Below, piece after piece: positions 1 through 45,783 of a stretch of 45,783 bases of DNA. A program made the translations under genes and the position numbers. Below the pieces are notes generated by a model. That model had not been told where the DNA came from. It worked only from the letters and a program-made list of their open reading frames with translations, and searched no databases. The stretch lies in NCBI GenBank assembly GCA_016935665.1, contig JAFGQN010000225.1, forward strand, positions 1-45,783, given 5' to 3'. The stretch's first letter is position 1; every line of letters starts with the position of its first letter. The DNA is from Deltaproteobacteria bacterium. Lineage in GTDB: Bacteria; Myxococcota_A; Polyangia; JAAYKL01.

Positions 1-572
1 GTCCAGGGGGCGCACGACACGCCATCGCCCGTATATCCATCCGGGCAATCGCCACAGCTGTATCCCGTTAAGGGGGCCGCCAGATCAGTACATTGAACCC
101 CGTCAAAACAGGGATCCCCCGCGCATCCGTCCACATCCGTACACGTCAGGCCTGAGCCTTCATACCCGGGATTACAGACACATGTAATAACGCCGGTTCC
201 CTGGATACAGGATGCGTTGGGGTCACAGCTGGTGACCGTACAAACCAGTTCTGTATCCGAATCCGTGTCGGAATCCGTGTCCGTGTCGGAATCCGTGTCC
301 GTATCGGAATCCATGTCCGTGTCGGAATCCGAATCCGTGTCGGAATCCGTGTCCGTGTCGGAATCCGTGTCCGTGTCGGAATCCATCGACGAAGCGGATT
401 CGGTATCGACAGAATCGGTACCCGTGGCCGTGTCGGTGGTAGAAATATTATCGGATAAAGAATCCACATCCGATCTGCCCATGACTCCCGTACGGGAGCA
501 GGTGACACAAAATAAACAAACAATAAGTATCCCAGGGGTATATTTGCAGAAAACAAGCTGATTTAAATGCAT
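1..572 (-). CDS. EGF-like repeat secreted protein with Asp-Ser/Thr linker (partial, C-terminus outside window)
   Basis: The reading frame is open from an ATG at 570-572 to the left edge, so about 190 N-terminal residues are present and the stop lies outside. GGAG about 8 nt upstream supports this start. The protein opens with a hydrophobic signal segment ending near Cys25 (CLFCVTCS), a poor lipobox, so it may be secreted or lipid-anchored. A linker of alternating Asp with Ser or Thr follows (253-386). It leads into Cys-rich modules with spacings such as [11 protein letters not shown] and [12 protein letters not shown], which are EGF-like/thrombospondin-type repeats. Such modules in deltaproteobacteria usually form extended extracellular adhesion or binding stalks; the ligand is unknown. 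The antisense frame of the linker is also open and gives a false Ser-rich ORF. Confidence 0.75.
253..386 (-). repeat. Asp-Ser/Thr-encoding tandem repeat (6-18 bp units)
   Basis: On the minus strand, degenerate GAC-ACG-GAT-TCC units encode alternating Asp with Ser or Thr. This is the stalk of the EGF-like protein. Related repeats occur at 3274-3453, 4764-4976, 11189-11341 and 19949-20089. Confidence 0.8.
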
Positions 573-788
573 AAGCAATTCTCCATATGTGAACAGAATA
601 TAAGTACAAACCCAAAGAACCAACGATAAGATGTCGCCGGTCTGGAAATTTATCATATGTTATAATTAAACAGAAAATTGTTACGAAAGATACCGACTAC
701 ACCTGTTTCATCCGTTGTTTCAATTGGGTCGTATGTTCCAAATAAAAAAATATATCACGATTCCCCGCCTTGAACGTCACACGGGCTT

Positions 789-802
789 CGCACGAAAGTG
801 CG
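789..802. repeat. Short hairpin with GAAA tetraloop
   Basis: CGCAC (789-793), GAAA, GTGCG (798-802) forms a perfect 5-bp stem closed by a GNRA-type tetraloop when read on the plus strand. It lies 18 nt before the larger hairpin at 821-883. Confidence 0.4.
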
Positions 803-820
803 CTATTATCCAACATCCAT

Positions 821-883
821 TTTCCCGATTGTTCATATGAGACGATGCGTGCAACGTCTCATATGAAGGTGACAACTGGGAAA
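821..883. repeat. Long imperfect inverted repeat (63 nt)
   Basis: The core is a perfect 13-bp inverted repeat (832-844 with 855-867) around a 10-nt loop. It is extended outward by TTG/CAA (829-831 with 873-875) and TTTCCC/GGGAAA (821-826 with 878-883), with a right-hand bulge at 868-872. No poly-T follows it on either strand, so it does not look like a simple terminator. A structured RNA, a protein-binding dyad or a small palindromic element are all possible. Confidence 0.5.
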
Positions 884-1210
884 TTATGGGGGTTAAAATA
901 CAAGGGAGCCTGCTGGGCGTTGCGGCAGATAAACTACCGCACTACATTTTATTTCTTTACATCTACATTCCGGGTAAAACGTCTGTTGCTTCCAACGTTT
1001 TTTGTCCAGGATCACTTCCAGAATCGGTGAAACCACTGCGAATCCCCTTGGCAATCAAGGAAATTAAGAGGACACCCAAACGTTGCGCTGTTCATTCAGA
1101 CAATGGGTGTCGACGAGATACACGCCACGCAGATGTTCGCATCGCTCTGCGAATATAAAAGCAATTGCCGGCACTCTCCACCACCACACCGTTGAACACA
1201 AGCGCATTGC

Positions 1211-1236
1211 CTGGGGGCGAGGGGGAGCCCCCTTTG
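1211..1236 (-). terminator. Possible GC-rich terminator hairpin after serA
   Basis: About 12 nt past the serA stop, the minus strand reads GGGGGC, an 8-nt loop, then GCCCCC. The stem is strong but no T-run follows, so intrinsic termination is uncertain. Confidence 0.35.
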
Positions 1237-1247
1237 AGATGTTCAGC

Positions 1248-2171
1248 TCAATTGACTTTGAAGGTGGCGTCGCCTTTTTCGAAGAACGCGACAATCTGAG
1301 AGGCGGCGGCGATGCCGGCGTTGATATTGGCTTCAGCGGTTTGCGCGCCCATTTTTTTGGCGGTTACAAACACGCGATCCCCGGCTTTTTCATTGAGCGC
1401 ATCCAGACAGTCGGGAATGAGGTCGGAACCGTACATCAGATCGCCCCGCTCCGTCATGGCTTTTAACAGACCGTCTTCGTCAATCACCTCTTTGCGGGCG
1501 GTGTTGATGAGCGCGGCGCCCTGTTTCATTTTAGACAACAATTCGTAATTAATGGATTTTTTGGTTTTGTCGGTAGCGGGAATGTGCAGTGACACATAGT
1601 CACAGCTGCTGTACAGCGCCTCAACCGAATCCACCGCCTCCACGCCGTCTGCTTCAATCGCGGCGGCGTCCACGAATGGATCGAACGCTTTTACTGTCAT
1701 TCCAAACCCTTTGGCGATAACCGCAACGAGCTTACCAATATTTCCATAGGCGTGAATACCAATGGTTTTTCCCCGAAGCTCCGTGCCGGCTTTACCGGTG
1801 TATTTTTTACGGGCAAGATTGAGCATCATGCCAAACGCCAATTCGGCCACTGCGTTGGAGTTTTGTCCCGGTGTATTCATCACGGTCACATCGGCTTTGG
1901 TGGCGGCAGCACAGTCCACATTGTCGTATCCAGCGCCGGCGCGAACAACGATTTTAAGGTTTTTACCAGCGGCTATCACCTCTTCGGTGACTTTATCGCT
2001 GCGAATGATAAGTGCATCAACAGACGCCACTGCAGACAGCAGGTCTGATTTATCTGTATAATTTTCCAACAGTTCAAGGGTGTATCCAGCCTCATCCAGA
2101 ACTTTTTTGATACCGTCCACCGCAGCCTTTGCAAATGGCTTTTCAGTTGCTACCAATACTGTTTTTGACAT
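1248..2171 (-). CDS. serA: D-3-phosphoglycerate dehydrogenase (short, Bacteroidetes-like type)
   Basis: This 307-residue enzyme of the D-2-hydroxyacid dehydrogenase family is expected to oxidise 3-phosphoglycerate with NAD+ in the first step of serine synthesis, in the cytoplasm. Visible signatures are RAGAGYDNVD (77-86), NTPGQNSNAVAE (99-110), a nucleotide-binding turn around AYGNIG (141-146) and NTARKEV (223-229) with the substrate Arg226. The usual catalytic His near the C-terminus is replaced: the segment reads KKMGAQTAEAN (272-282). From memory the Bacteroidetes enzymes read the same, so this is probably a subfamily trait rather than decay. No ACT or ASB regulatory domain is present. AGGAGG lies 6 nt before the ATG. 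No serC neighbour is visible; a TetR gene lies upstream on the same strand. Confidence 0.9.
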   Translation of the reverse strand: MSKTVLVATEKPFAKAAVDGIKKVLDEAGYTLELLENYTDKSDLLSAVASVDALIIRSDKVTEEVIAAGKNLKIVVRAGAGYDNVDCAAATKADVTVMNTPGQNSNAVAELAFGMMLNLARKKYTGKAGTELRGKTIGIHAYGNIGKLVAVIAKGFGMTVKAFDPFVDAAAIEADGVEAVDSVEALYSSCDYVSLHIPATDKTKKSINYELLSKMKQGAALINTARKEVIDEDGLLKAMTERGDLMYGSDLIPDCLDALNEKAGDRVFVTAKKMGAQTAEANINAGIAAASQIVAFFEKGDATFKVN

Positions 2172-2211
2172 GTATGCCTCCTGTAAACAATTTATTTAGC
2201 GCGCAATGAAC

Positions 2212-2231
2212 AATGCAGCGCACCATGCATT
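2212..2231. promoter_or_regulatory. Small dyad upstream of serA
   Basis: AATGCA, 8 nt, TGCATT sits about 40 nt before the serA start. It could be an operator, perhaps for the neighbouring TetR protein, but a 6-bp dyad can occur by chance. Confidence 0.25.
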
Positions 2232-2401
2232 AACACGCACCAGATTAATGGACCAAGACGTCATATTCCAATCCGCTCTGTTTGTCATCTGATATTGCTG
2301 GCAAATCGATAAAAAAATGTTTAAATATCGGTATTTTCAGCGTTTCGGTGCCGTTGAACAGGCGAAACAAAAAGAGGTGAATTCCATATTTTTTGAGATT
2401 T

Positions 2402-3022
2402 TCACGAAATGAAGATGTCCTGGACAAGCTTGTCGATGAATGCTCTTACCAGAATCCCCTGATGTTCGATGGCACTGCCACTGCCCAACGCGGTTTGAAC
2501 CGAAAAACCCTCCATCAGCGCAGCGCTCAGTTCGAACGACTCAGACAATTTAACGTGGAAATCTGCGGGAATCCGTATATTATCACGTTCAGCGATGACA
2601 ATACACAACGCACCAATTTTGTCTTTGATTTCTGAAAGCAACCTGGCTCGTTCGTCGCAAAAACGCGCATCGTTGAGCACTTCGGGCAACAGCCGAATCC
2701 AGATACGGTCCATTCGCTTCGCCCCTTCCTCTGATAATCGGTAACGAATGAATAATTTGAAGATTGTCTCTTGCATGGGTAGACGCCATCCAACGCATTC
2801 ATTCACATCGAAATCCAGTTGGGCATTATAGGATTCTGTAAAAAGTTGAAGTCCGACTTCTGATTTGTTTTTAAAAAACCGATAAATCCCGCCCTTGCTG
2901 AATCCTGTGCGCCGAACGATGGCCTCCATGCTGAACTCGCTGTAGCCGTTTTCATCGATTTCCACTCTGGCGGCTTCCAATATTTCAGCGATCCATTCGT
3001 CTTTGCTCTGATGTTTGGTCAT
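2402..3022 (-). CDS. TetR/AcrR-family transcriptional regulator
   Basis: The product has 206 residues with a typical TetR N-terminal DNA-binding domain (about 8-57). It ends in the conserved pattern IVRRTGFSKGGIYRFFKNKSE, which contains the recognition helix and the following Tyr-x-x-Phe contact segment. The rest is helical and divergent, as expected for the ligand-binding and dimer domain, so the ligand cannot be named. The gene is divergent from the SMP-30-like lipoprotein gene at 3193 across 170 bp and stands 230 bp upstream of serA. Autoregulation and control of the divergent gene are the usual arrangement, but this is inferred from position only. Confidence 0.85.
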   Translation of the reverse strand: MTKHQSKDEWIAEILEAARVEIDENGYSEFSMEAIVRRTGFSKGGIYRFFKNKSEVGLQLFTESYNAQLDFDVNECVGWRLPMQETIFKLFIRYRLSEEGAKRMDRIWIRLLPEVLNDARFCDERARLLSEIKDKIGALCIVIAERDNIRIPADFHVKLSESFELSAALMEGFSVQTALGSGSAIEHQGILVRAFIDKLVQDIFIS

Positions 3023-3115
3023 GCCGATGTTTTCCTCGTTTTAAAGCGGATGTTTCGGGGAATATAACTGAAAATGAAGAAATTTGTGAATTAAAATTTT
3101 CCCGAGGTGTATTCC

Positions 3116-3176
3116 GAGGTCGCCATTTTTAAAGAACTCTATTACATTACCACTTAAATGGAGGCCGACCTCTTTT
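3116..3176 (+). promoter_or_regulatory. Extended leader hairpin ahead of the SMP-30-like gene, with short T-run
   Basis: GAGGTCG-CCATTT (3116-3128) pairs with AAATGG (3156-3161) and CGACCTC (3166-3172), leaving a 4-nt right-hand bulge. TTTT follows at 3173-3176 and the gene starts 17 nt later. The shape fits a transcription attenuator in the leader, or as DNA a long dyad in the tetR/lipoprotein divergent region. A direct repeat CCGAGGT occurs at 3102-3108 and 3114-3120. The GGAGG at 3160-3164 is inside the right arm and too far from the ATG to act as its ribosome site. Confidence 0.4.
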
Positions 3177-3192
3177 ACAGAAAGTCACTAAA

Positions 3193-4359
3193 ATGAAGTA
3201 TCTGATCATTATCTCCGTGTTGTTGTTTTGGGTGTTACCGGGTTGTAATGGGGGTTCCGATTCTGGTGGAGGCGACGGAGACACTGATTCAGATGGCGAT
3301 AGCGATACGGACGGTGACTCAGATAGCGATTCCGACAGCGATAGTGATGGCGACAGTGATACCGATGGTGATAGCGATACGGATGGCGATACCGATAGCG
3401 ATAGCGATACCGATACCGATGGTGACAGTGATTCCGATGGCGATTCCGATTCCAATACCGCATCGACAACGGACACCGAATCGGATAGTGAATCTGTTCT
3501 GGACACAAACTCGACGGATGAGCCCGATACCGATGTGATACCCGACAATCTCGTTGTGGAAAAATTAACAGGAAACGGCTCTTACAGACTGCTCGAAGGC
3601 CCCGCCTGGGATGGCGCCCAGAAGCTGTATTTTTCAGATGTGGACAACAGCGTCACGCACACCTTTGACGGTCAAAAAATCGAATCATTTCGAGAGAATA
3701 CCGGCGGCAGTAACGGATTGATGTTCGATACCAGCGGCAACCTGGTCTCCTGCGAAGGAAACAATGGACGCGTGGTGTCTGTCGATAGTTCCGGCAATGT
3801 GGCCGATATAGTGGCAGACACATATGGTGGCAACAAGTTTAATTCTCCCAACGACCTGGTGATCGACAAAGACGGAGGCGTTTACTTTACCGATCCCACC
3901 TGGAGCATGTCCTATCCCCAGCCAGTAATGGGTGTGTATTACGTATCTGCCAGTGGCAATGTTTCGCTCGTCATTGACGACAACTCCAGGCCCAACGGCA
4001 TCACCATGAACCCCAACAAATCCGTGCTTTACGTGGACAACTTCGATTCCGGCGATGTTATCGCCTACGATGTTACCGGCCCTGGAAAACTGACTGGCAA
4101 GCGCACATTTGTCACTGTGAACACATCTCCAGGGGGCACGCCTGATATAGACGGCATGTGCATGGATTCTCAGGGAAACCTTTATGTGACATCGGCCATT
4201 GGGGTACAGATTTTTACACACGATGGTGCGCCGATTGACACTATAGAAATTGAAGGAAGTCTGACAAACTGCACCTTTGGCGGAGAGGACATGAAAACGT
4301 TGTTCGTCACGGCCCGAGGTGCACTGTATGCTGTTGAGCTAAAAGTCGCGGGAATTTAA
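3193..4359 (+). CDS. SMP-30/gluconolactonase-like beta-propeller lipoprotein with Asp-Ser linker
   Basis: The lipoprotein signal ends at LPGC (Cys18). An acidic linker of Gly-Asp-Ser-Asp-Thr-Asp repeats follows (about 28-87), then an SMP-30/gluconolactonase/LRE-type six-bladed propeller (about 121-388). The family metal ligands can be placed at Glu135 (LEGPAW), Asn220 (SPND), Asn268 (RPNG) and the DIDGM segment near Asp318/320. Members hydrolyse lactones or organophosphates; the substrate here is unknown. Anchoring and the acidic linker suggest display on the outer membrane, possibly facing outward (inference). It is the first gene of a plus-strand run; the DUF362 gene follows after 26 nt. 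No clear Shine-Dalgarno lies at the usual distance, and a large leader hairpin is present at 3116-3176. Confidence 0.85.
3274..3453 (+). repeat. Asp-Ser/Thr-Gly-encoding tandem repeat
   Basis: Degenerate GAT/GAC-AGC-GAT-ACG-GAT-GGC units encode GDSDTD-type repeats in the SMP-30-like lipoprotein. They lie in direct orientation with the repeats at 4764-4976 in the next gene. Confidence 0.85.
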
Positions 4360-4385
4360 TTCCCATAATATTGAAAGGAGAGACC

Positions 4386-5996
4386 ATGGCAGACACGAAC
4401 ACGGTACACTCCGGTGGTCATCAAAGAATCATCGGTTTTCTTAAACGATGGGCGTTTTCAATTGTGGGCGTGGCATCGCTCATTTGGTTTTTCATTCGCG
4501 TTATTCCCAAACCCGCCAGAGCGGCTTATCCCTGTCAGCAGGCGGCGTTTCCTTTGGCATCCGCCTTTGTGTTGTGGATTGTGGGAATTGGTGGCACGTC
4601 GCTGCTGCTCTCCCACGCTCGATTTGTGCACAAACTTCGGCACGGACAACAGGTGGCCGCCAGTTTTTTGATGGTGTCGATGATTTGTTTCAGCACTGTT
4701 TTTATTACCTGCTCGGATTCCGGAAAATCGAAAGATGACAGTAGTTCGGAGTTCAGTGCGGGCGACGCGGATTCCGACACCGATACAGACGGCGATTCGG
4801 ATGGCGATTCGGACACTGATGGCGATTCGGACACCGATGGCGACTCAGATACCGATGGGGACTCGGACGCAGATGGGGATTCGGATTCGGATGGGGACTC
4901 GGATGCCGATGGGGATAGCGACGCAGACAGTGACAGCGGAGTTGATTCCGATGAAGATTCCGACAGCGACACTGGCACTGATGAACGGGATACCGACATG
5001 AAGGAAACCGTTGTGTCCATTGTCAAAGGGGACAAGGCCGGGGCCGATATGAATATGGACGATATTCGTGCACTGGTGTCTGAAGCAATTTCATTGGCGG
5101 GTGGACTTAACTTTATTAAGGACGGCGACAGTGTTTTGCTCAAACCCAATCTGATTACCAATACCACTACCGGAGACATGGATTTACCGGAGTTGGCCAA
5201 CGGCGTCACCACCGACTGGCGAATCGTACTTGCGACAGCGGAACTGGTTCGCGAGATTAATCCCACCGGCGAAATGATTATTCTGGAAGGCGGCTCAGAG
5301 GGTACAGATGTGGCCTACAAACAGTTTGGTTACACCATGACCAACTTCAGCGGCGTTGTGGACGATATTATTCCACTGGAAGGTAAAGAATCCGATGGTT
5401 TCAGCTGTGGCGAACCGGACGAATCCAATCTCGTGGAGGTGACAGTTGGGGGAAAGGCCTATACCGTAGACAAACGATATCGGGATGCCGATGTGGTGAT
5501 TAGCTTTCCCCTGCTTAAAACGCATATGGTGGCGGTCATTACCGGGGCCATCAAGAACATTGGCGTGGGTATGGCTCCGGGGGCGGTCTATGGCATGGGG
5601 GGCCGGCCATCATGTGGCCGTCACGCAATCCAACACAACAGTGTGAGTTCCATCAGCCCGTTTATTCACGATATATTCAGCATCAATCCCACTAAATTTT
5701 CGGTGATGGACGGGTTGCGCGGTCTTGCCAACGGTCCGGAACCCTCGTGGAACGGCGGCAATTACGACGATGACGTTAAAGACATGCGTCTGGTGCTCGC
5801 ATCGCGGGATGCTGTGGCCATGGATACGGTAGAAGCATTGTTGGCCCATTGCGATCATACGAAAGTGGACTACCTCAAACTGCTCAACGCAAGCGGACTG
5901 GGGGAGAATGATCCCGACAAAATCGAAGTGGTGGGCGAATCCATAGATGACGTCAGCCTGCCACTTACTGGCCATGCTTCCTGCCCCGGGTTGTAA
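4386..5996 (+). CDS. DUF362-domain membrane protein with Asp-Ser linker
   Basis: The start is the ATG at 4386, preceded by AAAGGAG at 4374-4380, giving 536 residues. Hydrophobic segments lie at about 22-39, 54-76 and 91-108, with the motif [10 protein letters not shown] (42-51) between the first two. The third segment ends in VFITCSDSG, which resembles a lipoprotein signal with Cys109. Next come an acidic GDSDTD linker (about 127-197) and a DUF362 domain (about 204-536) with LKPNL, FPLLKTH and [13 protein letters not shown]362 has no firmly known activity. No ferredoxin-like Cys clusters, which often accompany this domain, are seen. The C-terminal domain is likely outside the inner membrane (inference). 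Confidence 0.8.
4764..4976 (+). repeat. Asp-Ser/Thr-Gly-encoding tandem repeat
   Basis: Near-identical 18-bp units of the type GGCGATTCGGACACCGAT encode GDSDTD. They are more regular at the DNA level than the tract at 3274-3453, which suggests recent unit duplication. Confidence 0.85.
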
Positions 5997-6043
5997 ATCC
6001 GTCGACTGTGAATAAAACGCGTTCCAGTTTGTTTTGCTGACAA

Positions 6044-7174
6044 ATGAAAAAGACAACGCCCAAAGCATCGAATAGATACATCGTCAGATGGAGCATTGTC
6101 TTGTCCCTGGTCTTGCATATTGCGTTGGCGATTGGGCTGGTGATGCTTGAACGCTCTCATTCGAAAATCCACAACGCGCCTGTGGAGATAGATTTTGTCG
6201 CTGCAACAACAGACGTTGGCAATCACAAAGAGATCACGGCACCCCAAAATAACAGTCATCCACCTCTTTCATCAATGCCACGAGCTGCGCAAACGCACAA
6301 AGAATCGTCCACATCTCAAAATCATTCTCCCGCTGTCCGACAAACCACCAGGCAAAAAAGACACTCGCGTCAGAACGCAAGTAGGTCACCTGCTTCGACT
6401 ATCATGCCCGAATTGTCTGAACCTGAAAAGCCTGCCCAAAAAGTGGAAGCTGAAGCGGTATCTTCAGAGCCTGTGAAAATCCAAACAAAAATGACATTTT
6501 CAGATTTTGAAACCCTCATGGGACAACAGGCCGTTGATTCTCGAAAAGAGTATAACGATTCGCTCCAAAAAAAGCGTCAGACACGACACTCGCACGCCCG
6601 GCATTCGAATCAGTTGAAAGCTGCAATCGGCCAACATCGCAGTGCTTTGGTTGGCGCCGAAGTCATTCCCGTTGGCGCCAAAGCCGCGCTGGTCACTCAG
6701 TATCTGAAAACGCTCCACAGAACATTGGTCTCAAAATTCGGGACATTCCTTGATTCATTGGATTCGCCCAGTGAACGTATGCATAAGAAAGTTCAAAACA
6801 GTCCACTTAAATACAATCCGTTTTATGTGCCTCCGCCCGATGCCGAACGCCAGTTTTCGATGCAGGGGCCGATGAACGATTTGTCCATCCACGCGGTGAC
6901 AGAGTTTGAAATACTCCCATCCGGAGAGCTTGGCGATTTGAGGCTTGTTCGAAGTTCCCGACATACAGTATTCGATTCGGCGGCTCTTGACACGGTGATT
7001 AAAAGTGCCCCGTTTGCGCCTCCCCCGAAGTCGCTACTTTCAAAAAACAACCGCTCCTATGTGCAATGGACATTTCAAAGAGACTGGAAGAAAAACACCT
7101 GGGGGCAAGGACATCTGTATTTGCTGAGCCCACTTTCTAACAGTGATTCGGTCACGGAAGTTGATGTTCAGTGA
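6044..7174 (+). CDS. TonB-like periplasm-spanning protein
   Basis: The product has 376 residues: a short basic N-terminus, one membrane segment (about 16-36, with SLVLHIALAIGLV), a long polar region rich in Ser, His, Lys and Pro, and a TonB C-terminal-type domain (about 275-355, with EFEILPSGELGDLRLVRSS, DSAALDTVIKSAPFAPPP and VQWTF). TonB-family proteins couple the inner-membrane proton gradient to outer-membrane receptors, or serve as envelope scaffolds. No exbB, exbD or receptor gene is in the window, so the partner is unknown. It lies 47 nt after the DUF362 gene, and its stop overlaps the next start by 4 nt (GTGA, 7171-7174). No good ribosome site precedes the ATG. Confidence 0.75.
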   Translation: MKKTTPKASNRYIVRWSIVLSLVLHIALAIGLVMLERSHSKIHNAPVEIDFVAATTDVGNHKEITAPQNNSHPPLSSMPRAAQTHKESSTSQNHSPAVRQTTRQKRHSRQNASRSPASTIMPELSEPEKPAQKVEAEAVSSEPVKIQTKMTFSDFETLMGQQAVDSRKEYNDSLQKKRQTRHSHARHSNQLKAAIGQHRSALVGAEVIPVGAKAALVTQYLKTLHRTLVSKFGTFLDSLDSPSERMHKKVQNSPLKYNPFYVPPPDAERQFSMQGPMNDLSIHAVTEFEILPSGELGDLRLVRSSRHTVFDSAALDTVIKSAPFAPPPKSLLSKNNRSYVQWTFQRDWKKNTWGQGHLYLLSPLSNSDSVTEVDVQ

Positions 7175-7677
7175 TAGACCGTCTGACCAAAGAGCAGCGT
7201 TCCTGGAATATGAGCCGCATACGGGGAAAGAATACCAAACCGGAACTCATGGTACGCACCATTTTGCATCGCATGGGCTTTCGCTTCAGATTGAATCGAA
7301 AGGATTTACCGGGAAAACCGGATATTGTTTTTCCCAAATATAAAACGGTATTATTCGTTCACGGCTGCTACTGGCACCGTCATCACAACTGTAAAAATGC
7401 CACCACCCCCACCCGAAATCGCGAATTCTGGATAGCCAAATTTGCAGATACAAAGGAACGCGATAAACGCAATCAGGCGGACTTGAAAAAAATGGGATGG
7501 ATTGTTCAGGTGATTTGGGAATGCCACATTCGAAAAGATCCTGTACTGGCCGTTACCAACGCACTGATTGATGCGGGTCTGATAGACGAAGATGAGCCGT
7601 ATCCGGAACTCCAGTCGGACACACTTCAAAGCCGGGTTAAAGAGCGCTTTGATGCCACCTGGTCAAAAGAAAAATAG
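7171..7677 (+). CDS. vsr: Very short patch repair (Vsr) DNA mismatch endonuclease
   Basis: The product has 168 residues, close to the usual Vsr length. It starts at a GTG that overlaps the TonB-like stop by 4 nt, so translation is probably coupled. Motifs match the family: RSWNMSRIRGKNTKPE (10-25), LPGKPD with the catalytic Asp51, VHGCYWHRH with His64, His69 and Zn-ligand candidates Cys66 and His71, then Cys74, REFW (84-87), and VIWECHI. Vsr nicks next to T:G mismatches made by deamination of 5-methylcytosine and normally sits beside its cytosine methyltransferase. No methyltransferase gene is in this window, which is odd for a vsr. Confidence 0.92.
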   Translation: MIDRLTKEQRSWNMSRIRGKNTKPELMVRTILHRMGFRFRLNRKDLPGKPDIVFPKYKTVLFVHGCYWHRHHNCKNATTPTRNREFWIAKFADTKERDKRNQADLKKMGWIVQVIWECHIRKDPVLAVTNALIDAGLIDEDEPYPELQSDTLQSRVKERFDATWSKEK

Positions 7678-7835
7678 ATGAATCGTTTCAAATGAGAATT
7701 TTTAAAACAGGAATTTACAGGACAGGCCAGACACATGGGTCTGACTACAACAATTTGATTGGATAAATTTTTCTCTGTTGGTGCGCACACACGGGTGCGG
7801 CCTTGAAATATTGAAACGACACCGAATCTGATGGG

Positions 7836-9029
7836 TTATTCGAGAATGACGATGACTTCGCAGGGGAAATCTGCGGAAAGGTGGTGAGTCCCTATCTGAA
7901 TATCATCGCAGGCGCCGCCCAACAATTCGATTTCAGTCTCGCTTTTCAGGCGCCAGCCGTATGCGGCGTTGTTCAGTTCCAGTGCCTTGTCGTCCAGGAA
8001 TACTGTTCCCTTGGACTCTTCACCTTCAGTAATGCCTTTTCCGTTCAGCTCGTAAATGCAGCTTTGGGCTTCTTCAGTGATAATCTGAGTAATGGCGTCC
8101 ACCAGACTTTTTTCTGTCAGCCCCTGATGAAACGTAGCATTTTCGCCCCCGTCCGGGTTCAGGCCCAACCCAGCGTTGGCAACCCGTTGCAAATATTCGA
8201 AGGCAGCGGTATCTTCCGCGTCTGCCATCCCGACAATAAAGGTGGAAATGCCCGCACTATACGCATTTTCGACAGCGGCAACAGTGGCCGCCTGCGCGGC
8301 AGCGTCGTCATTGACCGCCAGATTGTCACAGGTTTGCGGATCGCCGTCGGTTGCCAGAACAATCACTTTTTTACTTGGCCCTTCCATTTCAGCCAACAGT
8401 TGAACCGCCGCATCGATACCAGCAGGAACTGGCGACGCGCCTTTGTATGTCTCGTCATCGGCTTTAAATATCGCCGCAATTTCACGACCATTTTGAATCT
8501 CTGGCGATACCATTTGCAGCATGGGGCATGTTTCAGGCTTGGCTGTAAAAAGGACCAAACCAAAATTCACCTGCTTTTCAAGGGACCACACCAGACCCGA
8601 TTCCGGATGATCCACTGTCCCCATTAACGTCTTCACCATCAAACTCCAGCGGGTATCGGTATCGCCCAATTGCAGGTTCATTGATGCGGAATGATCCACC
8701 ACAAGCATGATGGTTGATGGCTGACGATCAAACTTGAGATCCAGATTAGCGCAGGTGTCACTATCGTCCTTATCGGGCGAGTTGCTGTCTTTGTTTTTGG
8801 GATCCGTGTCTTTTTTGGTATCGTCGGTTTCCTTCTCTTTTTCGGGGTCACTTCCGCTATCGTTGTTGTCAGACTCTTGTCTGTCGGAATCATCGTTCCT
8901 GTTAGAATCGCCGTTGCTCTGCGCGCCCTGCGATTTCTCGCACCCCACAGCAATCACAATAATAAAGGCGGCCAGGATCATCAGCGCCAGAGTTTTAATT
9001 TTTAATCGTAAATCTGTAATCGTAATCAT
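7836..9029 (-). CDS. von Willebrand factor A domain lipoprotein
   Basis: The product has 397 residues. The signal ends at AVGC (Cys30), followed by a charged Asp/Glu/Lys/Ser/Asn-rich linker (31-92), then a vWA domain (about 105-300). The metal-ion site is intact: Asp112-x-Ser114-x-Ser116 in VVDHSASM, and ATDGDPQTC further on. A Cys-containing C-terminal module follows, beginning CIYELNGKG and ending CEVIVILE. The same module ends the vWA protein at 19025-20188. vWA domains bind protein partners through a divalent metal; the partner here is unknown. Its ATG overlaps the TGA of the cellulase gene (ATGA, 9026-9029), so the two are probably translated together. Confidence 0.85.
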   Translation of the reverse strand: MITITDLRLKIKTLALMILAAFIIVIAVGCEKSQGAQSNGDSNRNDDSDRQESDNNDSGSDPEKEKETDDTKKDTDPKNKDSNSPDKDDSDTCANLDLKFDRQPSTIMLVVDHSASMNLQLGDTDTRWSLMVKTLMGTVDHPESGLVWSLEKQVNFGLVLFTAKPETCPMLQMVSPEIQNGREIAAIFKADDETYKGASPVPAGIDAAVQLLAEMEGPSKKVIVLATDGDPQTCDNLAVNDDAAAQAATVAAVENAYSAGISTFIVGMADAEDTAAFEYLQRVANAGLGLNPDGGENATFHQGLTEKSLVDAITQIITEEAQSCIYELNGKGITEGEESKGTVFLDDKALELNNAAYGWRLKSETEIELLGGACDDIQIGTHHLSADFPCEVIVILE

Positions 9030-11452
9030 GGTTCCACTCCCCAGATCAGTTCGCCATCGCTGTACATCGTTACATTTTCTGTCACCACATGTTCTGCATC
9101 TTTTCCTTCGGGAAGTCCCTGTGCACTGTAATCGTTTGTACCATCCATGTAGTAGCCCTGATCTGAGCCAATGGTTGTCGCGGCAATTTGGAACTCGAAG
9201 GGGATGGAACCGTAGAATTTACATCCGGTGAAAGCGAAGTCGTAGTAATATATGCCTTTATCTTCATCGTACGGGATAGGACCGGTCACGATGGTGGGTT
9301 TGCCATCTCCCGAATTCAGCATGCCATTGTCCACGCTGCGCCCGTCGTAGGTGAGCTGAATTCTAATATCGTTAATGGATTGCCCTTTGGCAAGAAACTC
9401 GCTGACATTAAAGTAGTAACGGATGGACAAATTGGGATTCAGGTTCGGCGGATGCACGGTTTCGTTGTGAATAATCAACTTGGGTTCGGTGATCATGTCG
9501 TCGTTTTGTCCCATGCGACCTTCCACCCAGTATTCAAGCTGATCCGGCTCCCGCGGCGGAAAGTTTTCCAGCGGCGCTTCACCAACTCCATTCTCATCCA
9601 TTGCGAAATTTTCGTAAAGTCCGGCCATCGCAGCCACCAGTGATGCATTGTAGTCTATGCACACTTCGGTGTACGCGTACTCCCAAATATCGTCCTTATA
9701 CGAGTCGTCCTTGTCCGGTCCACCCAGTAATGCGCCCCACGCCACATGACTGGGAGTGGGCGGAATAGTCAGGCTGTTGTCCTTTGTGGAACCGTGAGCC
9801 GCGCGGTTATGAATGTGGGTATGCCACTTGTCCCCAAAACCGACAATATAGGATTTACCAGTGGGATTATCTCCCCAGATATAACGGATTTGCGTGTCCG
9901 CCCAAGCGGCATACACCGGATTGCCAACCCATTTTCCCCAGGTCATGGCTGTCATCTGCGCCGCAACGTTGTAGCGCAGGGACCCCCATCCGGAGAGGAA
10001 ACTCAACCCGCCAGGAGACACACCCCGATCCCCGTCGAGACCGGCCCATAGATTTACATGATCCTCGGCAATTTTAGTCCACTTTTCATTGCCTGTCTGC
10101 TGAGCAAGTTTCAGGAACATGCCGCTCCAAACGGTGTTCCAGCAATGTGCCCAGGCGTTGTACCAGCCGTCTGCAGTGGACGCCATAATGCGTCCCAGAT
10201 AGCCCGTGTACTGAGTACCCGACTCGCTGGTGATATGATCGATGTATTTTTGTTCGCCGGTCGCGATATTCAGCCAGATGGCCGCCCATGACAGGTCGTC
10301 CTCATCGTATTCTGAAAAGTAGAAGCCGCCGGTATTGGCAACGTCATCCTCATCTGGTGCGCGAACACTTCCGGGCTGACCATCCACGAGACCTTCGCTG
10401 ATTTCGTGCCCTGAATATTTACGCGCGAAATCATACAGGGCCATACCGTTGGAGAGACATTTATCTGCGTAATCCCCATCAATGGGCCGAAACACCAGGG
10501 AGGCCAGTGTCAGTGCCGCTGCCGCCGCCGCAGTCACGTCGGAAGCAGGATTCTCTTCGGTGGCAAAAAAGGCGGGACGCGGGAAATCTTCAGCTTTCTG
10601 CAGTTCCGGAGGACCCCAGAAATTATGGTCAATGGAACCATTGCCCACCTGATGACAAAAAGCGATGACTCGGCCGTCTTCTTCACGGAACGTGCTGCGC
10701 AGGAAATAATTGGTAAACCGCTTGAGAATATCCAGCGCGTGGGGCGCCTGTCCCGATGCAATAAAGGCATCCGGCCATTCATAAAGAGCCCAGGCCAGCA
10801 TGGACGCCGAATACGCCTGGGGCAATCCAAATTTCACATGATCGCCGCAGTCGTGAAATCCGCCACCCACATTGATGGTGCCGATACCATCGGGATCAAA
10901 AATGTGGATGTACTTGTTCACATATGCTTCAGACATATCGGTGCAATTCTCAGAGAAGGGATCATTGGTTTTGCAAAACAGAGGCACCGCGTAATCGGTC
11001 ACTTCTGAATTGCCGCGCCACTGCAAACGACCACCGGTCACTCCGATGCCCGACATGTTCACATCGAAGAAATAAAGAGATTTCTGGAATGATTCCGCGT
11101 ACGGCCCGGGATCGTTATACTCATCCGGCGGGGCATAAATTCCCCAGATTTCCTTTTCGATTTCCTCCGCGGTTTTGGGATCTGAATCGCTCTCGTCGGC
11201 ATCGCTGTCACCGTCCCCATCGCCGTCTCCGTCACCATCCCCGTCGCTGTCACCGTCCCCGTCGCCATCACCATCCCCATCTGAATCGCTGTCGCCATCC
11301 GGGCCAGTGTCTGAATCTGCATCGCCATCGGTGTCGGCATCCGACGTTGATTTTGAATTGTCCGCACCCTTTTTGCCGCTGCCGTTTTCCGAGCACGACA
11401 AAAGAAGCAGGCTAACAGTTAGTAAATAAGTCCAAAATTGATTTAAGAGCAT
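9026..11452 (-). CDS. Glycoside hydrolase family 9 cellulase with CBM3, lipoprotein
   Basis: The product has 808 residues. The lipoprotein signal ends at LLSC (Cys20). An acidic GDGD/SDSD linker (38-88) leads to a GH9 catalytic domain (about 115-615) and a CBM3-type module (about 645-808) ending DGELIWGVEP. Catalytic features are GGFHDCGDHVKFGLP with Asp201 and Asp204 as nucleophile/base candidates, WHTHIHNRAAHG (543-554), and the general acid Glu596 in TEVCIDYNA. GH9 enzymes cut beta-1,4-glucans, and CBM3 of this type usually feeds cellulose chains to the active site. Lipid anchoring instead of secretion suggests a cell-surface enzyme. GGAGG lies 7 nt before the ATG. Confidence 0.92.
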   Translation of the reverse strand: MLLNQFWTYLLTVSLLLLSCSENGSGKKGADNSKSTSDADTDGDADSDTGPDGDSDSDGDGDGDGDGDSDGDGDGDGDGDGDSDADESDSDPKTAEEIEKEIWGIYAPPDEYNDPGPYAESFQKSLYFFDVNMSGIGVTGGRLQWRGNSEVTDYAVPLFCKTNDPFSENCTDMSEAYVNKYIHIFDPDGIGTINVGGGFHDCGDHVKFGLPQAYSASMLAWALYEWPDAFIASGQAPHALDILKRFTNYFLRSTFREEDGRVIAFCHQVGNGSIDHNFWGPPELQKAEDFPRPAFFATEENPASDVTAAAAAALTLASLVFRPIDGDYADKCLSNGMALYDFARKYSGHEISEGLVDGQPGSVRAPDEDDVANTGGFYFSEYDEDDLSWAAIWLNIATGEQKYIDHITSESGTQYTGYLGRIMASTADGWYNAWAHCWNTVWSGMFLKLAQQTGNEKWTKIAEDHVNLWAGLDGDRGVSPGGLSFLSGWGSLRYNVAAQMTAMTWGKWVGNPVYAAWADTQIRYIWGDNPTGKSYIVGFGDKWHTHIHNRAAHGSTKDNSLTIPPTPSHVAWGALLGGPDKDDSYKDDIWEYAYTEVCIDYNASLVAAMAGLYENFAMDENGVGEAPLENFPPREPDQLEYWVEGRMGQNDDMITEPKLIIHNETVHPPNLNPNLSIRYYFNVSEFLAKGQSINDIRIQLTYDGRSVDNGMLNSGDGKPTIVTGPIPYDEDKGIYYYDFAFTGCKFYGSIPFEFQIAATTIGSDQGYYMDGTNDYSAQGLPEGKDAEHVVTENVTMYSDGELIWGVEP
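11189..11341 (-). repeat. Asp-Gly/Ser-encoding tandem repeat
   Basis: The minus strand carries GGGGAC-GGTGAC units encoding the GDGDGD and SDSD linker of the GH9 lipoprotein. Confidence 0.8.
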
Positions 11453-11523
11453 TTTTTAGCCTCCGCATTTGAGTCTATAGTACCAAATTATTTTACATAA
11501 GGGTCATACAAAGTCTTAAGTTA

Positions 11524-11545
11524 AAACAATCGGTAAATAAACCGA
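11524..11545 (-). terminator. Possible intrinsic terminator between trmH and the GH9 gene
   Basis: On the minus strand TCGGT, 6 nt, ACCGA is followed by TTGTTTT. The stem is short. A second weak hairpin (CTGA/TCAG, then CCTTTTTT) overlaps the trmH stop at 11618-11638. Confidence 0.35.
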
Positions 11546-11634
11546 ACTCCCCCGTTTAAAAGCTTTTTCAGTTAACATTTATATACACACATTAGTTGTC
11601 GAGTCGCGGGAAAATACGAAAAAAGGCTGAAAAA

Positions 11635-12393
11635 TCAGGAACGTTTTACGATATCGTAGCCCGCGCGCACTGAGCGCAGATAATAGCGGGCCTTTAAAAT
11701 GGATTTTTCCGATGGCGTCAAATCACCGCCCCCTTTTCTTCGAAGTGTGGAAATGGCAATACCAGCGGCAACCGAAACGTTAAAACTCTCCACAAAACCA
11801 AACATCGGAATCTGAAATGCTCCATCTGCGGCCAGTCGCAGCCGGTCCGAAATGCCTTCGGCTTCGTTTCCAAACACCAACACAAGTGGCGTCGTTGTAT
11901 TTACATCGGATACACTGATGGCTCCGTCCATCGCCGCCACAAGGATTCTGATTTGCTGCTGCCGCATCGTTGCAACAAAAGTGTCCGTATCGGGATAAAC
12001 ATGCAGGTCAATCCATTTGTGGGAGCCCTGGGTAACAGCTGCTGAGGACTTGAATTTTGTCGCGCCTTCAATAATGTGAATATGCTGTATCCCAAACGCA
12101 TCTGCGGAACGAATAATGGCAGCGGTATTGTGGGGGTCGTGCACACCTTCAACGGCCACCTGCAGTGTTTTTGTACGATGCGATATCGCTCTTTCTATCA
12201 CATCCCGTCTCGCGTCGGTGAGGATTGGCCCGAGAATGTCACAGACTTTTTGGGGTTCAGATTTCGCAAGACTCAATGCCTTCTTTGACTGTTTGGTCGG
12301 GGTGAACGCATCGGAGCTGATTTTTCGTTTAAAATTCACAGTCATGAGCTGCAGAGTACTCATCGGACTAAAAAAATCCAGCGCAAAAAACAC
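11635..12393 (-). CDS. trmH: SpoU/TrmH-family RNA 2'-O-methyltransferase, probably tRNA (Gm18)
   Basis: This SPOUT-fold methyltransferase transfers a methyl group from S-adenosylmethionine to a ribose 2'-OH. Motif 1 is GVHDPHNTAAIIRSADAFG, motif 2 VLVFGNEAEGIS and motif 3 IPMFGFVESFNVSVAAGI, which together form the knotted cofactor site. The C-terminal helix ILKARYYLRSVRAGYDI resembles TrmH rather than RlmB. The frame opens with a GTG at 12393 (252 residues). ATGs at 12363 and 12345 are equally plausible because no start has a clear ribosome site and the first ten residues look unlike the family. The gene is divergent from the PgsA-like gene. Confidence 0.85.
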   Translation of the reverse strand: MFFALDFFSPMSTLQLMTVNFKRKISSDAFTPTKQSKKALSLAKSEPQKVCDILGPILTDARRDVIERAISHRTKTLQVAVEGVHDPHNTAAIIRSADAFGIQHIHIIEGATKFKSSAAVTQGSHKWIDLHVYPDTDTFVATMRQQQIRILVAAMDGAISVSDVNTTTPLVLVFGNEAEGISDRLRLAADGAFQIPMFGFVESFNVSVAAGIAISTLRRKGGGDLTPSEKSILKARYYLRSVRAGYDIVKRS

Positions 12394-12555
12394 CTCGTTC
12401 AGTCGTCAACAGGCACTGTTCGTGGGGTGCGCATTCAACGGGCACAGCTAAATTGAAAGAATTAACCCTTGCCAAATAACTATTATGGCGGCATTGTCCC
12501 CCGTGTATTGAAGTTTCTCACAAATGGTTGTGAGCTGTCTGACTACGAGGAAACC

Positions 12556-13650
12556 GTGAAGATTACAGCTAATATGGTCACCATTGCACGAATTGTGCTG
12601 ATGCCTATTCCCGGATATTTGCTCTACCAGGGAATCCCTGAGCTGTACATTGCCCTCGTCTCCATTATTCTGCTGGGAATCACAGATTGGATTGATGGCC
12701 GAATGGCGCGTCGGGACGGGCCTACAGTTCTGGGCGGGCTGCTGGATCCCATTGCCGACAAAATTTTTATCGCAGTATGCTTTATTCCGTTTGCCGAGCG
12801 TATTTTACCGGGCACAGCAATGGTCGTATTTCCCGTATGGCTGCTCATCCCCGTTTTCTGTCGCGATTTTCTGGTGACCTCACTGCGAACGAGCCTTTCG
12901 TTGAGAGAGGCGCCCATGCGAACGTCCACGCTGGCCAAATTCAAGACCGCCATTCAAATGACCGCAGTGGGATATCTTCTGGCAATAGTCATTGGTGCGA
13001 TGCACTCGCCTGAAAATATGGGGCCCTTCTATCTATTCGCCGGAGCGGCCGCGGTACCGGTTTTATACATCCTGTACAAATGGCTGATTATCAAAAAGAA
13101 ACCCGGGTTACGCAGTGGCACTATGGCGGGACTGATGACATTTTTTGCAGTTTTCCACTACCTGGTCGGTACCAAATGGAGCATCGTTTTCCTTGTTTAC
13201 AGTGTTACCGCTTTAACGATATTCAGTGGATTCTCCTATCTGGCGGACGCCTGGGCCGCACTAAAAGGAAAACCCGGTGGCGTCAAAGAGGCAGGGCGGT
13301 TTATTCTCGAGGGGATTCTGGTGCCCACCGCGTTTCTTTTGCCTATAGGGATGTATAAAACCATGGGTATGAGTTCGCTGATTATTCTGGCAATTACATT
13401 TGAATTGGCAACTGGGGGGCTGGCCAATCTGCTGGCGTCCCGGAAAATTCAACTGCGATTCAGATGGATGGCATTAAAATCGATTCTCGAAGTGATTCTG
13501 GCAGGGGGAGCGTTTATTGTCGGCAAGCTTCAACTGGTCCAGTCATTCCCTCTGGGCGAACTGCTGTTGTCCCTGGCGGTCATGGTCTCCTTCGTGAACG
13601 GTGTGCTGTCATTTGGTCGTCACCGCACCGTCTATCTTGGCGCCCTGTAA
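12556..13650 (+). CDS. CDP-alcohol phosphatidyltransferase (PgsA-like) with extra membrane region
   Basis: An upstream TTG (12469) is possible, but the GTG at 12556 has GAGGA just before it and gives an N-terminus (KITANMVTIARIVLMPIPGYLLY) typical of PgsA, so it was chosen (364 residues). The CDP-alcohol signature is complete: DWIDGRMAR, nine residues on GGLLDPIADK, matching D-G-x2-A-R-x8-9-G-x3-D-x3-D. Such enzymes exchange CMP of CDP-diacylglycerol for an alcohol such as glycerol-3-phosphate in the inner membrane. Usual length is about 180-200 residues; here a second half of about 170 residues adds at least four membrane helices of unknown role. The head group cannot be read from sequence. 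Confidence 0.8.
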   Translation: MKITANMVTIARIVLMPIPGYLLYQGIPELYIALVSIILLGITDWIDGRMARRDGPTVLGGLLDPIADKIFIAVCFIPFAERILPGTAMVVFPVWLLIPVFCRDFLVTSLRTSLSLREAPMRTSTLAKFKTAIQMTAVGYLLAIVIGAMHSPENMGPFYLFAGAAAVPVLYILYKWLIIKKKPGLRSGTMAGLMTFFAVFHYLVGTKWSIVFLVYSVTALTIFSGFSYLADAWAALKGKPGGVKEAGRFILEGILVPTAFLLPIGMYKTMGMSSLIILAITFELATGGLANLLASRKIQLRFRWMALKSILEVILAGGAFIVGKLQLVQSFPLGELLLSLAVMVSFVNGVLSFGRHRTVYLGAL

Positions 13651-13664
13651 GTTTTCTCGTTACA

Positions 13665-14978
13665 TCATGATTCGCTGCCCGAGATGACCGTTTCACTCTC
13701 AGTTTCCCTGTCGTTTCGCGGTGGATAGTTTTGGGCATCGACTTCGGCGTCAATCGCCTTTAATCGCTCACGCAACGATGGGTGAGAATTGTAGTAACCG
13801 CGATACCATTTGTGAGATCCGGGACTGGACAGATTCTGTTTGGTCAGGGTGACCAGCGCGTCTTTTAAATCGTGACCGTTCTGTACCGCATTGACCGCGA
13901 AGCGATCGGCCGCATATTCGTCGCGTCTCGAAAGCACACGGGAGAGAAGGCCAAACGGAAACGTCGTTTCAGCAAACAACAGGCTGAACACCACCAGTGC
14001 CCCATGCGCACTCATACGTCCAAAACCAAGTCCCGCATACATCGCCTCCTGCATCGACATCCAGTACAGCAATGCGAAACCCCCAAGTCCCAGCACCATG
14101 GCCATAGCCAGACGCTTTTTAATATGGCCCAGTTTGTAATGCCCCAGCTCGTGAGCCAATACCCCCACCAGTTTCGGGACAGACAGTTTTTCAATGAGTG
14201 TGTCGTACAGAACGATGCGACGTGCCCCCTTAAAGCCAATAATAAAGGCATTCGAGTGCGACGACCGTTTGGAACCGTCCATGGATACCACTCCCTTAAG
14301 AGGAAACCCAACATCTGTTGCCAACCGTGCCACCGCGTCTGCCAATTCCCCCTGTACCGGTTCAAACGTATTGAATATGGGCATTATCACCAGAGGATAA
14401 ATCCACATCATCAACAGCTGGAAAGCCATTACCACGGCAAAAGCCAACACCCACCAGTATTGTGTGGAGGTCATGAGATACAGCACCATGGACAGCAACG
14501 CGCCACCCAACAGCGCACCAATGAGCGTTTCTTTGATTTTGTCTTTAAACCAGGCAGACAAGGTCTGTTTATTGAATCCGTGGCGCTGCTCTATTCCAAA
14601 CGTAAAATACAAATCTCCAGGCAAACTTAAAATGCCGCCGGCAATGCTCAAGCCTCCAATAAACAGAAGGCCGGTCAACACGGGGCCCAGCGAATGCCCG
14701 TGGCACCACGCATCGAACATGGAAAAACCGTAAAGCAGCATAAACCAAAGTGGAATCATTTCCAAAATGCGAATCAGCAATCCAAACCGGAGCTTTTCCA
14801 GGTTGTATACCACCGCCTTTTGAATGGTTTCGAGGCTGACTTTTCCTTTTAGATGCTTGGGGACCTTTTTGCCGCACCCTCTTAAATGTTTCATCTGAAG
14901 AAGAGCGAGTGTAATCTCAACTGTATTGTGAAGAACGAAAAAAGCAATAAAGACATAGCTGTATGTGTTGAATGACAT
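13665..14978 (-). CDS. Ste24-type M48 zinc metalloprotease
   Basis: The start is the ATG at 14978, with AGGA 7 nt upstream; an in-frame TTG six bases earlier is less likely. The product is about 437 residues with several membrane helices in the N-terminal 200, then the zinc site HELGHYKLGH, and downstream SRRDEYAADRFAV supplying the third ligand Glu and the conserved Asp. NSHPSLRERL near the C-terminus is also typical. The architecture matches CaaX prenyl protease 1 (Ste24) rather than the shorter HtpX. Bacterial members take part in membrane-protein quality control or surface-protein processing; the substrate is unknown. It converges on the PgsA-like gene with only 14 nt between stops. Confidence 0.88.
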   Translation of the reverse strand: MSFNTYSYVFIAFFVLHNTVEITLALLQMKHLRGCGKKVPKHLKGKVSLETIQKAVVYNLEKLRFGLLIRILEMIPLWFMLLYGFSMFDAWCHGHSLGPVLTGLLFIGGLSIAGGILSLPGDLYFTFGIEQRHGFNKQTLSAWFKDKIKETLIGALLGGALLSMVLYLMTSTQYWWVLAFAVVMAFQLLMMWIYPLVIMPIFNTFEPVQGELADAVARLATDVGFPLKGVVSMDGSKRSSHSNAFIIGFKGARRIVLYDTLIEKLSVPKLVGVLAHELGHYKLGHIKKRLAMAMVLGLGGFALLYWMSMQEAMYAGLGFGRMSAHGALVVFSLLFAETTFPFGLLSRVLSRRDEYAADRFAVNAVQNGHDLKDALVTLTKQNLSSPGSHKWYRGYYNSHPSLRERLKAIDAEVDAQNYPPRNDRETESETVISGSES

Positions 14979-15037
14979 GCACAATCCTGCTGTTGGAGTT
15001 GGTGTATCAATATACAGGTAGGGGTGTATGCCAACTT

Positions 15038-15565
15038 TCAGTAAATGACAACCGCAACCGCGACTTCGCCCTCATAACACAATGGTTTGCAGTCTTCACC
15101 GTTAGGCGTGACGTGATCGTACTCTGGCTCCATGAATTTTTCCAGAAGGAGAACATCGTTGTAATAAATCAATACTGTATAATTGGGCGGTGCGCCATTC
15201 ACATGAAAATGAATGAGCGCCGGATCTTTCAAATCAATCCATGCGACCAATTCCTGTGTATTGGGACCCGTGCATTCCATCTGAACATCGGCTCTGGGCA
15301 AAAAACACTCAATGGCGTACTGCGACTGATCGGGAGCGATGATTTGGAAAGTATACATCCCTGTGGGGTACTCTGGCATTCCCGCCAGCAGTACGTCAAT
15401 ATCGAGGGAGTGTTCACACGTGGCATTCGAAGTAGTGCAGGCATCGTCATCGTCGTCGTCGGACTTTGCGTTGTCGAGCACGTTGCATGGTCCTGCAGCA
15501 GTTGAAAACAACAACAGAATTCCAACAAAAAAAACGTAAAAAAATCTCATGGAGGTATTTTGCAT
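15038..15565 (-). CDS. Small secreted protein with PNGxxCxxxC C-terminal motif
   Basis: The family is not recognised by name. From the ATG at 15565 there are 175 residues. A signal peptide (about 6-26, FFYVFFVGILLLFSTAAG) is followed by a short Asp run and then a compact domain with paired Cys residues (CTTSNATC). It ends in TPNGEDCKPLCYEGEVAVAVV, a Cys motif I associate with small secreted proteins of myxobacteria. The middle looks like a beta-sandwich (alternating hydrophobics) but no domain can be named. It lies 53 nt downstream of the REC-histidine kinase on the same strand and may be co-transcribed. ATG 15550 is an alternative start. Confidence 0.6.
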   Translation of the reverse strand: MQNTSMRFFYVFFVGILLLFSTAAGPCNVLDNAKSDDDDDDACTTSNATCEHSLDIDVLLAGMPEYPTGMYTFQIIAPDQSQYAIECFLPRADVQMECTGPNTQELVAWIDLKDPALIHFHVNGAPPNYTVLIYYNDVLLLEKFMEPEYDHVTPNGEDCKPLCYEGEVAVAVVIY

Positions 15566-15618
15566 GCTCGCTAAAAAAAACACAAAAAAATAGCAGAATG
15601 GCAGCGACTATCGGATGT

Positions 15619-16929
15619 TCATGGGCCGGGAGTGATGCTGTTGCGTACTTCAACGGCCGGCAAATCCACAATAAAACACGCGCCACCTGTGGGCAGGTTT
15701 TTATAAAAAATGGCGCCGCCGTGTTCTTCCACAATTCCGCTGCAGATGGCCAGGCCCAACCCAGTGCCCTGACCGGACTCCTTGGTGGTGAAAAAGGGAT
15801 CCCAAATATCTTCACGCATGTCATCCGCAATCCCAGGGCCGTTGTCCGCGACCACAATACGTTGATGCGAGCCATTGGGTTTGAGGGAGACATCAATCAC
15901 GCTATCGATGCCGTCGTCCCTTTCGTACATGGCATCGGAGGCATTCACGAGCAGATTTACCATTACCTGCGTAATCTGTTGGGCATTAATTCTGATGGGC
16001 GGCAGCTGGTCGCAGTCTTTGTTCACCGCAACGTGGTACTTCCATTTATTGCGACTTAACTCAATGGCGTCATCGATGCATTGTTCCACCATGGACAGCG
16101 TTCGAAAGGCGTCGCCACGGTATACATATTTGCTTAGACCTTCCAGTATCGACGTTATGGTGCGCAATCCTTCCTGGGCGCCGTTGAGGATTTCCCGAAG
16201 GTTGTCATGCACCATTTTCAATTTTGTTTTGTCTCCACGGTCGCTTTCCATGCTGTGAGCCACGGCGTCCAGAATAACGGATTCGTATCGACGTAAAATC
16301 TGTATATTCCCAGACACATACGCCACCGGGTTTCGAATTTCGTGTCCGATGCCAGCCGATAGCACGCCCAGGGTTGCCAGACGCTCCGCGTGAACCAGCT
16401 GGCGTGCGCGGGTCGCCGCCAGATCTTCCATCATACGGGCGTAGTCTGCAATTTTGGCATTTTTGAGTTTCAATTCCCGCTCGTACCGTAAAAATCGCGC
16501 CGCTGCACTCATGCGAACATTGAATTCCGCCACATTGATGGGTTTGGCCAGAAACTCATGGGCGCCGGACTGCAATCCTTCGATAATGTCGTCAATATCG
16601 GCTTTGGCGGTGATGAGCACCGTGTAAACAAAGTGCGACACGTCCCTGGCAATGATCTGACACAGTTCTGTACCTGTGGTGCCGGGCATCACCCAATCTA
16701 GCAGGGCAATGTCCGGGGGTCTGTCGCTGAGAAGTATCTCTCTGGCCTCATCGCCATCCTTGACGGTAATCACTTCGTATTCTGCCTGGTGCAACGATTT
16801 GCTCAGTATTCGACGGGACACAGGATCGTCGTCCGCAATCAAAACCACAACCGGGGCATCATATGCATTTCCAGGCGGTATGCTGTCTTTTGCTTTCTCA
16901 AGGAAAGTTTTTTCATAGTCCTTGCTCAT
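15619..16929 (-). CDS. Receiver-histidine kinase protein
   Basis: The 436-residue soluble signalling protein has a receiver domain (about 26-140) with the acidic pocket at 33-35 (DDD), phospho-acceptor Asp78 in LLDWVMPG and Lys129. A coiled linker (148-180) leads to a HisKA region with His196 in GIGHEIRNPVAY, and an ATPase domain with NLLVNASDAM, DNGPGI and GTGLGLAI. All catalytic boxes are intact, unlike the hybrid kinase at 41046-43376. There is no membrane segment or sensor domain, so it probably receives phosphate through its receiver and passes a signal on. No partner regulator lies beside it. Confidence 0.92.
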   Translation of the reverse strand: MSKDYEKTFLEKAKDSIPPGNAYDAPVVVLIADDDPVSRRILSKSLHQAEYEVITVKDGDEAREILLSDRPPDIALLDWVMPGTTGTELCQIIARDVSHFVYTVLITAKADIDDIIEGLQSGAHEFLAKPINVAEFNVRMSAAARFLRYERELKLKNAKIADYARMMEDLAATRARQLVHAERLATLGVLSAGIGHEIRNPVAYVSGNIQILRRYESVILDAVAHSMESDRGDKTKLKMVHDNLREILNGAQEGLRTITSILEGLSKYVYRGDAFRTLSMVEQCIDDAIELSRNKWKYHVAVNKDCDQLPPIRINAQQITQVMVNLLVNASDAMYERDDGIDSVIDVSLKPNGSHQRIVVADNGPGIADDMREDIWDPFFTTKESGQGTGLGLAICSGIVEEHGGAIFYKNLPTGGACFIVDLPAVEVRNSITPGP

Positions 16930-17077
16930 GCAATACTTATCGCTCCCTCTATTCCGTAGCAGCAGTTCAACAATTAGAGTCCGGTTGTGCGTTGTTATAT
17001 ATTTATAGCGCTCGCCTGCATCGCATCAACTTCAACCAGACGCTCCCGTGTTCGTATCAGCGAAAAAGCCAATGGCG

Positions 17078-17830
17078 TCACTCAATATCCAGCGATATGG
17101 GACAATGGTCGGAGCCCATGATGTCGGGGTGAATCCGCGCCGCTTTCATTGATTCTTTTATCTTTTGGGACACGCCAAAATAGTCTATCCGCCAACCAAT
17201 GTTCCGTATCCTGGATTTGGCAAAATTGCTCCACCAGGTGTAGTGCCCACCCTCATTGCAGAACGCGCGAAAGGAATCCACAAACCCCGCATCCAGCAGC
17301 GCCGAAAAAGATTCTCTTTCCTCATCCGTGAATCCGGCATTTTTACGATTGGATTTTGGATTGGCCAAATCAATTTCTTCATGGGCCACGTTGAGATCGC
17401 CACAAAACACAACCGGTTTTTGGGCATCCAAAGCGGAAAGATATGCACGGAAGGCACCATCCCAGGTTTGTGTGCGATATTCCAGTCGTGTCAGTCCGCG
17501 TTGCGAATTGGGCGTATAAACGGTTACCAGGTAAAAATTGTCCAGTTCTGCGGTAATTACCCTGCCCTCATTGTCGAGCTCGGTGTCCCCGATGCCGTTG
17601 CGGACATCTCGAAACGGTATTTTTGACAGAATCCCTGTTCCGGAGTATCCTTTTTTTTGTGCTGGATTCCAAAAGGAATCAAACCCTTCCAGATTCAGCT
17701 CAAACTGTGCCGGAAGCGCGCGAACTTCCTGCAGACAGATAATATCCGCGTCCAGAGACGCCAGCGATTCTGATGCGCCTTTATTCAATGCAGCGCGAAT
17801 ACCATTCACATTCCAGGAAACCACTCGCAT
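17078..17830 (-). CDS. xth: Exodeoxyribonuclease III (AP endonuclease)
   Basis: The product has 250 residues and all family motifs in order: WNVNGIRAAL near the start, LQEVRA with the metal-ligand Glu, GDLNVAHEEIDLANPK, TWWSNF, GWRIDYF and the terminal GSDHCPISLDIE with the catalytic Asp-His pair. It hydrolyses the phosphodiester 5' to abasic sites and acts as a 3'-5' exonuclease in base excision repair. GGAG sits 7 nt before the ATG. It is transcribed away from the pseudouridine synthase gene. Confidence 0.93.
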   Translation of the reverse strand: MRVVSWNVNGIRAALNKGASESLASLDADIICLQEVRALPAQFELNLEGFDSFWNPAQKKGYSGTGILSKIPFRDVRNGIGDTELDNEGRVITAELDNFYLVTVYTPNSQRGLTRLEYRTQTWDGAFRAYLSALDAQKPVVFCGDLNVAHEEIDLANPKSNRKNAGFTDEERESFSALLDAGFVDSFRAFCNEGGHYTWWSNFAKSRIRNIGWRIDYFGVSQKIKESMKAARIHPDIMGSDHCPISLDIE

Positions 17831-17951
17831 GTACCTACTCCTTCAATCGATATTTGATTCGGATTTTCATCTGATACCTACCCTATAAAACTCAATGGAA
17901 TCGCACAATAGCAAATTGCTTCCGTGTTGTCGCTTTGATATATTCCTTAAA

Positions 17952-18911
17952 ATGATTGACCGCCCCCAACACATCCCCGAAGAATATCTGGAATTAACCA
18001 TTCCCGTTGTAAAGGAATTTGCCGGCTGGCGCGCTGACCGATTTGTAGCCCACAAAATTCCCCGCCTATCCCGCAATAAAGTTCAGCGCATTTTAAAATC
18101 GCTGGCGTTCGATCAAACGGGCAAACCCATCAAACCCAATCGGATGCTGAGAACCGATGATGTGGTGATTTTGTACAAGGAACCGCCCGACGAGCCCGAA
18201 GTCTGTAAAGATATTCAAATTATTTACGAGGATGACTGGTACATCGCTGTTGATAAACCGCCCAGATTGCCAGTACACCCCACTGCCAAGTATTTAAAAA
18301 ACACGCTCACGTATCTCCTTGAGGAAATGTATGGCGCAAAAAACCGCCCCCAGTTGGTCCACCGACTGGATGCAGAAACATCTGGCATTGTACTGTGCGG
18401 CAAAACCCTTGACTCCGAACGGGCAGCCAAGGGATTGTTTGCACGCAGAAAGGTCCAAAAAGAATACCTCGCCATTATCGACGGTTTCCTGGAACCCGAA
18501 AAAGGACGTATCGAAGCGCCCATCTCTCCGGATCCCACGACCATTATCAAAGCACGCATGTGGACCGGCGATCCCGAAGGTCTGCCCGCCCTCACCGAAT
18601 ACGAAACGCTTAAAAAAAGCGACACCCGCTCACTGCTTTTAATGAAGCCCCGCACCGGCCGTCAACACCAGCTCAGAGTCCATCTTAGACACATGGGCCA
18701 TATTATCGTGGGAGACAAACTCTATGCCGAAGATCCCGAACTCTTCCTGGACTACATGCAGGAAGGCCTCTCGGACAGCATCATCACCCGCGCCGGCCAT
18801 TTCAGGCAGGCCCTGCACGCGCACAAACTCAGGTTCTGTCATCCGTTTACAGGCGAAGAAACTGAAATTCTTTCGCCCCTCCCCGCCGATATGCAACCAC
18901 TTTTAATTTGA
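17952..18911 (+). CDS. RluA-family pseudouridine synthase
   Basis: ATG 17952 was chosen because MIDRPQHIPEEYLEL leads directly into an S4-like domain; ATG 17895 would add 19 unlikely residues. Neither has a good ribosome site. The product is about 319 residues: an S4-like RNA-binding domain (about 20-80, with RADRFVAHKIPRLSRNKVQRIL) and a catalytic domain with IAVDKPPRLPVHP, HRLDAETSGIVL (catalytic Asp) and RTGRQHQLRVHLRHMGHIIVGDKLY. The family converts specific uridines of 23S rRNA or tRNA to pseudouridine. Which site is modified cannot be told. Confidence 0.88.
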   Translation: MIDRPQHIPEEYLELTIPVVKEFAGWRADRFVAHKIPRLSRNKVQRILKSLAFDQTGKPIKPNRMLRTDDVVILYKEPPDEPEVCKDIQIIYEDDWYIAVDKPPRLPVHPTAKYLKNTLTYLLEEMYGAKNRPQLVHRLDAETSGIVLCGKTLDSERAAKGLFARRKVQKEYLAIIDGFLEPEKGRIEAPISPDPTTIIKARMWTGDPEGLPALTEYETLKKSDTRSLLLMKPRTGRQHQLRVHLRHMGHIIVGDKLYAEDPELFLDYMQEGLSDSIITRAGHFRQALHAHKLRFCHPFTGEETEILSPLPADMQPLLI

Positions 18912-19024
18912 TCTGAGAAAACTGGACCGATTCCTGTTGGAATTGATTGAGTCCGATTACAGGGAAATTCGGGAATTCGGTGGGACGAGAAGCGCTGACT
19001 GGTTCATTTGAGGGCAGTAGCGGT

Positions 19025-20188
19025 CTATTCCACAATAATGGCGCCGCACTCGCATTCGACCTGTAATTCGCCCTTGCCCCGCTTGATAGTTTCACATGCC
19101 TCGCCAACCAGTTCCATCGCACTGCGCGAATCGTCTTTCAGATTCCAGCCGTTGGCATCGCCATACGTAAAATTAATTAGCTCATCTGGGGCACCAGGGT
19201 CACCAAATGCAACCGTGCATCCTGCTTCCTTGCCCTCCGCCACCTTACCATCGAGCTCAAATTCGCAGCTTCGGGCGCCAAAAATGATGTCCTCAAAAGC
19301 AGTCTGCAACTCGCTTTGTTCCTGTGTTGCATAATAGGGTGCGTCTGCTGTCCCCAGTCCTGCATTGGCCAGTTTCTGAAAATGACCAGTGGTGTCCTCA
19401 AGCCCCACACTGATTACATAAGTGGAAATGCCATCTGCAAACGCGGCGGCCACTGCTTCTTCGGCCGCCTGTTCCGCTGCGAGCGGGTCTGAGGCGTTGG
19501 GATCTTCGCATGTGTCGGGTAATCCATCTGTAACCAGAACGATTATTTTCTGCGAGTCCGGAATATCGTTCAGCAGCATCGCCGAGGCAGCAGTTATGGC
19601 GTCTGGAGTGGGGGTATTCTGGAGCGGTTCTGAAGCCTTATATACGTCCATGATTTTGTCATAATTGTTCAAATTGGGTTCCACGATTTCCAGGGATGGG
19701 CACTGTCCCGTGCCGTTCATATCTGCGCCTGCATACATTGCAAGGCCAAAACGAATTTCACTTTCCAGTTGCTTCACAAATCCGGTATCGGGGTTGATAA
19801 TCGCGTCTCTGGCAATATTCCACTTGGATTCGCCGCCGCCCATCATACTGCCACTGAATGCCTGATCCATACTACCGGAGCGATCCACGAGCAGCAGGAC
19901 AGTTGGAGTTTTGGTCTCAAACTCCACTCGTGTCTCACCACAGGCGGTATCTTTATCTCCGTCACCATCCGCATCCCCGTCACTGTCCGAATCCCCATCA
20001 CTGTCACTGTCGCCATCTGTGTCGCTGTCGCCATCGGTATCGCTGTCGCCATCGGTATCGCTGTCGCCGTCCATATCCACATCTCCATCAGATGCGGAAC
20101 CATCCCCGTCATCCGTTTTGCCACAGCCCACCATCATCAACAAAAGCACCAGCGTCAAAATTGTTCTTAATTGTTTCGTTAGCTCCAT
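19025..20188 (-). CDS. von Willebrand factor A domain lipoprotein with Asp-Ser linker
   Basis: ATG 20188 is preferred over an upstream in-frame start at 20263 because GAGGGGGT lies just before it and it places a signal peptide at the N-terminus (387 residues). The lipobox is MVGC (Cys22). A regular GDSDTD linker (34-80) leads to a vWA domain with an intact metal site, Asp102-x-Ser104-x-Ser106 in LVDRSGSM, and VTDGLPDTC. A C-terminal module (CEFELDGKVAEGK to ECGAIIVE) matches the one in the vWA protein at 7836-9029. The two are therefore paralogues whose linkers have diverged: one pure Asp-Ser/Thr/Gly, the other mixed charge. It is likely an envelope adhesion or scaffold protein (inference). 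Confidence 0.85.
   Translation of the reverse strand: MELTKQLRTILTLVLLLMMVGCGKTDDGDGSASDGDVDMDGDSDTDGDSDTDGDSDTDGDSDSDGDSDSDGDADGDGDKDTACGETRVEFETKTPTVLLLVDRSGSMDQAFSGSMMGGGESKWNIARDAIINPDTGFVKQLESEIRFGLAMYAGADMNGTGQCPSLEIVEPNLNNYDKIMDVYKASEPLQNTPTPDAITAASAMLLNDIPDSQKIIVLVTDGLPDTCEDPNASDPLAAEQAAEEAVAAAFADGISTYVISVGLEDTTGHFQKLANAGLGTADAPYYATQEQSELQTAFEDIIFGARSCEFELDGKVAEGKEAGCTVAFGDPGAPDELINFTYGDANGWNLKDDSRSAMELVGEACETIKRGKGELQVECECGAIIVE
19949..20089 (-). repeat. Asp-Ser/Thr-Gly-encoding tandem repeat
   Basis: On the minus strand, units of the type GGCGACAGCGATACCGAT encode the GDSDTD stalk of the vWA lipoprotein. Confidence 0.85.
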
Positions 20189-20485
20189 GTGGACCCCCTC
20201 ATCTGTGTCCTTGCTGACACTTTTACCATTTTGTTTGTGTGAAATGTGTTGTAACTGAGTCATTGTTGGGTTCTGTCCTGTTTTTCTCTTGTAATTTTGA
20301 ACAATTAGAGCACTTTCCGCCCTGGAAATCTGTGTACTCTTTGCTTATATTGTAAATACCAAATGGTTTCCCAATTGTAACTGTAGTGTAATCTGAACCC
20401 CATAATAGGGGTCAATAAGAATTAAAACGGATACGAAATTGAGCGATTTCCCACCTTGCCCAAAATTATTCATTCCACCTATTGG

Positions 20486-21253
20486 TTAGCAGATGAGGCG
20501 GTTGGTTACGACACCGGCCATCAGAAATCCAAAAATTCCTGTAATGTGAACGGATGAACCGTTAATTATGGTTTTTTTGCTGCACCATTCGTGTGCGGAA
20601 TCGCCCTTTGCTGTGGTTTTGGGACAGACACACATTCCTGAACCACACGCCATGGTAGCGGCATGCTGCGGAAGATTTTCCGGACTGTATACGCACTCAA
20701 AATCTTTGGAAATTTTGCGATAACGCAATCGTTTGCGCACCAGTTTGGCCAGCGGACAGCCGTGGGTTTTCCAGAATGACGCCAGCTGAATCTGTGCAGG
20801 GTCCATTTTGCAGGCAGCGCCCATCGAACTGATAAGCGGCACATCGGTTTGCAATGTTCTGTCCAGCAGCTCCACTTTGTATGCGAGACTGTCAATCGCA
20901 TCCACAATATAATCGTATTCTGTCAGAGCGAAATCATCTGCGGTGTCGTGATTATATATCATGTCATGGGCAATAACTATGGCGGCCGGGTTAATATCCG
21001 ACAGTCGATTCGCCAGAACCTTTACCTTGCTTTGCCCGACTGTGGAATGCAGCGCCTGCAATTGGCGGTTGATATTTGTCACACACACCAGGTCGGAGTC
21101 CACAATTTCAAGATGCCCAATGCCGTTGCGAATCAGCGCCTCAGCGCACCACGACCCAACCCCCCCCACCCCAAGGAGCAATACTCTGGCGGATGCGAGC
21201 CTTTTAATCGCGTCCTGTCCTATCAGTAATTGTAATCTGTGAAACTGAATCAT
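20486..21253 (-). CDS. tcdA: tRNA threonylcarbamoyladenosine dehydratase
   Basis: This 255-residue E1-like (ThiF/MoeB fold) enzyme has the ATP-binding loop GVGGVGSWCAEAL (29-41), an NRQ-type Arg motif in TNINRQLQAL and D-A-I-D in the middle. The C-terminal part with CVCP and FGFLMAG matches TcdA (YgdL/CsdL) rather than ThiF or MoeB. It lacks the typical CxxC pair that holds zinc in MoeB. TcdA uses ATP to cyclise t6A37 in tRNA to ct6A. It stands between the vWA lipoprotein and the FGE-fold gene on the same strand, with no functional link apparent. Confidence 0.87.
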   Translation of the reverse strand: MIQFHRLQLLIGQDAIKRLASARVLLLGVGGVGSWCAEALIRNGIGHLEIVDSDLVCVTNINRQLQALHSTVGQSKVKVLANRLSDINPAAIVIAHDMIYNHDTADDFALTEYDYIVDAIDSLAYKVELLDRTLQTDVPLISSMGAACKMDPAQIQLASFWKTHGCPLAKLVRKRLRYRKISKDFECVYSPENLPQHAATMACGSGMCVCPKTTAKGDSAHEWCSKKTIINGSSVHITGIFGFLMAGVVTNRLIC

Positions 21254-21327
21254 CGACTGATGTGTATGTGCTTCTCAGGCATTTTTTTCAAGCAGATTTG
21301 GTGACTGAAATGGGCGACGCGCTCAAT

Positions 21328-22185
21328 TTACAGCGGCCGCACACATCGAAATCCCAGACCAAAGCTTCTTTTGGTTGGAGATACCCGCAGGCGGGCGGAT
21401 GTTCGCAGATAGAACGAGTGGCTGTTAAAACTTCCGCCCCGTTCCACAATTAATTCACCGGATTCTTCCCATGGGCTTCCATCTGTGGGGGCACTGCTAC
21501 CCGGGGAGCAGTTGTAGGCGGACGGTCGGTGGTTGCAGTCATATGAGCCGTGATAGGAATCGAGAACCCATTCCCAGACATTGCCTGCCATGTCGCACAA
21601 CCCTTGCCGGGTGTTTCCCGTTGGTCTGCTGCACACCGGCCAGGTACGCTTTGTACCGCATCCATCCACCTGTACGGCGTTGTCCATAATGGCTTTTTCG
21701 CAGTCAGCTATATCGTTGCCCCACGGATATGTCTGCGCCTTGCCACCACTTCGGGCGGCGTATTCCCAAATGGACTCACTTGGCAAATCTCCACCAATCC
21801 AGTTGCAAAAAGATCGCGCCTGAAAAAAATCCACTGCATTGACAGGGTGATTCTCAAACCCGGGTTGATGCCAGTTTTCGTACTCGCCGCCTTCGTCCGG
21901 TTCCGTGCACGCCCCGGCAGACACACATTCCCGAAACTGCGCCACGGTGATTTCGGATTGATTCATTTCAAAGTCGGGAACCATCACCCGGTGAATGGGC
22001 TGCTCATCTGCCCATTCATTGCTGCCCATGGAAAATGTTCCGCCTGCGATGCGCACCCATTTCATATTCGCTGGAACGGGCATGGGCGACACGTTTTCCG
22101 CCATGGCGTCTGTACACCCCCACATTGACATTGCCAGTATCGCAACACCAGTGACAAGACGGGATGAAAAGAAATGGTGACGCAT
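21328..22185 (-). CDS. Formylglycine-generating-enzyme-fold (SUMF1) lipoprotein, probably not catalytic as FGE
   Basis: From the ATG at 22185 the protein has 285 residues. The N-terminal signal ends at MWGC (Cys24), a lipobox-like site. The FGE-sulfatase domain (about 38-285) shows WVRIAGGTFSMGS, FEMNQSEITVAQF, HPVNAVDFFQARSFCNW, LPSESIWEYAAR, MAGNVWEWVLD and RGGSF followed by GLGFRCVRP. In true FGEs the segment after GGS carries two copper-binding Cys; here it reads GGSFNSHSFYLRTSAR with no Cys, so sulfatase activation is unlikely. The fold is often reused as a binding or structural domain. It starts 10 nt after the serpin stop and is probably co-transcribed with it. Confidence 0.8.
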   Translation of the reverse strand: MRHHFFSSRLVTGVAILAMSMWGCTDAMAENVSPMPVPANMKWVRIAGGTFSMGSNEWADEQPIHRVMVPDFEMNQSEITVAQFRECVSAGACTEPDEGGEYENWHQPGFENHPVNAVDFFQARSFCNWIGGDLPSESIWEYAARSGGKAQTYPWGNDIADCEKAIMDNAVQVDGCGTKRTWPVCSRPTGNTRQGLCDMAGNVWEWVLDSYHGSYDCNHRPSAYNCSPGSSAPTDGSPWEESGELIVERGGSFNSHSFYLRTSARLRVSPTKRSFGLGFRCVRPL

Positions 22186-22195
22186 CGAAAATAAA

Positions 22196-23584
22196 TCAGT
22201 CCTGACGGGAGGGGTTGGTGACCCGCCCCATGAACAGAATTGTATTGGTCGGCTGGTCACGAATGATAAACAGGAAAGGCCGGTTCAGATTCACAGTGGC
22301 GTAATCCGCATCACCGTTGCCGTCGACTATCACCGTTGCCGCCGCTGCTTCCGTGCCCTTTTCATCTACAGTGATGTCAGTCTGGTGAATGATTTTTTTG
22401 ATTCGCAAAAATGTGTCACTCATTCCGCTAAAATCCGCATCCGTGCCAAACGGGGCTTCCATTGCCAATCCTTCGAAGATTTCGCTCATCTCCCATTTGG
22501 AAGCAATATGGAATCTGGGAACCGTCAGTGTCACCCAGGTGGTATATCGACTCGCCATGCCGTCCAGGATGGTTTTTAATTTGCTGGCGTCAAGGCTGGT
22601 TTCAAACGCTTCGAACGTGCCGACGTCAGGCGCAATTATCACCATGTCCACATCTTCACCATCATATTCCAGCGCTACGGCTTCATACCCATCTCCTTTG
22701 CCATACGAGAAATGTTCCCCAATAGCCATGGTATTCACGTTGACTGTCTCCCCGGATAACAGGCTGAACGGCTGCAGGGTGGTTTCGCTTTCATCAAAGG
22801 GGAGATTCCAGGCAGCTTTAAAATAAATGGCGTTCACCAGAACGGCGAGTATGGGCGAAACGATTTCGGCAGGGTTCAGCACATCCTGAATTTTGTTCTG
22901 TGTGTTTTCTGCCACCCAATCATTGATTGTTGCAATGGATTTATTGAGGTTGTTGTCGAAATCAACCGTCCAGACGCCGGTATCGTAGTTGGCGGCCAGC
23001 AAGTCCAGATACGCGCTATGAAAAACAAAATCCTTTTGTGCCCACAAACTGTTGAAGATGGACAGCTCGAATCCGCCGGCGTCGTCACTGGATTGCGGTG
23101 TGGCACGGCTCGAAAGTGTCAGCAACAACTTATTCAACGCTTCGTGCAGCGCCTCCTGTCCAAACGCATCCCAATGCAGTGTGGCGGCCATCTGTGACTC
23201 AGTGGTGCTCCGGGCGCCTGCGTAGGAAATAGCCATGCCAGCGGAAAGACTTAGAGGCGAAAAGAACAGATTCTCCGAGTTTCCTTCCCGTAACTTCCCA
23301 TATACGTCCATTGCAAACGCGCTGTTGGACGCCACCACCTGGGATATCACCTCTTCACTCGGCGCGGGCTCCATGTCTCTTGCTTTTTCGGATTTCTGAA
23401 GGAGTGCTTTTGACGTGCCCGTCTCAGATTCTGTATCGGCGGCCTCTGTGCCGGTATCGCCAGTTGCCGAATCAACCGAATCCCCACTGCTGTTTTCATC
23501 GTTCCCGGATTCCCCACAGGCGAATAGTAAACTCATTAGCGCAAATAATAACATACTCCCAAGGTTCATCTTCTGCGTCTTCAT
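22196..23584 (-). CDS. Serpin-family lipoprotein
   Basis: ATG 23584 has AAGGA 7 nt upstream and gives a signal peptide with lipobox LFAC (Cys23), 462 residues in all. A short Thr/Ser/Glu linker (25-70) precedes a full-length serpin domain (about 88-462). Seen are NLFFSPLSLSAGMAISYAGA, LVNAIYFKAAWNLPF, LTVPRFHI, FSGMSD, and a hinge DEKGTEAAAATV (407-418) with small residues at the P12-P9 positions, the mark of inhibitory serpins. The reactive loop continues VIVDGNGDAD; the scissile P1 cannot be fixed by eye. NRPFLFIIRD closes the fold. It probably traps a protease at the cell surface; the target is unknown. Confidence 0.9.
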   Translation of the reverse strand: MKTQKMNLGSMLLFALMSLLFACGESGNDENSSGDSVDSATGDTGTEAADTESETGTSKALLQKSEKARDMEPAPSEEVISQVVASNSAFAMDVYGKLREGNSENLFFSPLSLSAGMAISYAGARSTTESQMAATLHWDAFGQEALHEALNKLLLTLSSRATPQSSDDAGGFELSIFNSLWAQKDFVFHSAYLDLLAANYDTGVWTVDFDNNLNKSIATINDWVAENTQNKIQDVLNPAEIVSPILAVLVNAIYFKAAWNLPFDESETTLQPFSLLSGETVNVNTMAIGEHFSYGKGDGYEAVALEYDGEDVDMVIIAPDVGTFEAFETSLDASKLKTILDGMASRYTTWVTLTVPRFHIASKWEMSEIFEGLAMEAPFGTDADFSGMSDTFLRIKKIIHQTDITVDEKGTEAAAATVIVDGNGDADYATVNLNRPFLFIIRDQPTNTILFMGRVTNPSRQD

Positions 23585-23784
23585 TAGCTCATCCTTTCTG
23601 TCTTTGTCAGATGCAACGCATCGCACTCTCTTTAAGTGATTTGATAATGAGACATTAATGCATGTACCAGGCCAACAGCCCGGCACAAGGGTAAATATGA
23701 GGTGAATGGCGTATTTTTATAAAGATATGGTAGCCGAGAAGTTTCAATACAACGGGTTTTTACGAATGGATTGGCACAGGTTGA

Positions 23785-23799
23785 GCCTCGGCGCGAGGC
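23785..23799. repeat. GC-rich hairpin downstream of the OPT gene
   Basis: GCCTCG, GCG, CGAGGC forms a perfect 6-bp stem 18 nt after the stop of the minus-strand OPT gene. It may help end that transcript, but no T-run follows. Confidence 0.35.
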
Positions 23800-23816
23800 C
23801 AATGTGTATGTTTTTG

Positions 23817-25688
23817 TCAGCTGAGTTTTTCAAGCAGAATCAGAACAATTCCAATCAGAGCGCCCCCGGCAATGCCGCCGGCGCACACGGTTTCGTGATT
23901 TTCAACAAAAATGCGGTACGGCAGGCTTTTTTCGTTTTTGAGAACCTTTTTAAGAATGCCAAACAAAATAGCGCCGGATGCCATGGCCAGAGAGTCGGAA
24001 AAAGGCAGTACAAACGCCAGCCCCATACCAACCCCCGAAACCGGAAATCGACCGCTCGTGAGTTTTGCCAGAACCTCAAAGAGGATGCCGGAAAAAGCGC
24101 CCACTGCAATTGCCGTTTGCGCTGAGGGATGCAGAAATGACAGTCCCTGAGTCAGGACTTCGGCCACCGCCCGCCAGATCTGCGCCATCGGCATGGGCAT
24201 TTTGTCCGATGTCAGTTGCGACAGATTGCCATCGAGGATCACATAGAACACGGGCACCGCAACCACTGCTCCTGCCAGAATTCCCAACACGTGACCTATG
24301 GCCTGGTGTCGCGGCTTCCCGCCCAGCATATAGCCAGGCTTAATATCCATCAGCAGGTTGCTGGCATTGCCGGCCACTTCTCCGGTTATTCCAGCGGTCA
24401 TGATATTGGTGGTGATATTTCCTGGCGCGATGACGCTATATGTGAGCTGTGTCAATTTTCCCAGCGCACCCGTCGGTGTAATAGAGGTCAACCCCGTGGA
24501 ATTTACTGCAATAAGAGAAAAAACAAACACCAATGGAATAGCGATAATCGCCATTAGAATATCCACATTAAAAAACAGATGGGCCAAAGTGACGCAAACG
24601 GCTCCCACTGCCGGAATGCCAATCAGAAAAACGTTCATGGGCAGCTCAATATCTTTAAGGACATCGTCATCTGCGCCTTTCTGTTTTTTCGTGAGTGAGC
24701 GAAAGGAATTTAAAATTACACCGGGTTTCGAAAAAAAAGCAAAGAGCGATGCGGTGGTCATCATAGCCACGCCCCCCCAGAGGGCCCACATGGTGATGGC
24801 TTTAAAAGATGTTTCTTTGATAACTCCGGAATCTATCAGATACGGCGCCAGCACAAAATAGTTGAGCGCTGCTCCAGCCAGCAGCGAGATGCCGGTCTTC
24901 ACCCCCATCAGTCCCCCCGCCGCCACCATGACCACAGAGGAATCCACGCGCACCGTCAAATCCTTCAGTGGGATTCCCAGAATATTCGGATTGGCAAATC
25001 GATAGATGAAATCATCCCAATAGTCGGGCAGCTTTAAAAATGGCATCCGAATCAAATGCATCACGTAGTCATTGCGGAAAATCTCAATAAAGGCAGATAC
25101 CGCTGCCCCATAGGCGAGTATTTTTGCTTTGAACAGTCCCGCCACTCCTGTTTCACTGTGCAGGCTGTCCATCACAATTCCTGCGGCCCTGCCCTCCGGA
25201 AATGGCATCTGTTCATCATTGATAAAGCGCCGCTTCAACGGAAACGCAAACAACACGCCAAGAATGGACAGAAAAATCATCCATAGAATCGTTTGATACA
25301 TGGGAATAATGGAGTCCGTAATGAGCATGTAGGCAGCCAGCGACGAGACCAGCGGCCCAGTCATGTATCCGGCGGCAGTGGCAATCGATTGCATCGCATT
25401 GTTTTCCAGCAACGTCATTTCACTGGCGAGGCGAATTCGCGACAACACCTTGAAAAAGGCAAACGCCAGGATGACCGACGTAATACCCACCCCCAGCGTC
25501 CAGCCGGTGCGAATGCCAATGTATAGATTGGTAAGGCTCAGTACGCCGCCCAGAATCATTCCCGTCAGAGCGGAGCGAATGGTGAGCTGCGGCATATCGC
25601 CCCGGTACACTTCCCTTCGCCACCACCTGTCCTTTTCAGCCAGGGTCCAGGTGCGTATTTGTTCAGGAGATAATTGCTTTATTGCCAT
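23817..25688 (-). CDS. OPT-family transporter
   Basis: The 623-residue integral inner-membrane protein has about 14-16 hydrophobic segments. Family features are the early segment SLTNLYIGIRTGWTLG, the conserved NNAMQSIATAAGYMTGP (about 108-124), FPEGRAAGIVMD, and GVKTGISLLAGAALNYFVLAP. OPT proteins carry oligopeptides or metal-siderophore complexes into the cell; the substrate is not readable here. It is the last gene of a four-gene minus-strand run, 51 nt after the asparaginase-like gene. Confidence 0.88.
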   Translation of the reverse strand: MAIKQLSPEQIRTWTLAEKDRWWRREVYRGDMPQLTIRSALTGMILGGVLSLTNLYIGIRTGWTLGVGITSVILAFAFFKVLSRIRLASEMTLLENNAMQSIATAAGYMTGPLVSSLAAYMLITDSIIPMYQTILWMIFLSILGVLFAFPLKRRFINDEQMPFPEGRAAGIVMDSLHSETGVAGLFKAKILAYGAAVSAFIEIFRNDYVMHLIRMPFLKLPDYWDDFIYRFANPNILGIPLKDLTVRVDSSVVMVAAGGLMGVKTGISLLAGAALNYFVLAPYLIDSGVIKETSFKAITMWALWGGVAMMTTASLFAFFSKPGVILNSFRSLTKKQKGADDDVLKDIELPMNVFLIGIPAVGAVCVTLAHLFFNVDILMAIIAIPLVFVFSLIAVNSTGLTSITPTGALGKLTQLTYSVIAPGNITTNIMTAGITGEVAGNASNLLMDIKPGYMLGGKPRHQAIGHVLGILAGAVVAVPVFYVILDGNLSQLTSDKMPMPMAQIWRAVAEVLTQGLSFLHPSAQTAIAVGAFSGILFEVLAKLTSGRFPVSGVGMGLAFVLPFSDSLAMASGAILFGILKKVLKNEKSLPYRIFVENHETVCAGGIAGGALIGIVLILLEKLS

Positions 25689-25739
25689 AGTGCCGCCATT
25701 TTCCCAACGATGTGGTGATCTGATGCTATTGGCAGGGTT

Positions 25740-26228
25740 TTAACGAATTTTTTGAAATTCGCCAAGCTCTCTATTTTTGGTCACGTTGTCATGGGAGAAA
25801 CAGCGCCCATTCATCACCACATATACCCCGTGAGGAAGGCTTTGAGCAAACGCCAGTGCGCTGCCCAGGTTGAACAGCCCGTCAGAACTGCCAAAGGTGA
25901 TGGGAATCATGGCGCCCATGAGTACAACGGTTTTATCCCGAATGTGTTTGCCCAAAAGTCGTGCGGTCACTTCCATGGTGTCTGTTCCATGGGTGACAAC
26001 CACCATGGATTCGTCGCAGCGCACCACGTTATCCAATATGATTTGGCGATCATCGTCTGTCATCTCCAGGCTGTCCACCATCATTAATGTGCGAATTTCC
26101 ACATCCAGTTTGCTGCGCCCAAGGGACAACATCTGAGGCATATGCGTATCGCGAAAATACAGTTCACCGGTAATTTCGTTATACTCTTTGTCGAATGTGC
26201 CCCCGGTAATAAAAATACGAATGGTCAT
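25740..26228 (-). CDS. Short asparaginase-domain protein
   Basis: The 162-residue protein corresponds to the N-terminal catalytic domain only of type I/II L-asparaginases, which run to about 330 residues. Both nucleophile motifs are present: TGGTFD (8-13) with the first Thr and VTHGTDTMEVTA with the second Thr-Asp pair. A Lys-equivalent region, GAMIPITFGSSDG, follows. Single-domain proteins like this are annotated as asparaginase-domain proteins in several proteobacteria; activity on asparagine is not assured. It starts 12 nt after the HEAT-repeat gene. Confidence 0.8.
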   Translation of the reverse strand: MTIRIFITGGTFDKEYNEITGELYFRDTHMPQMLSLGRSKLDVEIRTLMMVDSLEMTDDDRQIILDNVVRCDESMVVVTHGTDTMEVTARLLGKHIRDKTVVLMGAMIPITFGSSDGLFNLGSALAFAQSLPHGVYVVMNGRCFSHDNVTKNRELGEFQKIR

Positions 26229-26240
26229 GATTGCGCTGTA

Positions 26241-27527
26241 TTATCTGGATGAGCGGTACTGCATCTTGAATACAAATTCTTTTGCGAGGTTGCGAATGGA
26301 CTCTTTGTATTCCGTGTTTTCGGAAAGCCGTGACATTTCAGGCATCGCCCGATGATCGCCAATATGGGCAATCTCAAAAATGATACGTGCAATCAGGTTG
26401 GCATTATTGCAAATGAGCACCTGCTTTCCGGTAAAATCGGTGGCCACCATCTCTTTGCACTCTGCCTCTTTGTCGGCGACTTTGACAAACTGAACCATTT
26501 TGGGCGACGAATCCGCAGCGCCAATATTTCCCAGCGCCTCCAGTGCCATGCACAGCGTCTGCGTATCGGTCTGATTGCTCAACAGCGATTCAAGATACGC
26601 CAGTCCTTCGGGGCTTTCGAATTTGTTCAGACACCAAATCGCCAGGCGGGAAAGCACTTTATCGAGCTTGCCGCTTTCCAACTGCGCCACCAGAAAATTT
26701 CCCAGTTCGTTCAATTCCGCATCGCTGAACAAAAGTATATTATTATTGGGATTAAGGCGCTTTTTGCCCACCATCCCCAACGCAATTAACGCATCATTCT
26801 GCATGTCTCCGAAATGGGGCCATGCATCAATCACCAGACGAATCAGTCGCGGATCTTCCAACCTGGCCAATGCAATCGCGGCGGCGGCCCTTTCCCGCTT
26901 GTTTCCCGCGCGCAACAGGTTCGCGATGGGATTTTTCAGTTTGGTATCTCTTCTGATACCCGCCGCATAGACTGCCCATTCCCTGGCTTCACCAGGAGTG
27001 GTCATAATGCGTCGCAGCGCCATGGTAACCTCTTGATCTCCCACCAGCTGAATGGCGCCGTGAACCGCATCCGCGCGCTGCTGCCCGTCAGTGGAACGCA
27101 ATTGTGTCAACACATGATAGCGTTTGGACCCTGTTACGAGAATGCCGCTGCCAACTGTATCAAATGCAAAAATATTCAGAGCCAGGGCAATCACAAAAAT
27201 GAAAGATTTTTTGGCGCCCGTCACTTTCATGGATTTCATTGTGAAATCCGCATCGTCATCGTTTGGCTGTCGCAGTTCTTCGGGTTTTGACGCGATTATA
27301 TTTTTGCCCCAAATAACGGAAACCACAAAAAACATCTGCGCCGCACTGGAAACCACAAGCAGGAGCATCAATGAGGCGACCAGATAAAAATTAATGACCA
27401 CATCCAGTGATTTGTTCACTATAAAATTGGCTGCAGGTAACACCGCCGCCACAGAGATGAGAATTAAAACAATGCTTGAAACACCAAGGAACAGTTTGGA
27501 ATTCAGCAATGATTTCAGCTTGTTCAT
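26241..27527 (-). CDS. HEAT-repeat membrane protein
   Basis: The family is not recognised by name. The protein has 428 residues with hydrophobic segments at about 12-35, 42-72 and 106-126, then a soluble region (about 135-425) of short helical repeats with Ala/Leu-rich patterns (RAAAAIALARLEDPRLIRLV; CMALEALGNIGA) typical of HEAT/PBS-lyase-like repeats. Such repeats bind proteins or RNA. Its ATG overlaps the TGA of the helicase gene (ATGA, 27524-27527), so the helicase and this protein are probably made together. An anchor linking RNA metabolism to the membrane is one possibility (inference). Confidence 0.65.
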   Translation of the reverse strand: MNKLKSLLNSKLFLGVSSIVLILISVAAVLPAANFIVNKSLDVVINFYLVASLMLLLVVSSAAQMFFVVSVIWGKNIIASKPEELRQPNDDDADFTMKSMKVTGAKKSFIFVIALALNIFAFDTVGSGILVTGSKRYHVLTQLRSTDGQQRADAVHGAIQLVGDQEVTMALRRIMTTPGEAREWAVYAAGIRRDTKLKNPIANLLRAGNKRERAAAAIALARLEDPRLIRLVIDAWPHFGDMQNDALIALGMVGKKRLNPNNNILLFSDAELNELGNFLVAQLESGKLDKVLSRLAIWCLNKFESPEGLAYLESLLSNQTDTQTLCMALEALGNIGAADSSPKMVQFVKVADKEAECKEMVATDFTGKQVLICNNANLIARIIFEIAHIGDHRAMPEMSRLSENTEYKESIRNLAKEFVFKMQYRSSR

Positions 27528-29872
27528 GTTTCTTCCGTGTACTCCACTTTAAGTTTTCTACCATCCACTTCCATGGCTGCCAACACATTGAAAACCGCTT
27601 CACAGTTTACATTGGGCACATTTATAAACGTGGAACGGGTAAGCATACGCACCTTTCCAATGTCCGTTCTCTGCAACCCGCTTTTTTCCACAATTTCTTT
27701 CATGAATGTCGAAATTTTAAGTCCGTCGCTGCGCCCGGCATCCAAATATATATCGGTACTGGCAGACGTGTCCGTAAAATCCGGAATGATACTCCCGCGT
27801 CGGCCCATGATTTCATCCTCGGATTTCTCGAGAGATACGGGTGTCACCGCAGGAACCTGGGCCACGGGAGCAGCATCGACACGTTCTTGAGGGATAGAGA
27901 CGGCGATTGGTACAGCACCGGATTCTACCGGTTCATCCTTTTTCGCGCCTGTAAGTGCCTGCCAGTGTTTCTCAATGTTGGACTTGATCGCATTCGAGGC
28001 AGAGGCCGTGTGTGCCGAACGCGGTGGTAATGGGCCACTGGTGGGTGCTGGAATCTCAGGAGTGGATGGTATTTTAAACGGCTTCACAACTGACGTCGGT
28101 GGTGCGGGCGGAGCGGATGCAGTCTTTTTTGCAGATCCCCAGGGCCCGGGCGTTGGCATTGCCATGGGCTGCACACTGGGAAGTTTTCCGCTGTGTGGCG
28201 TACTGGATGGCCTCGGGGCAACTGTTGTCGGCGCAGGTTTCTCTGCAGGTTTCTCTAACGATACATTAGTGGTTGGTTTAGGCGGCAAAGACGCGCCAGG
28301 GGTGACAGCGGACGGCGCTGGACGCTGCTCCGGTTTGGGTTGAGTGGACGCATTTTGGGGTGCGTCTGAAACGGTGGATGGTGAGGGTGGCGCGATGACT
28401 TTATCGTGTGCCGGTTTCGCCGGCGCTGCAGGTGGTGGTGGCGACATTACTTTCGATGCAACAGATGTCTCACCGTTACCACGCTTTGCAGCCCCTGCAT
28501 CATCGGACGCCGACATGGTGATGGTAGTCTGAATTTTTCCACTGTCAAACAGTTGTTGAAGTAGCACGGCCAGCAGATACTGCGCGTCCGCGGAATGAAT
28601 CATTCGCGTTGCCAGATTGAAATATTTTGACGCCACTTCCGTTCCTTTTACCGATTTGCGGAAGTATTCGAGCATGGCCAGTTCGTCATGAAGGGTTTTG
28701 TTGGCCACATCCGGCAATTTCTTTTCAATCGGGAAAATTTTGTACGTCAGTCGCAGCATGTACAGATTGCCAATATCGTGGGGCGTAATCAACGAAATCG
28801 CCGCGCCATGTTTGCCCTGGCGACCAGTGCGTCCCGTGCGATGAATGTATTTTTCCAGAGATTCGGGAAAGCTGAAATTGATAACGTGGCTGAGGTGGGA
28901 AATATCGATGCCACGGGCTGCTACATCGGTGGCCACCAGAAACTGAATTTTGTTCTCCCGAATCTGACCCAGAACTTTTTCTCGTTCCGCCTGGGACAAA
29001 TCAGAACTGATGGCGCGCGCATAGTAACCGTTGTCGCAAAGCGAATTGCATACAAACTGGGTTTCGTCCTTTGTGTTACAGAAAATAATGGCGGATTGCG
29101 GCTGTTCTTCATCGAGCACCCGAACCAAATCCCCCACTCGTCCCGCGCCGGATACCAGATACACATAGTGGCTGACTTCTGTGGCGCCCACGGCGTCTCC
29201 CGACACGCTGATGGTAATAAAATCGCTCATATACCGACCGGCGAGACGACGAATGTCGTCGGGAATTGTGGCCGAAAACAGCAATGTCTGGCGTTCGTCG
29301 GGCAATGCGTCCATAATATCCTGTAATTCGCGCTCAAACCCCATGGACAGCATTTCGTCTGCTTCATCCAGAATCACAGTGTTCAGATTGCGAAAATCAA
29401 TCGTTCGCCTTTTGATGTGATCCAGGACCCGTCCGGGGGTGCCAACGATTATTTGAGCGCCGTCTTTGTACTCCTTCACCTGATTGGAAAACGAGGTCCC
29501 CCCATATACCGGGATGCATTTACTGCCCAAATCCTTTCCGATTGCGGAAATTTCTTTTGAAACCTGAAGCGCCAGTTCCCTGGTTGGAACCAGAATCAAT
29601 GCCTGAACCATTTTTTTTGAGGCATCCAGTCTCTCCACAGTGGGAATACCAAAGGCAGCTGTCTTGCCTGTTCCGGTCTGGGCCATTACCACCGCATCAA
29701 CGCCGCTCATGGCGCATTCAAAGCAATGGGACTGCACCGGTGTTGGCGTTTTAAAACCCATTTTTTCAAGGGATTTGCTGATTTCGGGTTTTAACTTGAA
29801 GTCCGCAAAAGTTTTCAAAGGTTCTGATAGAGAGGTGGTTGTTGCGGAAAGGCTTTCATTCTGATTTGACAT
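27524..29872 (-). CDS. DEAD-box ATP-dependent RNA helicase with long Pro/Ala-rich linker and DbpA-type RNA-binding domain
   Basis: The product has 782 residues. The helicase core (about 20-380) shows the Q motif region (42-47), AQTGTGKTAA (64-73), PTRELALQ, DEAD (169-172), SAT and HRTGRTGRQGKHG. A low-complexity Pro/Ala/Ser/Thr linker (about 460-690) precedes a C-terminal domain (about 700-780) with DIGKVRMLTRSTFINV that resembles the DbpA/CsdA RNA-binding domain. The CsdA-like layout suggests a role in ribosome assembly or cold-shock mRNA unwinding. The linker is far longer than in standard CsdA. A leader hairpin lies 78-104 nt upstream of the ATG. Confidence 0.9.
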   Translation of the reverse strand: MSNQNESLSATTTSLSEPLKTFADFKLKPEISKSLEKMGFKTPTPVQSHCFECAMSGVDAVVMAQTGTGKTAAFGIPTVERLDASKKMVQALILVPTRELALQVSKEISAIGKDLGSKCIPVYGGTSFSNQVKEYKDGAQIIVGTPGRVLDHIKRRTIDFRNLNTVILDEADEMLSMGFERELQDIMDALPDERQTLLFSATIPDDIRRLAGRYMSDFITISVSGDAVGATEVSHYVYLVSGAGRVGDLVRVLDEEQPQSAIIFCNTKDETQFVCNSLCDNGYYARAISSDLSQAEREKVLGQIRENKIQFLVATDVAARGIDISHLSHVINFSFPESLEKYIHRTGRTGRQGKHGAAISLITPHDIGNLYMLRLTYKIFPIEKKLPDVANKTLHDELAMLEYFRKSVKGTEVASKYFNLATRMIHSADAQYLLAVLLQQLFDSGKIQTTITMSASDDAGAAKRGNGETSVASKVMSPPPPAAPAKPAHDKVIAPPSPSTVSDAPQNASTQPKPEQRPAPSAVTPGASLPPKPTTNVSLEKPAEKPAPTTVAPRPSSTPHSGKLPSVQPMAMPTPGPWGSAKKTASAPPAPPTSVVKPFKIPSTPEIPAPTSGPLPPRSAHTASASNAIKSNIEKHWQALTGAKKDEPVESGAVPIAVSIPQERVDAAPVAQVPAVTPVSLEKSEDEIMGRRGSIIPDFTDTSASTDIYLDAGRSDGLKISTFMKEIVEKSGLQRTDIGKVRMLTRSTFINVPNVNCEAVFNVLAAMEVDGRKLKVEYTEET

Positions 29873-29949
29873 ATATTTTTTCCTCGTCGTGCGTTTGGAC
29901 AGTCAGTGATTTTAAAAGTTCCAAAGAATGGTTGACCGTTCATACCTTC

Positions 29950-29976
29950 TTGCCCCGGAAAGAGTCAAGGGGGCAA
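29950..29976 (-). promoter_or_regulatory. Leader hairpin upstream of the DEAD-box helicase gene
   Basis: TTGCCCC (29950-29956) pairs with GGGGCAA (29970-29976), a 7-bp stem with a 13-nt loop, inside the 308-bp divergent region between the helicase (minus) and the receiver gene (plus). Cold-shock helicase mRNAs often have long structured leaders, so this may be regulatory; position is the only support. The rest of 29873-30181 shows no gene. Confidence 0.35.
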
Positions 29977-30181
29977 AGCTGGTATTTATGTATATAGACA
30001 ACAGTTAATACGTAAAAACATAATTTAAACACCGCTACCGAAATAAATCCATTTTTTAGTGTTTTGACGTGTGCAGCCCCTCGTTTTGTGGCGGTTGCGG
30101 TATAAACTTTCGCCCGAGGCGTCCGTATTTGATTCATGCAGAGAATCTGAAGTTCTCTCAAAAAAACCCAGGAAACCTGTT

Positions 30182-30556
30182 ATGCAAAAAATACTTGTTA
30201 TCGAGGACGACAATGCGGTTCGCCTATCACTGCAAATGATGCTGGAAGACGGTGGATATGCAGTGAAAGTGGCGGAAAACGGTGAAGAAGGAATTGAAAT
30301 ATTCAAAGAAGAACCCGCTGATCTGGTAATTACGGATCTGTTCATGCCAAAAAAGGAAGGTATTGAGACCATCTCTGAATTGCGCCGTGACTTTCCTGGT
30401 GTCAAAATTATTGCAATTTCCGGTGGTGGGCAACATATACCAGGGGGGTTTCTGGTATTCGCGAAAAAGCTCGGCGCCTTACACACGTTTCAAAAGCCAA
30501 TCAACAACAATGAGCTAATGCAGGTTGTTGGCTCCATTTTATCGGATTCCAACTGA
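30182..30556 (+). CDS. Single-domain response regulator
   Basis: ATG 30182 has AGGA 9 nt upstream and gives a 124-residue stand-alone receiver. The acidic pocket is Glu8-Asp9-Asp10 (IEDDN), the phospho-acceptor Asp52 (VITDLFMP), and a Lys in QKPIN closes the site. There is no output domain, so it acts by phosphorylation-dependent protein contact, as CheY or Spo0F do. It ends only 16 nt from the convergent KamA-family gene and has no kinase neighbour. The two kinases of the window are candidates only in the loosest sense. Confidence 0.88.
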   Translation: MQKILVIEDDNAVRLSLQMMLEDGGYAVKVAENGEEGIEIFKEEPADLVITDLFMPKKEGIETISELRRDFPGVKIIAISGGGQHIPGGFLVFAKKLGALHTFQKPINNNELMQVVGSILSDSN

Positions 30557-30572
30557 AACCCCATCTGATTCA

Positions 30573-32765
30573 TTATTCTTTCAGCGACAGATTGGTCATC
30601 TCTTCGGTGGTTCGAAAATCGTAATCGGGATACTCAAACACCGCGAATCTGGGTTCGGTCGCGCCAACAGAATAGCCGTACAAATCCCTGTATTCATGGG
30701 GATCATCACCCATTTCAGACATCTGATTTAAATATTCCGTAATGGATTTGGACTCAATAAACGTAATACGACCCAACTTTTGGATAATCGGGCTGTGCTT
30801 TCTGGAATCATCGTACTCAAATTCAAGAATGCGGTGGCCATATCTGTTGATGCCGACCACCCTGAAGGAAAGACTTTTTCCAACGCCTGGAAGATTGCAG
30901 ATATTCCGATCTGTGGAAAGGAACGGCTGGTTGCCGTCTTCCAGAATTGATTTAAGCAACTGGGCAGCTGCGGATGGCTGTTTTATGATTTCTGCTATTT
31001 TTTCAGCTGCGTTCCTGCCAATCTCGCCCAGACATTTCTCTTCGGTCAACTCCTGCATGATTCGGGCAGCGGTGGAAAACAGCTGATGATTCTCTTTAAA
31101 TCCTTTGACCGAAAACGTGTAGTACGGGAGTACTCCCAATTTGACCAGCTCCCGCCGCAATTTGGACGCATGTCCCCTTCGGGAAGAGGCCGTGGTCAAT
31201 ACATGTTGATTCACCACGAGCCAGCCAGCGTGCTGCAGCATGGATATGGCTCGCCTGCATTCCGGTGTGATTTCCATGGCAGATTCAAAATGGGTCTGCA
31301 CGGTAAACTGTGTAATCCCTATCTTCAACGCTTTGTGACGGAAGTTGCCCAGTATCTCACACAACGCCGGGGTAACGCGCTGTGGCAAGTAAGACAACAA
31401 TCGCGTACCCAGACGCACGCGGGTCATTTCGGCAAATTTTTCACCGTCTTTTCGCCCCCTGTTCGCCTCTTTTTTGCGAATCGCCATATCAGTCACCGCA
31501 TCAAAAATACGTTGCAAGCTGGCATCAGTACTCATTAACGCATCCCCACCAGTGATAAGAATATCCCTAAGCGACGAGTCATTTTCAAAGTACCCCATCA
31601 GTTCAACCAGCTTTTCACGCCAACTCTTGCGGGGGGCCAGATTCTCAAAATTAAAACTGGTCTGCCCTTTTTGGAAATTGTACATGCGTTGGCACGCGGT
31701 ACACAAACCGCCACAGGCGCGGCCTTTGGTGTTGGGAATTAATATGGCGGAATCCGGATAACGCCGATGCACATTCCCGCCTCCCGGCAGTAGCCAGCCG
31801 GCGGCGTTGGGCTTACCTTCCTCAATTTTATCTTCCTTCTCCCATGCCACGATGCTCCCAAACGCCTCCACCAGCTGTGACGAATAAATAACATAATCGC
31901 GAATGGCCAAATCCGACGCAATGGCAAAATCCGGAGCGTGAACATTGAGCAACGACACATAATGCGGATTTACAAAAAACGGAATACCCCGGGCTTTGGC
32001 CCGTTCAAGCAATTCCACCGTATCCGGATCCAGGGATTCCCCCAGCATCTGATTGAGCATGCTGGGTGTTCGCGCCGCAAATCGTAAATGGAAGAGACTT
32101 TCATCCCACCACCTGGTCACCTGCGCAAATTTCTCCTCACGACTTTGCCCCGCTTCGAAATAGTACTTGCTGTCGTTTTTTTCGCCAGAATCGATCCAGT
32201 CGATGATCACATTTATAATTCGCTTGCGATTTTCTTCCCGAAGCGCCAGCACTTCGTCATCCAGGCCGCAGGGGTGACGTTCCAGCCAGCCCAGCACCGT
32301 TTCGCGAGTGGGCAGTTCCCGCTCGCGCTTTTTTGAAAACTGTCGAAACAATTCCAGCATATCCACAAAAAAGTCAGGTCTGGCCCCACCGGTGCCGCAG
32401 TTTGTGGCGAGCCACAGCATTTTAAACGGATTCGAAACCGTAACGCTGTTATTTTGGTTCTGGTCGACAAATTCCCTGTCCGCATTGTCCACGTAGTCCA
32501 GAATGCGAATAGTGGCAAAGTCTTTCCAGGTTAAATGACCATACAGCTCCCGCCAGCCGTTTTCCTTTTTGTAAAATCGAACCGCGTGATCATGTTCTGC
32601 CAGTTCGGTCATGGCCCATTCACGGATTTTTCGAAGGGCCACATCGGGGGATTCGGACTGTGACATAATTTGAAACAATCGAGGGTTTTCGCCGAGCACT
32701 TGATGAAGCAATGCGTGAGATTTCGGATTGATCGCAACTTTTGCAAGCTGATCAGATGCAGTCAT
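30573..32765 (-). CDS. Large KamA-family (lysine 2,3-aminomutase-like) radical SAM protein
   Basis: The product has 730 residues. The radical SAM cluster motif is Cys351-x3-Cys355-x2-Cys358 (CGGLCTAC). Downstream segments match the aminomutase barrel: ILITGGDAL, TRLLSYLPQRVTP, FTVQTHFESAMEITPE, LVVNQHVLTTASSRRGHASKLRREL and GVLPYYTFSVKGFKENHQLF. Classical KamA is about 420 residues; here a 340-residue N-terminal extension of unknown role precedes the barrel. The substrate may therefore not be lysine. It starts 26 nt after cdaR, with AAGG upstream, and so is probably the last gene of the folP-cdaA-cdaR operon. Confidence 0.82.
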   Translation of the reverse strand: MTASDQLAKVAINPKSHALLHQVLGENPRLFQIMSQSESPDVALRKIREWAMTELAEHDHAVRFYKKENGWRELYGHLTWKDFATIRILDYVDNADREFVDQNQNNSVTVSNPFKMLWLATNCGTGGARPDFFVDMLELFRQFSKKRERELPTRETVLGWLERHPCGLDDEVLALREENRKRIINVIIDWIDSGEKNDSKYYFEAGQSREEKFAQVTRWWDESLFHLRFAARTPSMLNQMLGESLDPDTVELLERAKARGIPFFVNPHYVSLLNVHAPDFAIASDLAIRDYVIYSSQLVEAFGSIVAWEKEDKIEEGKPNAAGWLLPGGGNVHRRYPDSAILIPNTKGRACGGLCTACQRMYNFQKGQTSFNFENLAPRKSWREKLVELMGYFENDSSLRDILITGGDALMSTDASLQRIFDAVTDMAIRKKEANRGRKDGEKFAEMTRVRLGTRLLSYLPQRVTPALCEILGNFRHKALKIGITQFTVQTHFESAMEITPECRRAISMLQHAGWLVVNQHVLTTASSRRGHASKLRRELVKLGVLPYYTFSVKGFKENHQLFSTAARIMQELTEEKCLGEIGRNAAEKIAEIIKQPSAAAQLLKSILEDGNQPFLSTDRNICNLPGVGKSLSFRVVGINRYGHRILEFEYDDSRKHSPIIQKLGRITFIESKSITEYLNQMSEMGDDPHEYRDLYGYSVGATEPRFAVFEYPDYDFRTTEEMTNLSLKE

Positions 32766-32791
32766 AATTCAACCTTATTTATGAGTATGTG

Positions 32792-33754
32792 TCAGTTCAA
32801 GATTTCAAGCTCAGCAAAAGATGGAACTATTGTTTTTACTTCAATGTCTTCTGGAAGACCATCAATCTTGATTGGCACCCGATATTTGCCGGGTTTTGCC
32901 AATTGGTCATCACTGATGACTGCCAAAGGAGAAATCACAGATAGGTCCATTCTGTCAAGCGATAACTGGGGACCGGAGAGTGTGACAGCCACCTCGCGTG
33001 GTGACAGTTTCACCTGCATCTCATCGCTGAAATTGTTTTTTAAAGATAATCCGGTAAGCAACCGTTGCCCTATGCGCGGAATGATTTTAAAGGACACCTT
33101 AAACTTGTCCTGTGAATACTCCAATCCTTCTATCGGCACCAGAGGGACTTCTTCGGTATACGGCCCCTCAGCAAGGCCGTCAATGCCCACTTCCTCGGTA
33201 TACAGAGAAGTCACAGATCGAATCACGGATGCCGGTCCCGTCGCCTTGACCATATCGGGGAATACCTCGGGACTTTTTTCAAACCGGGTTCCGTCTTTCA
33301 AACGGCCGACAGTTTTGATTTTCACGGGTAAACGGCGGGTTTCCAGTTTTTCAATCCGAATGGAAACAGCCTCGGGTTTTACGTCCACCACTTCGACCCC
33401 ATCAAACTTGAACATTTCCGGTTCGAAGAAGAAAGTGCTCATTCCGGGCCGTTTGCGTTGACTCAAATCCATTCGAACCAGATGCGATGGCTCGTTTTTA
33501 ATATTGTTCACCATGGAACGACGGCCGCGAATGGCCACGCGAACAGTCTTAATCGGCTTATTGGTCACCACGACGCCGGCTTCTTTGGGGGGATATCCCA
33601 TTTCAACTTCCACATCCACCCAGCGCTGTACTTTTTCCTGCGCGCGCACCGAAAAAAAGAGTCCAAGGGTGATGACCAGCGCCAGCAGTTTCAGTCCTTT
33701 GTTTTCGGTGAATGTTTCTTTGATAAACACTTCCACCTGCTTTATCGTATACAT
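32792..33754 (-). CDS. cdaR: YbbR-domain protein, CdaA regulator
   Basis: The product has 320 residues with one N-terminal membrane helix (about 20-38, LKLLALVITLGLFFSV) followed by tandem YbbR-type beta domains on the outer face. Typical features are the opening ENKGLKLLAL and repeats ending in V-x-V-x-G-P or I-x-G-R. In other bacteria the YbbR protein CdaR binds and tunes the membrane diadenylate cyclase CdaA. The start overlaps the cdaA stop by one base (TAATG at 33752-33756), which supports that partnership here. Confidence 0.87.
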   Translation of the reverse strand: MYTIKQVEVFIKETFTENKGLKLLALVITLGLFFSVRAQEKVQRWVDVEVEMGYPPKEAGVVVTNKPIKTVRVAIRGRRSMVNNIKNEPSHLVRMDLSQRKRPGMSTFFFEPEMFKFDGVEVVDVKPEAVSIRIEKLETRRLPVKIKTVGRLKDGTRFEKSPEVFPDMVKATGPASVIRSVTSLYTEEVGIDGLAEGPYTEEVPLVPIEGLEYSQDKFKVSFKIIPRIGQRLLTGLSLKNNFSDEMQVKLSPREVAVTLSGPQLSLDRMDLSVISPLAVISDDQLAKPGKYRVPIKIDGLPEDIEVKTIVPSFAELEILN

Positions 33755-34779
33755 TACTTTCCCTCCCCCTCTCGCTCCGAGCCCTTGTCCGTAATAGACA
33801 AATTATCTGTAACAGGGGGTGGAAAACTGCTGGTTCGTTTGGCCGCAGGTGGCGCGGAGCTGTCTCGCTGAAGTTTAAAAGAACTGGTGCTTTCCCGTTT
33901 TGAAATCACAACCGGCCCGGAGCCCTCCCGTTTGCGCGCCAACGTGGGATTTGGATTGGTGGTATCCCGAGTTGTGCCCTCCTCTTCCGCATCTTCCTCC
34001 CCTTTTTTATCGGCCGTGAACAACGCCAGCAGCTCTTCGCGCAGCTCTTTGGCAGTCAAATCCGTTAGAATACGGCCGCTGTGACACACAGAAATGGTGC
34101 CGCGCTCCTCCGAAACCACCACCGCGATGGCGTCCGTTTGTTCGGTGATGCCAAGGGCCGCCCGGTGCCTTGTTCCCAGGTTTTTCTCAATTTCGGGATT
34201 GGTGCTCAACGGCAAAAAACTGCCGGCTTCTCGGATTTGAAAATTCCGAATCACCGCGGCGCCGTCGTGGAGGGGATTTTCCATCATTGGGATAAAAATG
34301 GTATACAGCAACTCTTTGGTAACGTTGGACTCCAGCTTAATACCTGGTTCGAGAATGAATTCGTCGAGGCGTGCTTCCCGTTCAAAGACGATGAGGGCGC
34401 CTATTTTTTTGGCGGTCATCATCGTCGCCGCTTTGGCCACTTCTTCGATAATGGCAGTTTCCCGGGCTTTGGAAAACCACGCAAATTTACCAAATCGGAT
34501 GAGTGCACGACGTATGTCATCCTGAAAAATGATCAGCGTAAATATCACCACCACAGACATGAACTGGTCCAGCAGCATGTAGGTGGTGGCAAAACCCAGC
34601 TGCCGGCTGAATGTGTACAGCAACACAAGAAGCAGAAGCCCCACAGCCATGGGAACAGTGCGCGTTCCGCGTACGAGACGCAGTGAAATGTAGACAAGGT
34701 AGTAAACAATGAGCAAATCAATAATCGCTGCCCAGAGTTCACCTGTGTCTTCTCTTATGTTTTGAAAAAATTCACCCAT
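33754..34779 (-). CDS. cdaA: Diadenylate cyclase CdaA (c-di-AMP synthase)
   Basis: The product has 341 residues: three N-terminal membrane helices (about 18-36, 42-60, 66-86), then a DisA_N cyclase domain (about 105-255) with the catalytic motifs Asp172-Gly-Ala (LHDGAAV) and RHR at 204-206 (GTRHRAALG). It condenses two ATP to cyclic di-AMP. CdaA proteins are usually about 270 residues; this one carries an extra low-complexity tail of about 80 residues rich in Glu, Lys, Arg, Ser and Thr. It starts 3 nt after folP and overlaps cdaR by one base. Confidence 0.93.
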   Translation of the reverse strand: MGEFFQNIREDTGELWAAIIDLLIVYYLVYISLRLVRGTRTVPMAVGLLLLVLLYTFSRQLGFATTYMLLDQFMSVVVIFTLIIFQDDIRRALIRFGKFAWFSKARETAIIEEVAKAATMMTAKKIGALIVFEREARLDEFILEPGIKLESNVTKELLYTIFIPMMENPLHDGAAVIRNFQIREAGSFLPLSTNPEIEKNLGTRHRAALGITEQTDAIAVVVSEERGTISVCHSGRILTDLTAKELREELLALFTADKKGEEDAEEEGTTRDTTNPNPTLARKREGSGPVVISKRESTSSFKLQRDSSAPPAAKRTSSFPPPVTDNLSITDKGSEREGEGK

Positions 34780-34782
34780 GAA

Positions 34783-35610
34783 TCATTGATTTCCCATCGC
34801 CGCTCTCAACCTCGAGCTGATAGCCGCCACCTGTTTCATCACACCAATGTCGTGCACTCGAACGGCGGCCGCGCCGTTGTAAATGGAGATGGCGACTGCC
34901 GCCGCAGTCCCGCCGAGTCGATTATCGATTTCAGTTCCGGTAAAATGGCCGATAAAGGATTTTCTGGAAGGGCCCGACAGCACTGGATAGCCGCTATCGA
35001 CAAGCACTTTAAGCCGGGCGATAAGTTCCATGCTTTGTTCCGCCGTTTTAGCGAATCCAATTCCAGGATCGAGCCATATATTTTCAGATGAAACCCCAAC
35101 ATGCATCGCCTTTGAGACCGCTGCAAGCAGTTCGTTGCGAACTTCAACGGCAATATCTGTATATTCGCTCGCGTTGTGCATGTTTTTGGGCGTGCCTCGT
35201 GAATGCATCAGTATCAGGGTTGCATCGTGTTTGGCAGCTACTTGTGCCAACGGCGTTCCATACCGCAACATCGATACATCATTAATGATACTGGCGCCCG
35301 CCGACAGGGCGGCATCGGCCACTTCCGGTTTGGTAGTATCAATGGAGACAGGAACAGAAAGCGACTTTCGAATGGTTTCAATGACAGGGATAACCCGTTT
35401 GAGTTCTTCGTCGATACGGACCGGCTCGCTGCCCGGCCTGGAGGATTCGCCTCCCACATCGATGATATCCGCCCCCTCCGACACCATTTGAGACGCGCGT
35501 TGTGCGGCCATCTCAACAGAAAAATAGTGTCCCCCATCGGAAAAAGAATCGGGAGTCACATTTAAAATTCCCATTACCAGTGATTCGTTATTGTGAGCTA
35601 ACATAGTCAT
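34783..35610 (-). CDS. folP: Dihydropteroate synthase
   Basis: The 275-residue TIM-barrel enzyme joins 4-aminobenzoate to the pterin pyrophosphate in folate synthesis. All signatures are visible: MGILNVTPDSFSDGG, DVGGESSRPGS, IDTTKPEVA, LDPGIGFAKT, LSGPSRKSFIG and RVHDIG near the end. Two ATGs (35610 and 35604) lie close together and neither has a strong ribosome site. Placement directly before cdaA recurs in Gram-negative genomes, so the order is conserved rather than accidental. Confidence 0.94.
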   Translation of the reverse strand: MTMLAHNNESLVMGILNVTPDSFSDGGHYFSVEMAAQRASQMVSEGADIIDVGGESSRPGSEPVRIDEELKRVIPVIETIRKSLSVPVSIDTTKPEVADAALSAGASIINDVSMLRYGTPLAQVAAKHDATLILMHSRGTPKNMHNASEYTDIAVEVRNELLAAVSKAMHVGVSSENIWLDPGIGFAKTAEQSMELIARLKVLVDSGYPVLSGPSRKSFIGHFTGTEIDNRLGGTAAAVAISIYNGAAAVRVHDIGVMKQVAAISSRLRAAMGNQ

Positions 35611-35751
35611 TTACTTTGGAATAATAATCCGTTTGAAATCAATAATAAAATAAATGGATTGCACTTTTTGTGCGTCTGGGAATAACCGCGGTAAAAACTT
35701 TTCCGCAAACTGGATCGTGTAAATAAATCTGAGATATTATATATTCTGATT

Positions 35752-36390
35752 ATGCTGATTACCAAAATAACAGCCCCCATTGTTGCCCTCGCCATTTTCC
35801 TCGCTGGTTTCGCCGGTGTGGCCAATATTTATTCGTATACAGATAATGACGGAACAACGCATTTCACCAATCTGAGACCCAAAGGGTCGCAGAAAAAAAA
35901 ATTCCGACTGTATATGAAAACTCCCCAACAGCGTCAGGCGCGCCCCGGAGTCGTGCCCGTTGGGGCATCGGACAGCAATCCGGGTCGATATCACAGATAT
36001 GACGACTCCATCAAACTGGCTGCCCAAACCCATTCCATTCCCGAGGCGTTTATTCGGGCTGTGATTCGCGTGGAATCGGATTACGATCCCAGAGTGGTTT
36101 CCGTTGCGGGCGCCCAGGGACTTATGCAGCTGATGCCAGCCACGGCGCAACGCATGGGATGTGCCAATGCGTTTGATCCCCATCAGAATATCATGGGCGG
36201 GACAAGATATCTGCGCCACCTGGCAAATCTGTTTAATGGAGACATGGTACTCACCATTGCCGGTTATCATGCTGGCGAAGGCGCTGTGCGCAAGTACAGC
36301 GGGGTGCCGCCATACACATCCACTCATGGATACATTAACAAGGTATTAACATTCTATTATAAATACAAAAAGCAAATCGAAGGGAAGTAG
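35752..36390 (+). CDS. Secreted lytic transglycosylase (SLT family 1)
   Basis: The product has 212 residues. A signal peptide (1 to about 25) is followed by a short DUF4124-like segment (IYSYTDNDGTTHFTN, 26-40), a basic linker, and an SLT domain (about 85-205). Catalytic Glu108 is in VIRVESDYDP. The domain also shows GAQGLMQLMPATA, NIMGGTRYLR and IAGYHAGEGAV. It cleaves peptidoglycan between N-acetylmuramate and N-acetylglucosamine with 1,6-anhydro formation, in the periplasm. It converges on the next gene with 6 nt between stops. Confidence 0.9.
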   Translation: MLITKITAPIVALAIFLAGFAGVANIYSYTDNDGTTHFTNLRPKGSQKKKFRLYMKTPQQRQARPGVVPVGASDSNPGRYHRYDDSIKLAAQTHSIPEAFIRAVIRVESDYDPRVVSVAGAQGLMQLMPATAQRMGCANAFDPHQNIMGGTRYLRHLANLFNGDMVLTIAGYHAGEGAVRKYSGVPPYTSTHGYINKVLTFYYKYKKQIEGK

Positions 36391-36396
36391 CAGCAC

Positions 36397-36828
36397 TTAC
36401 TGTTGCACACTTTCATCGGCCTCAAATCCAACCGCAATACTGACAATCATCATTACCAGACACACAAGCCAGGAGACGATGGTATAGCGGACAGCGGACG
36501 CCACATTCGCATCGAGTGGGCCCTCACTGCCGAGCAGCTGACCCCAATGCCCCCACATTCCGCCAATAATATCAATAAGTTCGGAGATGGAGATATAGGC
36601 AAAAAGTCCGCACACCAGCATCCGAACCAGCGCTGCCGTCCAGGAGTGACGTAAAAACCAGGATACAACATTGTTCACGAGATAAACACCTGAAAACACA
36701 AGCAACCACTGCCTTGAGCCGTCCACAATCCGGGTATCAATATCGGTGACACCCGCGCCGATAAAATAAACCGCAACCGCGGAAACGGGGAACATCAGAA
36801 GAAATGGGATTTTATTTGCAAGCTTCAT
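36397..36828 (-). CDS. Small polytopic membrane protein, unknown function
   Basis: The product is not recognised. It has 143 residues and four hydrophobic segments (about 8-26, 40-58, 64-84 and 112-134), no signal peptide and no obvious catalytic residues. The open frame fills the space between the convergent lytic transglycosylase and the divergent SH3b gene, and codon use looks like its neighbours. An inner-membrane location is likely. Confidence 0.55.
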   Translation of the reverse strand: MKLANKIPFLLMFPVSAVAVYFIGAGVTDIDTRIVDGSRQWLLVFSGVYLVNNVVSWFLRHSWTAALVRMLVCGLFAYISISELIDIIGGMWGHWGQLLGSEGPLDANVASAVRYTIVSWLVCLVMMIVSIAVGFEADESVQQ

Positions 36829-36954
36829 TGGTGCGGATTCCTTTGTGTTGTCGGGTTCACGGTTTCCCTATCCTTATACTTAACCTTGAACAAATGGAAT
36901 AATATTGATAAGCACTAGCTGTAATTTAAGTCGAACCTTAGTCAGGTATGAATC

Positions 36955-37866
36955 ATGGATAGCAAGTTACCCGTACCCAAACCATCAAGACAAAGAGCAG
37001 CCACTGGCGAAATTGTGAAGGTGCTGATTCTGGCAATCGTTTCGTTCGTTGCCGGATTTGCGCTGATTTACTTCTTCCTCCGCCCCGGCGCCCCGGACGT
37101 CGCCCCGGATCAGCTGCCTGCGGGAGAAAGCGCTGTGGCCCCCACTGAAAACGACACGCCCGATACGCCCAATGTGGCTCCGGCGTCCACCAAATCGGCT
37201 CCAAAAGTGGGGACAGTTCCTCCGGGAGAAACGCCCAATGGGGTTTCCCAGGTTGGAGAAACCCATTATCTGAAATGCTGGGATAAGACCGGCATTGAAA
37301 GCGACGGCGCCAAATGTGACCGGCTGTTGAAGCTGGAAAACCGATTTACCGAACGGTTATATGTGGTGGATGAGTGTAAAGATACTGTATCCGGCGACGC
37401 CGCATCCGGAAAACTGGTGGTGGCCGCCGAGGTGAATTTCGATACCGGGACTGTCAGCTTCTGGAACGGCGCGGCTTCGGATATTCGAAACGCATCGGAT
37501 ATAGGAGATTGTTTGCGCAATCGACTGGCGGGCCTCCCCATTGAATCCATCGACCATTCGTTTTCCCGATATCGGATGTACTTCACAGTAGCCTTTGGCA
37601 GTGCCGCTCCCCCGCCACAGGTGGCCGGCGCCGACAACAACGACGCCAATGACGCGCCATCTGAACCGCCAACAGGCGCAGGTCGTGTGGTCGAAGTTGT
37701 TAAAGATCGGGTTCGCGTCCGAAAAGCCCCCGTCAACGGGGAACCATTTGGTCAGATTTCTTCCGGGAATAAAGTCCGTCTCCTGAAACAGGAAAACGAT
37801 TGGTGTCATATCGTTACCCCAAATAACAACGAAGGATGGATGATCTGCAACGCCCTTCAGTTGTAA
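36955..37866 (+). CDS. Membrane-anchored protein with C-terminal bacterial SH3 domain
   Basis: The product has 303 residues: a short cytoplasmic N-terminus, one membrane helix (about 21-42), a Pro/Ala/Thr-rich stretch (43-95), a central domain with four Cys (about 100-210, THYLKCWDKTG to YRMYFTVAFG) and an SH3b domain at the C-terminus (about 238-303, VVEVVKDRVRVRKAPV, GWMICNAL). SH3b domains often bind cell-wall peptides. The central domain resembles AgmX/PglI-like C-terminal domains of myxobacteria in its D-x-G-T-V-S pattern, but this is only a guess. It leads a plus-strand set of three envelope genes. Confidence 0.65.
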   Translation: MDSKLPVPKPSRQRAATGEIVKVLILAIVSFVAGFALIYFFLRPGAPDVAPDQLPAGESAVAPTENDTPDTPNVAPASTKSAPKVGTVPPGETPNGVSQVGETHYLKCWDKTGIESDGAKCDRLLKLENRFTERLYVVDECKDTVSGDAASGKLVVAAEVNFDTGTVSFWNGAASDIRNASDIGDCLRNRLAGLPIESIDHSFSRYRMYFTVAFGSAAPPPQVAGADNNDANDAPSEPPTGAGRVVEVVKDRVRVRKAPVNGEPFGQISSGNKVRLLKQENDWCHIVTPNNNEGWMICNALQL

Positions 37867-37879
37867 TCAATCTATAGCC

Positions 37880-38350
37880 ATGCATCTGTCTATTTTTAAA
37901 GCTGAAACCACCACTACTGTTTTATTGCTGTTTTGTGTGCTGTGCTGTTCAGACGATACGCAGAGGGATCGCAAGCAGTTTAAAGAACTGGAAATTGCCC
38001 TGGATTTGGTGGCGGTGGAACAGGATCCCCACTGGATGGACAAAGTGGAGAACGCTGAAAAAGTGCCGGTGGAAAGCGACACAATAAGAAAAGTGCAGAA
38101 AATGTGTGTTTCTGCATACAGAGAATACGCCGCGGCCATGGACGAGATGGATGATTCCCGCAGACAGCTGGATGCGCTGGAAAAGGCAATTGCCAATGGC
38201 CAGGTGGATAATCTGGTGGCGAAACACAATGAGGCAAGACTGGCCATCGATCAGACGTCCATGCATCTGGAACAATCCCAACTGTTGATTCGTCAGTGCA
38301 TGCTGTCACGGCAAAAGCTGAAAAGTGAACTGAAACTGGTTCGAAACTAG
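37880..38350 (+). CDS. Coiled-coil lipoprotein, unknown function
   Basis: The product has 156 residues. The hydrophobic N-terminus ends in CVLCCSDDT, a lipobox-like site with two candidate Cys (22-23). The remainder is almost wholly helical and charged, with heptad-like spacing from about 75 to 150, typical of a coiled coil. The protein contains no domain I can name. It starts 13 nt after the SH3b gene without a clear ribosome site, so translation may depend on the upstream gene. Confidence 0.55.
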   Translation: MHLSIFKAETTTTVLLLFCVLCCSDDTQRDRKQFKELEIALDLVAVEQDPHWMDKVENAEKVPVESDTIRKVQKMCVSAYREYAAAMDEMDDSRRQLDALEKAIANGQVDNLVAKHNEARLAIDQTSMHLEQSQLLIRQCMLSRQKLKSELKLVRN

Positions 38351-38394
38351 CGACCACCGGAAATAAAATAAAGGACTAATTGTTGGAGCAGTCG

Positions 38395-39216
38395 ATGGGA
38401 ATGAAATACATTTTTACAACTGCATTGGTACTCATAACGGCGTCCGCCCCAATTTCATGTGGCGATAAGGCGGCCGTTGACTCCCCAAAAGCCGCTTCGT
38501 CAAAAAACATGGCGCCCGCAGCACCGGTAATAACGGACAACAGTAACAAACTCATGTTCAACTGGTTTGAGGGGAACGAGGCGAAAACGGCGATGAGCGT
38601 GGCAGATGTGCCAGAGGATGCGCGCAAAGAAGTTCGCGTGCAGGATTTGTCCATCCCTCCCGACAAACGGGATCCGGAATGGATTTTTCTGGCCAATCTT
38701 TCAAAGAAAAACCCCAAAGGCCAGTACGATGTTCGTGTGGTTCCCCGCCAGAAATATGAGGCCAAACGGCATCCGGAACAAAAAGCAACACCAGCGCCGG
38801 ATTCATCCGTGGGCGCCGCATCAGGGGTGTCGGTGATTATGTATGCCACAGCGCACTGTCCTCATTGCAAACGGGCCCGTCGATGGTTGCTGGAGCAGAA
38901 AATCCCGTACAAAGAAGTGGATTTGGAAAAAGACGAAAGCGCCGCTGCCGTTTTGGCTCAAAAAGGCGCGGCCCAGGGCGTTCCCACGGGTGGCGTTCCC
39001 ATGTTCGAAATAAACGGTCGATTGATACCAGGATTTGATCCCGCCGCCATCCAGAAAGCCATTAAAATGCCACCTTTAAAACAGGTTGGAGTGGCGCCAA
39101 TGCCTAAGATGCCGCCGCTCCAACCGCCCCCGGGCCCCGCACCAACCACCCCCGGTCAACAGCAGCCCCAAACGCCGCCGCAAAGCGCGCCATCTTCCTC
39201 CACCATGACAATCTGA
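38395..39216 (+). CDS. Glutaredoxin-domain lipoprotein
   Basis: ATG 38395 follows GGAG by 7 nt; 38401 is an alternative. The 273-residue product has a lipobox PISC (Cys22), a polar middle region with a DUF4124/GlrX-like character (45-125), and a glutaredoxin domain (about 145-225). The domain has CPHC (155-158), VPTGGVPMF holding a cis-Pro candidate, and GFDP. A Pro/Gln-rich tail (226-273) ends the protein. Thiol-disulfide exchange in the envelope is likely; cytoplasmic glutaredoxins are glutathione-linked, so an anchored one probably uses another electron donor (inference). Confidence 0.75.
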   Translation: MGMKYIFTTALVLITASAPISCGDKAAVDSPKAASSKNMAPAAPVITDNSNKLMFNWFEGNEAKTAMSVADVPEDARKEVRVQDLSIPPDKRDPEWIFLANLSKKNPKGQYDVRVVPRQKYEAKRHPEQKATPAPDSSVGAASGVSVIMYATAHCPHCKRARRWLLEQKIPYKEVDLEKDESAAAVLAQKGAAQGVPTGGVPMFEINGRLIPGFDPAAIQKAIKMPPLKQVGVAPMPKMPPLQPPPGPAPTTPGQQQPQTPPQSAPSSSTMTI

Positions 39217-39301
39217 AATGCCCTTTTTATGCGGATTAAAAGGATAACACTTTCGCTTTGAATTTCGACTTCGATTTGTTTTGCACCGTTAAAATTTCAT
39301 G

Positions 39302-39307
39302 TATACT
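39302..39307 (+). promoter_or_regulatory. Candidate -10 element of the PP2C-cNMP gene
   Basis: TATACT lies 33 nt before the ATG, with TTGCAC 15 nt further upstream as a poor -35. Spacing is short, so this is tentative. Confidence 0.3.
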
Positions 39308-39339
39308 GAGCCCTCTTCAAACCGAACAAAGGTAGCAAT

Positions 39340-40635
39340 ATGACATCGGAGACACAGGCGAAAGACAGAATCCATTTTTGGGCTGCGACGGACGTTGGAA
39401 AGAAGCGCGATCACAATGAGGATAATTTTCTGGTCGATAAAAACATGAATCTTTTTGTGGTTGCCGATGGCATGGGAGGACACGCGGCGGGTGAAGTGGC
39501 TTCTGGCATTGCTGTGAAATCCATGAGGGACATTGTTTCCCAGAACAAGGATTTGATTGAAGCATACGAAGAGGGTTCCGCCATGGCCACTAAAAAGGAT
39601 GTGGCCAGTCTGCTGGAACATGCGGTTCATAAAGCCTGCGAAGAAATTTACAATATCGGCGCCAGAGATCCTGAGAAACGCGGAATGGGAACCACTTTGT
39701 CGGCACTGCTCATTATTAACAAGGACGGTTTCATGGCGCATGTGGGCGATAGCCGAATTTATCTTCAACGGGGAAATCGGGTGATTCAGCTGTCGGAAGA
39801 TCATTCGCTTATCAATGAGCTCATCAAGCGCGGAAAACTCACCGCTGCAACGGCACAGGATTCGCCCTATAAAAACGCGGTGACTCGTGCTGTAGGCGTT
39901 TACGAAAGTGTGGAAGTGGATACCATGGATTTCGATGTGCTGCCGGGCGATCAGTTTCTTCTGGCCACGGATGGTCTCACTGGCTATCTCAAAGATAAAG
40001 AAATCCCAGGCATAATGACCTTGAATTCAAATATCAAAGACTTGCCGCCGGCGTTTATCAACCTGGCCAACAGCAGAGGCGGCAAAGACAACATCACCTG
40101 TATTGTGGTGCGAATGGTGGACCACGATGGACGTGCCGCGGAACTGCATCGCGAAATCGACCGCCGGATTGAAGTCATTAAGCGAATGCCCATTTTCAGG
40201 TATCTGACGTATAACGAGCTGATACAGGTCCTGAATATTACCAAAGTGGTATCTGTTTCAAGTGGGCAAAATATTGTGACAGAAGGGGACGCGGGGGATG
40301 CACTGTTTATTGTGCTGGAAGGTTCTGTTCGGGTGCACAAAGGAGACCTTGATATCGTCACCCTGCCCCCTGGCGCGCATTTTGGCGAGATGGCCCTTAT
40401 CGATACGGCCCCACGCTCGGCCAGTGTCACAGCTGAAACAGCCGGGCAGCTGCTGGCCATCACAAGAGATGATTTTTTCCATATCATCAAAGCCGAACCA
40501 CGGATGGCCAACAAGTTGCTGTGGAGCTTTTTGCAGGAGTTATCCAGTCGCTTGCGCACCACCAACGAAGAATTGAGCGAAGATCGCAAAACCGACCTTG
40601 AAGATCTCACCGAAGAGCTGTTTGATATCGATTGA
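39340..40635 (+). CDS. PP2C-type Ser/Thr phosphatase fused to a cyclic-nucleotide-binding domain
   Basis: The product has 431 residues. The PP2C domain (about 10-255) keeps the metal-binding motifs: DVGKKRDHNEDN, VADGMGGHAAGE, GMGTTL, AHVGDSR, LATDGL and GGKDNIT. A cNMP-binding domain (about 280-400) follows, with GQNIVTEGDAGDALFIVLEGSV and the phosphate-binding-cassette segment HFGEMALIDTAPRSASV, in which Glu and Arg are kept. Phosphoprotein dephosphorylation is thus probably controlled by a cyclic nucleotide in the cytoplasm. A c-di-AMP synthase lies nearby, but this domain class normally binds cAMP or cGMP. The matching kinase is not in the window. The cupin gene follows after 23 nt. Confidence 0.9.
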   Translation: MTSETQAKDRIHFWAATDVGKKRDHNEDNFLVDKNMNLFVVADGMGGHAAGEVASGIAVKSMRDIVSQNKDLIEAYEEGSAMATKKDVASLLEHAVHKACEEIYNIGARDPEKRGMGTTLSALLIINKDGFMAHVGDSRIYLQRGNRVIQLSEDHSLINELIKRGKLTAATAQDSPYKNAVTRAVGVYESVEVDTMDFDVLPGDQFLLATDGLTGYLKDKEIPGIMTLNSNIKDLPPAFINLANSRGGKDNITCIVVRMVDHDGRAAELHREIDRRIEVIKRMPIFRYLTYNELIQVLNITKVVSVSSGQNIVTEGDAGDALFIVLEGSVRVHKGDLDIVTLPPGAHFGEMALIDTAPRSASVTAETAGQLLAITRDDFFHIIKAEPRMANKLLWSFLQELSSRLRTTNEELSEDRKTDLEDLTEELFDID

Positions 40636-40658
40636 TGAACCTGCTACACGGAGGAAAT

Positions 40659-41033
40659 ATGTCGAATACACCGATTGTCACACACGTGGATAATGTACCG
40701 GATGTGGATGTGCCCCGCAGTAAAGGCGCCACAATAAAAGTTATTTTAGGCGATAAAGAAGGTATGCCTCATTTTCATACGCGGATTTTTACCCTGGCCC
40801 CCGGCACGGTCATTGCCAGCCATCATCACGACACCATCGAACACGAGCAGGTAATGCTCGAAGGCACCATGAAACTTACCGTGGGAGATGAAATCCATGT
40901 CGTAAAACCCGGAAATGTGATGTATTTACCCAAAGGCCTCCCCCATTCCTACGAAAACATTGGGGATACACCGGCTCGTTTCGTATGCTGTATTCCGGCG
41001 AATTTGCCTTACACCACCAATTTTGAGCAATGA
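40659..41033 (+). CDS. Cupin-domain protein
   Basis: ATG 40659 is preceded by GGAGG; the longer frame from 40632 overlaps the phosphatase stop. The 124-residue product is a single cupin barrel with both metal motifs: MPHFHTRIF and ASHHHDTIEHEQVMLEG (His and Glu ligands), then PKGLPHSYEN with the last His. It could be a small dioxygenase, isomerase or ligand-binding protein; the substrate cannot be read. It is probably co-transcribed with the PP2C-cNMP gene. Confidence 0.82.
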   Translation: MSNTPIVTHVDNVPDVDVPRSKGATIKVILGDKEGMPHFHTRIFTLAPGTVIASHHHDTIEHEQVMLEGTMKLTVGDEIHVVKPGNVMYLPKGLPHSYENIGDTPARFVCCIPANLPYTTNFEQ

Positions 41034-41045
41034 CACGACACGGCG

Positions 41046-43376
41046 CTACACCGACTGCATCATATGCACCCTGGTTTTCTCAAACTGCCCTTCCAGTTTT
41101 TCGAGCAGCCCAGACAGTTTCGGGTAATTGGATCCAGTCGCTGCCTGTTCAATCTGCCGGGCTACCTGACGCACACTTTCAGCGGTCACGTCCTCGGATG
41201 CACTTACCAGACTTCTGGCGATGTTCCTGGCGATGTCTAATTCGTTGCGTGCTATGGCCTGCTTGAGTTCCACAATCTGATTTATTGCATCCTGCAGATA
41301 GGAAAGCAGAATGCAATTGTACATTTCCTCGTCGCCCACCAGCTGTTCCATCAACTTGTCCCCTTCAAACAGAGTCTCCTCCGCAGCTGAATGGAAAGTG
41401 CAACTTTCGTTCCCTACTGTTTCGATGAGCCATTTGGTTATTTTTTCATCGAACGCGGCCATGTTTACCGGTTTGAAGATATAGTCGTTCATTCCAGCGC
41501 TCAGATACTGACGCGTATCTTCGTCCGAGGCATATGCGGTCATTGCCACAATGGGAACGGAGTGATTGAGTACCGGCGATGTGGCGTTGCGAATGATTTG
41601 TGTGGCCTCGAATCCGTTGAGATTGGGCATTTGAATGTCCATAAACACCAAATCATAGTCCTGTTTGGAGAGTATATCGATGCATTGCTGTCCATCATTC
41701 GCCAGTTCGACACGGTATCCCAGTTTTTCAAGCAGCTTCATTGCCACTTTCTGGTTCACCAGGTTGTCTTCCACCAGCAGGACGTGGGCGCGGCGCTTCA
41801 GTTCTTCCTGCAACGTGTGCCGGGTAATTACACGCGGTGAGTCCAAATCAAACTGGCGCCTGTTGTGCCTGGCAAGGGAAATACTCTGCCCCAGGTGTTC
41901 CACATTCACGGGTTTGGGTAAATATACTTCAAACCCCATTTCCCTCAGTTCGCGCACATCTCCGCGAATTCCCCGGACAGTGAGCATAATGATAATGGTG
42001 TTTTTTAAATCCGGGTGCTGTTTAATTTTTAATCCCAGTTCCTTGCCGCTCATTGGCATTCCTGAAAAATCGGATTCCAGGTCCATATCGATGATGGCCA
42101 CGTCGAATGGCCTGCGCCCTTTCGATGCGTCCAGCAGTGTCTGAAACACCTCCTCGGCATTGTCTCGATACTCACATCGGCAATTGTACTGGTCCTTAAG
42201 CTGTAGTGACATCATTTCGCCGGACTCCCGGACGTCGTATACCATCACTTTGCTGTCATCCCGGCCGGTGCCTTCCGTGGAGGAGACACGTGACTCGGTA
42301 TACTGTGGCAGGGTCACACGAATACGAAATAATGTACCCCCATCGGGATTGGACAACACGTCAATGGAACCATCCATTTTTTCAACCAGTTTATGAGCGA
42401 TATAAAGTCCCAGACCGGAGCCGCCGAAGTGCCGCATGGAAATATTTTTGGAATCAAAAAACGAGTCGAAAACATGGGCGCGTTGCGCGTCATTCAGCGA
42501 AATGCCCGTGCTCGTCACCGAAATCTCGATAGATGCGTTTCCATTCCAGATGTCAGTATCCCTGTAACAAACAAGTATATTCCCCCGACTTGTGTACTCG
42601 ATGGCGTTCAACACAATCGTTGTAACGGCCTGCCGTAATCGCCCCGCATCCCCTATCAGATTGCTGGGAATATTATCGGAAACATCGGAGTGATAGCTCA
42701 GACCTTTGGTTTCAGCCATGGGAGAAAGGGAATCATCAATATTTTTGATGATTAAACGCAAATCAAACAAGTCATTGTCGAGGTTTAAATCACCAGTTTG
42801 AATCCGTGACAAATCCATTAAATCAGCTATGATTCTCAGCAGCAGTTCGGCACTGGTACGAATGGTGGCCGCATAGTCCAGCTGTTCTTCTGTTAATTCC
42901 GTATCCATCAGCAGACCTGCCATCCCAATAATACCATTCATTGGCGTTCTAAACTCGCTGCTCACCTTTTTTATGTAGTTGCCGTAAGATGATGCTTCCT
43001 TTTTCAGCGAGATGGCGGGGGGCCAGGGTTCCTGACTGCTTTTCTCAAAAACATGAATTTCGATAGGTATTTCCAATGTGCCCATATACGCGTAGATCAG
43101 CTCGGCTTCGACCATATATTCATCGGTGGTCACCAGATGCACCAGCGATTTTGCTGTTCCGCTTTTAATGCACTCAGCGACGGCTTTTCTGTGATGAAAA
43201 TTTTCTGCGCTAATCACCTGGAAAACCAGATTCTGACTTCTGGCGGCAGCCTCGGCCGGGATGTAACGTTGTTGAAAACGCAAATCGAACTGCAGAATAT
43301 TGCCATCAAAGTCCACAATCAGGCTTCCTGAAGACGCAAGATCTATGATACGTTGCCTGATTTTTTCTTCCTGCAT
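41046..43376 (-). CDS. Degenerate hybrid histidine kinase (PAS-like, HisKA-like, HATPase, two receivers, HPt-like)
   Basis: The product has 776 residues: a PAS-like sensor (about 8-110), a HisKA-like region (about 130-195), an ATPase fold (240-357), receiver 1 (376-500), receiver 2 (530-650) and an HPt-like helical region (670-765). The H-box reads VSSEFRTPMNG, so Ser140 (codon at 42957-42959) replaces the phospho-accepting His. The G1 box reads VTSTGISL, losing the Asp that holds adenine, although LNAIEYT and GGSGLGL remain. The HPt motif reads ARSLVSAS, with Arg721 in place of His. Receiver 2 is intact (Glu536-Asp537, Asp580, Lys635); receiver 1 keeps Asp430 and Lys488. It is probably a non-catalytic signalling scaffold or phosphate acceptor. 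Confidence 0.85.
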   Translation of the reverse strand: MQEEKIRQRIIDLASSGSLIVDFDGNILQFDLRFQQRYIPAEAAARSQNLVFQVISAENFHHRKAVAECIKSGTAKSLVHLVTTDEYMVEAELIYAYMGTLEIPIEIHVFEKSSQEPWPPAISLKKEASSYGNYIKKVSSEFRTPMNGIIGMAGLLMDTELTEEQLDYAATIRTSAELLLRIIADLMDLSRIQTGDLNLDNDLFDLRLIIKNIDDSLSPMAETKGLSYHSDVSDNIPSNLIGDAGRLRQAVTTIVLNAIEYTSRGNILVCYRDTDIWNGNASIEISVTSTGISLNDAQRAHVFDSFFDSKNISMRHFGGSGLGLYIAHKLVEKMDGSIDVLSNPDGGTLFRIRVTLPQYTESRVSSTEGTGRDDSKVMVYDVRESGEMMSLQLKDQYNCRCEYRDNAEEVFQTLLDASKGRRPFDVAIIDMDLESDFSGMPMSGKELGLKIKQHPDLKNTIIIMLTVRGIRGDVRELREMGFEVYLPKPVNVEHLGQSISLARHNRRQFDLDSPRVITRHTLQEELKRRAHVLLVEDNLVNQKVAMKLLEKLGYRVELANDGQQCIDILSKQDYDLVFMDIQMPNLNGFEATQIIRNATSPVLNHSVPIVAMTAYASDEDTRQYLSAGMNDYIFKPVNMAAFDEKITKWLIETVGNESCTFHSAAEETLFEGDKLMEQLVGDEEMYNCILLSYLQDAINQIVELKQAIARNELDIARNIARSLVSASEDVTAESVRQVARQIEQAATGSNYPKLSGLLEKLEGQFEKTRVHMMQSV

Positions 43377-43449
43377 TATTTATGGTCCCGCATATATGAA
43401 ACAATAATAAATTTTCAAATGTAGATACGGTCTGCGGCGCAAAAGCTTA

Positions 43450-43501
43450 ACAGACAACTTTTTTTTTCGTTTGCGCGCTGTCTGTCACTCTGCAGGCAGA
43501 G
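43450..43501. promoter_or_regulatory. Dyad elements in the divergent kinase/poly-Asp lipoprotein promoter region
   Basis: ACAGAC (43450-43455) is inverted as GTCTGT (43480-43485), and just after it CTCTGC-AG-GCAGAG (43488-43501) is a compact 14-bp dyad. Both lie in the 278-bp region between the degenerate kinase (minus, start 43376) and the poly-Asp lipoprotein (plus, start 43655). They may be operator sites serving either gene. A TATACT at 43602-43607 is a candidate -10 for the plus-strand gene. Confidence 0.35.
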
Positions 43502-43654
43502 CATTGTGCATACGGTGACATCGGAATTTCAATATGAATGAAACGGAATTTTAAAGGATAAACACCATTATTCACTTTGCACGCAACGTATTATGACTAA
43601 ACTATACTGCATCATTTGAAAATGTGTTTGAACTCAACAGACGAGGAGAAATTT

Positions 43655-44977
43655 ATGTCCAGATTCTATTTATTTATCATGCTTTTGTTGGTCTGTGCCC
43701 TTTGTTTGGTCGGCTGCAAGAAAAACAAGGACACCAAGACGGCGGAAGATGCAAAGGAAGAGACAACGTCGGACGATGACGATGGGGATGACGATGATGA
43801 TGATGACGATGATGACGATGATGACGATGATGACGACGATGATGACGATGATGATGATGACGACGATAGCGGTCCCAAATCCCCGGACAATGATTTCAGC
43901 AATCGCAAAACCAAAAAGTACAAAGTATATGTAAAACAGGCGCAGATTATTCCCATGAAGCCTTCGGCGCAATGTTGGGATGAATGTGGTCCCAAGGTAG
44001 AAACGGCTATCACTGCGGCGTCTTCCAAAGTGGAAGCGCTGGGGGCCCCATCCCAAAGCAAATTCGGCGCAGCCGCCAAAGTGTTGGAAGCGGGAATCGG
44101 CCTCGCCGGTGGGAAATCCGCTTTCCCTGATGTGATGGTGCGCGTTGACTGCGGAAATGATCAGACGTTTGAAAGCGATACGGTTGAAGACAAAATGGTT
44201 GCAAAATGGGAAGGCGCCAAAACCACGATGAAACTCGACAAGCGCGATGAATGCGCCATCAGTGTTTGGGATATGGATGAGGATGGCGACGAAAAAGAGA
44301 TTATTGGACATGCCACTGTGGCGCTGGTGGAAAAAGCCAAAAGTAACGGCAAAGTTCTGTTGTACGGCGCGGAAGAAGACATGGGTCTGGTTTATTCCCT
44401 TGAGTTGAAGGTGAAATCAGCATCGGATGGGGACGATGATGACGATGATGACGATGATGATGACAGCAAGGGGGATGACGACGACGATGATGACGACGAC
44501 GGAGATGATGACGGTGGCAAAGGAGACAAATATTCAGTCAAAATCATCTCTGTGGAAGTGAAAACAGAAAAAGACGATGGAAATCCCTGGGATGCTAAAA
44601 ATGTGGCTTCGGGACTCTTAAGCAAATTCACAGGCGGCGGCGGCGGTGATGACGATGATGATGATGATGATGATGATGAAGCCAATAAACCGGATATTTT
44701 CATCGAAGGGTATTTGAATGGGTATAAATCCAAAAAGCCGTTTATGAAAACGGACAAATCCAAAGATGATTACAAAGCCGAATTCAATAAATCCAAAACC
44801 GTTCGCGCCGAGAAAAAGGATAAAATCCATTTTATGGTTTGGGACGCGGATTTAACCAATCACGACCTGATTGGTGAGTGCAAAACCAAAAAACTGTCTC
44901 AGGTGAAAGACGGCGAATTGACCTTGAAAAACTGTGGTCAGGTAAAAGAACTCGTTGTTGAAATCGAGAAAAAATAA
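43655..44977 (+). CDS. Poly-aspartate lipoprotein with two C2-like domains
   Basis: ATG 43655 has GAGGAG 6 nt upstream. The 440-residue product has lipobox LVGC (Cys21), then a tract of about 30 Asp (40-71). A first domain (about 80-255) contains PDVMVRVDC, CAISVWDMDEDGD and IIGHATVAL. A second Asp-rich tract (about 258-287) precedes a second domain (about 290-440) with a third Asp run, then PDIFIEGYLNG, IHFMVWDADLTNHDLIGECKT. The two domains share the pattern of C2 domains, with acidic loop residues that usually bind calcium, and look like an internal duplication. The function is unknown; calcium-dependent surface binding is an inference. The antisense of the Asp tracts gives false poly-Ser frames. 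Confidence 0.7.
   Translation: MSRFYLFIMLLLVCALCLVGCKKNKDTKTAEDAKEETTSDDDDGDDDDDDDDDDDDDDDDDDDDDDDDDDDSGPKSPDNDFSNRKTKKYKVYVKQAQIIPMKPSAQCWDECGPKVETAITAASSKVEALGAPSQSKFGAAAKVLEAGIGLAGGKSAFPDVMVRVDCGNDQTFESDTVEDKMVAKWEGAKTTMKLDKRDECAISVWDMDEDGDEKEIIGHATVALVEKAKSNGKVLLYGAEEDMGLVYSLELKVKSASDGDDDDDDDDDDDSKGDDDDDDDDDGDDDGGKGDKYSVKIISVEVKTEKDDGNPWDAKNVASGLLSKFTGGGGGDDDDDDDDDDEANKPDIFIEGYLNGYKSKKPFMKTDKSKDDYKAEFNKSKTVRAEKKDKIHFMVWDADLTNHDLIGECKTKKLSQVKDGELTLKNCGQVKELVVEIEKK
43772..43867 (+). repeat. (GAT/GAC)n microsatellite encoding poly-Asp
   Basis: 32 codons, of which 31 are GAT or GAC and one GGG. Trinucleotide slippage would change the Asp tract length without a frameshift. Confidence 0.9.
44426..44513 (+). 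repeat. (GAT/GAC)n-rich tract encoding an Asp/Gly/Lys linker
   Basis: Two Asp runs are split by a short Ser-Lys-Gly segment, between the two C2-like domains of the lipoprotein. Confidence 0.85.
44648..44677 (+). repeat. (GAT)n tract encoding poly-Asp
   Basis: About ten consecutive Asp codons, mostly GAT, follow five Gly codons inside the second C2-like domain region. Confidence 0.85.
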
Positions 44978-44995
44978 CCTTCTTGAGGTTTTTCT
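44976..44995. terminator. Bidirectional intrinsic terminator
   Basis: AACCT (44976-44980), TCTTG, AGGTT (44986-44990) is followed by TTTC on the plus strand and by ATTTTTTC on the minus strand. It sits exactly between the convergent poly-Asp lipoprotein and the 44994-45560 gene. The stem is only 5 bp. Confidence 0.5.
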
Positions 44996-45560
44996 AAAAT
45001 GAAATGGCAATGCCGCCAGGGCCAACCGTGACGGGTTGGTCCCCTGCCCTTTGGGTGCGCTGCCCAAGCATAATCAATATTACACCAACCACCAGAGTCG
45101 TCCCACCGATGGTCAATCCCGTTACGGTCATCGCACGATTAAACGGCAGTGTCCGTTCATTGTAGTTCTTGATTTTTTTCTGTTCCACCGCATCATTGGG
45201 ATTCCAGGTTCTCGCTTCCTCATCGTCCTGCGACCCTTTGATGGCAAAAACGACTCCTGCCCCCGTGATGGCAACACCAGCCCCTACGGCAACGATTCCG
45301 GCCAATGTTTTCAGAGGCATATCCTGTGGAACATCCCTTTCACTGGCAGGTGTTTCAACACTGGTTTCCGCCGTCGTTTCTGCCAGCTGTTCGTCTGAAG
45401 GGATTGCATCATATGAATCGTTAGACGACGTACGATTTGTCGATGTCGCTTGAGCATCCATGGTGTGTTGCGCAATTGCCGCTGACGGTAGAACAGAAAG
45501 GCCACAGGCAAGGGAAATGCCGGTTATCCGCTTACAAATTGCATTGGTCAGTGATTGCAT
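44994..45560 (-). CDS. Small envelope protein with signal peptide and two membrane segments, unknown function
   Basis: The product is not recognised. GGAGG lies 7 nt before the ATG. The 188-residue product has a signal peptide with a likely cleavage after SAAIAQ (about residue 31), a polar Thr/Ser/Glu-rich stretch (32-82), and two glycine-rich hydrophobic segments (about 86-108 and 144-168, KTLAGIVAVGAGVAI and VTGLTIGGTTLVVGVI). It ends VTVGPGGIAISF. Small proteins of this layout, with Gly-rich paired helices after a secreted polar region, are common in Myxococcota genomes but have no assigned role. Confidence 0.6.
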   Translation of the reverse strand: MQSLTNAICKRITGISLACGLSVLPSAAIAQHTMDAQATSTNRTSSNDSYDAIPSDEQLAETTAETSVETPASERDVPQDMPLKTLAGIVAVGAGVAITGAGVVFAIKGSQDDEEARTWNPNDAVEQKKIKNYNERTLPFNRAMTVTGLTIGGTTLVVGVILIMLGQRTQRAGDQPVTVGPGGIAISF

Positions 45561-45783
45561 TCACCGCCTCCAGAACAGTTATCAACTGGTATAAAACGCC
45601 AAAATTTGATTTCAGGTCAGTGTTTCTGCTGCCCTATGTACTCCTTTTTGGGTAAAAAATCACAGCTTTATTTGCGGGGGAAAAGATGCGAGACACGCAT
45701 CAAAGAATAGTACAAATTAAACAGAGACGAAAGCAGGCCCATCATCGAACCAGGGCAATCGCAAGAATGAAATGTTTTCTAAA
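45561..45783. other. Right-edge stretch without a recognised gene
   Basis: It holds the presumed promoter region of the 44994-45560 gene. The last 150 bases show no convincing frame or structure. Confidence 0.4.

Follow-up and report, generated by a model that had tools for sequence, protein, structure and literature searches.

The 45,783-nucleotide stretch of DNA analysed here (the window; contig JAFGQN010000225.1 of a deltaproteobacterial assembly) encodes a pseudo-hybrid histidine kinase in which autophosphorylation and transfer through the HPt are both predicted, from the motifs, to be dead. The protein looks like a maintained non-catalytic regulator, as are DivL and RetS, and the gene does not look like one in decay, because two sister species share its identical dead motifs. 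The gene and its parts, all on the reverse strand, are as follows.

41046..43376 (-): pseudo-hybrid histidine kinase gene, 776 amino acids, comprising a PAS-like region, DHp, CA, REC1, REC2 and an HPt-like domain (open frame, Pfam domains, orthologues P0002 and P0003)
43041..43352 (-): N-terminal PAS-like region, residues 9-112 (strand and helix order in the AlphaFold2 model)
42777..42986 (-): DHp/HisKA domain, residues 131-200 (Pfam; the best conserved part, 73-80% between orthologues)
42957..42959 (-): Ser140 codon (AGC), replacing the phospho-acceptor His of the H-box (Ser in all three orthologues)
42303..42776 (-): CA/HATPase domain, residues 201-358, with a degraded ATP site and relaxed constraint (conservation against controls)
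42510..42512 (-): Ser289 codon (AGC), replacing the G1-box Asp (Asp in both other orthologues)
41862..42254 (-): receiver 1, residues 375-505 (orthologue alignment; D381, D430, T466 and K488 kept)
41427..41789 (-): receiver 2, residues 530-650, with the full catalytic set (Pfam and orthologue alignment)
41637..41639 (-): Asp580 codon, expected phospho-acceptor of receiver 2 (alignment)
41049..41384 (-): HPt-like helical domain, residues 665-776 (sub-threshold Pfam match and AlphaFold2 model)
41214..41216 (-): Arg721 codon (AGA), replacing the HPt His (Arg in all three orthologues)

Pfam places HisKA at residues 136-195, HATPase_c at 242-357 and two receivers (best match 532-646), with an HPt match at 690-759 that falls below the cut-off. 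The AlphaFold2 model (mean pLDDT 81.8) displays a PAS-like N-terminus, a DHp helical hairpin, a CA domain in which the ATP lid (307-320) is of low confidence, two receivers and a C-terminal helical HPt-like bundle. Together, Pfam and the model give the domain order DHp-CA-REC-REC-HPt of catalytic BarA/GacS-type hybrid kinases. No PAS hit was found in the Pfam search of the 776-residue protein, so that the PAS-like assignment reflects predicted secondary structure alone; this region is poorly conserved (22-38% identity between orthologues). In receiver 1, the second acidic residue is replaced by Val, Glu and Phe across the three orthologues. Receiver 1 of the trio also carries a few extra residues after D430 (DMDLESDFSGMPMSG; 42045-42089 on the reverse strand), which are predicted to form a β-hairpin beside the phosphorylation site.

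Inspection of the codons bears out an earlier note on this DNA, which had placed Ser140 in the H-box, a replaced Asp (Ser289) in the G1 box and Arg721 in the HPt domain of a frame open over 776 codons. In the trio, position 140 is encoded by AGC, AGC and AGT (all Ser) and position 721 by AGA, CGG and CGG (all Arg), with K724 and G725 of the HPt also lost. A single-base or sequencing error is rejected as their origin: the Ser140, Arg721 and G1 codons each lie at least two bases from a His or Asp codon, and both Ser140 and Arg721 are seen again in two further genomes. The loss of the G1 Asp is recent and limited to the window species, since this residue is intact (GAT) in both orthologues; the three losses thus differ in age, Ser140 and Arg721 being common to the trio. 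The ATP-site damage common to all three members lies outside the G1 Asp and comprises N253 (Thr in all three), K260 (Glu, Glu and Gln) and the second G1 glycine, G293 (Ser, Ser and Asn); N257, the G2 box and Arg315 of the CA domain are still present. The best explanation of these sequences would be that the catalytic part was lost before the split of the three species of the genus.

Receiver 2 is intact, as had been read from the window, with E536, D537, D580, T613 and K635 present in all three orthologues; this is compatible with phosphorylation and is not proof of it. The earlier description of the altered sites as all three residues needed for phosphorelay input holds for the losses, but the word 'input' is loose: an HPt stands at the output end, and receiver 2 is still able to accept phosphate.

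The H-box change is rare among related kinases. In 143 distinct homologous rows (open reading frames at the fetched loci) the H-box column is His in 137; the six remaining rows carry Ser (three, the trio only) and single instances of Asn, Gln and Pro. The window genome gives at least 130 HisKA matches, and among those listed 50 of 52 HisKA domains have the His, the exceptions being the window gene and a kinase on contig C126 (Gln). Two window-genome kinases, L019 (G000 C126) and L018 (G000 C36:142817), have the non-His H-boxes MSQELLTPLN and MSNELRIPAL, respectively, and are not closely related to the window gene. A second family of this class, found in one genus (G081 and G092), offers a parallel: in L043 (1468-3420, forward strand) the H-box His has become Pro and the HPt His has become Arg, and in its relative L041 (1486-3402, forward strand) the H-box still has its His and the HPt position is Leu. 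This pair suggests a stepwise loss with the HPt going first, and the His-to-Arg change in the HPt of the L043 family appears to have arisen independently of that in the window trio.

Among the genomes searched, the only full-length orthologues come from two further species of the genus, G001 (56-57% identity) and G002 (53%). This is the small clade sharing Ser in the H-box and Arg in the HPt for which the earlier note had proposed a search. Searching with a profile of the three orthologues yielded no further match at E <= 1e-150, either within the class (318 genomes) or in 379 genomes drawn across the phylum, and the best 80 loci from the search of genome contigs are other hybrid kinases with at most 38% identity. 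The orthologue sample thus consists of three sequences, from assemblies that are fragmented drafts. In the tree the trio forms a clade with full support, a stem of 2.09 changes per column and tips of 0.33-0.39; its position among other hybrid kinases is weakly resolved.

The neighbours of the gene are kept in G001. These are a PP2C phosphatase fused to a cyclic-nucleotide-binding domain (39340-40635, forward strand; 89% identity), a cupin gene directly after it (40632-41033; 83%), both near the pseudokinase in G001, and, adjoining it there, a protein that begins like a lipoprotein and contains C2 domains and long poly-Asp runs (43616-44977, forward strand; 73%). The pseudokinase evolves faster than these three flanking genes (56% identity to its G001 orthologue versus 73-89%). 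No partner kinase or response regulator is encoded adjoining the gene and no operon partner was found; likewise, no partner was identified among the HisKA hits, at least 130 in number, in the genome. At locus L144, two adjacent intact hybrid kinases (L002 and L004; 1545-3884 and 3857-6349, forward strand) form a pair kept in all three members of the genus.

As controls for constraint by domain we used four trios of orthologous hybrid kinases that are intact and drawn from these three genomes; three of the control trios have an HPt. Invariant columns make up 69% of the DHp, 40% of the CA domain, 56% of the receivers and 53% of the HPt in the pseudokinase trio, compared with 79-82%, 58-76%, 48-67% and, for the three HPt trios, 30-48% in the controls. 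The CA domain is less invariant than in each control trio (Fisher p = 8.6e-4, 1.5e-4, 4.9e-10 and 4.0e-11), receiver conservation is not distinguishable from that in three controls (p = 0.07 to 0.37) and is below that in the remaining one (p = 0.01), and the dead HPt is at least as conserved as the working ones. Only the CA domain has clearly lost constraint; the receivers and HPt stand at or near the control level. Synonymous sites are saturated (pS 0.70-0.93) and nonsynonymous sites are not (pN 0.13-0.37 across domains), indicating purifying selection on every domain, weakest among the C-terminal domains on CA. We claim no dN/dS value because the dS estimates are saturated, and since only three orthologues exist, selection is judged here from few sequences and saturated synonymous sites.

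Columns counted as family-conserved reach at least 85% conservation across 39 other hybrid kinases. Of these, 14 of 37 in the DHp and 15 of 48 in the CA domain differ in every member of the trio; the pooled figure is 29 of 85, whereas none of six control clades exceeds 8 of 89 (0-4 changed columns per domain). In 12 of the 14 altered DHp columns (among them L135I, A136K, N137K, M138V, H140S and I142F) the trio carries one identical residue, and helix 1 displays an altered motif, YIKKVSSEFRTPMNGIIGMAGLL, that is identical in all three orthologues. Since most of these changes are to the same residue, the DHp was rewritten and then frozen.

With the CA domain alone clearly relaxed, the receivers and the dead HPt conserved about as in working proteins and the motif of DHp helix 1 frozen, simple decay is argued against and a maintained pseudokinase is supported, in agreement with the earlier reading of the gene. 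The accompanying claim of selection for a non-catalytic role is likewise favoured by domain conservation against the controls; its premise of three independent losses kept by selection is not supported, the G1 Asp having gone recently and in the window species alone.

From features read directly in the sequence, namely the losses, their sharing across the genus, the intact receiver 2 and the constraint pattern, we infer a partner, a direction of phosphate flow and an effect on the cell. The PAS-like input would govern the DHp, paired either with a second copy of itself or with a different kinase. Asp580 of receiver 2 would be phosphorylated by a partner kinase or HPt, and the pseudo-HPt with its Arg721 would be unable to hand the phosphate onward. 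The protein would then serve as a phosphate sink, or as a platform whose binding depends on phosphate, and so damp or integrate another relay. The most likely role is that of a RetS-like sink or integrator, which probably dimerises or docks through its DHp and is phosphorylated on receiver 2 by another kinase, the phosphate going no further. Placing phosphate on receiver 2 without onward transfer, binding a partner through the DHp, or both, is the simplest role that draws on the conserved parts. That the protein neither autophosphorylates nor relays through its own HPt and is kept for regulation as such a sink or platform is a proposal to which we give an even chance of being right as a whole. 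A more specific form of it, which we regard as speculative, is a genus-specific relay terminator, in which the Arg of the pseudo-HPt would hold the phosphorylated receiver, phosphate captured from the paralogous kinase network would be freed only by hydrolysis and the dead DHp would give partner specificity through its new helix-1 motif.

Among other readings, a binding regulator of the DivL or RetS type deserves the most attention, as a tentative alternative of appreciable if limited probability. Here the remodelled DHp would dock a phosphorylated response regulator or heterodimerise with a kinase, exerting allosteric control, and the receivers would be structural or modulatory. The DHp is the most conserved domain despite its missing His, most of its trio-wide changes are to a single residue as described above, the close relatives with solved structures include DivL and RetS, and DivL binds DivK~P with neither kinase nor phosphatase activity (PMC4211667). 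Taken alone, however, this reading leaves the full catalytic set of receiver 2 and its control-level conservation unexplained. A dedicated transmitter phosphatase, in which the His-less DHp would dephosphorylate a receiver through Thr144 of the ExxT motif, seems doubtful. E141 and T144 are kept in all three orthologues, and such a role is conceivable in view of CrdS of M. xanthus, which depends on its His only in part: the His mutant loses kinase activity with only a modest reduction in phosphatase activity (PMC3510030). The two residues are, however, invariant across the 42-sequence set, which makes their retention uninformative; the CA domain is degraded, and the corresponding mutations diminish phosphatase activity in HK853 (H260A; PMC5727384) and abolish it in PleC (H610A; PMC3510030).

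Slow decay that has yet to reach the frame would fit conservation below that of the neighbours, the relaxed CA domain and the fresh G1 loss. It is rendered improbable by a full-length frame in three species at 53-57% identity with synonymous sites saturated, and by receivers and a pseudo-HPt about as conserved as in intact kinases. A Ser-to-Asp relay starting from phosphorylated Ser140 is the least credible reading, and we consider it very improbable. In its favour, all three orthologues carry Ser140, serine can in principle accept phosphate, and N257 and the G2 box survive; but N253, K260 and the second G1 glycine are gone, as are the G1 Asp in the window species and the HPt His, and DivL, with a Tyr at the equivalent position, has no autokinase activity (PMC4211667).

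Comparison with known systems supports placing the protein among the bacterial pseudo-histidine kinases, a functional class that includes DivL, RetS and RcsD: it has the histidine kinase fold with the catalytic residues lost, the loss is shared by all three genus members, and the protein appears to be maintained by selection. The best NCBIfam match is the BarA equivalog NF008318, at 321.7 bits far below its 890-bit cut-off, and the RcsD model matches residues 129-364. The domain order resembles that of BarA/GacS-type kinases with an HPt, but the H-box His, an intact ATP site and the HPt His are all missing and, on reading the N-terminus by eye, no membrane-spanning sensor is seen. RetS is membrane-bound and is not known to have an HPt, and RcsD is not known to have a complete receiver. 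Like the window protein, RetS of Pseudomonas is a kinase-dead hybrid with two receivers, and the two proteins are close in the DHp-CA region (E = 7e-30). The RetS catalytic core inhibits GacS autophosphorylation and its REC2 accepts phosphate from the GacS His; RetS keeps an H-box His and HExxT motif (PMC5992135), in contrast to the window protein with its missing His and its pseudo-HPt. DivL of Caulobacter likewise has its phospho-acceptor His replaced in a conserved clade with the DHp fold kept, probably under selection, and illustrates that a His-less DHp can sense a phosphorylated regulator; it differs in carrying Tyr, keeping its CA motifs and ending after CA (PMC4211667), whereas the window protein has a degraded CA domain followed by two receivers and a pseudo-HPt. 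RcsD of Enterobacteria is a hybrid-kinase-like relay member with no kinase activity and a working HPt His (PMC5651002), unlike the window protein with its dead HPt and complete receiver 2. In plants, AHP6-type pseudo-HPts are His-less proteins kept as relay inhibitors (PMC3572949); these stand alone, whereas the window pseudo-HPt is fused to receivers and carries Arg. Gating by c-di-GMP as in ShkA has no clear support in the alignment to that protein: Y338, one of the ShkA residues of REC1 that contact c-di-GMP, corresponds to Y485 (kept), but the Arg of KPLR corresponds to Asn491 and no DDR motif is seen in the REC1-REC2 linker. The literature searched holds no description of a protein whose DHp and HPt are both dead, which does not prove that there is none.

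Pseudo-histidine kinases are thus already known, with AHP6 as a pseudo-HPt, and the window protein is a variant that combines both dead His sites with a complete receiver. In bacteria they are known from a few studied cases, each retaining a different part. Because both His sites are dead and one receiver is complete, in a protein fixed in its genus among more than 100 kinases, the window protein offers a test of whether a hybrid kinase can persist solely for its receiver and docking surfaces. A relaxed ATPase domain set against constrained receivers and pseudo-HPt may serve as a simple genomic mark of maintained pseudokinases.
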